Shown piece after piece: positions 1 to 64,000 of a stretch of DNA of 64,000 bases. Every line of letters begins with the position of its first letter. Within the stretch, counting starts at the first letter, position 1. Under the pieces are notes generated by a model that searched no databases, was not told the DNA's origin, and saw only the letters and a list, made by a program, of their open reading frames with translations. The position numbers were made by a program, and so were the translations under genes. This stretch comes from Oscillospiraceae bacterium (lineage in GTDB: Bacteria > Bacillota > Clostridia > Oscillospirales > Oscillospiraceae), in contig JAETSB010000003.1 in NCBI GenBank assembly GCA_021769865.1, forward strand, positions 1-64,000, written 5' to 3'.

Positions 1-2
1 AA

Positions 3-50
3 TCGCTGAAAGCTCTGCGGACAAGGCTGACAGCGAGGAAAGGAGGTTAG
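3..50 (+). CDS. C-terminal end of an upstream ORF (partial)
   Basis: The first bases are open in one frame and encode a basic tail (SLKALRTRLTARKGG) that stops just before the next gene's ribosome binding site. In conjugative transposons of the Tn916 type, the gene before the following helix-turn-helix ORF is a small sigma-70-like protein, and this tail would suit one. Only 15 codons are visible, and another frame (ending at 58) is also open, so the assignment is weak. Confidence 0.3.
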   Translation, partial: SLKALRTRLTARKGG

Positions 51-54
51 CACC

Positions 55-291
55 ATGAAGCGCCGTAACTACAAAGGCCGTGAGCTGCTGCCGCTGGCGG
101 TGAGTGATGCGGCCCGCGCCGGGGACGCCGACGCTTTGGAGCAGGTCTTACGCTACTACGAGGGCTACATAAACAAGCTCTGCACCCGGACGGTCTACGA
201 CGAAAGCGGCTGTCCCCACGCTTGCCTGGACGAGTACATGAAAAGCCGTCTGGAAAACAAGCTCATCCGCGCCATTCTCGGTGTGAACTGA
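55..291 (+). CDS. Helix-turn-helix protein of a Tn916/ICE-type element
   Basis: A 78-residue basic protein beginning MKRRNYKGRELLPLAVSDAA, preceded by AAAGGAGG seven bases from the ATG. The opening and length match the small helix-turn-helix/regulatory ORF that follows the sigma-like gene in many Firmicutes conjugative transposons. The middle part (about residues 25-50) carries the HTH-like segment. It lies outside the prophage, left of attL, so it belongs to another mobile element or its remnant. I recognise the family by its conserved start. Its exact role (regulation of excision or transfer) is inferred. Confidence 0.7.
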   Translation: MKRRNYKGRELLPLAVSDAARAGDADALEQVLRYYEGYINKLCTRTVYDESGCPHACLDEYMKSRLENKLIRAILGVN

Positions 292-375
292 TAACCGGCC
301 CCAGCGGGAGGAACAGCTTACCCTTTCCCTGTTTCTCCCGCCCGCGGGCCTTGTCCTGCGTTTTGGAAAGGGGAA

Positions 376-549
376 ATGTCTTTGCCGAAAAATCAACCCG
401 ATAAAGCGGCCCATGAAATTGAACTTCCACAAGCCATTATAGAAACCTTTGCCCGCTTTCTCGTCCCAGAGATACGAAAATACTATGACAGTGAACAGGG
501 CCAACGGGAGTTTGCGGAGTGGCAGGAAGCACAAAGCAAAATCGAATAG
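376..549 (+). CDS. Small conserved ICE-associated protein, 57 aa
   Basis: The ORF starts with ATG after GGAAAGGGGAA and encodes a 57-residue acidic, soluble protein with a central segment ETFARFLVPEIRKYYDSEQG and a Glu/Gln-rich end. Similar short proteins with ARF(L/M)VPEI and a following YYDSEQGQ-type motif sit near the recombinase end of Clostridia integrative elements. I know no function. It is followed directly by a strong hairpin terminator, which makes it the last gene of its operon. It falls below usual length cut-offs but has a good ribosome binding site and coding-like composition. Confidence 0.6.
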   Translation: MSLPKNQPDKAAHEIELPQAIIETFARFLVPEIRKYYDSEQGQREFAEWQEAQSKIE

Positions 550-555
550 GCATAT

Positions 556-603
556 AAAAACAACGGAGGTCAAGGTTTTAACACCTTGACCTCCGCTGTT
601 CGT
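556..603. terminator. Bidirectional hairpin terminator left of attL
   Basis: A 13-bp perfect stem (564-576 with 583-595, loop TTTAAC) has an A-run on its left side and T-rich sequence on its right. It can end the 57-aa gene on the plus strand. Read on the minus strand it gives stem plus TTGTTTTTAT, which would be the native terminator of ssrA before the prophage entered. Confidence 0.8.
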
Positions 604-672
604 TTTGACATCAAAGCCACACCATCACGGCAAAGCCGCCTTTGAAATAATAGGTGTTCGTCCAATGTCCAG

Positions 673-699
673 TTGGTGGAGGTGGCGGGAGTTGAACCC
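673..699. other. attL: Left attachment site (att core, direct repeat of ssrA 3' end)
   Basis: These 27 bases (TTGGTGGAGGTGGCGGGAGT followed by TGAACCC) are identical to 43343-43369, which is the 3' end of the tmRNA gene including the T-arm strand and CCA. The identity stops at 700 (T here, G at 43370) and before 673 (G here, T at 43342). The integrase gene ends 41 bp inside. This defines a prophage of about 42.7 kb integrated at ssrA. Confidence 0.92.
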
Positions 700-739
700 T
701 TAATAAAATGCCTATATCCATTGCAATTAAATGCTTTTT

Positions 740-1777
740 CTATTTTATGTGTAAATCTGTGTGCAATTTTGATTCAAAAAAATGGTCTACCGTGTCAGCG
801 ACTTCCTCCGATTTGGATTTCATCGTGTGTTGATAGACGTTCCTCAGCATGTTCGTTGAGGCGTGCCCCATGCGCTCCATTGCGTATTTGTCCGGCACCC
901 CCAGCGCCAGCATAACGGACGCCTGAACGTGGCGAAGGTCATGAAAACGGTAATGCGGAAGCCCGCTCTGTTCGCAAAGCCTTTGTAGCTGCTTATACAG
1001 TGCATTCCTCGCGGCATGGATAATATATTCATCTTCCTGAGGATGATTGCTTAGCAGCTCCTTGATATACGGCGGTATCCTGATTTTTCGATTCCCACTA
1101 TAGGATTTCGTGCTTTTCAAAACAGACCCATTTACCCCATAAACAAGCGCCTGTTTCACGTGGAGCTCATTCCCCTCTATACAATCCCAGGTCAGGCCCA
1201 GAATCTCCGATGTCCTCAGCCCCATCCAGGTGGCCAGCAGGAACGGGAGCTCAAACCTTGTTCCCCTTGCCCTTTCCGACAAAAGCTGCACTTCCTCTAT
1301 TGTAGGAATCTGGATTTCCGTCTTTACTTTCTGTGGCAGAGTGGTATGTAACACAAAATCTGGCCTGTAGACCGCCAGGGCGGCGCTCAGGAGTCCGTGT
1401 ACATTCCGGCAATACTTGGGAGTGTTCTTCCTTGACAGCGCGTTTATGTGGCGCTGTACGGCCTCCTGCGTGAGGTCTGCAAGCTGCAAGGGCTCCAGAT
1501 TCCCCAGAGAGTTCTCCCGGATGGACCGATATCCGCGGATCGTCGACGGAGATAGTACCGCGTCCTTGCTCTCGATATACCGGTCTATCGTCTGTCCCAC
1601 CGTCATAGAGGGCCCGCTTTTCTTCTCCTCGATCAGGCCCGCCCGCAGGGCCACCGCCTTTGCCTGGGCCACGGACGGGCTTTCGTCTGTCACGCTGATA
1701 CGCTTTCCGCCTACCATCACCTGACAGCGCCAGACACCGCTTGGGAGCTTCTGCGGCGTTGGAAGTTTCTTTTTCAT
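740..1777 (-). CDS. int: Prophage tyrosine integrase
   Basis: A 345-residue site-specific recombinase that would catalyse integration and excision at the ssrA att core next to it. Residues 1-55 form a small N-terminal arm-binding-like region (SGVWRCQVMVGGKRIS), about 57-140 the SAM-like core-binding domain (TVGQTIDRYIESKDAVLSPS), and about 155-330 the catalytic domain. The catalytic set is visible: R188 (GLRTSEIL), HxxR at 279-282 (HDLRHVQAS), H305 (ERMGHAS) and Y315 (NVYQHT). I chose the ATG eight bases after AGGAGG instead of the in-frame TTG two codons upstream. It is the last gene of the leftward lysogeny operon. Confidence 0.96.
   Translation of the reverse strand: MKKKLPTPQKLPSGVWRCQVMVGGKRISVTDESPSVAQAKAVALRAGLIEEKKSGPSMTVGQTIDRYIESKDAVLSPSTIRGYRSIRENSLGNLEPLQLADLTQEAVQRHINALSRKNTPKYCRNVHGLLSAALAVYRPDFVLHTTLPQKVKTEIQIPTIEEVQLLSERARGTRFELPFLLATWMGLRTSEILGLTWDCIEGNELHVKQALVYGVNGSVLKSTKSYSGNRKIRIPPYIKELLSNHPQEDEYIIHAARNALYKQLQRLCEQSGLPHYRFHDLRHVQASVMLALGVPDKYAMERMGHASTNMLRNVYQHTMKSKSEEVADTVDHFFESKLHTDLHIK
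748..770. repeat. Putative integrase arm site, left copy
   Basis: TGTGTAAATCTGTGTGCA here matches TGTGTAAATCCGTGTGCA at 43201-43218 with one change, in the same orientation. GATTCAAAAA follows at 771-780 and recurs at 43271-43280. In the excised circle the two copies would flank the core, as arm-type integrase sites do. The left copy overlaps the 3' end of int. Function is inferred. Confidence 0.5.
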
Positions 1778-1845
1778 TGACAATGCCTCCTATATTCTGT
1801 TAATATAAGAGGGCAGACGGTCCGCCAAGACATCTGCCCTCATAG

Positions 1846-1885
1846 CCGCCCCCCGGTGCTCCAACGCCGGGGGCGGTTTTTATTT
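1846..1885 (+). terminator. GC-rich hairpin with T-run
   Basis: The stem CCGCCCCC(C)GG / CCGGGGGCGG is followed by TTTTTATTT on the plus strand. It sits between the 52-aa ORF and int, so on the minus strand it lies within the lysogeny operon without a T-run. It may block rightward read-through into the lysogeny operon or serve as an mRNA stabiliser. A second hairpin (GAGGGCAGA/TCTGCCCTC, 1808-1840) is adjacent. Confidence 0.55.
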
Positions 1886-2038
1886 CACAATCGCCCTCCA
1901 TTCTTTCCCCTGCATGACGGCAAGCGCAACCTTCAGCATATACTTTGCGTCGGCCTCGGTAAGCTTATCGACAAGGGCGTCTCTCTTTGCCTGATCCGGT
2001 TCCGTTGTAATGGATAGTGCGCGTTTGGCTGATATCAT
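1880..2038 (-). CDS. Small prophage protein, 52 aa, unknown
   Basis: The ATG follows AAAGGAGGCCCCC and opens a 52-residue, charged, helical protein (MISAKRALSITTEPDQAKRD, then a segment ADAKYMLKVALAVMQGKEWR). It lies between the 376-aa gene and int on the lysogeny strand, where excisionases or small regulators are often found, but no HTH motif is clear. Function unknown. The strong ribosome binding site and operon position support translation. Confidence 0.6.
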   Translation of the reverse strand: MISAKRALSITTEPDQAKRDALVDKLTEADAKYMLKVALAVMQGKEWRAIVK

Positions 2039-2071
2039 GGGGGCCTCCTTTGGCGGGGTGGTTGTTACTGT

Positions 2072-3202
2072 TTAACTTTCTCCAAACAGTTTTTTACATA
2101 TTGAAGCTAATACGCTTCTTTGGATTTTCGGTTCCGATGGCGAAGAGATAGAATCTTTTCTCTTCCCATTGTAATCAGGTTCAGGGTCTACAGGTTCTAC
2201 TAACTCAACGGTCATATTTGGGAACACGAACCCTTTTGCTTCCGCTTTTGAAACTAAATCTTGATATTTTATAGAATTAGAGTTTTTCATTCTCGAAAAT
2301 GCGGACATAGATTTAGGGATATCGTTAGGAATAATCTGTTTTAGTTGATAGTAGACCCTGCGTGTGATCCTATATTCTTTTTCTTTTTTAATTTTTTCAC
2401 GCCTTTTTAGATAGTTTTCTTTCTCTGTTTCGCTACGATCATCAACAAAAGGCCTCCAACTTAATTTTTCAATTGCAACATATTTATCCTTATAAAAAAT
2501 CTCTTCATCTTTTCGATATAAAATCGGGCAACCGGACGGCATTCCCTCTGGACAATACCCATCTTCTTTCATGAAGTCTGGTAGGTAAGGGAACCGTTTA
2601 TCTTTTCCAGAAATGCTATATACACGTCCTTGATACTTAGCTACAACAGCGCTTTGAGCACCGGCCCATTGGAACTCTATCAAATCGGTTCCAAGTTGCT
2701 TTGCATAATCCAATGCCCACTGGAACCGAGATATAGCAATATCCTCATATGTAGTAGAATTTTCTGCAATCCACTTTTCCCAATAGTCTACATCGTCAAA
2801 TCTGCCAAGCGCCTCAAGTTCTGAGACAATCCTATAATAGTCTTTTTCTGCCCACGAAATAGAGGAATGCGGCATTATAGTAGTTGATTTCTCTAAACAA
2901 GCAATGAGGAGGTCAGTTCTCTCCTGTTCTTTGCAATACGAACAGTGCATACGAAGGACATATTCTAAATAACCAGTAACACCAAGTTCGACCGCATCTG
3001 CCTTTTCGTCTTGAGCAAGATATTTTGGTGTGGTTATAGATAAAATTGAATCGACATTGTTTAAATCATATTGTATTCCATCGGACACTATACAAGTTGC
3101 TTTGTTTATTTCTTCCCGATAATCTCCATAAGCGCACCCTGGCTCTGGAACAACTTTTACAATTCGGCCATGCTCAAAATAAACAGTTGTATCCTTTCCC
3201 AT
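2072..3202 (-). CDS. Unknown 376-aa protein expressed with the repressor
   Basis: A large soluble protein with no recognised domain. It has a CSYCKE pair (CxxC, about residues 87-90), a Trp/Tyr-rich centre (WAEKDYYRIVSELEALGRFD; FQWALDYAKQLGTDLIEFQW), a strongly basic coiled stretch near 265-285 and a Lys/Ser/Pro-rich tail. Its base composition is clearly more A+T-rich than neighbouring genes, which suggests separate acquisition. It lies 46 bp downstream of the repressor, on the same strand, with AAAGGGG before its ATG and no terminator reading in that direction. It should therefore be made in the lysogen. That location is typical for immunity, superinfection-exclusion or lysogenic-conversion genes; this role is inference only. 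Confidence 0.75.
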   Translation of the reverse strand: MGKDTTVYFEHGRIVKVVPEPGCAYGDYREEINKATCIVSDGIQYDLNNVDSILSITTPKYLAQDEKADAVELGVTGYLEYVLRMHCSYCKEQERTDLLIACLEKSTTIMPHSSISWAEKDYYRIVSELEALGRFDDVDYWEKWIAENSTTYEDIAISRFQWALDYAKQLGTDLIEFQWAGAQSAVVAKYQGRVYSISGKDKRFPYLPDFMKEDGYCPEGMPSGCPILYRKDEEIFYKDKYVAIEKLSWRPFVDDRSETEKENYLKRREKIKKEKEYRITRRVYYQLKQIIPNDIPKSMSAFSRMKNSNSIKYQDLVSKAEAKGFVFPNMTVELVEPVDPEPDYNGKRKDSISSPSEPKIQRSVLASICKKLFGES

Positions 3203-3248
3203 TCAAGACTGCCCCTTTGTAAGCCGCTTATGGGCGGCTTTTTATTTT

Positions 3249-3647
3249 TTACACTTCTGTTGAAGCCATTCGAAACGAACCAGCTTTTTTATATTTGCCA
3301 GTGTCTTCCAAGTCGATTGCATAAGATAGAAGTTTTCCTTTTCCCTCCTCGTTCATCTCTCGGTATAGTTCAATTAATTGTTTCTCGTTTTCATCTGAAA
3401 GAGACAATAATTTGTTTTCACTTGATGTCTCCTTGGTCAATCCAGCGATAGAGTTTATCTCATATATTTTGCATAACATCAAGAACACATCTGCATCTGG
3501 TTGCCTGTGACCATTTTCCCAGCCATAAAGAGTTTTGTCAGAAATATTAACTCCTATGTTTTTCAGTTGTTCTAGTACATATTTTACAGGGAGATCAAGT
3601 TCTTTTCTCCGTGTTTTCAAGATGTTTCCAACTAAACTACTGCCCAT
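3249..3647 (-). CDS. CI-like repressor, XRE family
   Basis: A 132-residue regulator, shorter than lambda CI and without a peptidase domain. Residues about 3-65 form an XRE helix-turn-helix (GNILKTRRKELDLPVKYVLE, then NISDKTLYGWENGHRQPDAD), followed by a helical C-terminus rich in Glu/Lys. I chose the ATG preceded by AGGAGGAAGTAAT; the frame is open 28 codons further upstream, but that part runs through the promoter and operator. The promoter TTGACA-17-TATAGT lies directly upstream. It should repress the rightward early promoter and its own gene through the three operators between it and the Cro-like gene. Confidence 0.9.
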   Translation of the reverse strand: MGSSLVGNILKTRRKELDLPVKYVLEQLKNIGVNISDKTLYGWENGHRQPDADVFLMLCKIYEINSIAGLTKETSSENKLLSLSDENEKQLIELYREMNEEGKGKLLSYAIDLEDTGKYKKAGSFRMASTEV

Positions 3648-3660
3648 ATTACTTCCTCCT

Positions 3661-3796
3661 GTTATTACTATAACCAGCGGAACAAACAATGTCAAGAAAT
3701 ATTTCTGCGAATCGAAGAAATATTTTTGCATTTTCTCTTGACATTCTTCGCAACGAAGGTTATACTACAAGCAAGTTCTTCGAAATGAAGAAAGCG
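3661..3796. promoter_or_regulatory. Lysis-lysogeny switch: divergent promoters and three operators
   Basis: The rightward promoter is TTGACA (3738-3743), 17 bp, TATACT (3761-3766). The leftward promoter is TTGACA (complement of 3690-3695), 17 bp, TATAGT (complement of 3667-3672). Three sites of the form CTTCG-N3-CGAAG occur: 3705-3717 (one mismatch, upstream of the leftward -35), 3746-3758 (perfect, exactly between the rightward -35 and -10) and 3778-3790 (one mismatch, at the start of the rightward transcript). This is a textbook phage switch; the operator consensus is read directly from the sequence. Confidence 0.9.
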
Positions 3797-3807
3797 AGGT
3801 GAGAAAA

Positions 3808-4038
3808 ATGAAGGCCGCAGAAAAAATGAAAACCTTAGTGGAATCGAAAGGGGTATCTTACACATTTATTTCCGAGAAAACAGGAATCCCTGTGAATGCG
3901 ATTTCCAGGTCTCTTATGGGAAAGCGGAGACTTCCTGCCGACGAAATGATTTTGATTTGCAATGTGATCGGCGTCGATTTGGGGGACTTCGACCTGCTCC
4001 AGGAGGAGCCGCAGGGCGCCCGGAAGGACAGCGCATAA
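3808..4038 (+). CDS. Cro-like XRE regulator
   Basis: First gene of the rightward early operon, 76 residues. Residues about 5-60 form an HTH (TLVESKGVSYTFISEKTGIP followed by NAISRSLMGKRRLPADEM). I use the ATG placed five bases after GAGGTGA; a GTG three codons upstream would overlap the ribosome binding site. By position it is the Cro counterpart of the leftward repressor and probably binds the same operators. Its last bases (GCGCATAAGGAGG) contain the ribosome binding signal for downstream sequence. Confidence 0.85.
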   Translation: MKAAEKMKTLVESKGVSYTFISEKTGIPVNAISRSLMGKRRLPADEMILICNVIGVDLGDFDLLQEEPQGARKDSA

Positions 4039-4077
4039 GGAGGCGCCACGGATTCGGCGTGAAAGGGGGTAGCACGC

Positions 4078-4185
4078 TTGGACTGGAACTATTTCAAAAG
4101 GAAGCTGGTTGATATTTGGATTTTGTCCGGGACCATCCTGTTTGCATTATCTCTTGCCAAGCTCATTTTTGGCTTCTTCCCGTAA
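4078..4185 (+). CDS. Tiny membrane peptide, 35 aa
   Basis: A TTG start eight bases after AGGGGG opens a 35-residue peptide: a short basic head (DWNYFKRKLV) and one hydrophobic span (IWILSGTILFALSLAKLIFG). Its last 39 bases overlap, antisense, the 3' end of the reverse-strand membrane gene. It could be a single-span phage peptide or the toxin half of a type I toxin-antitoxin pair; neither is proven. A non-ATG start and small size limit certainty. Confidence 0.45.
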   Translation: MDWNYFKRKLVDIWILSGTILFALSLAKLIFGFFP

Positions 4186-4512
4186 CTCGTCAACCAGCGC
4201 GAATACAGCTTTTTCGTCAACCTCGTTTTTTGAAATCTCCATTATGAATTTGACCATGATTTTCTCCGGGGCTTTGGAGCAGATCAAGATTGCCTTTTCA
4301 CAGATCGCCATCAAGGTTCTATAAGAATCGGTATCTTTCTTCTGTGAGTAAAGCAGGAACTGCGAAAAGATTTCGGAGTACGTTTCAAGCAGGAGTTCAT
4401 AACGATGCCGTCTCATTTCCTCTTTTGCGGACATCTTTGCTCCGATAATTACACCAATGATGGTAAAAGCACCCGTAGCAACTACAATCGCAACATCTTT
4501 TATCCATTCCAT
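4147..4512 (-). CDS. Reverse-strand membrane-anchored protein, 121 aa
   Basis: The protein begins MEWIKDVAIVVATGAFTIIG, one N-terminal transmembrane helix, followed by a charged helical cytoplasmic part (EEMRRHRYELLLETYSEIFS; CEKAILICSKAPEKIM). The ATG is preceded by AAAGGAGG. A longer open frame upstream lacks a ribosome binding site. It has its own promoter (TTGCCA-18-TAAAAT) on the strand opposite to the lytic early genes, so it can be expressed in the lysogen. Single-span proteins in this position are candidates for superinfection exclusion; that is inference. Confidence 0.75.
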   Translation of the reverse strand: MEWIKDVAIVVATGAFTIIGVIIGAKMSAKEEMRRHRYELLLETYSEIFSQFLLYSQKKDTDSYRTLMAICEKAILICSKAPEKIMVKFIMEISKNEVDEKAVFALVDELREEAKNELGKR

Positions 4513-4534
4513 TAAAAATACCTCCTTTTTGCTT

Positions 4535-4564
4535 ATTTTACCACGTGGGAAGAAGGGGTGGCAA
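4535..4564 (-). promoter_or_regulatory. Promoter of the 121-aa reverse gene
   Basis: Read on the minus strand: TTGCCA (complement of 4559-4564), 18 bp, TAAAAT (complement of 4535-4540), about 23 bp before the gene's ATG. The GTGGTAAAAT -10 context recurs at the next reverse promoter (4950-4978). Confidence 0.6.
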
Positions 4565-4624
4565 CCAAGAGTTGAATCCGCTGAGCATTCCGCGCAATCG
4601 AGCGCGTGAAGGGAGGTGACAGCC

Positions 4625-4720
4625 ATGTTCCAGCTTATGGCAGCCGCCGCCAGTTTAGTGGCGGCGGTGTGCAACATCGTTTTGATGATTCTGCTTTATC
4701 GGTGGTACGGCCCTAAGTGA
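4625..4720 (+). CDS. Tiny membrane peptide, 31 aa
   Basis: The ATG follows GGGAGGTGAC and encodes 31 residues that are almost wholly hydrophobic (FQLMAAAASLVAAVCNIVLM) with a basic end (LLYRWYGPK). Length and design resemble holin-like type I toxins and other one-span phage peptides. Its stop overlaps the end of the convergent reverse gene by 8 bp, the same arrangement as the 35-aa peptide and its reverse partner. Confidence 0.5.
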   Translation: MFQLMAAAASLVAAVCNIVLMILLYRWYGPK

Positions 4721-4922
4721 GCAAAGCAAGGATGCTTGCAGTAGCGGCTACCACGGATGCGACGGCGGCAATGGCCCCTATGACAGTTGTGATAATAAAT
4801 CGGCGCGTTGCCCTCCGTTCCTTTTCGGCCTCAAGTTCATCTTTCATGTTTTGAAACTCAACGCTTGCTGGAATGAGGTCGTCGCTGTTCAACTCTGGAA
4901 TTTTGAAATTAGCCGGTTTCAT
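4713..4922 (-). CDS. Reverse-strand tail-anchored membrane protein, 69 aa
   Basis: Starts at the ATG eight bases after AAAGGAG (an in-frame GTG lies three codons upstream). The first 40 residues are charged and helical (KDELEAEKERRATRRF) and the last 28 form one hydrophobic span (IITTVIGAIAAVASVVAATA). This is a tail-anchor topology. Its own promoter TTGCTC-17-TAAAAT drives it against the lytic direction. Function unknown; a lysogen-expressed membrane factor is the most economical guess. Confidence 0.7.
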   Translation of the reverse strand: MKPANFKIPELNSDDLIPASVEFQNMKDELEAEKERRATRRFIITTVIGAIAAVASVVAATASILALLT

Positions 4923-4949
4923 TTTGCTCACTCCTTTCTTTCCCGCATG

Positions 4950-4978
4950 ATTTTACCACAATCTATTTATATGAGCAA
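4950..4978 (-). promoter_or_regulatory. Promoter of the 69-aa reverse gene
   Basis: On the minus strand TTGCTC (complement of 4973-4978), exactly 17 bp, TAAAAT (complement of 4950-4955). It lies 27 bp upstream of the ATG and repeats the GTGGTAAAAT pattern of the promoter at 4535-4564. Confidence 0.65.
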
Positions 4979-5036
4979 GCAGGATGGAACGCCGAAAGTT
5001 TTTGAAGACGGCACAAGCGCATAAGGAGGTGATACC

Positions 5037-5438
5037 GTGAAACCGAACAAGGACGAAATCCAAATCGAAGCCATGTTTGCCTGCCCGATGGTTGACGGGG
5101 AAGTCATCTGCGAGAGGACAACCAAATTTATGGTTGACGGAAGAAAGGTGACAGTTTTCCGCCACAACCCGGACACAGGCAAGGAAGAGGCCAAAGAATT
5201 TGACATTGGTGCTGTCAAACTCTCCGGCCTCCCGGCTGGTCATTTCGATTCTAAGAGAGCGGAACCGGCGGACCTTGAAACAGAACTGATCGCCCTTTTG
5301 GGAGAGGGCCAGCTAAAAGAAATCGGAGAACAGTTTGCGGAGATCGTGCGGCAACACGACTTGCAAAAGTCCCACGATATCTGCAAAAAACTGTTCCGCT
5401 ATGTATCTAAAGTGATCGTTGGCTGGAACTCTGTGTAA
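5037..5438 (+). CDS. Prophage early protein, unknown, 133 aa
   Basis: GTG start after AAGGAGGTGATACC. The N-terminal half is beta-rich (EAMFACPMVDGEVICERTTK; GRKVTVFRHNPDTG) and the C-terminal half is helical (ETELIALLGEGQLKEIGEQF). No catalytic motif or known family is recognised. It is in the early rightward operon. The following 257 bp (5439-5695) hold no convincing gene: the two ORFs there lack ribosome binding sites and have unlikely composition. Confidence 0.75.
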   Translation: MKPNKDEIQIEAMFACPMVDGEVICERTTKFMVDGRKVTVFRHNPDTGKEEAKEFDIGAVKLSGLPAGHFDSKRAEPADLETELIALLGEGQLKEIGEQFAEIVRQHDLQKSHDICKKLFRYVSKVIVGWNSV

Positions 5439-5695
5439 AGCGGACACGAAAACTTATCTTTGCAAAACATCAATTTGTATCTTAGAGTTTTCGATGATTG
5501 GGCACTCGGCATGGAGAAAGCTCCATACACCTTTCTCTTTTTCTCCATATCAACAACGAACAGTGACGTCTACACCCCAAAGTGGACATTCCCCGCAATT
5601 TGGTTTAAAGGTTGTCTTCAACATTATATCACCCCCTTCCACCACCCAAATTCTACCACACGGTGGGGAGGGAGACAATAGAAAGGAGTGATATC

Positions 5696-5941
5696 ATGCC
5701 CCGCTTGAAGAAAACAGAGGCCCAGCGCCGGGCGGAGCGGTTTGATGATTATTACCGCACCAGCAAGGCCCACTTGAAGCTGAAGGAGCCGGACATAGCC
5801 GCCGCACTCGGCATAGGGGAATCGACTCTCCGAAAGTACAAGCGGAAGCCGGATATGTTTTCCATGGGCCAGATTGCGCGGCTTGGCCATGTGCTCGAAT
5901 GGCCAGATGAGGCATATTTGAACATCATCAACGCGAAATAA
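5696..5941 (+). CDS. Helix-turn-helix regulator, 81 aa
   Basis: The ATG is preceded by AAAGGAGTGATATC. After a basic head, residues about 25-65 form an HTH (EPDIAAALGIGESTLRKYKR, then MGQIARLGHVLEWPDEAYLN). Proteins of this design are common early-region regulators in Clostridia phages. Its stop overlaps the start of the first conserved hairpin described next. The target is unknown. Confidence 0.8.
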   Translation: MPRLKKTEAQRRAERFDDYYRTSKAHLKLKEPDIAAALGIGESTLRKYKRKPDMFSMGQIARLGHVLEWPDEAYLNIINAK

Positions 5942-5982
5942 AAATCCCCGCCGGACGCGCTACCATTCAGCGGGGCCAAGCT
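5941..5982 (+). ncRNA. Conserved hairpin motif, copy 1
   Basis: Stem CCCCGC (5946-5951) / GCGGGG (5970-5975), loop containing GGACGCGCTACCATT, preceded by AAAA and followed immediately by CCAAGCT. The second hairpin at 6138-6179 has the same layout, loop consensus (GAYGC..C..ACCA) and 3' CAAGCT but a different stem sequence, i.e. compensatory change. This is evidence for a selected RNA (or single-stranded DNA) structure. I cannot name the family. Confidence 0.6.
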
Positions 5983-6036
5983 CTCCTGCGGCTGGATGAC
6001 GACGCCAACGTTGGCCTGTTTGAGGCAGACGGCGGC

Positions 6037-6132
6037 ATGTGGAAGCTGAAAGCAAGGGAGACCATCAAGGAATTCCTTTTCGAGCAGCTTAAGGAAGAGG
6101 CCGAAGCCGGCAAGGTAATTATTGCCCTGTAA
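6037..6132 (+). CDS. Small protein between the hairpins, start uncertain
   Basis: The frame ending at 6132 is protein-like (WKLKARETIKEFLFEQLKEE, then AEAGKVIIAL), an amphipathic helix. The only in-frame ATG gives 31 residues, but the frame stays open and protein-like upstream (ALLRLDDDANVGLFEADGG) to about 5944 without ATG, GTG or TTG. The true start may be a rare codon, or the ORF may be a 5'-damaged gene. Function unknown. Confidence 0.4.
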   Translation: MWKLKARETIKEFLFEQLKEEAEAGKVIIAL

Positions 6133-6137
6133 GGTTA

Positions 6138-6179
6138 AAAACCCACGTCAGATGCCCACCACCTGACGTGGGACAAGCT
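6138..6179 (+). ncRNA. Conserved hairpin motif, copy 2
   Basis: A 10-bp perfect stem CCCACGTCAG (6142-6151) / CTGACGTGGG (6163-6172) with loop ATGCCCACCAC, preceded by AAAA and followed by ACAAGCT. It is the counterpart of copy 1 at 5941-5982. The two flank the small ORF, as if marking its 5' and 3' borders. Confidence 0.6.
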
Positions 6180-6247
6180 AAGGACAAATCAGCCTGTTCT
6201 TTACTTAGCATAGCACGGGAACGGGCGAAAATCAAGGAGAATTTCAC

Positions 6248-6328
6248 ATGAACACCATTTGTCAACACCTGGATAACGTCTGCGGCGTGCACCTTGTGAA
6301 GGCCCGGACCCCAGGCGGAAGCGATTAA
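6248..6328 (+). CDS. Tiny ORF, 26 aa
   Basis: ATG eight bases after AAGGAG; encodes MNTICQHLDNVCGVHLVKAR and a short Gly/Ser/Asp end. Two Cys and two His in a 15-residue span could bind metal, but there is no known family. The ribosome binding site is the main support. It precedes the hexapeptide-repeat gene. Confidence 0.4.
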   Translation: MNTICQHLDNVCGVHLVKARTPGGSD

Positions 6329-6372
6329 AAAGGCCCGCCGGGCTGAACCGGAACCGGCGTGAGGGAGGATTT

Positions 6373-7236
6373 ATGAAAGGCACATTTAAGATTACTCTAG
6401 ACTATTTACGAGAAATAGGCGCATGCGCAGAAGGACGCAGAGAGTTCGAACGCGTTTTCCAGAACGGCGGCGAATATCAAGAAGTTCTGGACCGTTGCGC
6501 GGATGAAGGGCGGCTTGATTTTGCGGAGTGGCTTTTTTCAAAAATTGGGCCGACTGAGGATGTTAGAACCTTTGAAAATTCCATTTCCGACGGTGGTAAA
6601 AATGTCTTTTTCGCAGGGACAATTGAGTTTAAATTTTCCGCATTTTTTAAGAGCATTTTTGCTGGCTGTGGCATCAAGGCTGGCGAGGGCATCAAGGCTG
6701 GCTGGGGCATCAAGGCTGGCTGTGGTATTGAGGCTGGCTGGGGCATCAAGGCTGGAGAGGGCATCAAGGCTGGCGAGGGCATCAAGGCTGGCTGTGGCAT
6801 CGAGGCTGGCTGTGGCATTGAGGCTGGAGAGGGCATCAAGGCTGGCGAGGGCATCAAGGCTGGCTGGGGCATCAAGGCTGGCTGGGGCATCAAGGCTGGA
6901 GAGGGCATCAAGGCTGGCGAGGGCATCAAGGCTGGCTGGGGCATCGAGGCTGGCTGTGGCATCGAGGCTGGCGAGGGCATTAAGGCTGGCGAGGGCATCA
7001 AGGCTGGCTGTGGTATTGAGGCTGGCTGGGGCATCAAGGCTGGAGAGGGCATCAAGGCTGGCGAGGGCATCAAGGCTGGCTGTGGCATCGAGGCTGGCTG
7101 TGGCATCGAGGCTGGCATAGATTTCGGCATTTATGCCGGGCTTAAAGTTAGGATTTCTCTTTGGGCCAAATTCGCTATTGTTTCCGCAAAAGAGAAGCCA
7201 GAAAACTTGATTTCTGGGTATTGGGAAGAAAAATGA
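6373..7236 (+). CDS. Hexapeptide-repeat protein GI(K/E)AG(E/W/C), 287 aa
   Basis: Residues 1-95 form a folded helical domain (FKITLDYLREIGACAEGRRE; EYQEVLDRCADEGRLDFAEW) ending in a beta-like FFAGTIEFKF. Then 25 consecutive GI(K/E)AGx units follow, and a short C-terminal cap. The variable sixth residue alternates in pairs: E-E, C-C, E-E, W-W, E-E, W-C, E-E, C-W, E-E, C-C, i.e. a 24-residue super-repeat. Such regular six-residue repeats predict a beta-solenoid. The same type of repeat occurs in other phage proteins of unknown role. Start: ATG after GGGAGGATTT. It overlaps the next gene by ATGA. Confidence 0.85.
   Translation: MKGTFKITLDYLREIGACAEGRREFERVFQNGGEYQEVLDRCADEGRLDFAEWLFSKIGPTEDVRTFENSISDGGKNVFFAGTIEFKFSAFFKSIFAGCGIKAGEGIKAGWGIKAGCGIEAGWGIKAGEGIKAGEGIKAGCGIEAGCGIEAGEGIKAGEGIKAGWGIKAGWGIKAGEGIKAGEGIKAGWGIEAGCGIEAGEGIKAGEGIKAGCGIEAGWGIKAGEGIKAGEGIKAGCGIEAGCGIEAGIDFGIYAGLKVRISLWAKFAIVSAKEKPENLISGYWEEK
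6659..7119 (+). repeat. 18-bp tandem repeat array inside the gene
   Basis: About 25 tandem copies of an 18-bp unit (GGCATCAAGGCTGGCGAG and variants). Copies are nearly identical at the DNA level, including silent positions, so copy number is likely to change by slippage or recombination. It is a coding repeat, not a CRISPR: units abut with no spacers. Confidence 0.9.
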
Positions 7237-7781
7237 AAAAGCAGCTTATCTTATGCGCCCTGCTTTTCTCTGCCGTACTGCTTGCTTTGGCCCTGGCCAA
7301 TTCCAGCGAAGCTGAGGCCGCGGCGAAAGTACCTGACGGCCCCCAGGCCCAGGTCCTAACGCTGGATAAGCACAAACGCTGGAAGGACCCGCCAGAGGGG
7401 CAGGAGGCCCAGCTGATGCCCTGGGCGCACAAGCTGGAGAACGTCACGGTCACCTACTACGACTGCTGCGCGGCGTGCTGTGGCAAGGATGATGGCATTA
7501 CTTACAGCGGCACCCGGGCTATGCCCTACGAGACCTGCGCCGTAGACCCGGACGTCATTCCTCTCGGCAGCGCGGTCACGGTGGACTACGGAGACGGAGA
7601 ACTGCGTCACTACCGCGCCGAGGACGTCGGCGGGGGCGTGAATGGAAACCGGATTGATATCTGCGTTTCCAGCCACGGTGAGGCCCTGGAGCTGGGCGTA
7701 AGGACGGCGACGGTGTACTGGATGGAGGCTGAAAATGAGAGGACAAGGGAAAACTCGTTTTCTCTGCGATCGGCAGGATGA
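7233..7781 (+). CDS. Secreted 3D-domain protein (cell-wall hydrolase type)
   Basis: 182 residues beginning MKKQLILCALLFSAVLLALA, a signal peptide. Residues about 75-170 form a 3D domain (DPDVIPLGSAVTVDYGDGEL, YRAEDVGGGVNGNRIDICVS), named for its three conserved Asp and related to MltA-type lytic transglycosylases and resuscitation factors. The extra Cys-rich YYDCCAACCGKDDG lies before it. The domain suggests action on peptidoglycan outside the membrane. An early-region position, far from the lysis genes, is unusual. ATGA overlap with the repeat protein suggests translational coupling. Confidence 0.85.
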   Translation: MKKQLILCALLFSAVLLALALANSSEAEAAAKVPDGPQAQVLTLDKHKRWKDPPEGQEAQLMPWAHKLENVTVTYYDCCAACCGKDDGITYSGTRAMPYETCAVDPDVIPLGSAVTVDYGDGELRHYRAEDVGGGVNGNRIDICVSSHGEALELGVRTATVYWMEAENERTRENSFSLRSAG

Positions 7782-7917
7782 GCTCTTCCAGCTCTGGGAA
7801 GGCGGGAAAAATGACTGCAGGATCGCGGAAGAAGTCGGATGTACATCCTCTGCCATTTGGCAGTGGCGGAGAAAGAACGATTTGTCAAAGAACGCTGAAC
7901 GCGGGAGGCAGTGGTGA
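7735..7917 (+). CDS. Small HTH protein, 60 aa
   Basis: Starts inside the end of the 3D gene in another frame, with GGAGG seven bases upstream. Residues 15-50 resemble a homeodomain/Trp-repressor-like HTH (LWEGGKNDCRIAEEVGCTSS followed by AIWQWRRKNDL), as in resolvase- or transposase-type DNA-binding domains. The 47-bp overlap is real because both frames keep coding character. Regulatory role inferred. Confidence 0.65.
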   Translation: MRGQGKTRFLCDRQDELFQLWEGGKNDCRIAEEVGCTSSAIWQWRRKNDLSKNAERGRQW

Positions 7918-7921
7918 GACT

Positions 7922-8095
7922 ATGAACTTTGTTGAATATATTCTTTGGAGATTCCAGCAAGCAGTTTTAAAGCACCGCCGCTGCGATGTTTGCCGTGGGT
8001 CAAACGGCCGCTGCAACGAATGCAATGAGTGGCACAATCTCTATAAAAAGGATTGGGGAAAGGCGTATTACGAAAAGAAAAACAGATGGTGGTGA
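7922..8095 (+). CDS. Small zinc-finger-like protein, 57 aa
   Basis: ATG start downstream of GGTGAGACT. Two CxxC pairs (RRCDVCRGSNGRCNECNEWH, residues about 20-39) would bind one zinc ion; the rest is aromatic and basic. Typical accessory phage peptide; function unknown. Confidence 0.6.
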   Translation: MNFVEYILWRFQQAVLKHRRCDVCRGSNGRCNECNEWHNLYKKDWGKAYYEKKNRWW

Positions 8096-8104
8096 TTTTA
8101 ATTT

Positions 8105-8542
8105 ATGCAAGAGATCCTTTTCCGAGGCTTCCACAAGCAGAAAGACGGCCCGGATACCGCGGTCATTGACGGCGCTCTCCAGAGGGGACGGTGGGTGTAC
8201 GGGTACTGTGTTGGTCCCGTTGGCCTCTTGGATATACATGAAATTTGCGACATCGACGACATAACCGGCACCAGATGCGAAGTAGAACCCCACACTGTCG
8301 GACAGTGGACCGGCCTGACCGACAAGAACGGGAAGAAGATTTTTGAGGGGGACCGTGTACGCGTTCCGATGTATCCCGCCAGCGGCGGTGGCCCTGTTTT
8401 GATGGAAGGTACAATCACAGAAGGCAAGGGCGCATACCACGTAACCTGGGATGATGAGACTCGCGGGAGGCACTTCGCCGGGTATCTGGAGAATGTTGAG
8501 GTAGTATGTACCATCTACGACGCCCCGCCGGAGGAAACCTGA
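8105..8542 (+). CDS. YopX family phage protein
   Basis: 145 residues with the YopX signature: ILFRGFHKQ at the start, GRWVYGYCVG near 30-40, VEPHTVGQWTGLTDKNGKKI near 62-81 and FEGDRVRV. YopX proteins are common in Firmicutes phages; the structure is known but the role is not established. It sits among small early genes before the recombination module. Confidence 0.92.
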   Translation: MQEILFRGFHKQKDGPDTAVIDGALQRGRWVYGYCVGPVGLLDIHEICDIDDITGTRCEVEPHTVGQWTGLTDKNGKKIFEGDRVRVPMYPASGGGPVLMEGTITEGKGAYHVTWDDETRGRHFAGYLENVEVVCTIYDAPPEET

Positions 8543-8543
8543 T

Positions 8544-8789
8544 ATGTACCGCTGCCTCTGCGGGGCTGTTTTTGAAAGACCCCTGAAAATTCAGGAAACC
8601 GCAAACCACGGAGAGGGCATGAAGGAACACGGGTTTTGTGCCCTGTGCCCTTCCTGCAACCGCGAAGAGCCGTATTTTGAGCGGATTGAAGAAGGTGAAG
8701 AAGGTGAAGACGATGACAAAAATTCCTACCATCGGCATGAGCCGGGAAGACTGGCTGGCCGAACGCCGGAAGAGCCTGGGCGGCTCTGA
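8544..8789 (+). CDS. Zinc-ribbon-like small protein, 81 aa
   Basis: Begins MYRCLCGAVFERP with CALCPSC further on (CxC...CxxCxxC), giving a possible zinc ribbon, followed by an acidic stretch (EEGEEGEDDD). The last 77 bases overlap the next gene in another frame, so the extreme C-terminus may be simply read-through into that gene. Similar short proteins precede recombination genes in Clostridia phages. Confidence 0.55.
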   Translation: MYRCLCGAVFERPLKIQETANHGEGMKEHGFCALCPSCNREEPYFERIEEGEEGEDDDKNSYHRHEPGRLAGRTPEEPGRL

Positions 8790-9699
8790 TATCGGTGCGG
8801 TGCTTGGCCTCAACAGATACGCGACACCCTACACCGTCTGGGCGGAGAAGACCGGCCGCTTCCCTCCGAAGGAGGACAACGAGGCCATGCGCCAGGGACG
8901 GGACCTGGAGCAGTACGTGGCGGAACGTTTTTCCGAGCGGTCCGGTAAGGCGGTACAGAGGTACAACTACCTGCTGCGCAATGACGCCGCGCCGTACCTC
9001 CACGCCAACATTGACCGCCGGATCGTCGGTGAGAAAAGCGGCCTGGAGTGCAAGACGGCATCAGCCCTGAACCTCCGGTCCTATTCCTCCGGCGAGTTCC
9101 CGGAGAGCTACTATGCCCAGTGCGTGGCCTATCTGACCGTGACGGGCTGGGAGCGCTGGTATTTAGCGGCACTGGTGCTGAACAAGGCTTTCTATGTTTA
9201 TCAGTTGACCACCATAGAGAGCGATCCCACTCCGGAGTGGTGCGACGGCAGCGTCTATGTCAGCCCCGGAGAGATTAATACTCTGAAACAGTGCGCGGAG
9301 GAGTTTTGGGAATCTTACATAATCCCAGATACCCCGCCTCCAGCCGACGGGGCGGCTGCGACTGGCGACGCGATACAGTCCATCTACGCCGACGATTCCG
9401 GCGGAAGCGTCGAGCTTTTTGGCCGGGACGATCTTTTGAGAGATTATTTCTTTTTGGCGGAGGAGCGCCAAGGCATCCAGAAGCGGATGGATGAAATCAA
9501 GCAAACCATTCAATGTGATATGGGGAATGCTTCAGAGGCCTTTTCCGCTGCAGCGTCCGTTACATGGAAAGCCCAGGACCGAAAAACGTTTGATGGGAAA
9601 GCATTTCAAAAGGCTTATCCGGGCATTCCACTCGAACCGTTTTATAAGCACACCCATAGCCGGTTATTTAAAATTACTCAAATAAAGGAGAAATCTTGA
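8713..9699 (+). CDS. yqaJ: YqaJ-type phage exonuclease
   Basis: 328 residues of the lambda-exonuclease-like PD-(D/E)XK family, partner of RecT in single-strand annealing recombination. Visible are the entry motif WLAERRKSLGGSDIGAVLGL (about 12-31), the acidic site HANIDRR (about 98-104) and GLECKTAS (about 109-116, the E-x-K). The ATG follows AAGGTGAAGACG; an upstream in-frame extension has no signal. Its stop overlaps the recT start (TGATG), so the two are translationally coupled. Confidence 0.95.
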   Translation: MTKIPTIGMSREDWLAERRKSLGGSDIGAVLGLNRYATPYTVWAEKTGRFPPKEDNEAMRQGRDLEQYVAERFSERSGKAVQRYNYLLRNDAAPYLHANIDRRIVGEKSGLECKTASALNLRSYSSGEFPESYYAQCVAYLTVTGWERWYLAALVLNKAFYVYQLTTIESDPTPEWCDGSVYVSPGEINTLKQCAEEFWESYIIPDTPPPADGAAATGDAIQSIYADDSGGSVELFGRDDLLRDYFFLAEERQGIQKRMDEIKQTIQCDMGNASEAFSAAASVTWKAQDRKTFDGKAFQKAYPGIPLEPFYKHTHSRLFKITQIKEKS

Positions 9700-10523
9700 T
9701 GGAAAACGCGATTCAGAAAGCCCAGTCGGCGAAAGCTACCGCCGGAAAGCCCGTGACTATCCAGGACTATATCAAGCGCATGGAGGGAGAGATAAAAAAG
9801 GCGCTGCCCTCTGTGATGACGCCGGAGCGGTTCACAAGGATCACACTTTCCGCCCTGTCCAGCAACCAGGCGCTCCAGTCTTGCACACCCCAGAGCTTCC
9901 TGGGCGCCATGATGACCGCCGCCCAGCTGGGGCTGGAGCCCAACACCCCGCTTGGCCAGGCCTACCTGATCCCCTACCGGAACCACGGGCGGCTTGAATG
10001 CCAGTTCCAGCTGGGCTACAAGGGCATGATGGACCTGGCGTACAGGCCCAAGAACGTCAACACGATCCAGGCGCACACGGTCCGGGAAAATGATGAGTTT
10101 GAGTATGAGCTTGGTCTGGACCCAAAATTGCGCCATATCCCCGCGAAAGGGGACCGCGGCGAGCCGGTTTACTTCTACGGCATGTGGCGGACGAAGGACG
10201 GCGGCTATGGCTTCGAGGTCATGAGCGTGGAGGATGTCCGAGCCCATGCCCAGAAATACAGCAAGGCCTATAAAAACGGACCTTGGCAGACGAACTTTGA
10301 GGAGATGGCCAAGAAAACCGTTCTGAAAAAGGCGCTGAAATACGCGCCAATGGGAACAGAGTTTGCCCGGGCCGCAAGCGCCGACGGGTCCGTCAGAAGC
10401 GAAATCAGCGACGACATGTTTGAGCTACCTGACGAAGCGATCATCGAGGCGGAGGGCTACGCGGTCGACGAGGAAACCGGAGAGGCGACCGAAGCGCAGA
10501 TGGAGATGGATCATGCTGAATAA
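9699..10523 (+). CDS. recT: RecT single-strand annealing protein
   Basis: 274 residues. The family core is visible: SQ-type segment QDYIKRMEGEIKKALPSVMT, then FLGAMMTAAQLGLEPNTPLG near 68-87, AYLIPYRN, FQLGYKGMMDLAYR and a C-terminal KKTVLKKALKYAPMG. It would anneal strands resected by YqaJ. ATG placed eight bases after AAGGAG. Its end overlaps the ssb start by 11 bp. Confidence 0.96.
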   Translation: MENAIQKAQSAKATAGKPVTIQDYIKRMEGEIKKALPSVMTPERFTRITLSALSSNQALQSCTPQSFLGAMMTAAQLGLEPNTPLGQAYLIPYRNHGRLECQFQLGYKGMMDLAYRPKNVNTIQAHTVRENDEFEYELGLDPKLRHIPAKGDRGEPVYFYGMWRTKDGGYGFEVMSVEDVRAHAQKYSKAYKNGPWQTNFEEMAKKTVLKKALKYAPMGTEFARAASADGSVRSEISDDMFELPDEAIIEAEGYAVDEETGEATEAQMEMDHAE

Positions 10524-10937
10524 GATCATTCTCATGGGCCGCCTGACCCATGACCCAGAACTTCGCCGCACCCAGAGCGGCACCGCCGTCACGTCCTTCT
10601 CTATCGCCTGTGACCGGGATTTCAAGTCCCAGAGCGGCGAGAAGGAAACGGACTTCATCGACGTGGTGCCTGGCGTTCCACGGCGGAATTTGTCAGCAAG
10701 TACTTTGCCAAGGGCCGCATGGCCGTGGTGGAGGGCCGCTTACAAATCCGCGACTGGACCGACCGGGAGGGCGGCAAGCGCCGCAGCGCCGAGGTGGTGG
10801 CGGACAACGTCTACTTCGGGGATTCCAAACGAGAGGACAGCTGCAACACCTGCCCAGATAATGGATATGCAGGGGATTCTTCCGGGGGGAATGAGTTTGC
10901 CGAGATCGGCGAAGAGGACGGCGAACTGCCGTTTTGA
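10513..10937 (+). pseudogene. ssb: Single-strand binding protein gene with a one-base deletion
   Basis: The first 52 codons are a normal SSB OB-fold (MLNKIILMGRLTHDPELRRT; GEKETDFIDVV). After DVV the frame is lost: GTGGTGCCTGG stands where GTGGTGGCCTGG is expected. From about 10668 the next frame continues the protein perfectly (WRSTAEFVSKYFAKGRMAVV, EGRLQIRDWTDREGGKRRSA) to an acidic tip ending GELPF, the usual SSB C-terminal interaction peptide. So one base is missing. It is a recent mutation or an assembly error; the phage would rely on host SSB if real. Confidence 0.88.
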
Positions 10938-10949
10938 GGAGGAAAATAA

Positions 10950-11060
10950 ATGGGTATTATGGATGTTTTCAGAGAAGATGACCGTATGCAGATTACGGTC
11001 ACTCAACTTTTCGAGCTTGCAAAAGAAGCCGGAAGGGCAGACTTGTTCCGAGCTGACTAA
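10950..11060 (+). CDS. Small conserved phage peptide, 36 aa
   Basis: ATG after GAGGAGGAAAATAA. The peptide MGIMDVFREDDRMQITVTQL plus FELAKEAGRADLFRAD is amphipathic; related short peptides with DVFREDDRMQ(I/V)TVTQ occur after ssb in other Clostridia prophages. Function unknown. Confidence 0.6.
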   Translation: MGIMDVFREDDRMQITVTQLFELAKEAGRADLFRAD

Positions 11061-11118
11061 GCGCAATGACGGCAATGGCACTGCGGTTGACGTGGAATAC
11101 AGGGAGAAACGGTGACAT

Positions 11119-12006
11119 ATGGCAAGGCCTATAAAAACAGGCCTCGACTACTTTCCAAAAGACACGGGTTTTTACCGTGATCGCAAAATAAGGTCTTTGA
11201 TAGGCCGCTTCGGAAGCGACGGAGCTATCCTATACGACTACATCCTGTGCGAAGCCTACGGCGGAAATGGATACTATCTTGAGGTAGATGACTCCTTTAT
11301 AGACATTGCCGCCGCGGACTTGGGAATGAGCCCAGAGAAAATAGGGTTGATCCTGGACTACCTCTTAAATAAGTCAATGCTGCTTGACGGTACACTGTTT
11401 AAGGCGGTCAAGGTCCTGACTTCCCACGGAATACAGACACGATATCAGGAGGCCGTGAGAGAGCGGGCCAAGAAACGTGGTATCAGTGTAAACGGTGAGC
11501 TCTGGCTTTTGGACGAGGCCGAATCCGAGAGTTTTATTCAAGTGTGCAATATCGAAAATTTATCCCAGAAAAACGGAGGTAAATCCAGGAAAAACTATGG
11601 TAAATCCCAGGAAGAATCCACAAAGGAAAGTAAAGGAAAGAAAAGTAAAGGAAAGGAAAGGAAAGAAAACGATTCGTCCGTCGCTGCCGTAATGTCGGCA
11701 TTTTTGAGCAAGATCAACCCGACGCCCTCCCAAACCTGCCTCGATGAACTGAAAGGTTATGTCGAGGAAATGGGGCCGGACTGCTGTCTCCGGGCGTTTG
11801 ATATTGCTCTCGACAGCAAAAAAACCACCTGGGCCTATATCAGGGGCATATTGAGGTCAAAGTTATCACAAGGGGTCCGGTGCATCGCTGATTGGGACGC
11901 CCTGGAAGAAAAGCGGAACGGCGGGAGCGGGAAAGCGGAAGACGTAACATCCAACGCCTGGATGAAAAAATACATTGCACAGAGGGGGCGGGATGATGGC
12001 GATTGA
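11119..12006 (+). CDS. Replication initiator: Lin1244/Lin1753-like N-domain plus DnaD-like C-domain
   Basis: 295 residues. Residues 1-95 match the phage replisome-organiser N-terminal domain (GLDYFPKDTGFYRDRKIRSL, LYDYILCEAYGGNGYYLEVD). A Lys/Glu/Ser-rich linker (about 165-190) leads to a DnaD-type segment near 195-270 (WAYIRGILRSKL-like YIRGILR motif). Such proteins bind the phage origin and help load the host helicase; the origin is often inside the gene. The linker DNA is A-rich and contains GGTAAATCCAGG/AGGTAAATCC-like repeats (11578-11610) that could be iterons. Confidence 0.85.
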   Translation: MARPIKTGLDYFPKDTGFYRDRKIRSLIGRFGSDGAILYDYILCEAYGGNGYYLEVDDSFIDIAAADLGMSPEKIGLILDYLLNKSMLLDGTLFKAVKVLTSHGIQTRYQEAVRERAKKRGISVNGELWLLDEAESESFIQVCNIENLSQKNGGKSRKNYGKSQEESTKESKGKKSKGKERKENDSSVAAVMSAFLSKINPTPSQTCLDELKGYVEEMGPDCCLRAFDIALDSKKTTWAYIRGILRSKLSQGVRCIADWDALEEKRNGGSGKAEDVTSNAWMKKYIAQRGRDDGD

Positions 12007-12257
12007 AGAATACCTTGTGCCCTACAAGCCAAGGACGAATATCTGTTTTGACTGCCAGAGGGCGTTGGGGGGGGTGTTCCTGGAGTGCGTGCCACCCTGT
12101 TACCGGGGAACCTTTGTTTCTTCCGGTTCCCGGATGGACGGCAAAACCGTCAAAGCTGTATTCTGCATCGAAGGGTCGAAAGCGGAAGACGTGGACTTAT
12201 CACATTACAGATTGCCCGCTGTTTCTTCGAGATGATGTGGGAGGGAGGAGAACGTGA
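11993..12257 (+). pseudogene. Conserved phage protein frameshifted in a G8 run
   Basis: The frame opens MAIEEYLVPYKPRTNICFDC and continues to RAL at 12067. A run of eight G (12068-12075) follows. In the frame as given the rest is poor (GVFLECVPP...). One frame over, the expected family sequence appears: GGCSWSACHPVTGEPLFLPV, then PGWTA and TYHITDCPLFLRDD, which resembles the NICFDCxRAxGGCSW...W...TYxIxxCPLF proteins of other phages. One extra G explains it. It may be a sequencing error, a real mutation or slippage-controlled expression. The corrected stop at 12257 overlaps the methylase start. Confidence 0.7.
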
Positions 12258-13123
12258 AAAATGAGGTAAGGATGACGCATTTATCGCTGTTCAGCGGAAT
12301 CGGGGGGCTGGACCTTGCGGCGGAATGGACCGGTTTTCAGACGGTGGGCCAGTGCGAGTGGGCGGACTACCCGGCAAAGGTATTGGAAAAACACTGGCCA
12401 GATGTGCCCCGCTGGAGAGATATCCGGACACTGACAAAGGAGACCTTTTATGAGCGGACAGGATTGCGAACAGTTGACGTTATTTCCGGCGGATTCCCCT
12501 GCCAGCCGTTCAGCGTTGCCGGGAAGCGAAGAGGCATTGAAGATGACCGTTACCTCTGGCCGGAAATGCTTAGAGTTATCCAAGAACTGCGGCCCGCTTG
12601 GGTTGTTGGAGAAAATGTTGCTGGAATCGTCAGTATGGCGCTCGACCAGGTGTTTTTTGACCTGGAAAGCATCGGCTACGAAACAAGGGCGTTTGTATTT
12701 CCGGCTTGTGCCGTCGATGCCCCGCACCGGCGGGATCGGTGCGCCATTGTGGCCTACTCCAAAAGCAACAGACTGCAAGGGTTCGGGGCCGCCTGGGCGC
12801 AGGAGCGCGGAACACGATCGGGAAAAACGGAATTTAAAGGGTTACATCATGTACCCGACGCCCACGACGGGGGCGGGGCTCTGCGGAGGGACGGGGAACT
12901 ATCGGCAGCTCAAGGCCCTGGAGGAATCCGGCCAGATTACGGAGGAGGAACGCCAGAGTATGGCGGCTGGGAATGGTGGCCAGCTGAACCCGACGTGGGT
13001 CGAGTGGCTCATGGGATTCCCTCTCGGGTGGACCGACTTAAATGTCTCGGAAACTCCGTAGTGCCCCAGCAGTTTTACCCGGTGTTCCGGGCGATAGCGG
13101 AAATTGAAAGGACAATGACATGA
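12254..13123 (+). CDS. DNA (cytosine-5) methyltransferase
   Basis: 289 residues with the C5-methylase motifs in order: I (SLFSGIGGLDLAAEW, about 11-25, SAM binding), IV (GGFPCQPFSVAG, catalytic Cys83), VI (VGENVAG, about 118-124), VIII (HRRDRCAIVAY) and X (RLKCLGNSVVPQQFYP, about 258-273). The region between VIII and X (target recognition) is Gly/Arg-rich and low in complexity because a second gene uses the same DNA in another frame (12450-13061). No restriction gene is nearby, so it is an orphan phage methylase, probably protecting phage DNA. GTG start after GGGAGGAGAAC. Confidence 0.93.
   Translation: MKNEVRMTHLSLFSGIGGLDLAAEWTGFQTVGQCEWADYPAKVLEKHWPDVPRWRDIRTLTKETFYERTGLRTVDVISGGFPCQPFSVAGKRRGIEDDRYLWPEMLRVIQELRPAWVVGENVAGIVSMALDQVFFDLESIGYETRAFVFPACAVDAPHRRDRCAIVAYSKSNRLQGFGAAWAQERGTRSGKTEFKGLHHVPDAHDGGGALRRDGELSAAQGPGGIRPDYGGGTPEYGGWEWWPAEPDVGRVAHGIPSRVDRLKCLGNSVVPQQFYPVFRAIAEIERTMT
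12450..13061 (+). CDS. Gene nested within the methylase in another frame, 203 aa
   Basis: An ORF entirely inside the methylase gene with its own ideal ribosome binding site (AAAGGAG, seven bases, ATG). The product looks like a true protein: MSGQDCEQLTLFPADSPASR, then SKNCGPLGLLEKMLLESSVW, RSTRCFLTWKASATKQGRLY, FRLVPSMPRTGGIG, LWPTPKATDCKGSG and a C-terminal NPTWVEWLMGFPLGWTDL. Proteins with the LWPTP...WVEWLMG(F/W)P(L/I)GWT layout are known beside or fused to phage Dcm genes. The WVEWLMGFP motif shares bases with the methylase's GRVAHGIPSRVDRLK motif. Function unknown; perhaps a methylase partner or specificity factor. Confidence 0.7.
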   Translation: MSGQDCEQLTLFPADSPASRSALPGSEEALKMTVTSGRKCLELSKNCGPLGLLEKMLLESSVWRSTRCFLTWKASATKQGRLYFRLVPSMPRTGGIGAPLWPTPKATDCKGSGPPGRRSAEHDREKRNLKGYIMYPTPTTGAGLCGGTGNYRQLKALEESGQITEEERQSMAAGNGGQLNPTWVEWLMGFPLGWTDLNVSETP

Positions 13124-14070
13124 AAAAATATGAGTTTACAGGCGAAACGAAGACCATCGGAGGCATAGTCCTGAAGAGGATACGCGCCTTAAAGGAATTT
13201 TGTGGAGTCTCCGCCGGAGACATTGGCGGGTGGATTGAGAAGGAAAGCAATTTGAGCCAAGACGGCGATGCCATGGTCTACGGCGATGCCATGGTCTACG
13301 GCGATGCCAGGGTCTACGGCAATGCCAGGGTCTACGGCAATGCCTGGGTCTACGGCAATGCCTGGGTCTACGGCGATGCCATGGTCTACGGCGATGCCAG
13401 GGTCTCCGGCAATGCCAGGGTCTACGGCGATGCCAGGGTCTACGGCAATGCCTGGGTCTACGGCAATGCCTGGGTCTACGGCAATGCCTGGGTCTACGGC
13501 AATGCCAGGGTCTACGGCAATGCCAGGGTCTCCGGCGATGCCAGGGTCTACGGCAATGCCAGGGTCTCCGGCGATGCCATGGTCTACGGCAATGCCTGGG
13601 TCTACGGCAATGCCAGGGTCTCCGGCAATGCCAGGGTCTACGGCGATGCCATGGTCTACGGCAATGCCTGGGTCTACGGCGATGCCAGGGTCTACGGCAA
13701 TGCCTGGGTCTACGGCAATGCCAGGGTCTACGGCAATGCCTGGGTCTACGGAGGACGATGGAAAACATCTCCTTGTTACATCCAGGGATCAAAGTGGTCG
13801 GTTAATGTCTCATCTCCCGATACGGTACAATGCGGCTGCCAAGGCCACACTTGGCGAGAGTGGCACGACAAATATCTGGAAATCAGCCGGGAGCATGACG
13901 CGGGGGATGTGCTGGAGGAGTATATCCGGTATTTTAACCTGCTGTGCGATATGTACGGCCATGAGGATTGCAAGATTTTGGACTATGGCAAGATCGTCTT
14001 TCTGCCCAGCGAAGAAGCCGAGGCGGCGCTGAAAAAGAGGGAGGAGGCAGACAATGAGGCAAAGCCCTGA
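13120..14070 (+). CDS. Left-handed beta-helix-like hexapeptide-repeat protein, 316 aa
   Basis: Residues 1-45 are a conserved head (KKYEFTGETKTIGGIVLKRI, then GDIGGWIEKESNLSQDGDA). About 27 units of V(Y/S)G(N/D)A(R/W/M) follow, matching the left-handed beta-helix rule (aliphatic at position 1, small at 5). A C-terminal domain of about 100 residues includes CGCQGHTWREWHDKYLEISR. The head plus NA(R/W)VYG array is a known family in gut phages, sometimes annotated as a hexapeptide transferase, but no catalytic part is visible. Role unknown. ATGA overlap with the methylase. Confidence 0.85.
   Translation: MKKYEFTGETKTIGGIVLKRIRALKEFCGVSAGDIGGWIEKESNLSQDGDAMVYGDAMVYGDARVYGNARVYGNAWVYGNAWVYGDAMVYGDARVSGNARVYGDARVYGNAWVYGNAWVYGNAWVYGNARVYGNARVSGDARVYGNARVSGDAMVYGNAWVYGNARVSGNARVYGDAMVYGNAWVYGDARVYGNAWVYGNARVYGNAWVYGGRWKTSPCYIQGSKWSVNVSSPDTVQCGCQGHTWREWHDKYLEISREHDAGDVLEEYIRYFNLLCDMYGHEDCKILDYGKIVFLPSEEAEAALKKREEADNEAKP
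13261..13751 (+). repeat. 18-bp coding tandem repeat array
   Basis: About 27 abutting 18-bp units (GGCAATGCCAGGGTCTAC and variants differing at three positions: AAT/GAT, AGG/TGG/ATG, TAC/TCC). Near identity between units points to recent expansion by slippage or unequal recombination. This is the second such array in the prophage with an unrelated unit sequence. Confidence 0.9.
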
Positions 14071-14431
14071 AAAAGAGTTGGATATTTTTGAGCTGGAGTT
14101 GGCCGTCAAGTGGGCTCATGCGGCCTCCTTGATGGACGCAAATACAGAGGTGTCCTATTTATTCGCTCTGAGCGAGACGGCGCTTAAGGAAAAGCTGGAG
14201 CGATTGAAAAGCGCCTCGCCAGACACCGACCCGCTGACCTTGGAGGAACTGCGGGAGATGGACGGGGAGCCGGTGTGGATTTCCTATTTTGCGGGAGGCC
14301 CAAACGTGTGCATGCTGGTTGACGCAAAGCATGACGTTTTCCGGGACGCACATGGTGGCTTTGCGGTGTTTGAAAATCTGGGGAGGACCTGGATTGCCTA
14401 CCGCCGCAAGCCGGAGGAGGGGACGACATGA
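14054..14431 (+). CDS. Conserved phage protein, unknown, 125 aa
   Basis: Overlaps the previous gene by 17 bp; ribosome binding site GGGAGGAGG. The N-terminal half is a helical region (ELAVKWAHAASLMDANTEVS, then LKEKLERLKSASPDTD). The C-terminal half has LTLEELREMDGEPVWISYFA and ends WIAYRRKP, a small beta domain seen repeatedly in Clostridia phage proteins placed before ASCH-like genes. No function assigned. Confidence 0.75.
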   Translation: MRQSPEKELDIFELELAVKWAHAASLMDANTEVSYLFALSETALKEKLERLKSASPDTDPLTLEELREMDGEPVWISYFAGGPNVCMLVDAKHDVFRDAHGGFAVFENLGRTWIAYRRKPEEGTT

Positions 14432-14529
14432 CCATTGATTGGCTTTTTATCGGCTATGTGCTTGGGTTTTGTATGGCGGCATGGGTGCTCCCGGCGATAG
14501 GGGAGTGGATGAAAAAACGGAGGAAATGA
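14428..14529 (+). CDS. One-span membrane peptide, 33 aa
   Basis: ATG after GGAGGGGACGAC, overlapping the previous stop. MTIDWLFIGYVLGFCMAAWV plus LPAIGEWMKKRRK: one membrane helix and a basic cytoplasmic end. Size excludes most functions except a membrane accessory peptide. Confidence 0.55.
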   Translation: MTIDWLFIGYVLGFCMAAWVLPAIGEWMKKRRK

Positions 14530-14530
14530 C

Positions 14531-15256
14531 ATGACTGCAATGAAACCAATCCCATTCAACACCGAAATGGTCCGCGCTATCCTGGATGGCCGCAAGACGG
14601 TGACGCGGCGGGTGGTGAAGCCGCAACTAAAAACAAAATGCAGCCATGGAGGGCAGCACGAATTTATACAGGATGATTTCATAGAAGGGGTTAATTTTAC
14701 AGGCTTTGTTTGTAGAAAATGCGGATATGGTGTGTGTGGGCCGCACTTCAAGTTCCCAGTTGGAACATCTTGGATTCGTCCGCCCTACCGCCCCGGGGAC
14801 ATCCTGTATGTGCGGGAGACGTGGGGTGATTACTCAGAGTGCCAGCCCGGAGGAGCAGGGTATTACCTATATCGGGCTGACTACCCAGATGGGGCGGAAA
14901 TAGACACTTCGTGGGATGGTGTCATGTATGATCTGCCCCGCTGGCGCCCCTCCATCCACATGCCCCGGGAGGCCGCGCGGATTTTCCTGCGGGTGACGGA
15001 TGTACGAGTGGAGAGGCTGCAAGATATCACGCCGGAACAGGCCGTAAAAGAGGGCGTGATAGACCCAGAGAACAGACCGTACATCCAGTACGAGCGAGTT
15101 GGCCAATTGGAGTGGTATGCAAGAAATAGATTATTTCCGCCGCTTTGGGACAGCACCATCAATCCCGCCGACCGCGCTCTCTATGGCTGGGACGCAAATC
15201 CGTGGGTATGGGTCATCGAGTTTAAGCGGCGCGAAAAACCAAAGGAGGTCTCATGA
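14531..15256 (+). CDS. ASCH-like phage protein, 241 aa
   Basis: The head (PIPFNTEMVRAILDGRKTVT RRVV) matches phage proteins of the ASCH/PUA-like fold group. PYRPGDILYVRETWGDY (about 85-101) and WRPSIHMPREAARIFLRVTD (about 136-155) are the two conserved blocks, and the end gives WVIEFKR. A CxxC pair inserted near 57-60 may bind metal. ASCH domains bind RNA or modified nucleosides; the phage role is unknown. It overlaps the resolvase gene by 4 bp. Confidence 0.85.
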   Translation: MTAMKPIPFNTEMVRAILDGRKTVTRRVVKPQLKTKCSHGGQHEFIQDDFIEGVNFTGFVCRKCGYGVCGPHFKFPVGTSWIRPPYRPGDILYVRETWGDYSECQPGGAGYYLYRADYPDGAEIDTSWDGVMYDLPRWRPSIHMPREAARIFLRVTDVRVERLQDITPEQAVKEGVIDPENRPYIQYERVGQLEWYARNRLFPPLWDSTINPADRALYGWDANPWVWVIEFKRREKPKEVS

Positions 15257-15693
15257 TCTACATAGGCATAGACCCCGGCAAGGACGGCGCGGTGGCGTTT
15301 CTGCACGAGGGAGAACCACCAGTTATTATGACTTTTGATTGCGAGTTGTACGCAAAGGCGTTATCCATAGGAACTGAGAGCCTTTGCAAGTGTTGCCTTG
15401 AGCGCGTCAATGCCATGCCCGGGCAGGGCGTGACCTCCATGTTTAAGTTCGGGGAAAACTTCGGATTTATCCAGGGCCTTCTGACCGCCTATTCCATCCC
15501 TTATGAGCTGGTGACGCCTAAGAAGTGGAAGAAGGAGTTCCAGGTAACAGGCGATAAAAACAGCTCCATCGCCGTCTGCAAGCGGCTGTTCCCGGGGGTG
15601 AGCTTGAGGAGAACAGATCGATGCAAGACGGACCATGACGGTATGGCGGAGGCCCTTCTGATGGCTGAGTATGCGAGGAGGAGGAGACTGTGA
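15253..15693 (+). CDS. RuvC-like Holliday junction resolvase
   Basis: 146 residues with the RNase H-fold acidic residues: D7 in MIYIGIDPGKDGAV, E in CCLERVNAMPGQGVTSMFKF (about 50), and the C-terminal DHDGMAEALLMAEYARRR. GFIQGLLTAYSIPYELVTPK W is the usual middle motif. It would resolve branched phage DNA before packaging. Start ATG overlaps the previous stop. Confidence 0.9.
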   Translation: MIYIGIDPGKDGAVAFLHEGEPPVIMTFDCELYAKALSIGTESLCKCCLERVNAMPGQGVTSMFKFGENFGFIQGLLTAYSIPYELVTPKKWKKEFQVTGDKNSSIAVCKRLFPGVSLRRTDRCKTDHDGMAEALLMAEYARRRRL

Positions 15694-15998
15694 TGGATTA
15701 CAAAGAATTTATTAAAACGTTGCGTGATGAAGCCTTGTTCCAGCGAAGCCGCTTTGGAAGAGACTTGATAGCGACCGAGCTTGAATCCGCTGCCACCGCC
15801 ATTGAAACCCTGCTGGCGGAACGGGACGCGGCGGTGGAGGAGCTGAGTCGGAGACCTCATCATTCGACTTGTAAATACGGTGAAAATTGTGATTACATCA
15901 GCGCGATTACAGGATTCCCGGATTGCTATTCGTGCGATAAATGGGAATGGCGCGGACCGCAGAAAGGAGACAACAATGGAGATTTACCACCGGTGTAA
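15693..15998 (+). CDS. Phage protein with Cys motif, 102 aa
   Basis: ATG directly after GAGGAGGAGGAGACTG. N-terminal coiled region (DLIATELESAATAIETLLAE) like the 'locked' helical heads of many phage ORFs, then a Cys/His cluster (HHSTCKYGENCDYISAITGF, CYSCDKW) that may bind zinc. Function unknown. Confidence 0.7.
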   Translation: MDYKEFIKTLRDEALFQRSRFGRDLIATELESAATAIETLLAERDAAVEELSRRPHHSTCKYGENCDYISAITGFPDCYSCDKWEWRGPQKGDNNGDLPPV

Positions 15999-16110
15999 AG
16001 AGCAGCGAAACTGCGGGACCTGCTGCTGGTATGACCCGCTGGGAGATTGCTGTCAGCACCCGGACGGGCCCTGCAAGGAGCCAGAGCGGGAACGGGGGGA
16101 GAAGAGCTGA
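15976..16110 (+). CDS. Cys-rich peptide, 44 aa
   Basis: ATG after AGAAAGGAGACAACA. It has seven Cys in 27 residues (HRCKEQRNCGTCCWYDPLGD, CCQHPDGPC), suited to a small metal site or disulfide knot. It overlaps both neighbours. No known family. Confidence 0.6.
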   Translation: MEIYHRCKEQRNCGTCCWYDPLGDCCQHPDGPCKEPERERGEKS

Positions 16111-16943
16111 TGGAACACATTTTAAGCCTCTCATACGGAAAAGACAGCTTGGCGTGTCTAGGGGCAATTGAGAAGCTGGGATGGCCGCTTGACTGTATTG
16201 TTCATGCGGATGTGTGGGCGACCGATACCATTCCTGCTGATCTTCCGCCAATGGTGGAGTTTAAGGAACGTGCAGATGAAATTATCAAAAAGAGGTACGG
16301 TATTGAGGTGAGGCATTTTAGAGCAAAAAAAACTTTTCAGGACTGTTTTTATTCAAGAGTATCAAGTAAAGCAAAGAAATGCTATGCTGGAGGAATCCGG
16401 GGCTGGCCTATTCGTCTTGGACAGTATTGCTTTCGTGATCTTAAACTACCTGCACTCAAAGAGGCAAACAAAAGAAAAGGAATATATTACTTAGGTATTG
16501 CCGCAGATGAGCCAAACCGATTCCACAATCTGACTGATACCAAAAGGAGCCCGCTTGTCGAGGCCGGATGGACTGAGGCGATGTGCCGTGAGTGGTGCGA
16601 GAAAAACGAACTACTGTCCCCAATTTACACAACTGCAACAAGGGGCGGCTGCTGGTTTTGCCATAATCAGCCCGTCAATCAGCTCCGACTATTGCGCAAA
16701 AACTACCCGGAATACTGGGCGCTCATGCTCAAGTGGGACAGAGACAGCCCGGTGACGTTTCATGCAGATGGACATACCGTCCACGATTGCGAGAGGAGGT
16801 TTCAGGTTGAGGATTTAGGGCTTGTTCCCATGGATAGGAGGTTCCGGTGGTGGGATGTTTTAGAGCAGGTTAGCATTTTTGATTGTATAAAGAACGAAGA
16901 AGGTGGCCGCTCACTATTTCAAACAAATAAGAATAGGTGGTGA
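16110..16943 (+). CDS. PAPS-reductase-like ATP-pyrophosphatase
   Basis: 277 residues of the adenine-nucleotide alpha-hydrolase superfamily. The PP-loop SYGKDSLACLGAI (about 8-20) binds ATP; YGIEVRHFRA and KRSPLVEAGWTEAMCREWCE follow as in PAPS reductase/DndC-like proteins, with a C-terminal GGCWFCHNQP (Cys pair) and WWDVLEQ. It lacks the reductase C-terminal catalytic ECGLH-type motif, so sulfate reduction is unlikely. Phage copies may act in nucleotide, tRNA or DNA modification; this is unresolved. The gene is more A+T-rich than its neighbours. Confidence 0.85.
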   Translation: MEHILSLSYGKDSLACLGAIEKLGWPLDCIVHADVWATDTIPADLPPMVEFKERADEIIKKRYGIEVRHFRAKKTFQDCFYSRVSSKAKKCYAGGIRGWPIRLGQYCFRDLKLPALKEANKRKGIYYLGIAADEPNRFHNLTDTKRSPLVEAGWTEAMCREWCEKNELLSPIYTTATRGGCWFCHNQPVNQLRLLRKNYPEYWALMLKWDRDSPVTFHADGHTVHDCERRFQVEDLGLVPMDRRFRWWDVLEQVSIFDCIKNEEGGRSLFQTNKNRW

Positions 16944-16950
16944 TAATACT

Positions 16951-17322
16951 ATGAACAAGGAATTAGAACGGAAGCGTGACTATATTTTAGATGCAGTAGC
17001 TTTTAAACAATGGAGTCAACAGGAGAGCGGCGACAACCTTGACGATTTAGAACGAGCAAAGAAATGCATCCCGATTATTTTTGACGAAATTCTTTCCTCT
17101 GTTCAGCGGGATTATATAACTAGATATTATGTGGAGGGGAAAAGCATGGCAGAAATAGCGAGAGAGTTTTCGGTGGACAGGTCTACGGTTTCTCGGACTA
17201 TCAATAGAGGGATAAAAAAGGCGCGTGGATACCTGCGGTTCTCTTCACCGCTTTTTATTAACGCGGATCCTCCAAAAAGGGCAAATAATAGGGGAGCGAA
17301 AAAAAGAAAATTGGAGGCGTAA
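16951..17322 (+). CDS. Sigma-70 region 4-like late regulator
   Basis: 123 residues. After a helical head, residues about 55-95 form a sigma region 4 HTH (QRDYITRYYVEGKSMAEIAR, EFSVDRSTVSRTINRGIKKA), followed by a basic tail. Proteins of this type (ArpU/RinA/XpaF-like) lie just upstream of terminase in Firmicutes phages and switch on late genes. Likely target: the terminase/structural operon. Confidence 0.82.
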   Translation: MNKELERKRDYILDAVAFKQWSQQESGDNLDDLERAKKCIPIIFDEILSSVQRDYITRYYVEGKSMAEIAREFSVDRSTVSRTINRGIKKARGYLRFSSPLFINADPPKRANNRGAKKRKLEA

Positions 17323-17323
17323 A

Positions 17324-17434
17324 ATGCAAGTCTGGTGTATGGCGCACCCCTGGATGACGCTGTTTCTGGCAACGCTGACGATCTTGGCGGCGCTGGTGGC
17401 TGTGATCTGCATTAAGGGACCAAAAAATGAATGA
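17324..17434 (+). CDS. One-span membrane peptide, 36 aa
   Basis: ATG after TTGGAGGCGTAAA. MQVWCMAHPWMTLFLATLTI followed by LAALVAVICIKGPKNE: one transmembrane helix. It overlaps the next regulator by 8 bp. Confidence 0.55.
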   Translation: MQVWCMAHPWMTLFLATLTILAALVAVICIKGPKNE

Positions 17435-17633
17435 ATTTTGCATACGTCTAAGAGCGCTACGGGAAAGAGAGGGTATCAGCCGCTTGGTTTTGTCCCAACT
17501 GTGCGGGCTTCCGGATGGGGCCGTAAGAAAATATGAACGCTCAGAATCGGAGCCTACAGTTAAATCATTGGTAGCGATAGCTGACCATTTTCAGGTAAGC
17601 ACGGATTATCTTTTGGGGCGAACAAATTATTAA
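17427..17633 (+). CDS. XRE-family regulator, 68 aa
   Basis: A minimal helix-turn-helix protein: IRLRALREREGISRLVLSQL, then GAVRKYERSESEPTVKSLVA and the common end HFQVSTDYLLGRTN. A second repressor-type protein far from the switch may control the RNA/late region just downstream. Terminated by the hairpin at 17632-17657. Confidence 0.85.
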   Translation: MNEFCIRLRALREREGISRLVLSQLCGLPDGAVRKYERSESEPTVKSLVAIADHFQVSTDYLLGRTNY

Positions 17634-17657
17634 AATTGTCCTCGGAAGGACAATTTT
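17632..17657. terminator. Perfect inverted repeat, bidirectional terminator-like
   Basis: AAAATTGTCCT (17632-17642), loop CGGA, AGGACAATTTT (17647-17657): an 11-bp perfect stem with A-run before and T-run after. It starts at the stop codon of the XRE gene and separates the early region from the following RNA segment. Confidence 0.8.
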
Positions 17658-17682
17658 AGGCGCTGCATATGAGATAATAAGT

Positions 17683-17961
17683 ATGTGGGCACCCACACCC
17701 ACATTCCTTTCCTCCCTCACAATGGGGCGGCGGAACCCCGCCGCCCCGGCTGTGGGATATATGCCGCTGCTGGACTTTGGCAGAATCCGTAAACGAGGTT
17801 ATACCTTGGCGGCGGCACCTTATCAGCCTGCCCGTAAGACCATCCCACATATCCGGGAATCGGTTAACGTCCGGGCTCAAAAATCCGCTCCGAAGCCCAC
17901 GGAGCACCCGCTAGATATGTGGAACAGAATGGGGCAAAATCCGCTGAAAACTGCTCTGTAA
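17683..17961 (+). CDS. Doubtful ORF, 92 aa
   Basis: An open frame with partly protein-like text (LDFGRIRKRGYTLAAAPYQP; ARKTIPHIRESVNVRAQKSA) but no ribosome binding site before its ATG. It contains a 10-bp GC stem (GGGGCGGCGG/CCGCCGCCCC, 17724-17747) and a distant pairing TGTGGGAT/ATCCCACA (17750s with 17840s). These structures fit an RNA as well as a gene. I keep it as a possibility only. Confidence 0.3.
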   Translation: MWAPTPTFLSSLTMGRRNPAAPAVGYMPLLDFGRIRKRGYTLAAAPYQPARKTIPHIRESVNVRAQKSAPKPTEHPLDMWNRMGQNPLKTAL

Positions 17962-18263
17962 GATCAATGGCACAAGAACAAGTGGCTAAAACCACCCAAT
18001 TTCATGCGCAACAGGACATAAGCGCGTGAGCCGTTTCGATAAAACGGTGTGCAGGTTGGACTCCTGCCAGAGCGTACAATCTAAGCGGTGACTGTGGAAA
18101 GACACTATACCGGAGGCTTGGACCGCTACGTTATGCACCGGAGAAGGGTAACGGCGGGTCGCTTGATGGGCGACAAGTGGGAGGGCCATCAGACCTCCTA
18201 GCCCTGCCGTCTCCGAAGCCTTGCGTACCACGCGGGGTATTTGTAGGAGCGGCGGGGCAACAC

Positions 18264-18337
18264 GGAGCGCCTGGTGTAATGGCAACACGCCTGGTTTGGG
18301 GCCAGGAGGAACGGTTCAAATCCGGGGTGTTCCACCA
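18264..18337 (+). tRNA. tRNA-Pro(UGG)-like element, T-stem degenerate
   Basis: A 74-base cloverleaf with 7-bp acceptor (GGAGCGC with GTGTTCC, two G-U), encoded CCA, 5-bp anticodon stem CCTGG/CCAGG and loop TTTGGGG giving anticodon TGG (Pro). The D-stem has three pairs, and the T-stem only three of five (AACGG/CCGGG) around TTCAAAT. It may be a working but weak phage tRNA, or a structural part of the large RNA. A 10-bp helix of that RNA starts at the base after its CCA. Confidence 0.6.
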
Positions 18338-18825
18338 TGAGCGCCGTCAGCGCGGCGATATGACGTGCTTAAAGTAGCTGTTGAGTTAGGCCATGACCTT
18401 GACAGCTCAAAATGGCCAGCCGGGGAAGGACCGGCACGGCGCTCAAAACAAAATGTGCGGTGGCGGAATAGACACCTTATTGGTGGTAAAGCGGTCGTGT
18501 TGGCCGCAATAGTAGACGTAGAGGCAAGACAGCGAGGGGAGAACAGCCTAAGGGCAGTACAGCAGAAACAATAATGCTGTATATTCGAGAGGACTAACGA
18601 ATCCGAGTGGAGCTGTCATGGTGAGTGCAAATCTCATCCCGCACAACATACGCAGCCATCCGGCGCATGAACCGGGGGCTGTGCCAACGGGATGTGTTGG
18701 CTTACCAGCTTTGGAACGACCCCATGATAAACGGTAGGAAAGCTGGCGTGGTTGCGGACGAAAAGACGCAAGCAGCTTCCGTCCCTGTTTATGGCGGACG
18801 CGGGAACTGCGATAGTGCCACATAT

Positions 18826-18885
18826 GCGTGACTTTCGTACTGGGATAGCTACGGCGGCGAGGTTCGATTCCTCGGTTACGCACCA
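18826..18885 (+). ncRNA. tRNA-like 3' domain without anticodon arm
   Basis: GCGTGAC (18826-18832) pairs over 7 bp with GTTACGC before ACCA. A perfect T-arm is present: CGAGG, TTCGATT, CCTCG. Between them only 25 bases remain, able to form a short CGTA/TACG hairpin, so there is no anticodon arm. This minimal acceptor-T-arm unit with CCA resembles the tRNA-like domain of tmRNA or a minihelix, and would be a substrate for RNase P and perhaps aminoacylation. Confidence 0.55.
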
Positions 18886-18911
18886 AAAGATTTTTGACTG
18901 AGAGGTGGTGA

Positions 18912-19337
18912 GTGGTGGCCGAAAGGCTGACGGACAAGAAAAAAAAGAAAATCCTTGCGGACTATACCGAATTAGAAAGTTATAGCGCAACGGCAAAACT
19001 GAACGGGGTGTCGAAGGACACTGTGCGCAGATTAGTTGCGAGTTGCGCTGATTTCGCCAAAAAAGCGCAGGATAAAAAAGAGGAAAACACCGCAGATATT
19101 ATCGCCTATATGGAAAGAAAGCGGGATATCGTGTGTGAGATATTGGGCAAGGGGCTGGACGCCCTGAACAGCCCTGACAAGCTGGCGGAGGCCAGCCCGG
19201 CGCAGATTACAACAGCGCTTGGAACGCTGATTGACAAATGGGCCTTGATCGGAGGAGGCCCGAAGGACGAAGCTGAAGAGGATGCCCTGAGCCGCAGTCT
19301 GAGGGAATTGGGAGAGGGGTTGGAGAGCGATGAGTGA
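18912..19337 (+). CDS. Terminase small subunit-like protein
   Basis: About 141 residues, GTG start after GAGAGGTGGTGA (another GTG follows directly). A basic head and HTH (KKILADYTELESYSATAKLN, GVSKDTVRRLVASC) is followed by a helical oligomerisation region (AYMERKRDIVCEILGKGLDA) and an acidic end. Sequence-specific pac/cos binding is expected from the position directly before the large subunit. HTH proteins of this layout are annotated as TerS in Clostridia phages. Confidence 0.8.
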   Translation: MVAERLTDKKKKKILADYTELESYSATAKLNGVSKDTVRRLVASCADFAKKAQDKKEENTADIIAYMERKRDIVCEILGKGLDALNSPDKLAEASPAQITTALGTLIDKWALIGGGPKDEAEEDALSRSLRELGEGLESDE

Positions 19338-19515
19338 AATTAAAAAATGCCCAATATGCCATTATTCGGCCAAAGTTATAAAAACTGTGCTTGGATATGG
19401 CGTGGAGTGTGTAAAAAATGGACATTTGCACAACATCGGGCTTTTTGAAACTGAGAATAAAGCGGTAGCTGCGTGGAACTTCTGGGTTGGAAACGTCGAA
19501 ACTCCGATTGTATGA
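19330..19515 (+). CDS. Lar-like restriction alleviation protein
   Basis: 61 residues: KKCPICHYSAKVIKTVLGYG VECV, then a conserved ENKAVAAWNFW end. This is the Lar/zinc-finger layout (CPxC...V.C..C-type...EAxxxWN), although the second Cys pair is reduced to one Cys. Lar proteins modulate host type I restriction in Rac/lambdoid phages; many relatives are untested. The gene is wedged between TerS and TerL with overlaps at both ends. Confidence 0.7.
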   Translation: MSEIKKCPICHYSAKVIKTVLGYGVECVKNGHLHNIGLFETENKAVAAWNFWVGNVETPIV

Positions 19516-20756
19516 TTAGCGAAAAACAAAAGAAAATCCTCGCTTTCCCCTATTCCCGCTACGACGCCCTGATCTGCGACGGCGCTGTCCGTTCCGGCAA
19601 GACCTCCATTATTATGGTGGCTTTTGTCGATTGGGCAATGCGGGAATTTAGCGGGCGGCGATTCGGAATCTGCGGGAAAACCGTTGACAGCGCCTCGAAA
19701 AATATTATAGTCCCATATACCATGATGTCCTACGCAAAGGAGCGTTACACCATCCGCTGGAAGCGATCGGAGAAAATCATGGAGGTCCGGCGGGGGAAGA
19801 AGATCAATATCTTTGAGGTTTTCGGCGGAAAAGACGAAGCAAGCGCCGCGCTGATACAGGGCCGGACCCTTGCCGGGGTGCTGTTGGACGAAGTGGCATT
19901 GATGCCCAGGTCCTTTGTTGAGCAGGCCATTGCAAGGTGCAGCGTGGAGGGAAATAAACTCTGGTTCAGCTGCAACCCGAGAGGGCCTAAGCATTGGTTC
20001 TATCAGGAGTGGATTCTCCGGGCCAAGGACCACAACACCCTCCGGCTCCACTTTGAAATGACGGACAACCCGTCACTTAGCCAAAAGACGCTGAACGATT
20101 ATAAAACCAGATTCTCGGGCATTTTCTATGACTGGTATGTCCGTGGCCTATGGGTTGATCCGACTGGCCTTGTTTATCAGGATTTCCGGGAGAAGGAGCA
20201 CACTACAGCAAAAACCCCGTGGCTGGATGGAAACGGGACCACGAAAGCGGGCACGCAGTATTACATATCCATCGACTACGGAATTTTGAATCCGTTCTCC
20301 GCCGGTTTATGGGCTGTATACCAAGGAGTTGCCTACCGCTGGAGGGAATACTACTATGACGGGCGGAAGAATGGCCAGAGAACCGATGAGGAGCATTACA
20401 GCGCTGTAGATAAGTTGGCAGGTAATCTCCCCATTGAGTTGATCGTTGTTGACCCTTCGGCATCCAGCTTTAAAACCACGGTCATCCGGCACGGAAGATT
20501 TTCCATTGCGAACGCCGTAAACGATGTAAATCCTGGAATCGCGACAGTTGCATCGCTTCTAAAGGCTGGCCGCTTGAAAATCGGAGAGAATTGCAAGTCC
20601 TGTATCTCAGAATTTGGGCTTTATTCTTGGGCGACGGACAACAATGACAACCTTTTAGAGGATGTAGTGAAAGAGAACGATCACGCCATGGACGACACAC
20701 GTTACTTCTGCCATACCATTCTCCGGCGTGAATTTGATTGGCTGAATTGGGGGTGA
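19512..20756 (+). CDS. terL: Terminase large subunit
   Basis: 414 residues; packaging motor and nuclease. ATPase: Walker A GAVRSGKTS (24-32), Walker B GVLLDEVAL (about 122-130), coupling motif FSCNPRGPKHW. Nuclease: acidic residues in YISIDYG (D255), VVDPSASS (D314) and HAMDDTRY near the end. I chose the ATG that overlaps the Lar stop because it begins the usual ISEKQKKILAFPYSRYDALI; the open frame upstream runs through the Lar gene. Confidence 0.96.
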   Translation: MISEKQKKILAFPYSRYDALICDGAVRSGKTSIIMVAFVDWAMREFSGRRFGICGKTVDSASKNIIVPYTMMSYAKERYTIRWKRSEKIMEVRRGKKINIFEVFGGKDEASAALIQGRTLAGVLLDEVALMPRSFVEQAIARCSVEGNKLWFSCNPRGPKHWFYQEWILRAKDHNTLRLHFEMTDNPSLSQKTLNDYKTRFSGIFYDWYVRGLWVDPTGLVYQDFREKEHTTAKTPWLDGNGTTKAGTQYYISIDYGILNPFSAGLWAVYQGVAYRWREYYYDGRKNGQRTDEEHYSAVDKLAGNLPIELIVVDPSASSFKTTVIRHGRFSIANAVNDVNPGIATVASLLKAGRLKIGENCKSCISEFGLYSWATDNNDNLLEDVVKENDHAMDDTRYFCHTILRREFDWLNWG

Positions 20757-20760
20757 GCCT

Positions 20761-22116
20761 TTGACCTTATTCCAAAACATCATCGTAAAGCTGGCGGATC
20801 GGTTCGGGCTCCAGCTCCAGATCAAGCCTCCCGTCGTGGACGACTACAGCAACGCGACCGATATTTCCTTAACCGCGGTCATCGCCGGAAAGCTGGCTAC
20901 CCTCTCCATGCAGGACAGCGACATCACCATTGAGGGGGAGAGCGCCCGGGCGCGGTATATGCAGAAGTTCCTGGACTACTACCTGGGCGACCGGATGGAC
21001 GTTGCCGCCGAGGTGGCCCTTGGTACTGGAGACTGCATCATCAAGCCATACACCGACGGCGTTCGGATTGGCGTGGATATCATCAAAAACAACGATTTCG
21101 TTGTATGTGAATCCATAGGAAACGACATTCTCTCCTGCATCATGAAGGTGGGGGAAATCAAGGAAAAGCTGGGACCCACATATGATCGGTTCGAGGTCCA
21201 GATGGTCCGGCAAGTCAATACCGCCGATGATAGGACCGTGGATGCGCTGATCATCCGCAACATGGCATATCGCAACGGCAAAGAAATCCCGTTGACCGCC
21301 GTCCCCGCATGGTCCGGCATCCAGGCGGAGGAGATCATACCAAACGTGCACAAGCCCCTGTTCGGGCGGTACAAGAGCCCGACGGTGAATCGGGCGGACG
21401 TGAACGGCGTGAGCGGCGTAAAGATCACCTACGGCCTGGACGGGGCCATGTCTCAAGCTGTGGAGGCTTACAACCGTTTCAACCGGGAGTATGCCAGTGG
21501 TGAGAAGATGGTTTTTCTGGATAAGACGCTCCTGGACCGGGACGAAAGGGGCAACGTCCGATTTCCGGACGGAAAGCAGAAAATGTTCATGCTGATGAAG
21601 GGCGTTGGCGGGAAGGAAGGGCTGATACAGGAGCACACGCCGGACATTCGGTCCGCCGACCTGGAAAAGGGTATCGAAGTCAATAACCGCATGGTGGAAC
21701 TCCTTTCCGGCCTGTCTCAAGGCATTTTGACGCCGCCGACGACTTCCTACGCAACAGCGACGGAAATGCGGGCGGCGCTGAACAACACCTTTTCCGTTAT
21801 CACCAAGTTCCGGCGGCAGCTGGAGAAGGGGACCAATGACCTGTTGGACGCTGTGGACGCTATCGCAAACAGGAATAATCTGGCCCCAATTGGCCCGTGG
21901 AAGGTTCAATATGATTGGTCCAGCGCGTACATCGAGCAAATGAACGAGCACTTCACGCAGCTCACAATGGCGGAGGGTATCGGAGCCGTCGATAAGGCGG
22001 AGGTCCGGTCCTGGCTGCTGAATGAGGACTACGAGACCGCCAAAGCGCGGGTTGAACAGATTGCGGAGGAGAGCGGGGCAGATTATCTACAGGAAACGGA
22101 ACTAGGGAATGCTTAA
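20761..22116 (+). CDS. Portal protein (SPP1 gp6-like)
   Basis: 451 residues, TTG start. Blocks typical for SPP1-type portals: ISLTAVIAGKLATLSMQDSD, VALGTGDCIIKPYTDG, then ARIFGxxxx-like MFMLMKGVGGKEGLIQEHTP and LLSGLSQGILTPPTTSYATA TEM. It forms the dodecameric packaging channel. The last 30 codons (from 21997) are duplicated exactly over 92 bp at 22545-22636. Confidence 0.93.
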   Translation: MTLFQNIIVKLADRFGLQLQIKPPVVDDYSNATDISLTAVIAGKLATLSMQDSDITIEGESARARYMQKFLDYYLGDRMDVAAEVALGTGDCIIKPYTDGVRIGVDIIKNNDFVVCESIGNDILSCIMKVGEIKEKLGPTYDRFEVQMVRQVNTADDRTVDALIIRNMAYRNGKEIPLTAVPAWSGIQAEEIIPNVHKPLFGRYKSPTVNRADVNGVSGVKITYGLDGAMSQAVEAYNRFNREYASGEKMVFLDKTLLDRDERGNVRFPDGKQKMFMLMKGVGGKEGLIQEHTPDIRSADLEKGIEVNNRMVELLSGLSQGILTPPTTSYATATEMRAALNNTFSVITKFRRQLEKGTNDLLDAVDAIANRNNLAPIGPWKVQYDWSSAYIEQMNEHFTQLTMAEGIGAVDKAEVRSWLLNEDYETAKARVEQIAEESGADYLQETELGNA

Positions 22117-22122
22117 CTTTGA

Positions 22123-22320
22123 AAATCTGGACAAGGTTTCCTTGTTAAAAAGTACGATGAAGACGAAACTTTTAAACAGTGTGGCAAAAACGGTTATTGC
22201 AGTGGTACGGACAAGGAAATCGTGCTTTGCGACATGAGCACTTACCCCGATTGTGGAAACGAAAGCGTAAAAGCGATTGACAATCAAATGAAAAAGGCTT
22301 TGCGGCATGAGATTGCATAA
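22123..22320 (+). pseudogene. 5'-truncated gene remnant
   Basis: One frame is open over 66 codons and protein-like (GFLVKKYDEDETFKQCGKNG YCSGTDKEIVLCDMS, TYPDCGNESVKAIDNQMKKA) but has no start codon before an internal ATG at 22234. The four Cys suggest a small metal-binding protein. It lies in the A+T-richer insert after the portal gene, next to a recombination scar, so loss of its 5' end is plausible. Confidence 0.4.
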
Positions 22321-22468
22321 ATTGTATAATTGGTTTCATAAAAAAATCAAGAACTTGACGCAACTATCAGATGTCGATTTTCGTTATATGACGTTTTATA
22401 TTGCCCTTTTCTCCGTGTGGTTTGGATGCTTCATATTATCTATATTGTTGTTCGGTAAGGCGCCATGA
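22307..22468 (+). CDS. Small membrane protein, 53 aa
   Basis: ATG overlapping the remnant's end; basic head (RLHKLYNWFHKKIKNLTQLS) and one C-terminal membrane helix (MTFYIALFSVWFGCFILSIL). The ribosome binding site is weak (AAAAAGG). It ends with ATGA at the start of the broken minor-head copy. Unknown. Confidence 0.45.
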   Translation: MRLHKLYNWFHKKIKNLTQLSDVDFRYMTFYIALFSVWFGCFILSILLFGKAP

Positions 22469-22544
22469 GCCGCCTGTTAAATGAACCCTGGAAGAGGGCC
22501 TACCCGACCCCATTGTGGAAAACCTGGAAGCCTTGAACCGCTAC
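22465..22544 (+). pseudogene. Broken second copy of the minor capsid gene start
   Basis: The first 80 bases resemble 23379-23461 (the true minor capsid start): ATGAGCC, then GAGGGCCTACCCGACCCCAT identical and on through CTTGAACCGCTAC. One base is missing near 22491, so the frame is lost after about 12 codons. At 22545 it joins abruptly to a copy of the portal 3' end. Confidence 0.8.
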
Positions 22545-22636
22545 GCGGAGGTCCGGTCCTGGCTGCTGAATGAGGACTACGAGACCGCCAAAGCGCGGGT
22601 TGAACAGATTGCGGAGGAGAGCGGGGCAGATTATCT
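22545..22636 (+). repeat. Exact 92-bp duplicate of the portal 3' end
   Basis: Identical base for base to 21997-22088 (GCGGAGGTCC...GATTATCT). After 22636 it continues with a different portal C-terminus (LEEEERERETVSR, stop) rather than that of the portal gene present here. It is therefore a remnant of another portal allele, left of the adenine methylase. Confidence 0.9.
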
Positions 22637-22650
22637 GGAGGAGGAAGAGC

Positions 22651-23382
22651 GTGAGCGTGAGACTGTTTCAAGGTGACTGCCTAGAGCTGATGAAGGACAT
22701 CCCAGACGGTAGCGTGGACATGGTGCTGGCTGACCCGCCCTATTCGTCTGGTGGCATGTACCGAAGCGACAGGGCAAACGGTTCAAGCCTAAAATATCAA
22801 AGCAGCGACACGAAGGACATTAAACCGGATTTCGCCGGAGACAACAGAGACCAGCGCAGCTTTACTCTATGGGAAACATTCTGGATTTCTTCAGCGCATC
22901 GGACAATGAAGCCTGGTGCAATTGCAATTGTGTTCACAGACTGGCGGCAACTTGCGGCAACCATAGACGCAGTTCAGTGCGGAGGCCTTGTTTACAGGGG
23001 CGTTATTCCGTGGATAAAACCCGCTGCAAGGCCGCAAAAAGGGCGCTTTACGCAAAACGCCGAGTACTGCGTGTGGGCATCGAATGGAAATATACCAAAC
23101 GAGGGTGGAAACTACAAAGGATTTTACACTTGCAATCCGCCTATCACGAAAAAGCGGATTCACGCAACAGAAAAACCGATAGAGTTGCTCGAACACCTCA
23201 TGGCGATTTGCCCCGCTGGCGGCACCGTGCTTGACCCGTTTATGGGGAGTGGCTCTACGGGCGTTGCGGCAGTCAACACGGGCCGGAACTTCATCGGGAT
23301 GGAGTTAGACATCGGCTATTTTGAAGCGGCCAAACGGCGCATTGAGGAAGCTAAGGAACAATTGAGGATTGTTGAAGTATGA
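22651..23382 (+). CDS. DNA N6-adenine methyltransferase (DPPY type)
   Basis: 243 residues, GTG start after GGAGGAGGAAGAGC. The catalytic DPPY (DMVLADPPYSSGG, about 26-38) comes before the SAM motif (GTVLDPFMGSGSTGVAAVNT, about 197-216), with FIGMELD after it: the beta-class order with recognition domain between. HATEKPIELLEHLM is also conserved. It overlaps the minor capsid gene by ATGA. An orphan phage methylase; the target is unknown. It sits in a cargo position between head genes and next to a duplication scar, so it was probably brought in with that exchange. Confidence 0.92.
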   Translation: MSVRLFQGDCLELMKDIPDGSVDMVLADPPYSSGGMYRSDRANGSSLKYQSSDTKDIKPDFAGDNRDQRSFTLWETFWISSAHRTMKPGAIAIVFTDWRQLAATIDAVQCGGLVYRGVIPWIKPAARPQKGRFTQNAEYCVWASNGNIPNEGGNYKGFYTCNPPITKKRIHATEKPIELLEHLMAICPAGGTVLDPFMGSGSTGVAAVNTGRNFIGMELDIGYFEAAKRRIEEAKEQLRIVEV

Positions 23383-24548
23383 GCCTCCTACTCAACGAAT
23401 TATGGATAGAGGGCCTACCCGACCCCATTGTGGAAAACCTGGAAGCCTTGAACCGCTACGTTGTGACCCGTATCTGTGAGCGCATCCAGAAGATCGGCAG
23501 CATCGGTGCGGCGGACGCTCACCGGCTGAAAAACGCCGTGGAGTACGCCGCCGGGGACCTGCGGGCCATGGAGCAGGAGATCGCCCGGATCACCAAAAAG
23601 AACATCAAGGACATTGACGAGCTTTTTGAAGAGGTGGCGGCGGAAAACCTGGACTTTGCTAGCGTCTATTTTGCCGCCAGGGGCATGGAGCCTATCCAAA
23701 ATTATGCCCAGGTGGCCGCGCTGGAATCCTTCGTCCGGGCGGCGAAAGCTCAGGCCATGGACGGCGTTACAAACATCTCGAACACCTACATGATCGGCTT
23801 CAAGCGCGGTAAGGCCGTGATTCCCCTTCGCGAGTATTACATATCCGCCATAGACCGGGCAATTACCTTCGCACGGATTGGGACAGTAGATTATCAAGCC
23901 GCCGTCCGCTCCACCGTCAAGGAAATGGCGAAAAGCGGCCTCCGGCGGGCTACCTTTGAAAGCGGGTACTCCCGTAGGATTGACAGCCAAGCCCGCATGA
24001 ACATCATAGAGGGCGTGCACCGGCTGAACGTGGAAATGATGGAGGAGACCGGGAAGCGCTTCGGGGCCGACGGCGTGGAAATCTCCGCCCATGCCCTGTG
24101 CGCTCCTGACCATATCGACATCCAGGGGCGTCAGTACCGCCGGGAGCAGTGGGACAGGATTAATAGCGGGTTGAACCGCCCAATAGGAACGCTGAACTGC
24201 CACCACTTCACCACTCCGATTATCTACGGCGTTTCCAGGCCCGTATACAGCCGCGGAGAACTGGCGGAGATCAACCGCCGGAGCAACGAGAAGGTGGAGT
24301 GGAAGGGCCGGGAAATGACCCGCTATGAGGCCAGCCAGAAGCAGCGGCAGATGGAGACGGCGATCCGCTACGCCAAGGACGAGCGGGACGCCATGACGGC
24401 GGCGGGGGACAAGATTGGGGCCACACAGGCCCGAAAGAAGTCCGCTGCGCTTGGGCGGGAGTATAAAGCGTTCTGCGAGAAAACGGGCCTGACGCCAAGG
24501 CCGGAAAGGACGCGGTCCATGACAGGGCCGACGGTGGTAAAAGCATGA
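23379..24548 (+). CDS. Phage minor capsid protein (min_cap2 type)
   Basis: 389 residues. Conserved parts: YVVTRICERIQKIGSIGAAD, RGMEPIQNYAQVAALESFVR, FKRGKAVIPLREYY, SR(R)IDSQARMNIIEGVHRLNV and the Cys/His block ALCAPDHIDIQGRQYRREQW ... LNCHHFTTPIIYGV. This is the family of minor head/head-morphogenesis proteins (PF06152-type) following the portal in Clostridia and lactobacilli siphophages. Confidence 0.92.
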   Translation: MSLLLNELWIEGLPDPIVENLEALNRYVVTRICERIQKIGSIGAADAHRLKNAVEYAAGDLRAMEQEIARITKKNIKDIDELFEEVAAENLDFASVYFAARGMEPIQNYAQVAALESFVRAAKAQAMDGVTNISNTYMIGFKRGKAVIPLREYYISAIDRAITFARIGTVDYQAAVRSTVKEMAKSGLRRATFESGYSRRIDSQARMNIIEGVHRLNVEMMEETGKRFGADGVEISAHALCAPDHIDIQGRQYRREQWDRINSGLNRPIGTLNCHHFTTPIIYGVSRPVYSRGELAEINRRSNEKVEWKGREMTRYEASQKQRQMETAIRYAKDERDAMTAAGDKIGATQARKKSAALGREYKAFCEKTGLTPRPERTRSMTGPTVVKA

Positions 24549-24676
24549 TAGATGAAAAAATCGTTAAAGCCGCCGAATCTGTCCTCGCAAAAGGTGACCG
24601 CGTGGAACTGATACCCGTCAAGGACGGCGTGAAGGTTGTTCGGGTGCGCCGGGAGGAAGTAAAAGCTAATGGTTGA
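24545..24676 (+). CDS. Small phage protein, 43 aa
   Basis: ATG overlapping the minor capsid stop. MIDEKIVKAAESVLAKGDRV ELIPVKDGVKVVRVRREEVK: helix then a beta hairpin, resembling short phage/host peptides of the 'VKDGVKVxxVRRE' kind often found after head genes. Function unknown. Confidence 0.6.
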   Translation: MIDEKIVKAAESVLAKGDRVELIPVKDGVKVVRVRREEVKANG

Positions 24677-24938
24677 TACATTTGTTGATAAACTATCTCT
24701 CATTCTCATTTCGGAAGTCAATAAAAGGCTTTCCGAAATATGTGAAAAACTGCCAGAACTTTTGAAAAACCGTGAAAACGTTACACTGTGGGAGCAGGAC
24801 GTCGAAACCGGAATGGGAATATGCAAAAAATATTCCGTCGAATATTGCGGCGAGGAGAAGGCTCGTTTTTGCGTTGGGCTTTCAAGAGACGGGCGAGGCA
24901 GCCTCCAAATTAGAGCATCGGATATAGTATATTTGTAA
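24669..24938 (+). CDS. Unknown phage protein, 89 aa
   Basis: Overlaps the previous gene by 8 bp. Helical N-half (SEVNKRLSEICEKLPELLKN) and beta-rich C-half (ARFCVGLSRDGRGSLQIRAS). A+T-richer than flanks. No family recognised. It is followed by two intrinsic terminators. Confidence 0.6.
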   Translation: MVDTFVDKLSLILISEVNKRLSEICEKLPELLKNRENVTLWEQDVETGMGICKKYSVEYCGEEKARFCVGLSRDGRGSLQIRASDIVYL

Positions 24939-24983
24939 GTAAAATACTGATTCCCCACCCTAAGCGTTGGGCGGGAAGAACCG

Positions 24984-25058
24984 AGCGTGGTTATTCATCC
25001 AGAAATGGGTGAATGACCACGCTTTTTCTTTTGATAAAACCCGCTCAGGCGGTTTTTA
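24984..25058 (+). terminator. Two tandem intrinsic terminators
   Basis: The first has a 14-bp stem AGCGTGGTTATTCA / TGAATGACCACGCT (one G-U) and TTTTTCTTTT (to 25032). The second is CCGC-TCAG-GCGG plus TTTTTAT (25041-25058). They split the packaging/portal genes from scaffold/capsid, implying a separate promoter or antitermination for the head genes. Confidence 0.88.
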
Positions 25059-25161
25059 TACGACTTTTCCTCCCGGCGCGGAGGTTTAAAGAGCGCCCGC
25101 CCCCGCGCTGTGGTGCAGCGGCTTTACAAATAAAAACCATCTCGGGGCAGAAAGGAACCAC

Positions 25162-25785
25162 ATGGATTTCAAGAACATTTTCAACGGCGAAACCCTGACC
25201 CTGGAGCAGTTCAACGAGAAGACCAAAGGCATGAAGCTGGCGGACCTCTCCGGCGGCGATTATGTGGCGAAGGGCAAGGCCAAGGACCTGGCCGACGAAG
25301 TGGAACGGCTGAAAGCCGCCCTCTCCGACCGCGATGCCACCATCAAGAAGCTGGAGGAGGCCGGCGGAGACGCCGAGGCCACCCGGAAGGAGCTGGAGCG
25401 GTACAGGCAGGAGGAGGCCGAGCGGAAGAAGGCCGAGAAGGAGGCTGAGACGGACCGCATCCTCACCGAGGCGGCGGAACAGGCCCTTGACGGCAAGGAG
25501 TTCGCCAACGACTTCACCCGGAACCACTTCGTGACGGAGCTGAAAAAGGCCATTTCTGACCCCGCCAACAAGGGCAAGCGGGCCGTGAAGCTCTTCGAGG
25601 AGATGACCAAGGACCTGGACGGCATCTTCAAGAACCCCCAGCAGGAGCCGCTGAAAATCCCCGGAGTAGACAAGCACGACGGCCAGCCTATGACCAAAGA
25701 GGACATTTTCAAGATCAAGGACGCCTCCGAGCGTCAGGCGGCGATTGCCGCCAACTCCCATTTGTTTGTAAGAAAGGATGAATAA
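25162..25785 (+). CDS. Scaffold protein (GP20-like)
   Basis: 207 residues, mainly coiled coil (about 35-110: LADEVERLKAALSDRDATIK; ELERYRQEEAERKKAEKEAE) with the usual C-terminal block RNHFVTELKKAISDPANKGK and NSHLFVRK. This layout immediately before the major capsid gene is the minor structural GP20/scaffold family, which guides procapsid assembly. ATG after GCAGAAAGGAACCAC. Confidence 0.9.
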   Translation: MDFKNIFNGETLTLEQFNEKTKGMKLADLSGGDYVAKGKAKDLADEVERLKAALSDRDATIKKLEEAGGDAEATRKELERYRQEEAERKKAEKEAETDRILTEAAEQALDGKEFANDFTRNHFVTELKKAISDPANKGKRAVKLFEEMTKDLDGIFKNPQQEPLKIPGVDKHDGQPMTKEDIFKIKDASERQAAIAANSHLFVRKDE

Positions 25786-25786
25786 A

Positions 25787-26971
25787 ATGGCGAAAGATAA
25801 TCTCACCAAGAGCGCCGACCTCAAGGTCAGCCCCCGAGAAATCGACTTCGTGACCCGCTTTGCCCGGAACTGGGAGCACCTGCGGGAGATTCTGGGCATC
25901 ATGCGGCCTATCCGCAAGGAGCCCGGCGCGATCCTCAAGAGCAAGACCGCAACGCTGGTTCTCCAGGACGGCAACATTCCCGAGGGTGATGAAATCCCCT
26001 ACAGCAAGGCGGAAATCCACGAAACTCCTTATCAGGAAATGACCGTCGAGAAATACGCCAAGGCCGTCTCCATCGAGAGCATCAAGGACCACGGCTATGA
26101 CGTGGCCGTTCAGCAGACCGACGACGCTTTCCTCTTCGAGCTTCAGAGCAACGTCACCAGCCGCTTCTATTCCTACCTGAACACCGGCACCCTGCGGGGG
26201 TCTTACAGCAACTTCCAGATGGCCATTGCTATGGCAAAGGGCGCGGTGGAGAACAAGTTCAAGAAAATGCATCGAACGGTTACCGGCGTAGTCGGCTTCG
26301 CGAACATTATGGACGTGTACAAGTACGTCGGATCGGCGGAACTGACCATCCAGAACGAATTTGGATTCCAGTACCTGAAGAACTTCCTCGGCTTCAACAC
26401 CATTTTCCTGCTGTCTGACGACGAAATCCCACAGGGAAAATTCATTGCCACTCCGGTTGAGAACATCGTGCTCTACTATGTGGACCCGTCCACCAGCGAT
26501 TTTGCCCGGGCCGGTCTGAGCTACACCACCGACGGTGAAACGAACCTGATCGGCTTCCACACCGAGGGCAACTACCATACTGCCGTGTCCGAGAGCTTTG
26601 CCATTATGGGTATGACGCTCTTCGCGGAGTACATCGACGCCGTTGCCGTTATCAGCTTCACCGGGCCCTCTGTGACGCCTCCGGCCCCCGCGACGCTGAA
26701 AGAACTGACGGTAACGTCTGCAGCCGGGACTGCCAGCGGCACTACGAAGATCACTGTCACACCGGCAAAAGCTTCTGACGGCCTGTATAAGTACAAGGTG
26801 GCCGACGCGGCACAGGAAGTCACCTACGGCCAGAACGTGAAGACCTGGACCGCATGGGACGGCACCTCTGATATCACCGCCGAAGCCGGGAAAACCATTA
26901 CCGTCGTTGAGGCGGACAAGGACTACAAGGCCGTCGGGTCCGGCACCGCGACCGTAGTGTCCAATGTGTAA
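25787..26971 (+). CDS. Major capsid protein
   Basis: 394 residues. The main part (1-295: VSPREIDFVTRFARNWEHLR, GAILKSKTATLVLQDGNIPE, VEKYAKAVSIESIKDHGYDV, GKFIATPVENIVLYYVDPST) is the capsid fold of this phage group. A Pro/Ala linker leads to a C-terminal Ig-like/decoration domain of about 90 residues (LKELTVTSAAGTASGTTKIT; ITVVEADKDYKAVGSGTATV). The start is the ATG after AAAGGATGAATAAA, just past the scaffold stop. Confidence 0.92.
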   Translation: MAKDNLTKSADLKVSPREIDFVTRFARNWEHLREILGIMRPIRKEPGAILKSKTATLVLQDGNIPEGDEIPYSKAEIHETPYQEMTVEKYAKAVSIESIKDHGYDVAVQQTDDAFLFELQSNVTSRFYSYLNTGTLRGSYSNFQMAIAMAKGAVENKFKKMHRTVTGVVGFANIMDVYKYVGSAELTIQNEFGFQYLKNFLGFNTIFLLSDDEIPQGKFIATPVENIVLYYVDPSTSDFARAGLSYTTDGETNLIGFHTEGNYHTAVSESFAIMGMTLFAEYIDAVAVISFTGPSVTPPAPATLKELTVTSAAGTASGTTKITVTPAKASDGLYKYKVADAAQEVTYGQNVKTWTAWDGTSDITAEAGKTITVVEADKDYKAVGSGTATVVSNV

Positions 26972-27308
26972 CTATCTGACCTTTGACCAGTACCAGGCCA
27001 ACGGGGGAAAGGTGGACCGCTCCACCTTCCCCGTCCTGGAGCACCTGGCCCGGAAGAAGCTGGACTACTGGACGCAGGACCGAATCACGGAGCCTGACTG
27101 TGACATCGCCCTGGCCATGACGCTGATTGTGGACGCCCTGGCGGAGGTCAAAGAGAATCAGGCCGGAACCGCATCCAGCTTTTCCAACGACGGTGTTTCG
27201 GTCAACCTCAGCAAGCCCGTGCGGACGGAATCGGAGGTCATGAGTTCCGTCTATGACCAAGTTGTGGAAATTCTCCCGGTAGAACTGGTAAGTGTGGTGA
27301 TTTCATGA
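26964..27308 (+). CDS. Head-tail connector (gp6-like)
   Basis: 114 residues, overlapping the capsid stop by 8 bp. YLTFDQYQANGGKVDRSTFP and HLARKKLDYWTQDRI resemble adaptor proteins that bind the portal in this position. Helical fold expected. Confidence 0.8.
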   Translation: MCNYLTFDQYQANGGKVDRSTFPVLEHLARKKLDYWTQDRITEPDCDIALAMTLIVDALAEVKENQAGTASSFSNDGVSVNLSKPVRTESEVMSSVYDQVVEILPVELVSVVIS

Positions 27309-27745
27309 GCTATGACGTGACGACGCTGCCCGCATTCCGGCACACCATCACCGTTTTGAACAAGCGGGACGGGAAGGACAGCCCTGACCATTTGGACGCC
27401 TGGAAGAAAACGGTACTCCATCAGTGCGCGTGGAAGCAGGCGCAGACCTCCTCACAGGGCGCACGTCTCGCTGGTGGGATAGAGGTCAACAGAGGGGCAG
27501 ACTATCTGGCCCGGGTGCCTCCCTCCAGCGAATACCGGCCCTACAACGCCTGGAAAGCGGATATGGAGGGTTTCACCTTCTCCCCGGGGGATTATGTCGT
27601 CAAGGGCGAAATCGCCGAGAGTGTGACCCCTGAGAACGTCCAGAGCGTGGTGAACAAGTACCGGCCCAGCGCCTTTGAGGTGCAGCTTTTCCGGGACAAC
27701 ACAGGGACTGGGTATCTGGACCATTACCGGCTGGAGGGGAAATGA
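27305..27745 (+). CDS. Head closure / minor capsid protein
   Basis: 146 residues. TITVLNKRDGKDSPDHLDAW KKTVLHQCAWKQAQ, a mid LARVPPSSEYRPYNAWKADM and FTFSPGDYVVKGEIAE: a beta-barrel stopper-like protein common second in the connector run of Clostridia siphophages. Overlaps both neighbours by 4 bp. Confidence 0.78.
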   Translation: MSYDVTTLPAFRHTITVLNKRDGKDSPDHLDAWKKTVLHQCAWKQAQTSSQGARLAGGIEVNRGADYLARVPPSSEYRPYNAWKADMEGFTFSPGDYVVKGEIAESVTPENVQSVVNKYRPSAFEVQLFRDNTGTGYLDHYRLEGK

Positions 27746-28080
27746 AATTCGTTGTCGAAAAAATCACGCTGAGAAACGAAAAGGAAACCTTCCGGCGCAT
27801 TTTCGGCGAAGGAACCATGACCTATGTCCACACCCGGCTCCATGCTTACATGTCCCCCTATGTTCCGATGGAAACCGGAATGCTGGACGAAACGGTAGAT
27901 ATCACGCCGAAGTGCGTCCATTACAAGGTCGTGTATGCTCATCGCCAATGGGACGGGAAGAACTTCCATTTCAGTAAGGACCAACACCCTCTGGCCACGT
28001 CCCATTGGGAAGAAGCCACAATGGTTGCCAAAAAAGACGATTTGTGCAAGGACATCACGGACTATTTGAGGAGGAAGTAA
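27742..28080 (+). CDS. Minor capsid protein (HK97 gp10 / Minor_capsid_2-like)
   Basis: 112 residues. VHTRLHAYMSPYVPMETGML and YAHRQWDGKNFHFSKDQHPL ATSHWEEA are the typical motif set of minor capsid 2 proteins, which complete the head-tail joint. Confidence 0.82.
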   Translation: MKFVVEKITLRNEKETFRRIFGEGTMTYVHTRLHAYMSPYVPMETGMLDETVDITPKCVHYKVVYAHRQWDGKNFHFSKDQHPLATSHWEEATMVAKKDDLCKDITDYLRRK

Positions 28081-28503
28081 GTGGACAGCAAACACGAGGC
28101 CATGCTGAAATACCTTTCAAAATACCCCGGTTGGGGTGCTTTCCTCCGGTTCAACTCCGTGACGGACGAACTTGGAAACGTCAGCGTCCAGACAGTCTAT
28201 AGCAACCAGTGGGAAAAGCGCTATATCGGGGGCCACGGCATCAAGCGCTACGACTTCGCCATTGTCTCCATGGCACCCCAGGACCCGGGCACCAGCCACG
28301 CCAATGCGGACCGGATGCAGGAGGCCCAAAACTTCATGGAGTGGATTGACGAACAGCAGCGGGCCCGGAACTTCCCGGACTTCGAGGGCTGCCGGGTCCT
28401 CTCCATTGAGAACCTTCAGAATATGCCGAACCTGGCCGGGGTTAACGCCGCCGGGAATGTTGCCAAATACATCATTCAATGCCGTGTCCGTTATTACGAG
28501 TAA
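28081..28503 (+). CDS. Minor capsid / tail completion protein
   Basis: 140 residues, GTG start directly after the previous stop, ribosome binding site GAGGAGGAA. YGxKRYDFAIVSM-like GIKRYDFAIVSMAP and MQEAQNFMEWIDEQQRARNF place it in the Minor_capsid_3/tail-terminator group. Confidence 0.8.
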   Translation: MDSKHEAMLKYLSKYPGWGAFLRFNSVTDELGNVSVQTVYSNQWEKRYIGGHGIKRYDFAIVSMAPQDPGTSHANADRMQEAQNFMEWIDEQQRARNFPDFEGCRVLSIENLQNMPNLAGVNAAGNVAKYIIQCRVRYYE

Positions 28504-28515
28504 AGGAGTGAAAAT

Positions 28516-29016
28516 GTGAAAGTTTCTGAACTTATGGCGGGCTATACGCCCTCCAATACCTTTGAAGGGTTCGCAACAAACGACGATTGGGTCCTTGCTG
28601 TGGGCATCAATCTGGCGGAGAACGCCACGGAGAAGGACTACACCGTCGTTCAGATGGGCATCGGGGGACTTGACCCGCAGATGAACCCGACCACTCAGGA
28701 CAAACAGTATATCCGCACTGGCACCAGCACCACCAAGACCGGCACCCAGCGGACATTCGCCATTTCCGGCGACCGGTACATCGGAGACCCCTTCCAGGAC
28801 TACTGTTTCGGTCTGGATATTGCCCACGGTGTTGGCCAGAAAGTAGTCGTGCCCTATGTGTACTTCTCCGTGCTGACCGGCAAGGGGGAGAAGGGCACGG
28901 CCTCCATTATCGTCAACAGCGACGGCGGCGGCAACGCCGGGGAAAACTCCGCCATTTCCATTGACCTGCGGAGCGTGGGCACCAAGCCCACCGAGTACAC
29001 CTACACTGACGTTTAA
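28516..29016 (+). CDS. Major tail protein
   Basis: 166 residues with a beta-rich tube fold: MKVSELMAGYTPSNTFEGFA, GLDPQMNPTTQDKQYIRTGT STTKTGTQRTF, then VPYVYFSVLTGKGEKGTASI and a GGNAGENSAISIDLRSVGTK end. It follows the tail terminator as expected. Confidence 0.88.
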   Translation: MKVSELMAGYTPSNTFEGFATNDDWVLAVGINLAENATEKDYTVVQMGIGGLDPQMNPTTQDKQYIRTGTSTTKTGTQRTFAISGDRYIGDPFQDYCFGLDIAHGVGQKVVVPYVYFSVLTGKGEKGTASIIVNSDGGGNAGENSAISIDLRSVGTKPTEYTYTDV

Positions 29017-29028
29017 GGAGGAACCGGC

Positions 29029-29403
29029 GTGAATTACAAGGTAAACATTCTGGGCAAGTCCTATGACCTGCCCGCCCGCACTCTGGCGGTGGATGAGCAG
29101 ATCGAGGCCATTGGAGCGCTGGACGAGGAATACAAGGCCAAGCGCATGAAGCGGCGGGAAGTGGTGGAGAAGATGCACGCCTTTGTGGAGAGCTTCGCCC
29201 CTGGCGCTATTCCGCCCGTTGACGAAGTAGACACCAATGACCTTTTTGTTTACTGCGCAAACATCATCGAGACTTACGATGCCCCTGCGAGAAAGGATAA
29301 AAATGATGTGGAAATGGCAAAGCTGCGGGAGATCATGAACCGTCCTGAGGTTCAGAAGCTGTTCGCGGCTATTCCCGCTCTTTCCGCCATGTCCAAGAAG
29401 TGA
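29029..29403 (+). CDS. Tail assembly chaperone, first part
   Basis: 124 residues, GTG start after AAGGAGGAACCGGC. YKVNILGKSYDLPARTLAVD and a helical end. Position and size fit the gpG-like chaperone. The next gene begins inside its stop (GTGA), so no frameshift fusion is required; I see no clear slippery site. Confidence 0.8.
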   Translation: MNYKVNILGKSYDLPARTLAVDEQIEAIGALDEEYKAKRMKRREVVEKMHAFVESFAPGAIPPVDEVDTNDLFVYCANIIETYDAPARKDKNDVEMAKLREIMNRPEVQKLFAAIPALSAMSKK

Positions 29404-29993
29404 GCCTCTATCAGGACCCGCCGGATGCCCTGACCGTGGGCGGTGTGGAATACCCCATTGACACGGATTTCCGCGTGTGGACAAAGTTCCAGGCCACCAT
29501 GACGGGCAAGGGAACGGACCAGGAAAAGGCGAAACGCCTGTGCGCTTTTATGGAGCGCATGGGCCTTCCGCCGGGGGATCAGGCCCTGGAGGCCATGCTG
29601 GACTTCTTCACGGCGGCGTCTACGGAAAAAGCCGTTGCCGGGCAGAAGAACCGGCCCGCCGCCTTTGATTTCGAGAAGGACAGCGAATACATCTACGCCG
29701 CCTTTATGGGGGCCTATGACATCGACCTGACCACAGCCCGGCTCCACTGGTGGACCTTCAAGGCGCTGTTCAAGGCCCTGCCGGAGGACTGCGAGTTTTG
29801 CCGGATCATGCGATACCGGACTGTGGACCTGAAAAGCGTCCCCAAGGAGCAGCGGCGATTCTACCAGGAGCAGAAGGCCCGGTACAGCCTTGGAGAAAAG
29901 GCGGAGTACCGGACGGAAAAGGATATGCGCGATTATGTCAAGCGGCGGTTCGAGGAAGCGAAGCGCCAGGCGGAGGAAGCGCAGAAGAAATAG
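29400..29993 (+). CDS. Gp15-like tail assembly chaperone
   Basis: 197 residues, GTG start. The Gp15 family marks are visible: LTVGGVEYPIDTDFRVWTKF (about 11-30), FDFEKDSEYIYAAFMGAYDI DL (about 80-102), LHWWTFKALFKALPEDCEFC (about 106-125) and a Lys/Glu-rich tail. It assists tape-measure folding during tail assembly. A 9-bp hairpin follows at 29999-30025. Confidence 0.9.
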   Translation: MSLYQDPPDALTVGGVEYPIDTDFRVWTKFQATMTGKGTDQEKAKRLCAFMERMGLPPGDQALEAMLDFFTAASTEKAVAGQKNRPAAFDFEKDSEYIYAAFMGAYDIDLTTARLHWWTFKALFKALPEDCEFCRIMRYRTVDLKSVPKEQRRFYQEQKARYSLGEKAEYRTEKDMRDYVKRRFEEAKRQAEEAQKK

Positions 29994-30091
29994 TTGGCCT
30001 GCTCCATTTTTTTGTGGGGCAGGGGTATGAAAGCACCTTGAAAACCTCATATCGAGATAGCGGGGATTCTCTTTTAAAAGGAGGTGAGCGC

Positions 30092-32257
30092 GTGGCAAAT
30101 GACGGAACTGTAAAGATTGGCGTTGACGTCGATGAAAAGGAATTTCAGGATGGACTTTCTAAAATCAGCAAGACCGCCAAGTCTTCATTGAACAATCTTT
30201 CGAGGTCTCTTTCCTCAATTGGTAGGACTGCGGAAACGGGCTTTTCATCGGTCAGCAAAGGGCTCGAAAAAACAAACGCCACTATTTCAACCACGGCGAA
30301 GAAGCTGAAAGAGCTGGACAAGGCCCTCAAATTAGACCCCCAAAACGTAGAACTACTGGACCAAAAACAGCGACTTTTGGCGCAAAGCGCAGAAGCTACA
30401 GCGGAAAAATATGAGCATTTAAAGCAAGTGGCGGAATCTTCCACCGTCAGCAACGTTGTATTTAAAAATTGGGAGAAGGCGCAAGCATCCCTCCAAGAGG
30501 AAATTGACGGTACTGTCAAAGAAATTCAAAATTTGGAGAACAAAGCGCGGGAGCTGGAAGGATTAGGATTCGCCCCGGACAGCAGTTCTATGGTGGAAGT
30601 TCGGCAAAGAGCGGAGGCGGCACGCGAAAAACTAGGAGACCTTCAAGAAACCGTTGAAAGCACCTATGAGGAAATGGGGCGCCCTATCAGTATTGACCAA
30701 TGGGACGACCTTCAACGCGAACTGTCAGAAACCAAACACGCCGCCGACGAAGCACAAGAGGCATTTGACAATTTTTCCCCGGCGTTTTCCGGCTTTGGGT
30801 CGATGGCGGATGATATATCCGATAAGGCTAAAAAAGTAGCGGACGCAACAAAGGGGATATCCCTTGCTGCTGGAGGCGTGCTGACGGCCATGCTTGGCAG
30901 CGCAAAAGGAACGGAAGAATTTCGTTCTGACCTTTCCAAGCTGGATACAAACGCACAGTTAGCGGGCGTCGGGCTGGATTCGGCAAGAGAGGCCATGCGG
31001 CAATTGAATGCCGTATCAGACGAGACGGATTCAAGCGTTGAAGCGCTGTCGAACCTTTTACAGGCTGGCGTTTCGGAATCCACCCTGCAACAGGCCGTGG
31101 AAAATCTTGCCGGGGCCGCTGTGTCGTTCCCGGACACTATCAAGATCGAAAGCCTTGCGGATAGTCTGCAGGAAACCCTTGCAACGGGAGAGGCAACAGG
31201 GCAATTTGCAGAGGTTTTGAACCGCTTGGGCATCAGCACGGAAGAATTTAACTCTCAGCTATCCCAGGTCCCCGGAACGGCGGACAAGCTGCATTTCGCA
31301 TTGGACGCTCTGCAAAACGAAGGGCTTGCCGGGGTATACAAGGCTTGGGTTGAGAACAATGAAGCCCTTGTAAAAAACAAGGACGCCTCTTTTGAGTTCA
31401 AGGAATCACTCGCACAGCTTGGCGAAGAAATGCAGCCCTTGATGACAACTGTCACGGAGTTGGCTGGGAGCTTCTTGGACTGGTTTAACGGCCTATCCGA
31501 CGGGCAGCAAGGCGCTATCGTGGCCCTTGTTGGTATTGTTGCCGCAATTAGCCCCGTGGCAAGCGCGATTTCGTCTGTGTCCGGGGCCGTGAGCATGGTC
31601 GCAAAGAATTTGGGCGGCGTAAAAGATGCGGCGTCAGGCGTGTTTAGTTTATTTACAAGCAACCCGATGCTTATTGCTATTGGAGCCATAAGCGCTGCCC
31701 TCCTGCTGCTGATTCTCAATTGGGACAAGGTCAAGGATACTGTTGAAAATGTCATTGATGCCGTTGTCGGGTTTATTGAAAAGGGAATAGACGCTGTTAA
31801 GCGCTTCTTCTCCGCCTTGAACAACGGAAAGGAGAAAGCGGACAATTCGGGTGAAGGATCGACCAGAAGCACCCCCCGCGCAAAAGCAGCGGCATCCCCC
31901 GCCCGTATGGCGGCGGCTCCCGCTTCTGCGGAGGGAGAAAGCGGCAACGGCGAAGAAGGGACAAGCCTTGCGGCGTCCACCTTCTCCCGGGCATCCGCCG
32001 TCCGGGCGCTGGCAAGTGCTATCCCCAACGCGGAAAGCCGAGTAGCCGTAGCTACGGCGGCAATGGCCCCGACGGCGGGATACTCCGCGCCTCCTCCGAT
32101 ATCTGGAGGCAGTGGTGGGAACGGAGGCAACCAGCAAGCACCCATTATCCTGCGACCGAACTGGACCTTGCAATTCCAGGGAGACCTTGCACAGGTTGGC
32201 CGTGTCCTGAATCCTGTTATCAAGGACGAAGACCACCGGCTTGGCCCCGGCGTCTGA
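30092..32257 (+). CDS. Tail tape measure protein
   Basis: 721 residues, GTG after AAGGAGGTGAGCGC. N-terminal TMP head (KIGVDVDEKEFQDGLSKISK), long coiled coils (about 40-220), helical repeats, two hydrophobic stretches (about 495-520 AIVALVGIVAAISPVASAIS and 553-575 PMLIAIGAISAALLLLILNW), and a Gly/Ala/Ser tail. The open frame upstream of the GTG is a shadow of the Gp15 gene. Its length predicts a short tail of roughly 100 nm by the usual 0.15 nm per residue rule. Confidence 0.93.
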   Translation: MANDGTVKIGVDVDEKEFQDGLSKISKTAKSSLNNLSRSLSSIGRTAETGFSSVSKGLEKTNATISTTAKKLKELDKALKLDPQNVELLDQKQRLLAQSAEATAEKYEHLKQVAESSTVSNVVFKNWEKAQASLQEEIDGTVKEIQNLENKARELEGLGFAPDSSSMVEVRQRAEAAREKLGDLQETVESTYEEMGRPISIDQWDDLQRELSETKHAADEAQEAFDNFSPAFSGFGSMADDISDKAKKVADATKGISLAAGGVLTAMLGSAKGTEEFRSDLSKLDTNAQLAGVGLDSAREAMRQLNAVSDETDSSVEALSNLLQAGVSESTLQQAVENLAGAAVSFPDTIKIESLADSLQETLATGEATGQFAEVLNRLGISTEEFNSQLSQVPGTADKLHFALDALQNEGLAGVYKAWVENNEALVKNKDASFEFKESLAQLGEEMQPLMTTVTELAGSFLDWFNGLSDGQQGAIVALVGIVAAISPVASAISSVSGAVSMVAKNLGGVKDAASGVFSLFTSNPMLIAIGAISAALLLLILNWDKVKDTVENVIDAVVGFIEKGIDAVKRFFSALNNGKEKADNSGEGSTRSTPRAKAAASPARMAAAPASAEGESGNGEEGTSLAASTFSRASAVRALASAIPNAESRVAVATAAMAPTAGYSAPPPISGGSGGNGGNQQAPIILRPNWTLQFQGDLAQVGRVLNPVIKDEDHRLGPGV

Positions 32258-32269
32258 TTGGAGGAAACC

Positions 32270-32670
32270 ATGGACGAAGCTCTTTTCAAAATAGACGGGC
32301 AATCCTTCTCGGGTGTAGGCGTGGAAGCGCTCAAGCGCTCCTTCCGCATCCCGGACGGGCCCAACGCCGGCGAAATGCTGTCCGGCGATTATGAGCGGGA
32401 TATTGTCGGGACGTACTACGACTATGACCTTACGCTCACCGCCGAACAGCTACCGGACAGCGAATACAATGCCCTCTATGAAATTCTCTCCGCCCCGGTC
32501 AACAGTCATACGGTCGTTATGCCCTATGGCCTATCCAGCCTCACCTTTGAGGCCATGATTGAAATTGGGACGGATGAGTTGATACCAATGGACGACGGAA
32601 CGTGGTGGGGAAACCTCAATGTGTCCATCCGGGCCAAGAAGCCGCAGAGGCTTGCGGGTGAGGGAACGGT

Positions 32671-32674
<4 letters not shown>
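32270..32674 (+). CDS. Distal tail-like protein, 134 aa
   Basis: ATG after GGAGGAAACC. FKIDGQSFSGVGVEALKRSF RIPDG and YDYDLTLTAEQLPDSEYNAL, then VMPYGLSSLTFEAMIEIGTD and WWGNLNVSIRAKKP. A beta-rich protein between tape measure and tip, as distal tail (Dit) proteins are, though much shorter than classical Dit. Confidence 0.7.
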
Positions 32675-34848
<2,174 letters not shown>

Positions 34849-34857
34849 GGAGATACT

Positions 34858-34992
34858 ATGACACAAAATGAATTCAATCAGATGCTCCAGAATGCTTTCG
34901 CCTCTGGAATCGGCGGATACTTTACATCAAAGTACAGTTGGGAAGAAGTGGAAGCCCTGCTGGATTGGGTAAAGACGCAGAAGGGAAGCTAA
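34858..34992 (+). CDS. Small tail-region peptide, 44 aa
   Basis: ATG after AAGGAGATACT. MTQNEFNQMLQNAFASGIGG YFTSKYSWEEVEALLDWVKT: XkdX-like size and position, possibly a small fibre cofactor or chaperone. Good ribosome binding site; not in the usual length range of gene callers. Confidence 0.6.
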   Translation: MTQNEFNQMLQNAFASGIGGYFTSKYSWEEVEALLDWVKTQKGS

Positions 34993-35020
34993 TATCCGCC
35001 TTTAATCGGGAGGTAACGCC

Positions 35021-35647
35021 ATGTTTGAGCTATACGCCGAGAAAAATGATCTGTGTGTCCAACATCTGGAGCGCGTCACCAGCGGGAGCGTAAACGTCTA
35101 CGAGGCGGCGTTCGAGTTCTCTGAGGACTGGGCGGGGCTGGAGAAGACCGCTGTCTTCCGGGCGGGGGAGAAATCCGCCTCCGTGCTGCTGGGTGATACC
35201 GGCGCGTGCGTTGTCCCCTGGGAGGTGCTGACCACTCCCGGCGTCCGGCTGGAGGCCGGGGTCTACGGTACCAGGGCCGGGACGGTGGTGCTTCCAACGG
35301 TCTGGGCGGACCTGGGGTATATCCACACCGGCGCGGCGCCGGGGGACGAGGCCCGGCCCCCCACGCCGGACCTGTGGGAGCAGGAGCTTGCCCGGAAGGG
35401 AGACCGCCTGGGCTACACCGAGGCGGGAGAGCTGGGGCTGTACGCCGGAGAGAAGCTGCTGGGGTCGGTTCCGGTCTCCGGCGGGGGAGGCATGCCCTTT
35501 GGCGTTGGGCACGGGCTAAAAGTAGTAGACGGAAACCTGACGGTCAACGCCGTGAATGATTTTAAAGGGGACAACACCCTGCCTATGACGGCGGCTGGCG
35601 TCGACCTCGTTGTCGGGAATATTGAGGCCCTACTCACTACTATTTAA
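35021..35647 (+). CDS. Baseplate/tail protein, 208 aa
   Basis: Residues 1-105 form a beta domain (MFELYAEKNDLCVQHLERVT, YEAAFEFSEDWAGLEKTAVF, VPWEVLTTPGVRLEAGVYGT) found in upper baseplate proteins of Firmicutes siphophages; the C-terminal part has linker and short fibre-like sequence. ATG after GGGAGGTAACGCC. Confidence 0.72.
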   Translation: MFELYAEKNDLCVQHLERVTSGSVNVYEAAFEFSEDWAGLEKTAVFRAGEKSASVLLGDTGACVVPWEVLTTPGVRLEAGVYGTRAGTVVLPTVWADLGYIHTGAAPGDEARPPTPDLWEQELARKGDRLGYTEAGELGLYAGEKLLGSVPVSGGGGMPFGVGHGLKVVDGNLTVNAVNDFKGDNTLPMTAAGVDLVVGNIEALLTTI

Positions 35648-35659
35648 AGGAGGCGCGTT

Positions 35660-36238
35660 ATGAGCGTAGCGACACAGATTACCCGTATCCAGCAAGACCG
35701 AAACACCATCCGGACGAAGCTGGTGGAGCTGGGCATGGCCCAGAACACCGACGACCTTGACAAGCTGGCGACCGCCATTGAGAACCTTGAAAACCGGGGC
35801 GCGGTGTCTGCGACCGTCCAGGTGGGAGATACCTACACCATTCCGAAGGGCTACCACAACGGCAGCGGCACTGTGTCCGGCGTTTCTGGGGGCGAAAACT
35901 ATAACCTCCAATCGAAAACCATTACCCCGACCAAGAACCAGCAGAATGTCACCCCGGACAGCGGATACTATGGTTTGTCCGACGTGACCGTGGCGGCAAT
36001 CCCGGAGGTATATCAGGACGTGAGCACGGTTACCGCCGGGGCGGCGGATGTCCTGACCGGGAAGGTGATCGTGGATGCGACCGGAAAGCCTGTCCCGGGC
36101 AGCATGCCCAACAACGGGGCCCTGGCCCTGACCATTGACGGACTGACGGCAACATCTGCGGCTATTCCAGCCGGGTATTCCAGCGGCGGAACGGTGTCCC
36201 TGACAAGCGATATTGAGGACGCCCTGGCTGCGATTTGA
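35660..36238 (+). CDS. Tail fibre protein, 192 aa
   Basis: A helical head (TRIQQDRNTIRTKLVELGMA QNTDDLDKLATAIENL) is followed by beta repeats (YTIPKGYHNGSGTVSGVSGG; VTPDSGYYGLSDVTVAAIPE) typical of phage tail proteins with Y(Y)GLS-DVTV repeats. It and the next gene share the short helical head style. Confidence 0.8.
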   Translation: MSVATQITRIQQDRNTIRTKLVELGMAQNTDDLDKLATAIENLENRGAVSATVQVGDTYTIPKGYHNGSGTVSGVSGGENYNLQSKTITPTKNQQNVTPDSGYYGLSDVTVAAIPEVYQDVSTVTAGAADVLTGKVIVDATGKPVPGSMPNNGALALTIDGLTATSAAIPAGYSSGGTVSLTSDIEDALAAI

Positions 36239-36246
36239 GGTGTGCT

Positions 36247-36921
36247 ATGAGCATAGAAAGCGAAATCCTGCGGATACAGCACAATATTGCCAACGCCTAT
36301 GCGAAGGTGGCGGAAAAGGGCGGGGAAGTTCCGCTGCAGCCTGTCAGCGTCAACCTTGCGGCGGCGGTTGAATCAATTCCCCAAACCTTGCCGGCACCAG
36401 ACAATAATCCTATCGGCACCATCATCAGCTTCATGGGCACATCCGCCCCAAAGGACTACCTCGTTTGCGACGGTGCGCAGCACAGCATCAGCCAATATCC
36501 GGCTCTGGCCTCTTTTTTCGCGGAACAGTTCGGCGCGAAAAACCACTTCGGCGGGGATGGGACCACCACCTTTGCCGTACCAGACATGCGCAATCTGTTT
36601 TTGCGTGGCTACCACGGCGAGGCGGAGGAGCAACTGAGCGGGGAGATTGGGCAGAAGCAGGAGGCAACGTGGATTCCGCACATTTTTTCTGGTGATAGTC
36701 TGGCCGGGACACTTGATTCCCAACACCCCCAAAATGTTGATTCCGTTTCTGGGGAGACAAGAAATTATGGATATGCCAACGGAAAAGCGACGGCTTTAAA
36801 TGCCATATATACAAAATTTTCCGCCCGCCCCGTCAACATGTCTGTGCTGTACTGCATCAAGGCGGTGGCATCCAGCGGTTCCGGCGGGGAATCCTCCGGG
36901 GAGGTGTACTCCACGGAGTGA
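36247..36921 (+). CDS. Tail collar fibre protein
   Basis: 224 residues. Head ESEILRIQHNIANAYAKVAE KGG, then a tail-collar domain: PIGTIISFMGTSAPKDYLVC DGAQHSISQYPALASFFAEQ and TTTFAVPDMRNLFLRGYHGE. The end FSARPVNMSVLYCIKA is the normal collar C-terminus. It contacts the host surface. I use the ATG after GAGGTGTGCT. Confidence 0.9.
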   Translation: MSIESEILRIQHNIANAYAKVAEKGGEVPLQPVSVNLAAAVESIPQTLPAPDNNPIGTIISFMGTSAPKDYLVCDGAQHSISQYPALASFFAEQFGAKNHFGGDGTTTFAVPDMRNLFLRGYHGEAEEQLSGEIGQKQEATWIPHIFSGDSLAGTLDSQHPQNVDSVSGETRNYGYANGKATALNAIYTKFSARPVNMSVLYCIKAVASSGSGGESSGEVYSTE

Positions 36922-36928
36922 TAATGGC

Positions 36929-37018
36929 GTGAATGGGATATTTTTTTATAATTTCCACGCTATAGAATCTACATTTAATGGCGTTGTAACGATTGAATAC
37001 ACCAAAACCACTGACTAG
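36929..37018 (+). pseudogene. Residual fibre C-terminus
   Basis: A GTG-started frame encodes NGIFFYNFHAIESTFNGVVT IEYTKTTD with no ribosome binding site. The text resembles the last strand pairs of other fibre proteins. It is probably debris of an exchanged fibre gene between the present fibre and the lysis genes. Confidence 0.35.
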
Positions 37019-37028
37019 GAGGGATTTT

Positions 37029-37361
37029 ATGCCTGAAAAATGCACTGACAACCCCCGGGACTGCCCGCTGATGTCCAGGGTGGAGGCCCTGGAGGAGGCC
37101 AACAAGCAGCACAGCGACACCCATCGGGAGATTTTCCGGCGGCTTGGGGACCTGGAGTCCGCTACTGCCGTACAGGGGAAGCATCTGGAAAATATCGACG
37201 AGAAGCTGACGGACATCAAAGCCGACCAGAAATCCATCCTGCAAAAGGTGGAGGCCATGGAGGCCAAACCCGCCAAGCGGTGGGAGGCCCTGGTAGAAAA
37301 GGCCCTGTGGGCCGTCTGCGCCGCCGTCATTGCCTTTCTCCTCGGGAGGGTTGGCCTGTGA
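37029..37361 (+). CDS. XhlA-type hemolysin/lysis accessory protein
   Basis: 110 residues. A coiled coil (about 15-80: SRVEALEEANKQHSDTHREI; HLENIDEKLTDIKADQKSIL) and one C-terminal membrane helix (ALWAVCAAVIAFLLGRVGL). Size, layout and position before the holin fit the XhlA family of PBSX-like phages. ATG after AGGAGGGATTTT. Confidence 0.85.
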   Translation: MPEKCTDNPRDCPLMSRVEALEEANKQHSDTHREIFRRLGDLESATAVQGKHLENIDEKLTDIKADQKSILQKVEAMEAKPAKRWEALVEKALWAVCAAVIAFLLGRVGL

Positions 37362-37600
37362 GCGGGAAGCGGCGGAAGAAGGCCAAGACCTCCAACGTGA
37401 TCCTGCTGGCGCTGGGGCTGTTCGCCGTTGGCTTCATCGTGGCTATGACGGTGATCTTCTGCGTCAAGGGCGCGGTTCCGGACACGCTGATCCAGTACAC
37501 CCTGGGGGCCGGAGGCGTGGAGGCCCTGCTGCTGGCGGGGATTAAAATTTCAAAAGTACGAGCCGGGGAAGGAGGCGGAGACGATGGAGAAGCCCTGTAG
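37358..37600 (+). CDS. Two-span membrane protein, holin-like, 80 aa
   Basis: GTG overlapping the XhlA stop. Basic head KRRKKAKTSN, then two membrane spans (VILLALGLFAVGFIVAMTVI and LIQYTLGAGGVEALLLAGIK) and an acidic end. Likely part of the lysis set, but a second clear holin (LLH) is encoded at 38733, so this may be an anti-holin or unrelated phage membrane protein. Confidence 0.6.
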   Translation: MSGKRRKKAKTSNVILLALGLFAVGFIVAMTVIFCVKGAVPDTLIQYTLGAGGVEALLLAGIKISKVRAGEGGGDDGEAL

Positions 37601-37654
37601 TTGATTAAAAAAGAAGAACCGCCCGGGCCCCCGAGCAGTTCTATTTTTAATCAA
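37601..37654. terminator. Bidirectional terminator between convergent genes
   Basis: TTGATTAAAAA-AGAAGAAC pairs with GTTCT-A-TTTTTAATCAA around a GC-rich loop. A-rich on the left and T-rich on the right, it ends the plus-strand tail/XhlA operon and the minus-strand two-gene cassette, whose last codons overlap it. Confidence 0.8.
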
Positions 37655-38151
37655 AAATCGAATCCCACGATCTCGTTCGCGTGAGCCCACTCCTCACTAT
37701 CTTCCTCCAGTCGAGATACCTCGTCAAGGCTCATCCCATCGGCTTCCCACCGGTAAATCGGCTCGGCGGCGAACGACGGGCCCGCGCTCATATCGCGGAA
37801 GATCTCCCAGCATTCCAGCCACTTCTCACCGTTCCATTCGGACACGCAGAATCGACGGCCATCAGATGTCTCCCACACGTCAACGTCGAGGCTACCGGTA
37901 GAGGGGTAGATGTGGTCCGCAGTCCCGATAAGCTTCATTCCCATAGGTCCATACTCCTTTTCCAGTTCCTTTTTCAACAATTCTTTTACAATAGACGCCA
38001 AAGATACTCCTCTGGCAGCAGCCAGCATTCTGTATTTTTTCAACTCTCCTTTCCGAAAGCTGATATGGAACCTTTCCAGATGTTCCCTATGCCACGCCTT
38101 CTGCGCTTCCGCCTGCCGCGCCTTCGCGGCCTCACTTAAGTTACGTGTCAT
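37651..38151 (-). CDS. Ribbon-helix-helix-like protein, 166 aa
   Basis: Second gene of a reverse cassette. Residues about 20-62 look like an RHH/CopG-type DNA-binding unit (ERFHISFRKGELKKYRMLAA, ARGVSLASIVKELLKKELEK), with one beta strand and two helices. A C-terminal domain follows (VDVWETSDGRRFCVSEWNGE; EPIYRWEADGMSLDEVSRLE), like those of HicB/antitoxin-type proteins. The start overlaps the stop of the upstream gene (ATGA). Antitoxin or autoregulator is inferred. The promoter palindrome upstream of the pair is a plausible binding site. Confidence 0.7.
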   Translation of the reverse strand: MTRNLSEAAKARQAEAQKAWHREHLERFHISFRKGELKKYRMLAAARGVSLASIVKELLKKELEKEYGPMGMKLIGTADHIYPSTGSLDVDVWETSDGRRFCVSEWNGEKWLECWEIFRDMSAGPSFAAEPIYRWEADGMSLDEVSRLEEDSEEWAHANEIVGFDF

Positions 38152-38612
38152 GCGACCACCTCCGCCAGCTTCTGCTTCATGGTGGCCACCCGCCACCCCT
38201 TGCGGGCGGGAATGCCGTGGGCGCGGCACTCGGAGACTAAGGACTCATAGCTGTTCTGCCGGACCTTGATGACTTCCAGACGCTGAGCGCACTTCTCGGC
38301 GGTGTTCTCGGACTCCAGCCCCTCGGCGGTCTCCAGGCAAGACTTCGGGGCCCAACGGACGATCTTCCCATAGCTGGTATCCCAAGACAGCTGAACGGCC
38401 TTCTCGGTCTCGCGGAGAGAAACAGGGGACACTCCGATGATTGCCAAGCGCTCGCTGTCGGTAAAGCTCCTAGACATAAACCAACCATTGACAGAATAGG
38501 AGGGCTTCTTTGCCTCCGCCCAAGACTGGTGGAGAGCCTCGCTCATAGTGCAGCCGGTCATCCGGCGAGTTCTCCATGCGTTAGTCATGATATTGGAAAG
38601 ATCGTACTTCAT
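38148..38612 (-). CDS. First gene of the reverse cassette, 154 aa
   Basis: Head KYDLSNIMTNAWRTRRMTGC TMSEALHQSWAEAKK is a helical module seen at the start of many Clostridia phage/plasmid proteins. The middle is short and beta-like, and the end is a SAP/HeH-like helix pair (VRQNSYESLVSECRAHGIPA RKGWRVATMKQKLAEVV). ATG after GGAGGAAAAAGCA. No known activity. In two-gene order with a coupled RHH gene, it could be a toxin or a DNA-binding moron. Confidence 0.65.
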   Translation of the reverse strand: MKYDLSNIMTNAWRTRRMTGCTMSEALHQSWAEAKKPSYSVNGWFMSRSFTDSERLAIIGVSPVSLRETEKAVQLSWDTSYGKIVRWAPKSCLETAEGLESENTAEKCAQRLEVIKVRQNSYESLVSECRAHGIPARKGWRVATMKQKLAEVVA

Positions 38613-38640
38613 TGCTTTTTCCTCCGTTCCTTTTATAATT

Positions 38641-38671
38641 GTATTGTAGCACAACAATACTTTTCTGTCAA
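38641..38671 (-). promoter_or_regulatory. Promoter with overlapping palindrome for the reverse cassette
   Basis: On the minus strand TTGACA (complement of 38666-38671), 17 bp, TACAAT (complement of 38643-38648). The spacer and -10 contain the inverted repeat GTATTGT-AGCACA-ACAATAC (38641-38660), so a bound protein would block RNA polymerase. Autoregulation by the RHH gene is the obvious model. Confidence 0.75.
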
Positions 38672-38732
38672 CACTTTTTTCAAGATTTCTCAAATTTTTT
38701 ACCGGGTCGAACCCGGAGAAAGTGAGGTACAT

Positions 38733-39155
38733 ATGAATAACCTGTATGAGATCATCGGCAATCTGCTGGCGGCGTTTGCGGTGGGTTTGCTGGCCTATCT
38801 GACGCCGAAGGTAAAGGAATGGCTGAATGCCAAGACCGGGAAGGACCATTACGATCAGCTGATGCAGCTTGTAGCCGCTTTCGCCCGGGCGGCGGAGCAG
38901 CTGTACCACGACCAGGACCCGGCGGGTACGCAGCGCAAGCAGTTTGTCCAGGACCAGCTTCGGGCGCTGGGCGTGGAGGTCACGGAGGCGGTTATTAATA
39001 TGATTGAGGGCGCCGTCTGGGAGATCAACACGGAGAATAAAAAGGCGCTGGTGCAGACCAAGGAACTTGAAGCTATGGCAAACGGCCTTGGAGAAGCGGC
39101 TGTGCAGGAAGCGCTTGCCCGCATTAAGGAAGGAAATGTAGATGGCAACGGCTGA
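38733..39155 (+). CDS. Phage holin, LLH family
   Basis: 140 residues. One N-terminal membrane helix (LYEIIGNLLAAFAVGLLAYL) then a helical cytoplasmic domain with YDQLMQLVAAFARAAEQLYH, QRKQFVQDQLRALGVEVTEA VINMIEGAVWEIN. This is the LLH/phage_holin_6 layout; it would permeabilise the membrane for the endolysin in the next gene. ATG after AGTGAGGTACAT. Overlaps the endolysin by 14 bp. Confidence 0.92.
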   Translation: MNNLYEIIGNLLAAFAVGLLAYLTPKVKEWLNAKTGKDHYDQLMQLVAAFARAAEQLYHDQDPAGTQRKQFVQDQLRALGVEVTEAVINMIEGAVWEINTENKKALVQTKELEAMANGLGEAAVQEALARIKEGNVDGNG

Positions 39156-39825
39156 GAGGGTGCTTGCCATTGCCCGGGGGGAGCTGGGGAACACGGAAAA
39201 CCCCGCCGGGAGCAACCGGACGAAGTACGGGAAGTGGTTCGGGCTGGACGGCTATGCCTGGTGCATGATGTTTGTCATGTGGGTCTTCTGGAAAGCGGGG
39301 GCCTTGGGGCTCTTGCCTAAGCGGACGGCTTCCTGCGGTGATTTGATGAACGCTGCCAAGAAGGCGGGCCAGTGGGTGACGAAAGACTACCGGCCCGGGG
39401 ACGTGGTGATCTATGACTTCCCCGGCGGCGCGGCCACGGACCACACGGGCATTATCGAGAAAGTGACGCTGACCGGCGTGGTAGCCATTGAGGGCAACAC
39501 CAGCGAGGCCGGGAGCCAGAGCAACGGCGGGATGGTTTGCCGCAAGACCCGGCCCTACAGCCAGATTGTGGGCGTTGTGCGCCCGAAGTACAGACAGGAG
39601 GACGACGACATGAACATTGACAAGCTGACTGACGCAGAGGTGCTGAAACTGGGACAGCGCCTACAGGCGGTTATGGGCAGACAGCCCGTCAGCCCCGCTC
39701 TGGCCCCGGAACTGTCGGAAGCAAAGTCCAAGGGGATTACCGACGGGACAAGCCCCGGGGCGTTCTGCACCCGGGCCCAGGCCGCCGTCATGACGCTGCG
39801 GGCGGCCAAGAACGGAAAAATCTGA
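39142..39825 (+). CDS. CHAP-domain endolysin
   Basis: 227 residues. The CHAP amidase/endopeptidase spans 1-150: Cys41 in LDGYAWCMMFVMWVFWKAGA, PGDVVIYDFPGG and His101 in TDHTGIIEKV; Asn in EGNTSEA. Residues 160-227 resemble half of an SLH repeat (KSKGITDGTSPGAFCTRAQA AVMTLRAA), which may bind the cell wall. No signal peptide, so holin-dependent release. Confidence 0.92.
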   Translation: MATAERVLAIARGELGNTENPAGSNRTKYGKWFGLDGYAWCMMFVMWVFWKAGALGLLPKRTASCGDLMNAAKKAGQWVTKDYRPGDVVIYDFPGGAATDHTGIIEKVTLTGVVAIEGNTSEAGSQSNGGMVCRKTRPYSQIVGVVRPKYRQEDDDMNIDKLTDAEVLKLGQRLQAVMGRQPVSPALAPELSEAKSKGITDGTSPGAFCTRAQAAVMTLRAAKNGKI

Positions 39826-39851
39826 TTTAAGGAGGTCGCGAACTCGCACCA

Positions 39852-40064
39852 ATGCGCCTGGACAATCTGACTGAGGCAGAGTGCGAATACTACCGTCACG
39901 GCTGCAATTTTACGGACGATGAGCGGGCGGTCTTTGATTTGCGAGTGAGAGGAAAATCCCGGGTTGAGATTGCCGTCTCCTTGGCGATATCCATCGCTAC
40001 AACAGACCGACGGATTCGCGGCATCTATGCAAAAGTGAATAAAGTGAGGGAGCCGGAGCGTTAA
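39852..40064 (+). CDS. LuxR/sigma-region-4-like HTH protein, 70 aa
   Basis: EYYRHGCNFTDDERAVFDLR VRGKSRVEIAVSLAISIATT DRRIRGIYAKV is a clear region 4/LuxR-type HTH. The AAGGAGG is 15 bases before the ATG, somewhat far. It directly precedes the promoter with TGATAG boxes at 40088-40142, and is the obvious candidate to act on it. Its last codons form the left arm of a terminator. Confidence 0.75.
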   Translation: MRLDNLTEAECEYYRHGCNFTDDERAVFDLRVRGKSRVEIAVSLAISIATTDRRIRGIYAKVNKVREPER

Positions 40065-40082
40065 GCCTCGGCTCCTTCCTTT
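40049..40082 (+). terminator. Intrinsic terminator after the HTH gene
   Basis: GGAGCCG (40049-40055) pairs with CGGCTCC (40069-40075), followed by TTCCTTTT. The stem begins inside the HTH gene and closes the lysis operon. Confidence 0.7.
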
Positions 40083-40087
40083 TCCCG

Positions 40088-40142
40088 TGATAGTTTTTTG
40101 ATAGGAAATTGATAGTTTCTCCCGCGAAATCCGCTGTATAAT
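40088..40142 (+). promoter_or_regulatory. Promoter with three TGATAG boxes in 11-bp phase
   Basis: TGATAG occurs at 40088, 40099 and 40110, exactly 11 bp apart with T- or A-rich 5-bp spacers. A perfect TATAAT lies at 40137-40142. No good -35 is found 17 bp upstream (AGTTTC), so activation by a protein bound to the same face of the helix is likely. It drives the accessory cassette that starts at 40175. Confidence 0.72.
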
Positions 40143-40174
40143 GTAAAGCGATAAAAACGGAAGGAGCGAATCAC

Positions 40175-40684
40175 ATGGATTATCGTTTCGACCCCTACAC
40201 CGGTCAGCCGCTGAACCCGCCTCGCCCAGTGAATAACCGGACATGGCTGGGAAGCGGATACCAGCCCGGCGGAAGCGCCCATGCCCCCGCGCAATACCAG
40301 CAGGGCCAGCCTGGTAACGCACAGCCTAATCAGTCTGGCCTGATTGTTCGGCCTGTCGCATCGTTTGACGAAGCTAAAGCCGTCCCCACGGATTTCTCCG
40401 GGGCCCTCACCATCATGCCGGACTGGGCCCACGGGTTTATTTACGCCAAGGCCCTTGGAGACAATGGCACGCCGGTATTCCGGGCCTATCGGGATGTTGA
40501 TTCCAGCCCTGCCCAGGCAGCTCCTCCGGCGGAAGAGCCCACCCAAGCGGTGGAATACGCCCCACTGAAGGAGCTGGAGCGCCTCCGGCAGGAGGTCAAC
40601 TCTCTCCGTGAGGAGCTGACGGCGGCGAAAGCACCCACAAAGGATACGGCAGAGAAACCAGCCGGAAAGGGGAGCAAAGTATGA
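40175..40684 (+). CDS. Late cassette protein 1, 169 aa
   Basis: ATG after GGAAGGAGCGAATCAC. N-terminal 55 residues are Pro/Gln/Asn-rich and unstructured (YRFDPYTGQPLNPPRPVNNR). A small domain follows (LIVRPVASFDEAKAVPTDFS GALTIMPDWAHGFIYAKALG), then a C-terminal coiled coil (LERLRQEVNSLREELTAAKA). The SFDEAKA...DFSG domain recurs in Firmicutes phage and chromosomal clusters together with the next genes. Function unknown. Confidence 0.75.
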   Translation: MDYRFDPYTGQPLNPPRPVNNRTWLGSGYQPGGSAHAPAQYQQGQPGNAQPNQSGLIVRPVASFDEAKAVPTDFSGALTIMPDWAHGFIYAKALGDNGTPVFRAYRDVDSSPAQAAPPAEEPTQAVEYAPLKELERLRQEVNSLREELTAAKAPTKDTAEKPAGKGSKV

Positions 40685-40914
40685 ATGGCATGATTCAGAG
40701 CATTATTCAGGCCGCGGCCAGCGGCGGCAACGCCATGGAGCTGATCCGGCAATACCTGGACAGCCAGAACCCCAATGACCCCAAGGTTGCCCAGGCCCGG
40801 CGGCTGATCTTTGGAAAATCTTCGGGAGACCTGGAGCAGACCGGGCGGAATCTGCTTCGGGAGTCCGGGGCCACGCCGGAGAAAATCCTCTCCAGTTTGG
40901 GAATCCATTTTTAG
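40681..40914 (+). CDS. Late cassette protein 2, 77 aa
   Basis: Overlaps the previous stop (ATGA). A small helical protein: SIIQAAASGGNAMELIRQYL DSQNPNDPKVAQARRLI. It shares its place with similar short ORFs in related cassettes. Followed by a terminator hairpin. Confidence 0.7.
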   Translation: MNGMIQSIIQAAASGGNAMELIRQYLDSQNPNDPKVAQARRLIFGKSSGDLEQTGRNLLRESGATPEKILSSLGIHF

Positions 40915-40934
40915 ATTAACCAAGAAAATCAAAT

Positions 40935-40957
40935 AAGAAGTTAAATCACTTCTTTTT
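40935..40957 (+). terminator. Intrinsic terminator within the late cassette
   Basis: AGAAGT (40935-40940), loop TAAATC, ACTTCT (40947-40952), then TTTTT. A further GC stem (CGCTCC...GGAGCG, 40980-41008) follows in the leader of the next gene, so part of the transcripts may stop here while others continue. Confidence 0.7.
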
Positions 40958-41048
40958 CAGTTTGCGGTCTTGACCAAAACCGCTCCCACCGGCATCGACC
41001 GGGGAGCGTACGGCCCCGGCTTGCAATATTTGAAAAAGGAGTTTTTTT

Positions 41049-41933
41049 ATGGGCAACGAACTGCTTACCGGCTTCTTGGCGGGCCAGTCCGACAACAACG
41101 GGAACAACGGCAACAACGGCGGCTTCTTCGGCAATGAGGGCCTTTGGGCCGTGATCATCCTGGCCATTATCTTCGGCTGGGGCAACAACGGAAACGGCTT
41201 TGGGAATCGAAACGGCGGCGGCAGCGGAGGTGATAATGTGACGGTCGTTCCCTATCCCACCCCCGGCTTCGGCGGCGGCTTTGGGGGCGCCCTGACGCGG
41301 GCGGACCTGTGCCAGGATATGAATTTCTCTCAGCTGGAGAACGGCGTCCGGGGCATCCAGCAGGGCATTTGTGATTCCACCTTCGCCCTGAACAACACCA
41401 TTACCAGCGGCAACAACGCCCTCCAGATGGGCATGATGCAGGGCTTCAACGGCGTCGACCGGGCCGTCTGCACGCTGGGCTACCAGACCCAGGCGGGTTT
41501 CAACGCCCTGGGCAATCAGCTGGCCTCCTGCTGCTGCGAGACCAAGAGTGCCATTGGCGACGTCAAGTACCAGATGGCGACGGACACCTGCGATATCAAA
41601 ACCTCCATCCGGGATGTTGGCCGGGACATCATCGACAATCAGAACGCCAACTACCGCGGTCTGATGGACTTCATGGTCCAGCGGGATATGGATGCTCTTC
41701 GAGCGGAGAACCAGACCCTGAAGCTGGCGGCATCTCAGGCTAACCAGAACAACGTCATCGGTGCCCGCATTGACGCGGCCACTGCGGAGATTCTGCGTAA
41801 GACTGGCGCGGAGTGCCCCACGGCCGCCTACATCGTCCAGCCCCCCACGCCTGTCAATTTCCCCGTGAACAACTGCGGGCAGTTTACCGGCTGGAATAAC
41901 GGCTGCGGCAATGGCTGCGGCTCCTGCTGCTGA
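41049..41933 (+). CDS. Late cassette protein 3: Gly/Asn-rich, Cys-ended, 294 aa
   Basis: The head is GNNGNNGGFFGNEGLWAVII LAIIFGWGNNGNG: one short hydrophobic span inside Gly/Asn repeats, reminiscent of small spore/coat peptides. A conserved middle follows (LCQDMNFSQLENGVRGIQQG; GNQLASCCCETKSAIGDVKY; NQNANYRGLMDFMVQRDMDA LRAEN) with coiled coil and Cys cluster. The end is NGCGNGCGSCC. I have seen this protein type in many gut Clostridia prophages; its role is not known. A surface- or virion-associated role is inferred from composition. Confidence 0.75.
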   Translation: MGNELLTGFLAGQSDNNGNNGNNGGFFGNEGLWAVIILAIIFGWGNNGNGFGNRNGGGSGGDNVTVVPYPTPGFGGGFGGALTRADLCQDMNFSQLENGVRGIQQGICDSTFALNNTITSGNNALQMGMMQGFNGVDRAVCTLGYQTQAGFNALGNQLASCCCETKSAIGDVKYQMATDTCDIKTSIRDVGRDIIDNQNANYRGLMDFMVQRDMDALRAENQTLKLAASQANQNNVIGARIDAATAEILRKTGAECPTAAYIVQPPTPVNFPVNNCGQFTGWNNGCGNGCGSCC

Positions 41934-41998
41934 TTTCCGGCTTAAGCCGTGACCATTTCGGGGCGGCGTCTGCCGCCCCTGACTTTTGGAGGTTTAAA

Positions 41999-42394
41999 AT
42001 GGCATGTAAAACGAGCTGCAAGCTCTGCGACCGTCTGATCATCAGTCAGGCCGTCACTTTCACCGGCGGGAATGTGGTGGTCAATCTTCCCGCCGGGAGT
42101 TACCGGCGCGGATGCAAATACTGCATCGTCATCGCCCAGGCAATCCCCGCCACCGCCACGATCAACGCGCCGGTAGTCATCACCATCGGAACTGGCACCC
42201 AGCAGTACCCTCTGACCAACCGCTGCTGCGCTCAGGTAACGGCATGCGGCATCCGTACGAGGACCCGGTATTCCGCCGTGGTCTCCACCAGTGCCACCGG
42301 CGGCACGTTCCGGCTCCTGGGAAAGACTTGTCCTTGCCCGGACAATTCCCTGACAAGCATTAACGGGACCGCCCCCGCGGCGCCCACGGCCTGA
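41999..42394 (+). CDS. Late cassette protein 4: Cys-rich beta protein, 131 aa
   Basis: ATG after GGAGGTTTAAA. Eleven Cys; a beta-sandwich-like pattern (AVTFTGGNVVVNLPAGSYRR GCKYCIVIAQAIPATATIN). CKTSCKLCDR at the start resembles a metal knot. It always travels with the Gly/Asn-rich protein upstream in the cassettes I recognise. Function unknown. Confidence 0.72.
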   Translation: MACKTSCKLCDRLIISQAVTFTGGNVVVNLPAGSYRRGCKYCIVIAQAIPATATINAPVVITIGTGTQQYPLTNRCCAQVTACGIRTRTRYSAVVSTSATGGTFRLLGKTCPCPDNSLTSINGTAPAAPTA

Positions 42395-42407
42395 AAGGAG
42401 GGCCACC

Positions 42408-43169
42408 GTGAACAGAATTGGAAGAATGATCCTCATGACTTCCGCCCAAGACAGAGGCCGCCGGGACTATCCCACCGAGGACTACGGCCCCGACAGCCGT
42501 TTCCGGGACCGCCGCGGCCGGGAACACTATGACAACGGGCGCTTTGTCCCGCAGAACGACGGCAGTATGTGGGTAGACAGCCGGTACTGGGACGACCGGG
42601 AGGCGTATCGCCCCATGGAAAGCCGCTACCCCATGACTACGCCGTATGTTCCGCCCGTGTACCGGGACCGCGCCGGCGAGGAAGGAGGGATGCGGCCTAT
42701 GAACAGGATCGGCTTCCGGGTGTCCGGCGATATGGACCGGATTCCCCCGGAGTTTGGCCGGGAGTACCGGACCGACGCCGGGCACCAGGGGATGGACGAA
42801 ATGGCCTACCGCCACGGCGGCGAGCGGATGGAGGGCCACGGGGCCGGAAGCGGGGCCGTTCCCTTTACCCGGGAGCTGGCCCAGGAGTGGGTCCACGGCA
42901 TGAAGAACGCCGACGGTACCACCGGGCCCCACTGGACCATGGAGAAGACCGAGGAGGCCCGGGCCCAAAGGGGGATTAACTGTGATGGCCTTGCTTTCTG
43001 GGTAGCTATGAACATGATCTATTCCGATTACGCCAAGGTAGCGGAAAAGATTAACGCCAACAGCATGGACTTTTATGCCTACATGGCTAAGGCGTTTTTG
43101 GACGACAAGGACGCCCGGAACCAGGGCGGGGAGAAGCTGGCACGGTACTATGAGTACGTGGTGAACTAA
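42408..43169 (+). CDS. Late cassette protein 5, 253 aa
   Basis: GTG after AAAGGAGGGCCACC. N-terminal 140 residues are Arg/Tyr/Asp-rich and disordered (DRGRRDYPTEDYGPDSRFRD). The C-terminal 110 residues form a folded conserved domain: FTRELAQEWVHGMKNADGTT GPHWTMEKTEEARAQRG and FWVAMNMIYSDYAKVAEKIN, then KAFLDDKDARNQ. This C-terminal domain is common in Clostridia phages and near sporulation-like cassettes; it has no assigned activity. Confidence 0.78.
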   Translation: MNRIGRMILMTSAQDRGRRDYPTEDYGPDSRFRDRRGREHYDNGRFVPQNDGSMWVDSRYWDDREAYRPMESRYPMTTPYVPPVYRDRAGEEGGMRPMNRIGFRVSGDMDRIPPEFGREYRTDAGHQGMDEMAYRHGGERMEGHGAGSGAVPFTRELAQEWVHGMKNADGTTGPHWTMEKTEEARAQRGINCDGLAFWVAMNMIYSDYAKVAEKINANSMDFYAYMAKAFLDDKDARNQGGEKLARYYEYVVN

Positions 43170-43172
43170 GAG

Positions 43173-43197
43173 AAAGGAGGGCGCTTGCCCTCCTTTT
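43173..43197 (+). terminator. Terminator of the late cassette
   Basis: AAAGGAGGGC (43173-43182), loop GCTT, GCCCTCCTTTT (43187-43197). It ends the last prophage operon 146 bp before attR. Confidence 0.85.
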
Positions 43198-43200
43198 CCG

Positions 43201-43222
43201 TGTGTAAATCCGTGTGCATTTT
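43201..43222. repeat. Putative integrase arm site, right copy
   Basis: TGTGTAAATCCGTGTGCA matches the left copy at 748-765 with one difference. It lies 121 bp from the att core, against 49 bp on the left. GATTCAAAAACGTGTAAACG follows at 43271. Confidence 0.5.
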
Positions 43223-43306
43223 CCCCTGTGAAGGTGCTACATACCAAATCTTATACGCTACTATAATAGCGATTCAAAAACGTGTAAACGTTGTGGCAGT
43301 AAGCAT

Positions 43307-43336
43307 AAAAAGAGGAAGCCTTGATACACAAGGCTT
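43307..43336 (-). terminator. Terminator of ssrA supplied by the prophage
   Basis: Minus strand: AAGCCTTG, loop TGTAT, CAAGGCTT, then CCTCTTTTT (stem 43316-43323 / 43329-43336). It begins 7 bases past the tmRNA CCA end, on the prophage side of attR. The phage therefore restores both the end and the termination of tmRNA. Confidence 0.82.
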
Positions 43337-43342
43337 TCTTGT

Positions 43343-43369
43343 TTGGTGGAGGTGGCGGGAGTTGAACCC
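43343..43369. other. attR: Right attachment site (att core in ssrA)
   Basis: Identical 27-bp repeat of 673-699. It covers the last 26 bases of the tmRNA gene (T-arm strand, acceptor strand and CCA), so integration leaves ssrA intact. Confidence 0.93.
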
Positions 43370-43709
43370 GCGTCCGAAAGCACTTTAACGGGACGTTCTC
43401 CGGGCGCAGACGGTTATTGCGGAGGGCCTTGCCCCTCCTGTTCCCCTTGAGGACGGCAAGCCGTCACGCCGCCCTCTCAGGTGAGCTTCATGATGTGTGG
43501 CACAGGCAAAGCTTACTGTACGCACATTTACCGCTAAACGACGCCCTTCCCGGCTCGCGGTCCTTCCGGGTCGGACGGCTGCCGTTAGTTAGGCAGCAAC
43601 AGCAACAGTGTTGTTGTTATTTGATTTATAATTTGCCCGTTTTATGGCGGTCAGGCGCCGCCGCCCGCTGGTCCCGCCTCCATACCCCCGTCGAAACCCT
43701 TACACCCCC
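43344..43709 (-). ncRNA. ssrA: tmRNA
   Basis: 366 bases, rescue RNA for stalled ribosomes. The 5' end GGGGGTG pairs with 3' CACCTCC (one G-U) before ACCA; GTAAGGGTTTCGAC is the usual 5' consensus; the T-arm is GCGGG-TTCAACT-CCCGC. The tag frame runs from a GCA resume codon (43636-43634) and gives ANYKSNNNNTVAVAA, then TAA (43591-43589), with the expected AA-type hydrophobic end. A TATACT -10-like box lies at 43934-43939, which would give a 5' leader of about 220 bases to be trimmed. The 270 bp between (43710-43980) hold no gene. Confidence 0.97.
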
Positions 43710-43981
43710 CCGTCGTCGGGGCGAAATCCGCTCCGTTCCGTTTCCGCCAACAGTCTGCGGACTGTGGGCGAAAACTGCACTCCGCTCCTTTGCCCCTCCT
43801 CTTCCCGCCGTAAACGCTTCGCTGGTTTCCGGCGGGATTTTGTGGGACGCGGCATCGCTGCGCTCGCCGCTCTGGAGCGGGGGGAATTTGCGTGGGGCTG
43901 GTCCTTTGGGTGTTTGCAGGTGGACACTGTTTCAGTATAGCATAGGTTCAGGTAAACGTGTGTTACGGTTTTGTGACATTT

Positions 43982-44022
43982 GGAGCGGGGGGCCTTTCAG
44001 ATCCCCGCTCCGTTCTTCTTAT
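43982..44022. terminator. Hairpin after the SDR gene
   Basis: GGAGCGGGG (43982-43990) and CCCCGCTCC (44003-44011) form a 9-bp stem downstream of the minus-strand SDR gene. The T-rich tail (GTTCTTCTTATT) is on the plus-strand side, so termination strength for the SDR transcript is uncertain. Confidence 0.5.
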
Positions 44023-44027
44023 TCTGC

Positions 44028-44786
44028 TCAGGTTTTGACAAATTTAACCAGAAGCTGGGAGGGGGTCAGCTTGGCCAGGAGACGATAGAACTTATAAAAG
44101 AGCTTGGGGGTGTAGATCGTGCGGCCCGCTTTTGCGGCCCGGAGGGCGCCGCCAGCCACTTTTACCTGGTCGCAGTAGGGCAGAAATTCAAACGTGCTGG
44201 AGTGACCCGTGATACCCGCCAGGGGTAGGAACTCCGTTGCCATGGGGCCGGGGCACACCGCCGTTACGCTCACCTTGCGGCGGCACAGCTCCTCGTTCAG
44301 GCCCACGGTGAAGGAGGAGACGTACGCTTTTGTGGAAGAGTAGACCGTCATGCGGGGATTCGGGCAGAAGGAGGCGATGGAGGACACATTCAGAATATGG
44401 CTCCCCTCCGGCATGTAGGGCAGGACGATGTTGGTCACAGCGGTCAGGGCCCGGACGTTCAGGTCCACCATTCGGGTTTGGGAGGCGGTGTCCATCTCCC
44501 CCACCCGGCCCAAATAGCCGCAGCCCGCGCAGTTCACCAGCAGGGAGACCTCCGGCTTCTCCTCCGCCAGGCGGTCCTTCAGGGCCACAAAGCTCATGGG
44601 GTCGCAGAGGTTCAAGCCCAGGCAAGCCGTATGGCGGCCCGGCAGACTGATGGCCAGGCTCTCCAGCCGGTCCTCCCGGCGGGCGATGAGCCAATAACAC
44701 TCGATGTCGGGGAACACGTCCTCGATCTGGCGGGCCAGCTCCCGGCCCAGGCCGGAGGACGCGCCGGTGATGATGGCGGTTTTCAT
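44028..44786 (-). CDS. Short-chain dehydrogenase/reductase
   Basis: 252 residues. Cofactor motif TGASSGLGRELARQ (about 7-20), NCAGCGYLG (NAG-type, about 85-93), catalytic Ser in LNVSSIASF and YSSTK (Tyr and Lys, about 150-154), followed by CPGPMATEFL. Classical NAD(P)-dependent SDR, substrate unknown, perhaps a ketone or acyl reductase. It follows the cyclophilin gene by 27 bp on the same strand and probably shares the smpB transcript. Confidence 0.9.
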   Translation of the reverse strand: MKTAIITGASSGLGRELARQIEDVFPDIECYWLIARREDRLESLAISLPGRHTACLGLNLCDPMSFVALKDRLAEEKPEVSLLVNCAGCGYLGRVGEMDTASQTRMVDLNVRALTAVTNIVLPYMPEGSHILNVSSIASFCPNPRMTVYSSTKAYVSSFTVGLNEELCRRKVSVTAVCPGPMATEFLPLAGITGHSSTFEFLPYCDQVKVAGGALRAAKAGRTIYTPKLFYKFYRLLAKLTPSQLLVKFVKT

Positions 44787-44813
44787 GGCTTCCTCCTTAT
44801 TCTCCGGTTTTGT

Positions 44814-45338
44814 TCAGCGGGTCTCGGGCTCCGGGTACTCCACGCCCTGGGTGTCCACCCGGATGGACCGGATGACCACCGGGGTCTTGGGCTTGTCGTC
44901 CGACATCCTCCGGGGGACCCGGGAGATGGCGATGGCGTCGTCCACGCCCTCGGTGACCCGGCCGAAGGCGGCGTAGTCCCCGTCCAGGTGCTCCGCCGGG
45001 GCCACCATGACGAAGAACTGACTCCCGGCGGAATCCGGGGCCATGGTCCGGGCCATGGACAGCACGCCGGTGACATGCTTCAAGTCGTTCTGGGCGAAGC
45101 CGTTGGAGGCAAATTCGCCCTTGATCTCATAGCCGGGGCCTCCCATGCCGGTGCCGTCCGGGCAGCCGCCCTGGATCATGAAGCCGGGGATCACCCGGTG
45201 GAAGGTCAGGCCGTCGTAAAAGCCCTTGTTCGCCAGGGAGATGAAGTTATTGACCGTGTTGGGGGCCTTGTCGGGGTAGAGCTCGGCGGTCATCTTTTTA
45301 CCGTCCTCCATCAGGATGGTCGCAATGGGATTGCTCAT
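44814..45338 (-). CDS. Peptidyl-prolyl isomerase, cyclophilin type
   Basis: 174 residues, cytoplasmic (no signal peptide). FHRVIPGFMIQGGCPDGTGM GGPGYEIKGEF and SMARTMAPDSAGSQFFVMVA are the active-site blocks (Arg, Gln, Phe). LDGDYAAFGRVTEGVDDA is also standard. It speeds proline isomerisation during folding. Located between smpB and the SDR gene. Confidence 0.95.
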   Translation of the reverse strand: MSNPIATILMEDGKKMTAELYPDKAPNTVNNFISLANKGFYDGLTFHRVIPGFMIQGGCPDGTGMGGPGYEIKGEFASNGFAQNDLKHVTGVLSMARTMAPDSAGSQFFVMVAPAEHLDGDYAAFGRVTEGVDDAIAISRVPRRMSDDKPKTPVVIRSIRVDTQGVEYPEPETR

Positions 45339-45354
45339 ATCGTCTCATTCCTTT

Positions 45355-45819
45355 CTATACTCGCCGGTCCTTCATGGCCCGGTCCATTTCCCGCTTGGCG
45401 TCCCGCTGGGCGGCGGCGTCCCGCTTGTCGTAGTTCTTCTTGCCCTTGCAGAGGCCCACCTCCACCTTGACCCGGGAGTCCTTGAAGTATACGGACAGGG
45501 GGACTAAGGTATAGCCGTCCTGCTTCACCAGGGCGTGGAGCTTCCGGATCTCCCGCTTGTGCATCAGCAGGCGGCGGGGGCGGACGGGGTCCTTGTTGAA
45601 AATGTTCCCCTTCTCATAGGGGGAGATGTGCATCCCGTGGACAAAGAGCTCCCCGTCCTTCACAGAGCAGTAGGAGTCCTTCAGGTTCAGCGTCCCGGCC
45701 CGGACGGACTTGACCTCCGTGCCCGCCAGCTCGATGCCCGCCTCGTATTTCTCCTCCACGTAATAGTCGTGGTGGGCCTTCCGGTTCTGGGCGGCGATCT
45801 TCACGCCCTTCTTTTCCAT
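45355..45819 (-). CDS. smpB: SsrA-binding protein SmpB
   Basis: 154 residues. IAAQNRKAHHDYYVEEKYEA GIELAGTEVKSVRAG at the start, HGMHISPYEKGN in the middle and the Lys/Asp/Arg-rich tail GKKNYDKRDAAAQRDAKREM DRAMK that enters the decoding centre. ATG after GGGAGGTGACCGCG; a longer frame starts outside the ribosome binding site. It binds tmRNA, whose gene is only 1.6 kb downstream on the same strand. Confidence 0.97.
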   Translation of the reverse strand: MEKKGVKIAAQNRKAHHDYYVEEKYEAGIELAGTEVKSVRAGTLNLKDSYCSVKDGELFVHGMHISPYEKGNIFNKDPVRPRRLLMHKREIRKLHALVKQDGYTLVPLSVYFKDSRVKVEVGLCKGKKNYDKRDAAAQRDAKREMDRAMKDRRV

Positions 45820-45863
45820 CGCGGTCACCTCCCTGGAAATCATGCCCGGTTTTGCCAAAGCCT

Positions 45864-45892
45864 AGTATACCATGGTTTTTCCGTTCAGGCAA
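45864..45892 (-). promoter_or_regulatory. Promoter of smpB
   Basis: Minus strand: TTGCCT (complement of 45887-45892), 17 bp, TATACT (complement of 45864-45869), 45 bp before the smpB ATG. Confidence 0.75.
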
Positions 45893-45912
45893 GGGGAGAA
45901 TCGGGGAATGGA

Positions 45913-45940
45913 AGCGGCCCCGGCTTTCGCCGGGGCCGCT
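45913..45940 (-). terminator. Strong hairpin after the metallophosphatase gene
   Basis: AGCGGCCCCGGC / GCCGGGGCCGCT, 12 bp, with a 4-base loop that is GAAA on the minus strand. The T-run is weak, but the position between two minus-strand operons supports termination. Confidence 0.7.
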
Positions 45941-45969
45941 GGATATCCTGGGATGTACGGTTAGGGCGC

Positions 45970-48042
45970 TCAGGCGGCCGGAATCACCAGGACCTGGCCG
46001 ATCTGAATGGCGGCGGGGTCCTTGACGGTGGCCTTGTTGGCGCCGTAAATCACGCCCCACTTGGTTCCGGTGCCGTAGGCCTCCTGGGCAATGCTCCACA
46101 GGCAGTCGCCCGCCTTGACGGTGTAGGTCCCCTCCACAGAGGGTACGGGGGCGGGCTCGGGCTCCGGAGCCGGAACGGGCTCGGGAACAGGCTCCGGGGC
46201 GGGAGCGGGCTCCGGCTCGGGCGCGGGTTCAGGAGTGGGAGCGGGGGCGGGTTCCTCGGCAGGCTCCTCATCCAGAGGAGGCAGGACGCCCTCGGCCCGC
46301 AGGGCGGGGCCGTTCAGGGAGGCGATGTTGGGGGTGCGGCCGTCCTCGCTGGTGGGAATTGTGATCTCCCCATTGCGGACCTTCTCATAGATCAGGTCCT
46401 TCTGGGGGTCGTCCAGGTCCGCGCCCACGATCTTCCAGTTGTTGTCCACCTCGGGCATCAGGGGGCCGTCCAGAGACTCCACATACTCGGTGATCATATC
46501 CCGGACCGCGCCGCCCTCGTACACCACGTCCGCCTCGTTGATGAGGCCCGCGGAGACGAGGCCGCCGTAGCGGTAGTTGTTCAGGGCCAGGACCATGGTC
46601 TCGTCGTCTTTCAGGGGATGGCCCTTGTAGACCACGTTCTGGATGCGGGAGCCCACGGGCTTGGAGATGTCGATCTCATAGTCCAGTCCCGCGAACATGT
46701 CGTAGTTGTACATGCGGATGTTGGGGTCGAAGCTGATGGTCACGTCGCCGGGCTGGTACTGGTTGAAGAAGCTGCCGCCCCGGGCCTCCATGATGGCCTT
46801 CATCTGCTTTCCGGTGACCTTGACCCCGTAGAGGGTGTTGTCGTACTTGTAGATCTTCACGCTGTCCCGGTGCAGGAAGGGACCGGCTTGGAGGTTGCTG
46901 GTGGAGTCAAACAGGGCCGCCAGGGACACGTCGGCCCCGGCCCGCTCCATCTGGACCTTGTTCACCAGATCGGTGACCGCGTCGTCCTCCACAATGGCGG
47001 TGGGGATGCCGGGGAGGACCTCCAGGTTTTCAATGAAGGTCTTCCCCACGGTGCCGACCTCCCGGGAGGCCAGCGCCAGGCTCTCCTCGTGGAGGCTCTT
47101 GAACTTCGACAGGAAGTCCGGGTCGGGCGTGACCTCAGCGCAGTCGATCAGCTCGCCCTCGGCCTTGTCCACGGCCCAGCCGTCGCCGTCGGCCTTCAGG
47201 GTCAGGGTGACCTTGCTGACATACTCGCCGTTGCTGCCGGGCTCCAGGACGGGGATGCCGCCGATGGTCTCGTCCACCTTGGCGTGGGCGTGGCCGATGA
47301 ACAGGGCGTCCATCCGGTCCCCGTAGGTCTCGGCGATTTCGCGGCAGCCGGCCGCGCCGTACTCGCCGTCCAGGCCGTAGTGGATGGAGCCGATGATGAC
47401 GTCGGCCTTGCCCTCCAGCTCGTCCAGGATCTTTCCGGTCTCTTCGTCGGGATTCGTGATCTTCATGTTGTCATAGTGGCCGGGGTCGGACTTCTCCCAC
47501 TGGGGGATGTGGGGCGCGTCCACGCCGAAGACCGCCACCTTCACGCCGTCCACCTCGAAGATCTTGTAGGCGTCGATCCAGCGCTTCCCGTCGGCCTTGT
47601 AGAAGTTGCCGCCCAGGGCAGCGCCCTGGAACTCCCCGATCTTCTTCTGCGTGTACTTGAAATCGAAGTTGAACTCGTGGTTGCCCAGGGTCCAGGCGTC
47701 ATACTTCAGGTAGTTCAGGGCGTCGATCATGGGATCGGGCTCCTCGTCCAGGAAGGACTGAATGTAGTTAGCCTGGGTGGTGTCGCCGGTGTCCAGCAGA
47801 AGCAGGTCCGGGTCCGTCTCCCGCTCCGCCTTGATGACGGCGGCCGCGTGGGCCATGCTGGTCTTGGCTTCCTTGTTTGAGGCGTAATCAAAGGGATTGA
47901 CCATGCCGTGCAGGTCGCTGGTCTGGAGGATGGTGATGGTCTTTTCGCCCTCCTCCGCCGCCAGGGCGGGGACGCCCAGCCCGGCCAGCATGGCCAGGAC
48001 CAGCGCCAGTGCGAGGAACTGCTTGCGCGCGGTGTTACGCAT
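45970..48042 (-). CDS. Secreted 5'-nucleotidase/metallophosphatase with LysM domain
   Basis: 690 residues. Signal peptide (RKQFLALALVLAMLAGLGVP ALA). Metallophosphatase domain: TILQTSDLHGM, LLLDTGDTTQ, TLGNHEFNFD, GSIHYG, IGHAHAKVDE (metal ligands D, H, D, N, H, H). The 5'-nucleotidase C-domain spans about 330-550 (GVKVTGKQMKAIMEARGG; LALNNYRYGG). A Pro/Glu/Ala linker of about 55 residues and a C-terminal LysM (YTVKAGDCLWSIAQEAYGTG) follow, which would hold it on peptidoglycan. It releases nucleosides from nucleotides outside the cell. Confidence 0.94.
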   Translation of the reverse strand: MRNTARKQFLALALVLAMLAGLGVPALAAEEGEKTITILQTSDLHGMVNPFDYASNKEAKTSMAHAAAVIKAERETDPDLLLLDTGDTTQANYIQSFLDEEPDPMIDALNYLKYDAWTLGNHEFNFDFKYTQKKIGEFQGAALGGNFYKADGKRWIDAYKIFEVDGVKVAVFGVDAPHIPQWEKSDPGHYDNMKITNPDEETGKILDELEGKADVIIGSIHYGLDGEYGAAGCREIAETYGDRMDALFIGHAHAKVDETIGGIPVLEPGSNGEYVSKVTLTLKADGDGWAVDKAEGELIDCAEVTPDPDFLSKFKSLHEESLALASREVGTVGKTFIENLEVLPGIPTAIVEDDAVTDLVNKVQMERAGADVSLAALFDSTSNLQAGPFLHRDSVKIYKYDNTLYGVKVTGKQMKAIMEARGGSFFNQYQPGDVTISFDPNIRMYNYDMFAGLDYEIDISKPVGSRIQNVVYKGHPLKDDETMVLALNNYRYGGLVSAGLINEADVVYEGGAVRDMITEYVESLDGPLMPEVDNNWKIVGADLDDPQKDLIYEKVRNGEITIPTSEDGRTPNIASLNGPALRAEGVLPPLDEEPAEEPAPAPTPEPAPEPEPAPAPEPVPEPVPAPEPEPAPVPSVEGTYTVKAGDCLWSIAQEAYGTGTKWGVIYGANKATVKDPAAIQIGQVLVIPAA

Positions 48043-48093
48043 AAGATGACCTCCCGTTTTTTCATTTTCCTCTCTTTGGAAATGGACGCGTTT

Positions 48094-48122
48094 ATTATAC
48101 GACATCTCGTTTCAAAAAGCAA
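48094..48122 (-). promoter_or_regulatory. Promoter of the metallophosphatase gene
   Basis: Minus strand: TTGCTT (complement of 48117-48122), 17 bp, TATAAT (complement of 48094-48099), 52 bp before the ATG. It is divergent from the ABC transporter promoter at 48145. Confidence 0.7.
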
Positions 48123-48144
48123 TCGTTTTTGTGAAAAATGACCA

Positions 48145-48173
48145 TTGACTTTATCCCTTTAAAGCTGTATATT
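48145..48173 (+). promoter_or_regulatory. Promoter of the ABC transporter operon
   Basis: TTGACT (48145-48150), 17 bp, TATATT (48168-48173). Transcription would begin near 48180 and read into the short leader hairpin at 48208-48240. Confidence 0.72.
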
Positions 48174-48207
48174 ACAAAAGCATCAGAGTGACTTCCGCAA
48201 GATGGAA

Positions 48208-48240
48208 AGCGGTCCCGCCTGCGGACGGGCCGCTTTTTAT
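48208..48240 (+). terminator. Leader hairpin with T-run before the ABC operon
   Basis: AGCGG(T)CCCG pairs with CGGGCCGCT, followed by TTTTTAT. It lies about 30 bases after the likely start of transcription and 52 bases before the first gene. CCGC at 48195-48198 could pair instead with the GCGG of the stem, so two exclusive structures are possible. Attenuation is inferred. Confidence 0.6.
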
Positions 48241-48291
48241 AATGAACCCGGCAAAACCGCGCACACTATGAACATAAGGAGATTGGACACT

Positions 48292-49329
48292 ATGAAGAAG
48301 AACCTGCTCGCGCTGACCCTGGCCATGGCCCTGAGCCTGGCCGCCTGCGGCGGCAATTCCACCACCGCCGACTCCGGCAGCTCCGGCAATGACGCTCCCC
48401 CCGCCGAGACCCAGGAGCCCGCCGACTCCGCTGAGCCCGCCGCCTCCGGCGAGACCTACAAGGTGGGCATCTGCCAGCTGGCCCCCCACCCGGCCCTGGA
48501 CGCCGCCACGGAGGGCTTTACCGACGCGCTGAACGCCCTGCTCCCCGGCCAGGTGGACATTGATCCCCAGAACGCCGCGGGCGACACTCCCACCTGCGCC
48601 ACCATCATCAACGGCTTCGTCTCCGGCGGCGTGGACCTGATCATGGCCAACGCCACCGCGCCTCTTCAGGCCGCCGCCTCCGCCACCGCCGACATCCCCG
48701 TCCTGGGCACCTCCATCACCGAGTACGGCGTGGCCCTGGGCATCGACAACTTCTCCGGCACCGTGGGCAGCAACGTCTCCGGCACTTCCGACTTGGCGCC
48801 CCTGGACCAGCAGGCCCAGATGATCCAGGAGTGGTATCCCGACGCCAAGACCGTGGGATTGATCTTCTGCTCCGCCGAGCCCAACAGCCAGTACCAGGTG
48901 GACAATGTCCAGAAGTACCTGGAGGACATGGGCTATGCCTGCACCCAGTTCCCCTTCTCCGACACCAACGACATGGCTTCCGTGGTCCAGAGCGCCGCGG
49001 ACGCCTCCGATGTGCTGTATGTCCCCACAGACAACACGGCGGCCAACAACGCGGGAATTATTGACAACATCTGCCGGGGCGTGAAGCCTGTTTTCGCCGG
49101 CGAGGAGGGCATCTGCGGCGGCTGCGGCGTGGCCACGCTGTCCATCAGCTACTATGACATCGGCTACAAGACCGGCGAAATGGCCGCGGACATTCTGACC
49201 GGCAAGGCGAACATCGCCGAAATGCCCATCGAGTACGCGCCCCAGTTCACGAAGAAGTACAACCCCGCCATCTGCGAGGCCCTGGGCCTCTCCGCGCCCG
49301 AGGGCTACGAGGCCATTGCCGCCCAGTAA
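48292..49329 (+). CDS. ABC transporter substrate-binding lipoprotein
   Basis: 345 residues. Lipoprotein signal: KKNLLALTLAMALSLAACGG (Cys at about 19), then a Ser/Ala/Glu linker. The binding domain contains YKVGICQLAPHPALDAATEG FTDAL, LIMANATAPLQAAASATADI PVLGTS and VLYVPTDNTAANNAG. This is the TrpX/YtlA-like (ABC_sub_bind) family, which includes aromatic amino acid and related uptake systems. ATG after AAGGAGATTGGACACT. First gene of a three-gene importer. Confidence 0.93.
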   Translation: MKKNLLALTLAMALSLAACGGNSTTADSGSSGNDAPPAETQEPADSAEPAASGETYKVGICQLAPHPALDAATEGFTDALNALLPGQVDIDPQNAAGDTPTCATIINGFVSGGVDLIMANATAPLQAAASATADIPVLGTSITEYGVALGIDNFSGTVGSNVSGTSDLAPLDQQAQMIQEWYPDAKTVGLIFCSAEPNSQYQVDNVQKYLEDMGYACTQFPFSDTNDMASVVQSAADASDVLYVPTDNTAANNAGIIDNICRGVKPVFAGEEGICGGCGVATLSISYYDIGYKTGEMAADILTGKANIAEMPIEYAPQFTKKYNPAICEALGLSAPEGYEAIAAQ

Positions 49330-49359
49330 GCCGAACCCTGATAGAGAGAGGTTTCCGTT

Positions 49360-50310
49360 ATGCTGACTTTCCTCAACGCCCTGCCCGGGGCCGTGTCCCA
49401 GGGCCTGATCTGGGGCGTCATGGCCATTGGGGTCTATCTGACCTACAAGATCCTGGACATCGCCGACCTGACCGTGGACGGCTCCTTCTGCACCGGCGGC
49501 GCGGTGTTCGTCATGCTTTTCACCGCCGGGGTCAACGTCTGGCCCGCCATGCTGGCGGCCACGCTGGCGGGCATGCTGGCGGGACTGGTGACGGGGCTTT
49601 TGAACACCCAGTGCGGCATCCCCGCCATTCTGTCGGGCATCCTGACCCAGCTGGGCCTGTACTCCATCAACATGTCCATCATGGACTTCAAGGCGTCGGT
49701 GGCCATCAACGTCACCCAGGCGGACACGCTGGAAAAGCTGCTGGTCTCCCTGCGCTTCGTCCAGGGGGCCATCCGGGGGGACTTCCCCCTCTGGCGGCAC
49801 CCCATCCTGGTGGTGGGCCTGTTCACCGTGGGCCTCATCGCCCTGCTGTACGGCTTCTTCGGCACGGAGCTGGGCGCGGCCCTTCGGGCCACGGGCTCCA
49901 ACGGCAGTATGGCCCGGGCCCAGGGCATCAACACCGACTTCTGCAAGGTGCTGGGCCTGATGATCTCCAACGGCCTGGTAGCCCTCTCCGGGGCCCTGCT
50001 CTGCCAGTACAACGGGGCCAACGAGATCAACGTGGGCCGAGGCGCCATCGTCATCGGCCTGGCGGCGGTCATCATCGGCCAGGTGCTTTTTGGCAAGCTG
50101 TTCCGCAACTTCGCTTTGAAGCTGCTGGCGGTGTCCATCGGCGCCATCCTCTATTACATCGTCATCCAGGCGGTGCTGGCCATGGGCCTGAACCCCAACT
50201 ATTTGAAGCTCCTCTCCGCGCTGGTGGTGGCGGTGTTCCTCTCCCTGCCCTACTGGAAGGGGAAGTATTTCCGCACCAAGGTGAAGACGGGAGGCGCCAG
50301 CCATGCTTGA
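49360..50310 (+). CDS. ABC transporter permease
   Basis: 316 residues with about eight to nine membrane spans. TYKILDIADLTVDGSFCTGG AVF and GSNGSMARAQGINTDFCKVL GLMISNGLVALSGAL are typical for BPD_transp_2/LIV-type permeases paired with TrpX-like receptors. The stop overlaps the ATPase start by 8 bp. Confidence 0.93.
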   Translation: MLTFLNALPGAVSQGLIWGVMAIGVYLTYKILDIADLTVDGSFCTGGAVFVMLFTAGVNVWPAMLAATLAGMLAGLVTGLLNTQCGIPAILSGILTQLGLYSINMSIMDFKASVAINVTQADTLEKLLVSLRFVQGAIRGDFPLWRHPILVVGLFTVGLIALLYGFFGTELGAALRATGSNGSMARAQGINTDFCKVLGLMISNGLVALSGALLCQYNGANEINVGRGAIVIGLAAVIIGQVLFGKLFRNFALKLLAVSIGAILYYIVIQAVLAMGLNPNYLKLLSALVVAVFLSLPYWKGKYFRTKVKTGGASHA

Positions 50311-51097
50311 GATCAAGGACATCTGGAAGATTTTCAACGCCGGGACGGTCAACGAGAAGCAGGCCCTCCGGGGCGTGAGCCTGACGCTGAACGACGGGGA
50401 TTTCTGCACCGTCATCGGCGGCAACGGCGCGGGCAAATCCACCATGCTGAACGCCGTGGCGGGCACCTGGCCCGTGGACGGCGGGTCCATCTCCATCGGC
50501 GGCGTGGACGTGACGACTCTGCCGGACTACAAGCGGGCTCCCTATATCGGCCGGGTGTTTCAGGACCCCATGCTGGGCACCGCGCCCACCATGCAGATTC
50601 TGGAGAACCTGGCCCTGGCGGCCCGCCGGGGTCAGCGGCGGGGCCTGCGCTGGGGCGTGACCAAGGCGGAGAAGGAACAGTATCAGGCGATGCTGAAAAA
50701 TCTGGACCTGGGGCTGGAGGACCGGCTGACCAGCAAGGTGGGTCTCCTCTCCGGTGGCCAGCGCCAGGCGCTGACCCTGCTGATGGCCTCCCTGAAAAAG
50801 CCCAAGCTGCTGCTGCTGGACGAGCACACCGCCGCCCTGGACCCCAAGACCGCGGCCAAAGTGCTGGAGCTGTCGGACCGCATCGTGGCGGAGAATCATC
50901 TCACCACCATGATGGTCACCCACAACATGAAGGACGCCATCCAGCACGGAAACCGGCTCATCATGATGTACGACGGAAAAATCGTCATCGACGTCTCCGG
51001 CGAGGAGAAGAAAAAGCTGACGGTGCCCCAGCTTCTGGAGCTGTTCAACAAGGTCAGCGGAAGCGACGAGGCGGACGACAAATTGCTTTTGTCATAA
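50303..51097 (+). CDS. ABC transporter ATP-binding protein
   Basis: 264 residues. Walker A GGNGAGKSTMLNAVAG (about 43-58), Q-loop GRVFQDPMLGTAP, signature LLSGGQRQALTLLMAS (about 147-162), Walker B KLLLLDEHTAALD, H-loop MVTHNMKDA. It energises the importer. Its gene ends with a terminator (51108-51133). Confidence 0.95.
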   Translation: MLEIKDIWKIFNAGTVNEKQALRGVSLTLNDGDFCTVIGGNGAGKSTMLNAVAGTWPVDGGSISIGGVDVTTLPDYKRAPYIGRVFQDPMLGTAPTMQILENLALAARRGQRRGLRWGVTKAEKEQYQAMLKNLDLGLEDRLTSKVGLLSGGQRQALTLLMASLKKPKLLLLDEHTAALDPKTAAKVLELSDRIVAENHLTTMMVTHNMKDAIQHGNRLIMMYDGKIVIDVSGEEKKKLTVPQLLELFNKVSGSDEADDKLLLS

Positions 51098-51107
51098 CCA
51101 TGAATTT

Positions 51108-51133
51108 GAGGCGGAGCGGAGACGCTCCGCCTC
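51108..51133 (+). terminator. Terminator of the ABC operon
   Basis: 11-bp stem GAGGCGGAGCG / CGCTCCGCCTC closed by GAGA, followed by TTGCATATT. Confidence 0.82.
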
Positions 51134-51198
51134 TTGCATATTGGAGCGGGATGCTTTAAGATTAAGATGTAGAAAACGCTGAAAAAGGAGTCGATCTC

Positions 51199-52047
51199 AT
51201 GAAACTGATCACCTGCCTCTACAGGGGCGAGGAGCGCGTGGGCGCGCTGACGGGGGAGGGCGTGGCCCTCCTTCCCTACCCGGACATGAACACCCTGATC
51301 GAAGCCGCCTCCCAGTCGGACCTGGAGACCGCCCTTTCGGGAGTCTCCGCAGTTTCGCCGGCGGAGGCAACCCTCCTGGCCCCCATCCCCCGGCCCCGTC
51401 AGGACGTGATCTGCCTGGGGATGAACTACCGGGACCACGCGAAGGAGGCGGCCCAGTACGACGCGGAGGCTTTCGCCAAAGAGAAGCCCACGGCGGTCTA
51501 TTTCTCCAAGCGGGTCAGCCGGGCCGGAGATCCGGACGGGATCATCCCCCGGTACAAGGGATTGGTGGAGCGGCTGGACTATGAGGCGGAGCTGGCGGTC
51601 ATCATCGGGAAAACCGCCAAACAGGTGAAGGCGGAGGATGCCGGGGAGTATATTTTCGGCTACACCGTCCTCAACGACGTGTCCGCCCGGGATCTCCAGA
51701 CCGGCCACAAGCAGTGGTATTTCGGCAAGGGCCTGGACGGCTTCACCCCCATGGGGCCCTGCATCCTCACGGCGGATGAAACCGCCTTTCCCCCGGCCCT
51801 GGACATCTCCTGCACCGTCAACGGCCAGGAGCGCCAGCGCTCCAATACCTCCCTGCTGATTCACGGCATTCCGGAGATCATCGAAGAGCTCTCCTCCGGG
51901 ATGACCCTGCTGCCGGGGACCATCATCGCCACCGGCACCCCGGCGGGGGTCGGCATGGGCTTCGACCCGCCGAAGTTTTTGGAGGCCGGGGACGTGGTGG
52001 AATGTACCATCCAGAACATCGGCACCCTGCGGAGCACGGTCCGCTGA
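51199..52047 (+). CDS. Fumarylacetoacetate hydrolase family protein
   Basis: 282 residues. VICLGMNYRDHAKEAAQ (about 71-87), YEAELAVIIGKTAKQV (Glu-x-Glu metal site near 133-135), GYTVLNDVSARDLQ and GTIIATGTPAGVGMGF. Metal-dependent hydrolase/isomerase/decarboxylase acting on a diketo-acid type substrate; the specific substrate cannot be read. ATG after AAAAAGGAGTCGATCTC. Confidence 0.93.
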   Translation: MKLITCLYRGEERVGALTGEGVALLPYPDMNTLIEAASQSDLETALSGVSAVSPAEATLLAPIPRPRQDVICLGMNYRDHAKEAAQYDAEAFAKEKPTAVYFSKRVSRAGDPDGIIPRYKGLVERLDYEAELAVIIGKTAKQVKAEDAGEYIFGYTVLNDVSARDLQTGHKQWYFGKGLDGFTPMGPCILTADETAFPPALDISCTVNGQERQRSNTSLLIHGIPEIIEELSSGMTLLPGTIIATGTPAGVGMGFDPPKFLEAGDVVECTIQNIGTLRSTVR

Positions 52048-52070
52048 TTTTCCCCCCCATATGGATGCTT

Positions 52071-52100
52071 GAGACGGCGCGAAAGCGCCGTCTCTTCTTG
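52071..52100 (+). terminator. Terminator of the FAH-family gene
   Basis: GAGACGGCGC-GAAA-GCGCCGTCTC (10 bp, GAAA loop) followed by TTCTTG. Confidence 0.82.
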
Positions 52101-52155
52101 CCCTCTGGCAGAGCTTCCAGGATTTGTTCCTTGCCCCCGCCGGGGACAGCGGGGT

Positions 52156-52194
52156 AAAATGGGGTGAGTCCCATTTTAAAACGAATCTTATAAT
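52156..52194 (+). promoter_or_regulatory. Promoter region of the GH18-SLH gene with palindrome
   Basis: TATAAT lies at 52189-52194, 30 bp before the ATG. No good -35 exists; instead an 8-bp perfect inverted repeat AAAATGGG-GTGAGT-CCCATTTT (52156-52177) covers the -35 region. It may be an activator site or the end of an older terminator. Confidence 0.55.
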
Positions 52195-52224
52195 CTTATG
52201 ATAGATATTGGAGGAATTGGAACG

Positions 52225-53919
52225 ATGTGGAAGACGCGCCGCTTGGTACCGCTTGCCCTGGTCGTCACCCTGCTGCTGTCCCTGGCGGGCCCGGTCTCCG
52301 CCGCCGGGGGCGAAGGAGCCGGGGAGGTGGTGGGCTATTACGCCTCCTGGGCCTCCGCCCAAGGCTATACGCCGGACAAGCTTCCGGCGGAGCGGTTCAC
52401 CCAGATCAACTACGCCTTCGCCAAAATCGAGAATGGAAAGGCCGTCCTGAGCGACCCGGCCCGGGACGGGAAGGCCCTGCAGGGGCTGATGGCACTGCGG
52501 AGGCGGAACCCGGATCTGAACATCGTCCTCTCCCTGGGGGGCTGGGACGAATCCACCGGCTTTTCCGACGCGGCGGCTTCCGCCGAACGCCGGGAGATCT
52601 TCGCCCGGTCCTGCGTGGACCTGCTCCTGGAGTACGGCCTGGACGGTGTGGACCTGGACTGGGAGTACCCCGTCTCCGGCGGGGCCCCCGGCGTGGTCCA
52701 CCGGCCCCAGGACAAGCAGAACTTCACCCTGCTGCTGCGGGAACTCCGCCAGGCCCTGGACCGCCAGGGGCGGCGGGACGGGAGGGCCTACGTCCTGACC
52801 ATTGCCGGGGCGCTGGACGGAAGCTATCTGAACAACATCGAGCCCCAGGCGGTGGCGGAGACCGTGGACCATATTTTCCTCATGGCCTATGACCTCCACG
52901 GGCCCTGGGATGCCTCCGCGGACTTCAACGCGCCCCTCTACACGCCCTCGGACGGTCCGCCCCGCTACCGCGCCAGCGTGGATGACGGCGTCTCCGCCTG
53001 GCTGGGCCGGGGCGTTCCGGCGGAAAAGCTGGTGCTGGGCATGCCGCTGTACGGGTACATATACCAGGGCGTGTCCAGCCGGAACAGCGGACTTTACCAG
53101 CCCTTTGAAAGCGCCAAGTCCGTCCCCTGGGACCAGGTGAAGAGCGACTACCTGAACCGCTCCGCCTACCGGCAGCTCCGGCACGAGGAGGCGGAGATCC
53201 CCTACCTCTACGGGAACCGCGCCTTCCTCTCCTACGACGACCCGGCCTCCATCGCCGCCAAGGCGGAACTGGCCCGGCGGCGGGGCCTGGGGGGCGTGGG
53301 CTTCTGGGAGCTGTCTCAGGACTCCGAGGGGGACCTGATCCAAAGCGCCTGGGCCGCCTGGAACGGCGGGCGCTTTCGGGACGTGCCCCGGGACGCCTGG
53401 TACGCCGGGGCCGTGGAGCGGGTCTGCGCCGCCGGGCTGATGAACGGCACCAGCCCCACCGCCTTCTCCCCCGGCGGCACGGTGACCCGGGGGCAGGTGG
53501 CCGCCATTCTCCACCGGCTGGCGGGAGAGCCCGAGGTCCGGGGCTCCTCCTTCTCCGACGTGCCCGCCTCCGCCTACTACGCCGGGGCCGTGGCCTGGGC
53601 CGCCCGGCGGAACATTGTGGAGGGCTTTTATGACGGGACCTTCCGCCCGGACCTCCCGGTGAGCCGCCAGCAGCTGGCCGCCATTCTCTGGCGGTACGCC
53701 AAGCTGGAGCGGGCGGACAGCGGCGCCCGGGCCTCCCTCCGGGGATTTTCGGACGCCGGGGAGGTCGGCGGCTACGCCCAGGAGGCCATGAGCTGGGCCC
53801 TGGCGGAGGGCATTTTACAGGGGACCAAGGAGGGAACCCTCCAGCCCCAGGGCCGGGCCGCCCGGGGTCAGGCCGCCGTCCTGCTGGAGAGGTTCCAAGC
53901 GCTGCTGGGGGGCGCGTGA
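52225..53919 (+). CDS. Secreted GH18 glycoside hydrolase with SLH domains
   Basis: 564 residues. Signal peptide (RLVPLALVVTLLLSLAGPVS A). GH18 barrel about 33-385 with the catalytic D140-x-x-D143-x-D145-x-E147 (LDGVDLDWEYP), SLGGWDES and the final GVGFWELSQDSEGDL. Three SLH repeats follow (about 390-560: RFRDVPRDAWYAGAVERVCA; SFSDVPASAYYAGAVAWAAR; GFSDAGEVGGYAQEAMSWAL) for cell-wall attachment. It would cut chitin-like or peptidoglycan/N-glycan-type polymers at the surface. ATG after GGAGGAATTGGAACG. Confidence 0.93.
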   Translation: MWKTRRLVPLALVVTLLLSLAGPVSAAGGEGAGEVVGYYASWASAQGYTPDKLPAERFTQINYAFAKIENGKAVLSDPARDGKALQGLMALRRRNPDLNIVLSLGGWDESTGFSDAAASAERREIFARSCVDLLLEYGLDGVDLDWEYPVSGGAPGVVHRPQDKQNFTLLLRELRQALDRQGRRDGRAYVLTIAGALDGSYLNNIEPQAVAETVDHIFLMAYDLHGPWDASADFNAPLYTPSDGPPRYRASVDDGVSAWLGRGVPAEKLVLGMPLYGYIYQGVSSRNSGLYQPFESAKSVPWDQVKSDYLNRSAYRQLRHEEAEIPYLYGNRAFLSYDDPASIAAKAELARRRGLGGVGFWELSQDSEGDLIQSAWAAWNGGRFRDVPRDAWYAGAVERVCAAGLMNGTSPTAFSPGGTVTRGQVAAILHRLAGEPEVRGSSFSDVPASAYYAGAVAWAARRNIVEGFYDGTFRPDLPVSRQQLAAILWRYAKLERADSGARASLRGFSDAGEVGGYAQEAMSWALAEGILQGTKEGTLQPQGRAARGQAAVLLERFQALLGGA

Positions 53920-53961
53920 CCTCCTCTCCGCGCTCGGAAGCTTCTCCCGGCAAACCCGTCC

Positions 53962-53990
53962 TTGACGGCGCATTTTTCCAGGTATATAAT
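53962..53990 (+). promoter_or_regulatory. Promoter of the SLH-domain protein gene
   Basis: TTGACG (53962-53967), 17 bp, TATAAT (53985-53990), 53 bp before the ATG. Confidence 0.82.
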
Positions 53991-54043
53991 GGACGCATGC
54001 ATCATTCCGGCGGTCCGCCGCCGGGGAAGAGAGGAGATTTTTC

Positions 54044-55483
54044 ATGAAACGCTTTCTGACAATTCTGCTCGCCACTCTGGCGCTGACGGGGCTGCTGTGC
54101 GTCTCCGCCTCCGCGTCCAGCTTTGACGGCCCGGCGCAGGAGCTGGCCGCCATCGGCATGCTCAAGGGCGGGGCCAACGGCTTCGACCTGGACAAGGCCC
54201 CCACCCGGGCCCAGGCCGCCATTATGCTGGTCCGACTCTTCGGCGCGGAGGAAGAGGCCAAGGCCGCCTACGCCGCCGGGGAATTGAAGTGCCCCTTTGC
54301 CGACGTGAACGAGACCGCCGCCCCCTATGTCGCGTGGCTTAAGGACAAGGGCCTGGCCAACGGCACTTCCGCCGACTCCTTTGGCGCGGCCAATCCCTGC
54401 ACCGGCAAGGCCTACACCATTTTCCTCCTCCGGGCCCTGGGCTACAAGGACAACGCGGACTTCACCAGCGCCAATGCCCAGGAGTTCGCGGCGGCCATCG
54501 GCCTGCTGGACACCTCCGCGTTTACCGGGACCTTCCTCCGGGACGATCTGGTGGCCCTGACCTATCAGGCCCTGGGCGCGGACCTCAAGGACGGCGGCAC
54601 CTATCTGCTGGCGAGCCTTATTGAGAGCGGAGCCGTGGATGCGGCGGCCGCCAAGCCCATTACCGACAAGATCGAGGCCTACCGGGCCCTCCAGGCCTCC
54701 GGCGCGGCGGCGGCCCAGGGGCTGGACACCTCGGTGGACGCGAAGATGGGCATGAACATCAGCATCAAGGGCACCGACGGCGGGACCTCCATGGACATGA
54801 CCCAGAAGGCGGACGCGGCGGTCAAGGGCACGATCAAGATGGTCCTGGACAAGGACCTCCAGATGGCCATGGACATGACCGTCACCGCTTCCGGCGGGGA
54901 GACCACCGAAACCCAGAAAACGGAGTACTGGCTAAAGGACGGCGTAGCCTATGTCCGATCCGGTGAGGAGGCCTACCAGATGCCCGTAGACATGGGGATG
55001 GACATGGACGCCCTCACGGCCCTGATGGAGCAGTCCACCGGGCAAAACTACGCCTCCATGCTGCCGTTTATCGATTCCATCACCGCCAAGACCACCGGCG
55101 GGAACACCGTCTACACCCTGAAACTGAACAACGCCTTCGCCGGGATGCTCAACGGCCTCCTCGGCCAGGTCCTGGGTGCGCTGACCACCGAGGCGGGCCT
55201 GGATATGAACATGGCTCTCTCCCTGGACAACAGCGCCATCACCTACACCGTGGGCCAGGACGGCGCGCTGAAAAACGCCGCGGCGGACATGACCCTGAAG
55301 GCCGATCTGACCGCCTCCGACGGCAAGGACAGCCTGAAGGCCAGCGCCGCCGTGGACGTGGACATGACCATGGACGTCAAGGCCATGGGCAAGAGCGTAA
55401 AAATCAGCTTCCCCGATTTCTCCGGCTTTGAGGACCTCATCGGCGGAACCGACGGCCCCACCAGCGTCTTCACCGCCGCTTAA
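54044..55483 (+). CDS. Secreted SLH-domain protein of unknown function
   Basis: 479 residues. Signal peptide (RFLTILLATLALTGLLCVSA SA), then SLH-like repeats about 30-170 (AAIGMLKGGANGFDLDKAPT RAQAAIMLVRLFG; PFADVNETAAPYVAWLKDKG LANGT). The C-terminal 290 residues are beta-rich and Met/Asp/Thr-rich (ISIKGTDGGTSMDMTQKADA; VKGTIKMVLDKDLQMAMDMT), resembling LolA-like/DUF6612-type lipid- or ligand-binding barrels. ATG after GAGAGGAGATTTTTC. Confidence 0.88.
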   Translation: MKRFLTILLATLALTGLLCVSASASSFDGPAQELAAIGMLKGGANGFDLDKAPTRAQAAIMLVRLFGAEEEAKAAYAAGELKCPFADVNETAAPYVAWLKDKGLANGTSADSFGAANPCTGKAYTIFLLRALGYKDNADFTSANAQEFAAAIGLLDTSAFTGTFLRDDLVALTYQALGADLKDGGTYLLASLIESGAVDAAAAKPITDKIEAYRALQASGAAAAQGLDTSVDAKMGMNISIKGTDGGTSMDMTQKADAAVKGTIKMVLDKDLQMAMDMTVTASGGETTETQKTEYWLKDGVAYVRSGEEAYQMPVDMGMDMDALTALMEQSTGQNYASMLPFIDSITAKTTGGNTVYTLKLNNAFAGMLNGLLGQVLGALTTEAGLDMNMALSLDNSAITYTVGQDGALKNAAADMTLKADLTASDGKDSLKASAAVDVDMTMDVKAMGKSVKISFPDFSGFEDLIGGTDGPTSVFTAA

Positions 55484-55503
55484 GTCCCCCTTTCCACATA
55501 ACA

Positions 55504-55530
55504 GAGCCGCCCGGCTTTGCCGGGCGGCTC
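55504..55530. terminator. Bidirectional terminator between convergent genes
   Basis: GAGCCGCCCGGC-TTT-GCCGGGCGGCTC, 12-bp stem between the SLH gene and trmD, both ending here. Confidence 0.75.
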
Positions 55531-56298
55531 TTACGCTTCCCCGTCCTCCGCGGCCAGCTCGTCTCTGGCCTCCTGGAGGACCTTTTTTTCCGCTTTTGTA
55601 GTCAACTGGCTCTCGTCGAACCGGGCGAACAGATCCGGGCGGCGGCGCATGGTCCGCTTGTAGCTCTCCTTCCGCCGCCAGGCCGCCACCTTCCCGTGGT
55701 CCCCGGAGAGAAGAATCTCCGGCACCGCCCGGTCGTGCCACACGGCGGGCCGGGAGTACTGGGGGTACTCCAGAAGCCCGTTCCAGTGGGACTCCTCCTG
55801 AAAGCACTCCTCGTCCGGCAGAACCCCGGGCACCATGCGGCACACCGCGTCCGCCACCGCCATGGCGGGGATCTCCCCGCCGGTGAGAACGAAGTCCCCC
55901 ATGGAGATCTCCTCGTCCACGCACTCGTCCAGGAAGCGCTGGTCCACCCCCTCATAGTGGCCGCAGACCAGGATCAGGTGGTCGTAGCGCTCCTTCAATT
56001 CCCGGGCCAGTCCTTGGGTGAAGGTCCGGCCGCAGGGGGAGAGAAAGATGGTCCGCCCCGGGCCGTGGGTCTCGACGACATGGGCCCAGCAGCGGTAGAG
56101 GGGGTCCGCCTGCATGACGGCCCCCCGGCCCCCGCCGTAGGGGTAGTCGTCCACCTGCATCTGCTTATTGGTGGTGTACTCCCGGATCTGGTGGGTCCGG
56201 ATGGCGATGTACCCCCGCTCCTGGGCCCGGCCCAGGATGCTGACATTCAGCATGGCGTCCACGGAGTCCGGGAAGAGGGTCAGAATGTCGATGTTCAC
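55531..56298 (-). CDS. trmD: tRNA (guanine-N1)-methyltransferase TrmD
   Basis: 255 residues; methylates G37 of tRNA. IDILTLFPDSVDAMLNVSIL at the start, QVDDYPYGGGRGAVMQADPL, and the trefoil-knot SAM site LVCGHYEGVDQRFLDECVDE EISMGDFVLTGGE. The GTG start overlaps the rimM stop (GTGA). The upstream extension of the frame is a shadow of rimM. Confidence 0.97.
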   Translation of the reverse strand: MNIDILTLFPDSVDAMLNVSILGRAQERGYIAIRTHQIREYTTNKQMQVDDYPYGGGRGAVMQADPLYRCWAHVVETHGPGRTIFLSPCGRTFTQGLARELKERYDHLILVCGHYEGVDQRFLDECVDEEISMGDFVLTGGEIPAMAVADAVCRMVPGVLPDEECFQEESHWNGLLEYPQYSRPAVWHDRAVPEILLSGDHGKVAAWRRKESYKRTMRRRPDLFARFDESQLTTKAEKKVLQEARDELAAEDGEA

Positions 56299-56792
56299 TC
56301 CGTCAGCCCCTCCCACATCCGAATGTCCATCCGGTTGTTCTCCAGGTCTATCCCAAGGATGAAGGCGTCCTTCACCGCCGGGACCAGGAATTCCTTTACC
56401 CCCCGGACGGTGTACACCTTGCTGGCAGGGTAGCGCTCCACCTTCGTCAGCTCCCCCACGCACGCGCCGGTCTCGCCGTCGTACACGTCCAGGCCGATGA
56501 GCTCGCCGTCGAAGTACTCCCCCTCCGGGAGACGGGCGTCCGCCCGGCGGACCAGCAGCTCCTTTCCCCGGAGGCCCTCCGCGGCGGTGCGGTCCTCCAC
56601 GCCCTCCAGCTTGAGAAGGGCCATGCCCTTGTGAACCCGGCAGGAAACCGGCGGGACGGGGCGTCCCTCCAGATAGAAGGTCCGGAAGCCGGTGAGGAAC
56701 TCCGCCTCCCCCTCCAGGGGCAGGACCTTCAGCTCCCCCCGGATGCCGTGGACGCCCACGATCCGGCCCACGGGAACAAACTCCAATTTCAT
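56295..56792 (-). CDS. rimM: 16S rRNA processing protein RimM
   Basis: 165 residues. FVPVGRIVGVHGIRGELKVL PLEGE start and RimM/PRC-barrel end (VYTVRGVKEFLVPAVKDAFI LGIDLENNRMDIRMWEGL). Helps 30S head maturation. ATG after AAGGAGCGTCCTTT. It follows the histidine kinase by 20 bp and is coupled to trmD. Confidence 0.96.
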   Translation of the reverse strand: MKLEFVPVGRIVGVHGIRGELKVLPLEGEAEFLTGFRTFYLEGRPVPPVSCRVHKGMALLKLEGVEDRTAAEGLRGKELLVRRADARLPEGEYFDGELIGLDVYDGETGACVGELTKVERYPASKVYTVRGVKEFLVPAVKDAFILGIDLENNRMDIRMWEGLTE

Positions 56793-56812
56793 AAAGGACG
56801 CTCCTTTGTCAA

Positions 56813-57694
56813 TCAATTCCGGGGCAGGAGCAGGGAGAACTTAGCCCCCTGTCCGGGCTTAGAGAAGACCTTCACATAGCCCCCCTGGCCCTGGGCGATC
56901 TGCCGGACCAGGTAAAGCCCCACGCCCACGCCCTCCGCCTGGGAGGACGCCCCGCCTCGGTAGAACCGCTGGAAGAGCTTCCCCAGCTCCTCCTCCGCCA
57001 CGCCCGGTCCGGTGTCCGCCACGTCGATCCGGGCGAAAAGCTCATAGGCCCGGGCGCTGACGGTGATCTTCCCGGAGGACGTATACTTCACGGCGTTGTC
57101 GATGAAGTTGCACACCGCCTCCCCCGTCCACTTGGGGTCGAAGACCGCGTCCGCCTCCGTGGGCTCCAGAATCAGCTCCAGGCCCTTCTCCTCCGCCCTG
57201 GGGAAGAACTGGGCGGCCGCCTCCTCCAGCATGGGCCCCAGGGGCCCCGGCCGGGGATGGAGCACCAGCACCCCCGCCTCCAGCCGGGAGGTCTTCACCA
57301 GCGCGTCAATGAGGGACTGGAGCTTCCGGGCCTGTTCTACCAGGGCGGCGGTGTGGACCCGGCAGTTCTCCTGTTCCTCCAAAAGCTGGGCATACAGAAG
57401 TACATTGGCGATGGGGGTTTTCGTCTGGTGGGAGATGTCGGCGATGAGGGACTTGATCTTGTCTCGCTCCTCCTGGAGGTTTTTGGCGGAGACGGCGGAG
57501 GCGCTGAGGTAGTGGGCCAGCTTCGTCTCCACGGCGGAGCGAAGGCTCTCGTCAAAGGCCTCCTCCTGAAAGTCCCCCCGGATGGCCGCGTCCAGCATCC
57601 GGTCCAGGCTGCGGAGGAGTCGCTTCATCCGCCAGCGGTGCCACAGGGACTGCGCCGCCAGCGCCAGGGCGGCAAGGCAGAAATACCCCGTCAT
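56813..57694 (-). CDS. Sensor histidine kinase
   Basis: 293 residues with one N-terminal membrane span and no large sensor domain. H-box IADISHQTKTPIANVLLYAQ (His89), N-box NFIDNAVKYTSSGKI, G-boxes DVADTGPGVAEEELGKLF, FQRFYRG and GVGVGLYLVRQIAQGQGGYV. The short sensor part suggests intramembrane or protein-partner sensing, as in BceS-like kinases for cell-wall stress. Co-transcribed with the response regulator 3 bp upstream. Confidence 0.92.
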   Translation of the reverse strand: MTGYFCLAALALAAQSLWHRWRMKRLLRSLDRMLDAAIRGDFQEEAFDESLRSAVETKLAHYLSASAVSAKNLQEERDKIKSLIADISHQTKTPIANVLLYAQLLEEQENCRVHTAALVEQARKLQSLIDALVKTSRLEAGVLVLHPRPGPLGPMLEEAAAQFFPRAEEKGLELILEPTEADAVFDPKWTGEAVCNFIDNAVKYTSSGKITVSARAYELFARIDVADTGPGVAEEELGKLFQRFYRGGASSQAEGVGVGLYLVRQIAQGQGGYVKVFSKPGQGAKFSLLLPRN

Positions 57695-57697
57695 GCC

Positions 57698-58396
57698 TCA
57701 GCCCTCTTTCTCTCCGGTGGTCCAGGTGTAGCCGATGCCGTAGACGGTTTTCAGGTACCGGGGCTTGGAGGGATTCTCCTCCAGCTTGCCCCGGAGGCGC
57801 TTCACCGTCACGGACAGGGCGTTTTCGTCCACGTACTCCGCCCCGTCGGTCCAGATCCGGTCCACCAGCAGCTCCCGGGGCAGGGTCCGGCCCCGATTCT
57901 CCACCAGAAGACGGAGGAGCTTCTGCTCCGTCTTGCTCAGGTCGATGAGCCGCCCGTCCCGGCGGAACTCCATGCGGTCAAAGTCGAAGGAAAAGTTCTC
58001 CAGGACAATGGGACCTCCCTGGGCGGGCGTTTTGTCTCCCCGGCGAAGCTGGGCGTTGACCCGGGCCCGGAGCACCGCCAGGGAGAAGGGCTTCGTCACA
58101 TAGTCGTCCGCCCCGGACTCCAGCCCCGCCACGATGTCGGTTTCCATGTCGTTGGCCGTCAGCAGGATGACAGGGGTGGGGTCGCCTCGGTCCCGGAGGC
58201 GGCGGAGGAGGTCCAGCCCGTTCCCGTCGGGGAGGTTCACGTCCAGCACCAGCAGGTCAAAGTCCTCCGCTCCCAGAGCGGTCCGGGCGGCGGATAGGGT
58301 CCGGCACAGTGTCAGCTCCAGCGCCGGGTCCTTCAGGGCCAGGCACAGCCCGTCTCCCAGGGCCCGGTCGTCCTCCACAATCAAAAGCCGTTTCAT
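57698..58396 (-). CDS. OmpR-family response regulator
   Basis: 232 residues. Receiver: EDD (8-10), Asp52 phospho-acceptor in LLVLDVNLPDGNG, Thr and Lys in LLTAND and VTKPFS. Winged helix C-domain about 130-228 (LSKTEQKLLRLLVENRGRTL; ENALSVTVKRLRGKLEE, YGIGYTW). Its ATG overlaps the prfC stop (ATGA), so it is translated in step with the release factor. Target genes unknown. Confidence 0.95.
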   Translation of the reverse strand: MKRLLIVEDDRALGDGLCLALKDPALELTLCRTLSAARTALGAEDFDLLVLDVNLPDGNGLDLLRRLRDRGDPTPVILLTANDMETDIVAGLESGADDYVTKPFSLAVLRARVNAQLRRGDKTPAQGGPIVLENFSFDFDRMEFRRDGRLIDLSKTEQKLLRLLVENRGRTLPRELLVDRIWTDGAEYVDENALSVTVKRLRGKLEENPSKPRYLKTVYGIGYTWTTGEKEG

Positions 58397-59976
58397 GAAA
58401 CCGACAAGGCATCCTCCAGCACCAGGCCGGGGTTGTGCTTCGTCAAAAAGCCCACGGACCACTCGCCGCCGAAGGCCACCAGCAACCGGCCCTTGAAATC
58501 CTCCAGAATGGCGGACCCGGTGCAGAGGACCAGCTCGTCGGGCTTGCAGGGGCACTCCGTAATCAGCCGCAGGTGGTCGTAGGGCAGACCCTCCATGTAG
58601 AGGTCCACCCCGTACTCCGCCTTCATGCGGTACTGGAAGACGTCGAATTGCAGCGTGCCCACCACGCCGACCACCACTTCCTCCATGCCGCCGCCGGGGC
58701 GCTTGAAGATCTGAATGGCGCCCTCCTGGGCGATCTGCTCCGTGCCCTTGATGAACTGCTTGCGCTTCATGGTGTCCTTGGGGGACACCCGCATGAAGTG
58801 CTCCGGCTCGAAGGTGGGAATGCCCGCGTAGCGGAACTTCTTCCCCGGCACGGTGACCGTGTCCCCGATGGAGAAGATGCCGGGGTCGAACACGCCGATG
58901 ATGTCCCCGGCGTAGGCCTCGTCCACAATCTCCCGTTCCGCCGCCATCATCTGCTGGGGCTGACTCAGGCGCATCTTCTTGCCGGACTGGACGTGGAAGT
59001 ACTCCGCGTCCCGCTGGAAGCGGCCGGAGCAGATGCGCAGGAAGGCCAGCCGGTCCCGGTGGGCCTTGTTCATGTTGGCCTGAATCTTGAAGACAAAGGC
59101 GGAGAAGTCCGGGGAGAACGCGTCGATCTCCTCCTCCCCCGCCATGCGGCTCAGGGGGGCGGTGGTCATGCGGAGGAAGGCGTTCAGGAAGGGCTCCACG
59201 CCGAAGTTGGTCAGGGCGGACCCGAAGAACACCGGGGAGAGGGTCCCGGCCCGGACGGCCTCCAGGTCGAAGTCCCGGCCCGCCCCCAGGAGCTCCACCT
59301 CCTCCTGGAGCTGCCGCCAGCGGCTCTCGCCGATCATGTTCCCCACTGCCGGGTCGTCCAGATCCACGGCGGTGGCGGCGGCCTTTTTGGCGTGGCCCTC
59401 GCCGGAGAAGAAGAGGATGTGGGCGGACTCCCGGTCATAGATCCCCTGGAACTCCTTCCCGGAGCCGATGGGCCAGTTGACGGGATAGGTGTCGATGCCC
59501 AGCTCCGCCTCCACCTCACCGCAGAGCTCCAGCGGGTCCCGGCTCTCCCGGTCCATCTTGTTGATGAAGGTGAAGATGGGGATGTGCCGCAAGGCGCAGA
59601 CCCGGAAGAGCTTCCGCGTCTGCGGCTCCACGCCCTTGGCGGCGTCGATGACCATGACGGCGGAGTCCGCCGCCATGAGGGTGCGGTAGGTGTCCTCGGA
59701 GAAATCCTGGTGTCCCGGGGTGTCCAGGATGTTGACGCAGTAGCCGTCGTGCTGGAACTGCATGACGGAGGAGGTGACGGAGATGCCCCTCTGCTTCTCA
59801 ATTTCCATCCAGTCGCTGGTGGCGGCCCGGGCCCGCTTGCCCTTGACCTCGCCGGCCTGGGCGATGGCCCCGCCGTAGAGCAGGAGTTTTTCCGTCAGGG
59901 TGGTTTTGCCCGCGTCGGGGTGGGAGATGATGGCGAAGGTTCGCCTCCGGGCGATCTCGTCCTTGAAAGCGGCCAT
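58393..59976 (-). CDS. prfC: Peptide chain release factor 3
   Basis: 527 residues, translational GTPase that recycles RF1/RF2. G1 SHPDAGKTTL, G2 GISVTSS, G3 DTPGHQDFSEDTYRTLMAAD, G4 FINKMDRE, G5 near 255. C-terminal RF3 domains: VEPFLNAFLRM, FAGDIIGVFDPGIFSIGDT-like YAGDIIGVFDPGIFSIGDTV and VGTLQFDVFQYRMKAEYGV. ATG after GGAGGCTGCAAC. First gene of a run prfC-RR-HK-rimM-trmD. Confidence 0.97.
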   Translation of the reverse strand: MAAFKDEIARRRTFAIISHPDAGKTTLTEKLLLYGGAIAQAGEVKGKRARAATSDWMEIEKQRGISVTSSVMQFQHDGYCVNILDTPGHQDFSEDTYRTLMAADSAVMVIDAAKGVEPQTRKLFRVCALRHIPIFTFINKMDRESRDPLELCGEVEAELGIDTYPVNWPIGSGKEFQGIYDRESAHILFFSGEGHAKKAAATAVDLDDPAVGNMIGESRWRQLQEEVELLGAGRDFDLEAVRAGTLSPVFFGSALTNFGVEPFLNAFLRMTTAPLSRMAGEEEIDAFSPDFSAFVFKIQANMNKAHRDRLAFLRICSGRFQRDAEYFHVQSGKKMRLSQPQQMMAAEREIVDEAYAGDIIGVFDPGIFSIGDTVTVPGKKFRYAGIPTFEPEHFMRVSPKDTMKRKQFIKGTEQIAQEGAIQIFKRPGGGMEEVVVGVVGTLQFDVFQYRMKAEYGVDLYMEGLPYDHLRLITECPCKPDELVLCTGSAILEDFKGRLLVAFGGEWSVGFLTKHNPGLVLEDALSVS

Positions 59977-60027
59977 GTTGCAGCCTCCTGGTTTGTTTGA
60001 TAATGGGATTCTTTCCACAAGTTTAAT

Positions 60028-60056
60028 AATATAGCATAAACCCGGCCGCTTTGCAA
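60028..60056 (-). promoter_or_regulatory. Promoter of prfC
   Basis: Minus strand: TTGCAA (complement of 60051-60056), 17 bp, TATATT (complement of 60028-60033), 51 bp before the ATG. Confidence 0.75.
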
Positions 60057-60110
60057 GCGGCAGCGCCCCGTGTCCGGTTCAAAACGCGGAAAAGGATTCT
60101 CTTTTTTCTC

Positions 60111-60139
60111 TTGCATTTCCCGCCGGGCTGTGCTATAAA
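60111..60139 (+). promoter_or_regulatory. Promoter of the T-box operon
   Basis: TTGCAT (60111-60116), 17 bp, TATAAA (60134-60139). Transcription would start near 60146, at the GAGAGATAACC that opens the T-box leader. Confidence 0.75.
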
Positions 60140-60145
60140 GGAGAG

Positions 60146-60392
60146 AGATAACCGCTGATGCGCGATGAACGGGAAAATAACGATCACGCCTCGCCAAGAG
60201 AGGATGGGCCGCCGGCTGCAAGCCCGTCCGCGACGCGCCGTTTGGTTCGCCCGGGAGCCGCCGTGGAGACACGGCCGGTCCGCCCTCCGTTACCGGGGCC
60301 TCGAGGGCGCGCCCTGAGGGCGCGAATTTGGGTGGTACCGCGGAAGGACTCGCCTTTCGTCCCATGGTTTGGGGCGGAGGGTCTTTTTGTTT
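60146..60392 (+). promoter_or_regulatory. T-box riboswitch leader
   Basis: The T-box AATTTGGGTGGTACCGCGG (60325-60343) matches the family consensus, preceded by a stem III-like GCGCGCCC-TGA-GGGCGCG hairpin and an earlier GCCGTG-GAGA-CACGGC stem. The terminator is CCTTTCGTCCC (60353-60363) / GGGGCGGAGGG (60371-60381) with TCTTTTTGTTT; the antiterminator uses GGAC...GTCC after the T-box. AGAGA near the start fits the stem I GA motif. A possible UUC (Phe) specifier is at 60246-60248, not proven. Uncharged tRNA should allow read-through into the deacetylase-pheS genes. Confidence 0.9.
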
Positions 60393-60438
60393 CCCTCCCC
60401 GGCTCCGCCTGACTTTTTGAGAAAGGACCTGACCGCAC

Positions 60439-61338
60439 ATGAACTCCCTCGCACTGGCGCTGGCGGCGTCCCTGGCGCTGTCCGCCACCGCGCCCTTTTC
60501 TCCCGCCGTCACCGCCGCCGCCGTCCCGGAACGGCCCGCCGCCCAGGTTCAGGAGGCCGTCCCGGAGGTTCCCAAGGTCTATCCCTCCTCCCCGGAGGGC
60601 GCGCCGGTGACCTACGAGCTCCGCCTGCCGGTGCTGATGTACCACCACGTGGTTTACGACTGGCAGGAGTGCAACGAGATGACCGTCACCGCGGGACGGC
60701 TGGAGCAGGACCTCCAGTGGCTGGCGGAAAACGGCTATGAGACCGTCCTCCCCCGGGAGCTGGCGGCGGGAGCGCCTCTGCCGGAAAAGCCCGTCCTCCT
60801 CACCTTCGACGACGGCTACCGCAGCAATTACGAGCTGGCCTACCCCCTCCTCCGGAAGTACCGGGCCAAGGCCGCCATCGCCGTCATGGCCTATATGCAG
60901 GACAATCCCGGGGGGAACTTCCTCACCTGGGACATGTGCCGGGAGATGACCGCCTCCGGCCTGGTGGAAATCGGCTCCCACGGCTACGCCATCCACAACC
61001 TGGACGGGCGGATGGGGAACTTCGTCCCCGGCCAGTCCAACGGCGTCCAGCGGAAGAAGGGGGAGTCCGACAACGACTTCTACTGCCGGGTGCTGGACGA
61101 CCTGCGGTACAGCTTTGACCGCATCGCCCAGGAGACCGGGGCCCCGCCCACCTTCTTCGCTTATCCCTTCGGCAAGACCGACCCGGACGCCGACGCCTAC
61201 CTGGAGGCCCTCTTCCCCGTAACGGCGGTGACGGGGCCGGGGAAATACGCCGCGAACCTCTCCAAAGGGCTCCACCAGATGCCCCGCTTTACCGTCACCA
61301 TGAAGTGCCCGCCCCGGGCGCTGCTGAACAACACCTGA
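60439..61338 (+). CDS. Polysaccharide deacetylase (NodB domain)
   Basis: 299 residues. Signal peptide (MNSLALALAASLALSATAPF). NodB domain: PVLMYHHVVYDW near 64, catalytic TFDDGYRSNY (Asp124/125), metal His in EIGSHGYAIHNL (181, 186) and FFAYPFGKTDPDA. It would remove acetyl groups from wall or secreted polysaccharide, outside the membrane. It sits between a T-box and pheS, which puts a cell-envelope enzyme under control of tRNA charging. ATG after GAAAGGACCTGACCGCAC. Confidence 0.92.
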   Translation: MNSLALALAASLALSATAPFSPAVTAAAVPERPAAQVQEAVPEVPKVYPSSPEGAPVTYELRLPVLMYHHVVYDWQECNEMTVTAGRLEQDLQWLAENGYETVLPRELAAGAPLPEKPVLLTFDDGYRSNYELAYPLLRKYRAKAAIAVMAYMQDNPGGNFLTWDMCREMTASGLVEIGSHGYAIHNLDGRMGNFVPGQSNGVQRKKGESDNDFYCRVLDDLRYSFDRIAQETGAPPTFFAYPFGKTDPDADAYLEALFPVTAVTGPGKYAANLSKGLHQMPRFTVTMKCPPRALLNNT

Positions 61339-61373
61339 GCCAACACACCCAAAGAAAAGGAGTGCCACTTACT

Positions 61374-62399
61374 ATGAAAGAACAGTTGGAAGCCATCCGC
61401 AAGGGGGCCCTGGAGGCCATCGCCGCCGCCCAGGAGACCGCCGGGCTGGAGGCCCTCCGGGTCAAGTACCTGGGGAAGAAGGGCGAGCTCACCGCCGTAT
61501 TGAAGCAGATGGGGGGCCTGTCCGCTGAGCTCCGCCCCGTCATGGGCCAGCTGGCCAACGACGTGCGGGCCAGCTTGGAACAGGCCATCGAGGCCCAGTC
61601 CGGCGTCCTCTCTCAGAAGGCCCTGGAGGCCAAGCTGGCGGCGGAGGCCGTGGACGTGACCATCCCCGGCAAGAAGCCTATCCTGGGCCACAAGCACCCC
61701 ATGTATTCCGTGCTGGACGAGTTGAAGGAAATCTTCCTGAACATGGGCTTTGAGATCATGGACGGCCCGGAGATCGAGCAGGCGGACTACAACTTCACCA
61801 AGCTTAACGCCCCGGAAAACCACCCCTCCCGGGATTGGACGGACACCTTCTACCTGACGGAGGACTCCTCCGTCCTCCTCCGCTCCCAGACCTCCCCCAT
61901 GCAGATCCGGGCCATGGAGGGCTACGGCGTGCCCATCCGCATGATCTCCGCCGGGCGGGTGTACCGCAAGGACGAGGTGGACGCCACCCACTCCCCCATG
62001 TTCCACCAGATCGAGGGCCTGGTGGTGGACAAGGGCATCACCATGGCGGACCTGAAGGGGACGCTGAACGCCGTCATCCGGGAGATCTACGGCCCGGAGA
62101 CCGTCACCCGCTTCCGCCCCCACCACTTCCCCTTCACGGAGCCCAGCTGCGAGGTGGACATCCAGTGCTACAAATGCGCCGGCAAGGGCTGTCCCACCTG
62201 CAAGGGCGAGGGCTGGATTGAGATTTTAGGCGCGGGCATGGTCCACCCCAAGGTGCTGCGGAACTGCGGCATCGACCCGGAGGAGTACTCCGGCTTCGCC
62301 TTCGGCATGGGCCTGGAGCGCCTGGCCCTGGGCCGCTATAAGATCAGCGACATGCGCTTGATTTTTGAAAATGACATCCGCTTCCTGGAGCAGTTCTGA
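61374..62399 (+). CDS. pheS: Phenylalanyl-tRNA synthetase alpha subunit
   Basis: 341 residues. N-terminal coiled coil (about 1-85), class II catalytic core with HPMYSVLDELKEIFLNMGFE, motif 2 region (ISAGRVYRKDEVDATHSPMF HQIEG) and motif 3 GFAFGMGLERLALGRY. FTEPSCEVDIQCYKCAGKGC PTCKGEGWIEILG carries a Cys-rich insert. ATG after AAAAGGAGTGCCACTTACT, only 35 bp after the deacetylase. Confidence 0.97.
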   Translation: MKEQLEAIRKGALEAIAAAQETAGLEALRVKYLGKKGELTAVLKQMGGLSAELRPVMGQLANDVRASLEQAIEAQSGVLSQKALEAKLAAEAVDVTIPGKKPILGHKHPMYSVLDELKEIFLNMGFEIMDGPEIEQADYNFTKLNAPENHPSRDWTDTFYLTEDSSVLLRSQTSPMQIRAMEGYGVPIRMISAGRVYRKDEVDATHSPMFHQIEGLVVDKGITMADLKGTLNAVIREIYGPETVTRFRPHHFPFTEPSCEVDIQCYKCAGKGCPTCKGEGWIEILGAGMVHPKVLRNCGIDPEEYSGFAFGMGLERLALGRYKISDMRLIFENDIRFLEQF

Positions 62400-62447
62400 C
62401 CCTGTACACGCCCTGACGGGCGGAGGAGTCAACAGCCATGAAGATGG

Positions 62448-62904
62448 CTGGTCCAATGCACCCCCCATTCTCTCTTTTGCGAAAAGAGAGAATGCGCCGT
62501 GCACGGTGGAAGAGAGAAAACGGGGGCGCGGAAGCAGTGCGGACTTTTTGATACGCAAGTCTCCAGCCCGCGGCGTGGTGCGAGCGGGGGTTTTGGAGGT
62601 TGATGCAAGGCCCGTCCGGCCCTCCTCGCTGCCGCTAACCTGGCGTTTACGTCAGTTTCTTCTGCCGCCTTCTCTTTCAGTGCCCGCCGCATCAGCGGCA
62701 GCGGAAAGAGCCGCTGGTCCATTCGATAATATCCAAACCTCCCGCTCAAGCTACGCCGCGGGCTAAAGACATTCGTGAAATCGGAAGCACTGCTTCCGCG
62801 CCCCCGTAGCGTCCCTTTCGTCTTTTTCTCTCTTCCACCGTGCACGGCGCATTCTCTCTTTTTCTCCGGCGAGAAAAAGAGAGAATGGGGGGTGCAATGC
62901 ACCA
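62448..62904. repeat. 457-bp imperfect palindromic repeat element
   Basis: The whole segment is an inverted repeat. Outer ends: CTGGTCCAATGCACCCCCC and the complement of GGGGGGTGCAATGCACCAG. A 39-bp perfect match pairs 62482-62520 with 62824-62862. A 20-bp perfect match pairs 62521-62540 with 62787-62806. Inner matches continue (AGCCCGCGGCGT, GAGCGGG, GCTGCCGCT/AGCGGCAGC). There is no transposase; the ORFs inside are shadows. It looks like a MITE or a palindromic repeat family inserted between pheS and pheT. Confidence 0.85.
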
Positions 62905-62945
62905 GCTAGCATCCTAGCTGAATCCTTCTTTAAGGAGTTAAGAAT

Positions 62946-64000
62946 ATGAAACTATCCCGTAAATGGTTACAAGAATTTGTGGACATCGGCCCGGTCGGCG
63001 ACCGGGATTTCGCCGAGGCCATGACCATCTCCGGCTCCAAGGTGGAGGTCACCGAGGATCTGGGGGCGGAGATCAAGAACGTGGTCGCAGGCCGCATCGA
63101 AAAGATGGAGCGCCACCCCGACAGCGACCACATGTGGGTCTGTCAGATCGACGTGGGCCAGGACGAGCCCGTCCAGATCGTCACCGGCGCCTGGAACATC
63201 CACGAGGGGGACCTGATCCCCGTGGCCAAGGACAACTCCTGGCTCCCCGGCGGCAAGCACATCACCCGTGGAAACCTCCGGGGCGTGAAGTCCAAGGGCA
63301 TGCTCTGCTCCCTGAAGGAGCTGAACCTGGACGAGCGGGACTTCCCCTACGCCGTCATCACCGCCGCCGCCCTGCTGAACGACTACAAGCCCATCGACCC
63401 GGAAAAGCCCTCCATCCCGGCGGACATCCGGCCCGGCCACAAGATTTTCGGGCCTGTCCTGGCGGCGGAGGTCCGGACCGTGGAAAACGCCGGGGTCAAC
63501 CTCTGGAAGTGCGCCCTTGCCTGCGGTGAGGACGGCGCTTCCGCCGTTGTGACCACCAACTGCCAGAACCTCCACCAGGGGGATTTGGTTGCCTATAACA
63601 CCAAGGCCGGAACCATCTGCACCCTGGAGGACCTCCACACGGAGCAGAGGGAGTTCCCCCACTGCATCCCCGACGGCATTTTCGTCCTCCACGAGGACTG
63701 CAAGCCCGGCGACGATATCAAGCCCGTCATCGGCGCGGACGACCACGTGGTGGAGTTTGAAATTACCCCCAACCGGCCCGACTGCCTCAGCGTCATTGGT
63801 CTGGCCCGGGAGGCGGCAGTGACCTTCGACAAGCCCTTGAAGCTCCACGACCCCCAGGTTCAGGGCGGCGGTCCGGGCGCTCTCCCCGACCTCCTGGACG
63901 TGGAGACGCCGGACCCGGATCTCTGCCCCCGGTATACCGCCCGGATGGTGCGGAACGTGAAGATCGCCCCCTCTCCCAAGTGGATGCGGGAGCGGCTCCG
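62946..64000 (+). CDS. pheT: Phenylalanyl-tRNA synthetase beta subunit (partial at window end)
   Basis: The reading frame runs off the window (351 codons seen of about 800). KLSRKWLQEFVDIGPVGDRD start, tRNA-binding OB domain (VVAGRIEKMERHPDSDHMWV CQIDVG; RGVKSKGMLCSLKELNL), then EFEITPNRPDCLSVIGLARE of the B3/4 start. Between MLCSLKEL and the GIFVLHED segment there are about 100 extra residues (e.g. AVVTTNCQNLHQGDLVAYNT), an insertion relative to the common bacterial form. ATG after AAGGAGTTAAGAAT. Confidence 0.95.
   Translation, partial: MKLSRKWLQEFVDIGPVGDRDFAEAMTISGSKVEVTEDLGAEIKNVVAGRIEKMERHPDSDHMWVCQIDVGQDEPVQIVTGAWNIHEGDLIPVAKDNSWLPGGKHITRGNLRGVKSKGMLCSLKELNLDERDFPYAVITAAALLNDYKPIDPEKPSIPADIRPGHKIFGPVLAAEVRTVENAGVNLWKCALACGEDGASAVVTTNCQNLHQGDLVAYNTKAGTICTLEDLHTEQREFPHCIPDGIFVLHEDCKPGDDIKPVIGADDHVVEFEITPNRPDCLSVIGLAREAAVTFDKPLKLHDPQVQGGGPGALPDLLDVETPDPDLCPRYTARMVRNVKIAPSPKWMRERL

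Follow-up and report, generated by a model that had tools for sequence, protein, structure and literature searches.

Inside the gene of a cytosine-5 DNA methyltransferase, in the window analyzed here—the whole stretch of 64,000 nucleotides from the contig of an Oscillospiraceae bacterium—lies a second open reading frame of the same strand, in the +1 frame and entirely enclosed by the larger gene. The question that this locus raises is whether the nested frame encodes a protein of its own and, if so, what that protein does next to the methylase. We shall refer to the product of the outer frame as alpha and to that of the nested frame as beta, and the reading that we consider very probable is that the locus encodes one split cytosine-5 methyltransferase, in which alpha and the nested beta would associate to constitute an active, sequence-specific orphan methylase of the prophage.

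The features of the locus are collected in Table 1, in which the alpha motifs I, IV, VI, VIII, and X bear their conventional names. The first-pass annotation, made from the letters alone, had described a 203-codon frame wholly inside the methylase gene with an AAAGGAG seven bases before its ATG, the five methylase motifs together with two blocks of the nested frame, and two conserved motifs that use the same bases, all of which elements were found where they had been placed.

Table 1. Positions of the methyltransferase gene, of the gene nested within it, and of their parts in the window.
Feature	Position	Strand	Remarks
alpha, cytosine-5 DNA methyltransferase large subunit (motifs I–VIII and X)	12254–13123	+	GTG start, 289 codons; alternative in-frame ATG at 12272
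alpha motif I (LSLFSGIGGLDLA)	12281–12319	+	
AAAGGAG, putative internal ribosome-binding site of beta	12436–12442	+	7 bases 5' of the ATG
beta, putative nested small subunit (N-terminal domain, target-recognition region, motif IX)	12450–13061	+	ATG, 203 codons
alpha motif IV with PCQ (VISGGFPCQPFSVAGKRRG)	12479–12535	+	the same bases code for beta in the +1 frame
alpha motif VI (VVGENVAG)	12602–12625	+	
beta predicted beta-hairpin (TRCFLTWKASATKQGRLYFRLV)	12645–12710	+	among the confident parts of the beta model
alpha motif VIII (RRDR)	12728–12739	+	
beta block LWPTPKATDCKGSG	12747–12788	+	
beta putative target-recognition region (MYPTP block and neighbors)	12761–12975	+	from selection and structure prediction
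beta motif-IX-like block NPTWVEWLMGFPLGWTDL	12987–13040	+	shares bases with alpha EPDVGRVAHGIPSRVDRLK (12986–13042)
alpha motif X (RLKCLGNSVVPQQF)	13034–13075	+	

The neighborhood is a prophage replication module: YqaJ, RecT, SSB, and a DnaD-like protein of replication initiation are encoded upstream of alpha, and the genes for a solenoid protein and for a Holliday-junction resolvase follow it; among the neighboring proteins scanned no restriction gene was recognized. The solenoid protein, of the YdcK-type beta-solenoid kind (13120–14070), contains 27 copies of an 18-base repeat (13262–13751), and the two further open frames in that region—254 aa on the plus strand and 218 aa on the minus strand—are probably an artefact of the repeat. 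In addition, a second DNA methyltransferase (phrog_67) is present at 22570–23382, directly 5' of a minor head protein gene and downstream of the large terminase.

In one-chain cytosine-5 enzymes, of which 11 were aligned, motifs I to VIII are followed by the target-recognition region, then by motif IX and finally by motif X. Alpha matches the Pfam profile PF00145 at residues 7–175 only (E 3.1e-40) and the NCBIfam profile dcm at residues 10–187; it possesses the motifs I–VIII of PF00145 enzymes, with the PCQ and ENV signatures—P82 C83 Q84 and E120 N121 V122 being invariant among 36 aligned sequences—as well as the large-domain fold with motif X, and does not hold the target-recognition region plus motif IX in the same chain. 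No ordered small domain is predicted in alpha, whose residues 176–264 come out as disordered in the prediction, and the alpha frame opposite the putative recognition region of beta corresponds to a predicted disordered linker that is open and is not conserved. Beta, for its part, had no match in Pfam and matched phrog_1008, "DNA methyltransferase," at E 1e-37. That same profile weakly matches motif X of alpha (residues 257–274 on profile positions 293–310, E 0.06), which would be expected if some relatives joined the beta part and motif X in one chain. The block NPTWVEWLMGFPLGWTDL of beta aligned with motif IX of the one-chain enzymes through a weak profile match (E 0.15) and is situated just 5' of motif X, the place expected for motif IX; on the basis of that position, the pattern, and the weak match we designate it as motif-IX-like.

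For the comparison of synonymous and nonsynonymous change in both frames we started from 221 canonical loci—the beta stop lying inside alpha in 217, and at most 16 bases past its end in 4—of which 195 were unique and gave 76 independent sister pairs with alpha identities of 0.60–0.97, each locus being used once; the substitutions were classed by their effect in both frames, the rest of both codons being identical and stops being excluded. Upstream of beta, where the third-position divergence was 0.42 and the beta-frame ratio 1.40 (0.97–2.25), alpha evolves like an ordinary gene. Over 12456–12600 the third-position divergence was 0.22, with ratios of 0.30 (0.22–0.43) for beta and 0.07 for alpha; over 12601–12760 the respective values were 0.21, 0.24 (0.18–0.31), and 0.11; over 12761–12975 they were 0.31, 0.17 (CI 0.12–0.22), and 0.83 (CI 0.59–1.11); and over 12976–13043 they were 0.11, 0.10 (0.05–0.16), and 0.26 (0.12–0.50). 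From these four parts it follows that both frames are constrained over motifs IV–VIII and over IX/X, and that the middle is constrained in beta alone. The 31 pairs that contain the window, which are not independent, agree (beta 0.40, 0.15, 0.34, and 0.19; alpha middle 0.87). Downstream of beta the changes were few, with a dual-frame ratio of 0.52 (CI 0.25–1.14) over the 76 pairs and a single nonsynonymous change in all the window pairs, and we place no weight on these values.

Both frames are thus under purifying selection as protein, and the earlier contention that both products look real is supported. The middle of alpha, between motifs VIII and X, is not selected for its amino acids and stays open to reach motif X, so that it constitutes an open shadow of the beta frame; the earlier proposal that the nested gene sets the sequence in that part is thereby upheld, as is the Gly/Arg enrichment on which it was founded (G 12.9% versus 10.1% and R 9.8% versus 6.5% in the N-terminal part, in 195 relatives). 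The end of the Pfam match of alpha at residue 175, the predicted disorder of residues 176–264, and the unselected middle together argue for a split enzyme rather than for a one-chain one.

In the mechanism that we propose, alpha would provide the catalytic and AdoMet-binding large domain, with motifs I–VIII and then motif X, while beta—a second protein, whose translation would begin at an internal ribosome-binding site within the alpha gene—would supply the small domain, with the target-recognition region and motif IX, its N-terminal domain possibly docking on alpha. The DNA would keep the one-chain order, the recognition region and motif IX being read in the +1 frame and motif X again in that of alpha, and the association of the two chains would yield an active, sequence-specific orphan methylase that may mark the phage DNA against host restriction or else regulate that DNA. 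The production of beta, its binding to alpha, the reading of the DNA by its middle, and the protective or regulatory purpose are all inferred. The suggestion in the first-pass annotation of a functional pair, the nested product being perhaps a specificity or anti-restriction partner, is supported in its former half, as the beta frame carries the region located between motifs VIII and X in one-chain enzymes; a separate anti-restriction role is not needed. Such a role would nevertheless be at the center of the alternative that survives best, in which beta is made and acts as a separate anti-restriction or regulatory effector, alpha alone holding the TRD between motifs VIII and X. The predicted TRD of M.EcoHK31I has been placed in the large subunit, according to the published description (PMC3404938), and beta has an extra N-terminal domain, of which domain no relative was found; but the corresponding stretch of alpha is predicted as disordered and is unselected, while beta is selected over the very same bases, as the ratios given above indicate, which makes this alternative improbable.

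We also examined how alpha encodes the start of beta. The Tyr codon of alpha, which gives the ATG of beta only as TAT, was TAT in 56 of 56 loci (alpha reading T.E.[FL]Y at that point), as opposed to 28 of the 61 upstream Tyr codons of the same alphas (Fisher 1.4e-12, the loci not being independent); likewise, the Glu codon within the ribosome site was GAG in 54 of 56 loci versus 96 of 224 elsewhere (5.5e-15, with the same lack of independence). In a set of 125 non-redundant betas, the start codon closest to the expected position was ATG in 105, TTG in 18, and GTG in 2, and a ribosome-site-like word of at least four bases was present in 98, which figure has no chance control. The internal start and the ribosome site of beta are kept by the codon choice of alpha—that is, they are selected. 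This conservation favors internal initiation over a second alternative, namely that ribosomal frameshifting from alpha gives access to the second frame and produces an alpha–beta fusion. Relatives with motif X or the last motif IX in another frame do exist, motif X being in the beta frame in L070, L216, and L427, and those same three loci suggest that a small indel between motifs IX and X can shift X from one chain to the other; but the internal ATG and the ribosome site are fixed in the codon choice and recur in the non-redundant betas at the frequencies just mentioned, so that we regard frameshifting as very unlikely.

To evaluate the openness of the nested frame, we kept the alpha protein fixed and resampled its synonymous codons in 20,000 simulations per scheme. 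The 203-codon stretch stayed open in 0.00185 of the simulations with the codon usage of 12 window ORFs and in 0.00005 of those with a within-gene shuffle; a +1 run of at least 203 codons anywhere in the alpha gene appeared in 0.0068 and 0.0009, respectively. As a control we sought PF00145 in the genome of the window and in 39 relatives, examining as loci 30 of the 46 places found: the longest +1 open run was 43–170 codons in 20 distinct PF00145 ORFs of at least 250 aa, alpha excluded, versus 208 here, and a single control ORF (L355, 629 codons) had a +2 run of 211 codons. None of those 20 control ORFs matched the N-terminal part of the beta profile, and one control (L347) weakly matched its last part. 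A chance ORF was rejected on the strength of these simulated frequencies and of the intactness of beta in nearly all the relatives fetched with alpha (see below). That the nested ORF might be a mere reading-frame shadow of conserved methylase codons, without a product, is hardly credible, for although the N-terminal blocks of beta overlie motifs IV–VIII of alpha, whose conserved codons alone must conserve beta to some extent, and the other PF00145 genes do contain the runs just cited, a shadow would not suppress 2- to 9-fold in the overlap the changes that are silent in alpha and non-silent in beta, its start and ribosome site would not be selected, and its openness would not be so infrequent by chance.

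The distribution of the pair was explored by scans, of which only the best 80 confirmed relatives each were kept: of 595 with beta, of 491 with alpha, and of 587 with the alpha alignment in viral contigs, and of 355 with the beta alignment in genome contigs; near relatives are favored for that reason. The loci fetched with alpha numbered 156—80 from the alpha scan plus 76 new ones from the alpha-alignment scan—corresponding to 149 distinct sequences. Beta, considered as intact when its N-domain and motif IX occurred in one +1 ORF, was so in 147 of those 156; among these 147, motif X was in the alpha frame in 133 and the beta stop was inside alpha in 133, while in the other 14 beta extended 1–670 bases past the alpha end. 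Among the misses, the last motif IX was in another frame in L363 and L422, the stretch ended early in L127, L134, and L438, and neither motif IX nor X was recognized in L148 and L156. In the two others, L104 and L130, alpha is intact with motif X, and a TAG common to both loci interrupts beta past its N-domain. A second frame broken by a stop without loss of the methylase, the finding named in advance as speaking against dual coding, does therefore occur, but in only these two of the 156 loci, which are related to each other (93% identity in the first 546 bases); that TAG could reflect decay, recoding, or a three-part enzyme. It is placed between the N-domain and the recognition region (L104:1556–1558; L130:2943–2945), and both parts of beta still match the profile.

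In the genome contigs, which were fetched with beta and are hence biased toward having it, 75 of the 80 loci had the canonical layout. The exceptions were L189 and L199, with two copies of motif IX and shifted ends, L206, where no motif X was found, L239, where no N-domain was found, and L216, with motif X in the beta frame. The record titles of the canonical loci, many of which in the genome contigs are metagenome bins, include Bacillota, Desulforhopalus, Alphaproteobacteria, Acidobacteria, Chlorobiota, Bacteroidetes, Coriobacteriia, Treponema, Opitutae, and Chitinispirillales, which we take to represent ten bacterial phyla. The profile scan detected the overlapping pair also in annotated phages, plasmids, or prophages of Paenibacillus, Lacticaseibacillus, Lactobacillus, Escherichia, Pseudomonas, Salmonella, Klebsiella, Vibrio, Rhodoplanes, and Enterobacter, while in a Bacteroides plasmid relative alpha is interrupted and in the Mycobacterium phage Llama relative the chain is cut elsewhere. 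The first-pass annotation needs a correction here: as judged from these scans, the overlapping pair is the common arrangement in a large subfamily of phage methylases and is not peculiar to this phage, and an experimentally known precedent, discussed below, had gone unnamed.

Several individual records are worth describing. On a Rhodoplanes plasmid (L172:1036–2754) no stop interrupts the beta frame ahead of the next annotated gene, which encodes a site-specific DNA methyltransferase (1858–2757) and to whose product beta may be fused. Five loci with the same match statistics (L225–L229) are located on one uncultured Roseovarius chromosome (OX638333.1), as if they were five related prophages. 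In E. coli EC20 (L441:2363–3532) RefSeq annotates two partial pseudogenes, nearly both of which are spanned by one ORF (2318–3529) that the +1 beta ORF overlaps. Of the Treponema records, L239 is the one whose beta N-domain was not recognized, and in L241 the alpha match spans ca. 424 residues, lengthened by an extended region that lies opposite beta.

With respect to known systems, the small gene of M.EcoHK31I reportedly lies within the large one in a different reading frame, as Lee et al. are said to have described in 1995. According to the same description as above, M.EcoHK31I is a two-polypeptide cytosine-5 methyltransferase of E. coli that recognizes YGGCCR, the large chain bearing motifs I–VIII and X and the small one motif IX (PMC3404938); this class has also served as a split scaffold in targeted methylation (PMC3439449). 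The locus here resembles M.EcoHK31I, at the sequence level, in that a second conserved polypeptide is encoded with the large one, and in that alpha carries motifs I–VIII and X, and the motif IX of the small subunit may have its counterpart in the motif-IX-like block of beta; in contrast, it is located in a prophage, with no restriction gene recognized among the neighbors scanned, and its target-recognition region would be, from selection and modeling, in the small chain, and not in the large chain as in that description. No record named M.EcoHK31I was among the matches listed, and by analogy with the published description rather than by sequence, the window pair appears to fit the M.EcoHK31I kind. 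M.AquI, which recognizes CYCGRG, is likewise naturally split, but there the small subunit (PMC3404938) carries motifs IX and X, unlike the present pair with its motif X in the large chain; L070 and L216 are closer to that split than is the window pair. The same nested pair as here has been annotated in both frames by the depositors, in database annotation only, as the "g55 internal gene" of Paenibacillus phage Shelly and as ORF28/ORF29 of Escherichia phage K1ind1. A homing insertion of the ShiLan type, described as a hidden HNH endonuclease in an overlapping frame of a phage DNA methylase gene (PMC11855218), was rejected for beta, which overlies conserved methylase motifs and for which the Pfam matches of 57 betas, taken up to E 1, included no HNH family. 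Lastly, the lambda Rz/Rz1 genes, one wholly embedded in the +1 register of the other (PMC4936722), differ from the window pair in that they encode unrelated proteins of lysis.

A subset of the relatives contains two copies of motif IX. Among the 290 unique loci that were not fetched by the repeat pattern, 24 had two copies (L017, L101, L108–L110, L112–L114, L116, L124, L141, L144, L147, L149–L151, L153, L155, L158, L162, L163, L189, L199, and L406), 259 had one, and 7 had none. A repeat between the beta N-domain and motif X, defined as a dinucleotide of at least five units or a run of at least eight, was present in 22 of the 24 versus 8 of the 259 with one copy (Fisher 4.5e-24, the loci not being independent), the repeats of the two-copy loci being AG, AC/CA, or poly-G located 5' of the last IX/X. 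Motif X was in the alpha frame in 11 of those 24—7 and 6 being in the two other frames—versus 252 of the 259. In seven loci with partly similar flanks the length of the poly-G tract fits the frame: G9 is in phase (L110, L116, and L305), G8 is in one shifted frame (L151, L163, and L189), and G10 is in the other (L308), L305 and L308 having been fetched by pattern. The misfits were L284 (G9, shifted) and, with other flanks, L113 (G8) and L124 (G10), both in phase; in the (AG)n group, whose flanks differ, the repeat number was not tied to the frame. This comparison between loci points to an apparent phase variation of the overlapping gene pair in the two-copy relatives, although no such differences were seen inside a single phage population. 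The window itself has one motif IX and no AG, AC, or poly-G repeat of this kind. We incline slightly toward a broader view, in which this phage methylase subfamily would be dual-coded wherever it has spread, as the titles of ten phyla suggest, the meaningless linker of the large chain being a shadow of the recognition domain of its partner, open only to deliver motif X; in the two-copy subgroup AG/AC/poly-G slippage would switch which of the three frames carries the last motifs IX and X, thus rewiring both subunits and creating a three-state contingency locus.

Long overlaps on one strand in which both frames are conserved are generally regarded as uncommon among bacteria and their phages. The two products of the present one look like halves of one enzyme, so that the overlap lends itself to a simple methylation assay, in which a single alpha-silent substitution should eliminate beta, and which would settle which chain holds the target specificity in the M.EcoHK31I class. 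For annotation, the consequence is that beta is missed in most of the opened records carrying the pair: of 11 annotated records in which the profile scan recognized alpha together with an overlapping beta in the +1 frame, two (L002 and L165) had beta annotated, and two annotated features were present under the match in 31 of 60 among the matches listed, all 31 being phages of Paenibacillus larvae. If, finally, the repeat-bearing relatives switch in vivo, they would represent a contingency mechanism that acts on two genes at once.
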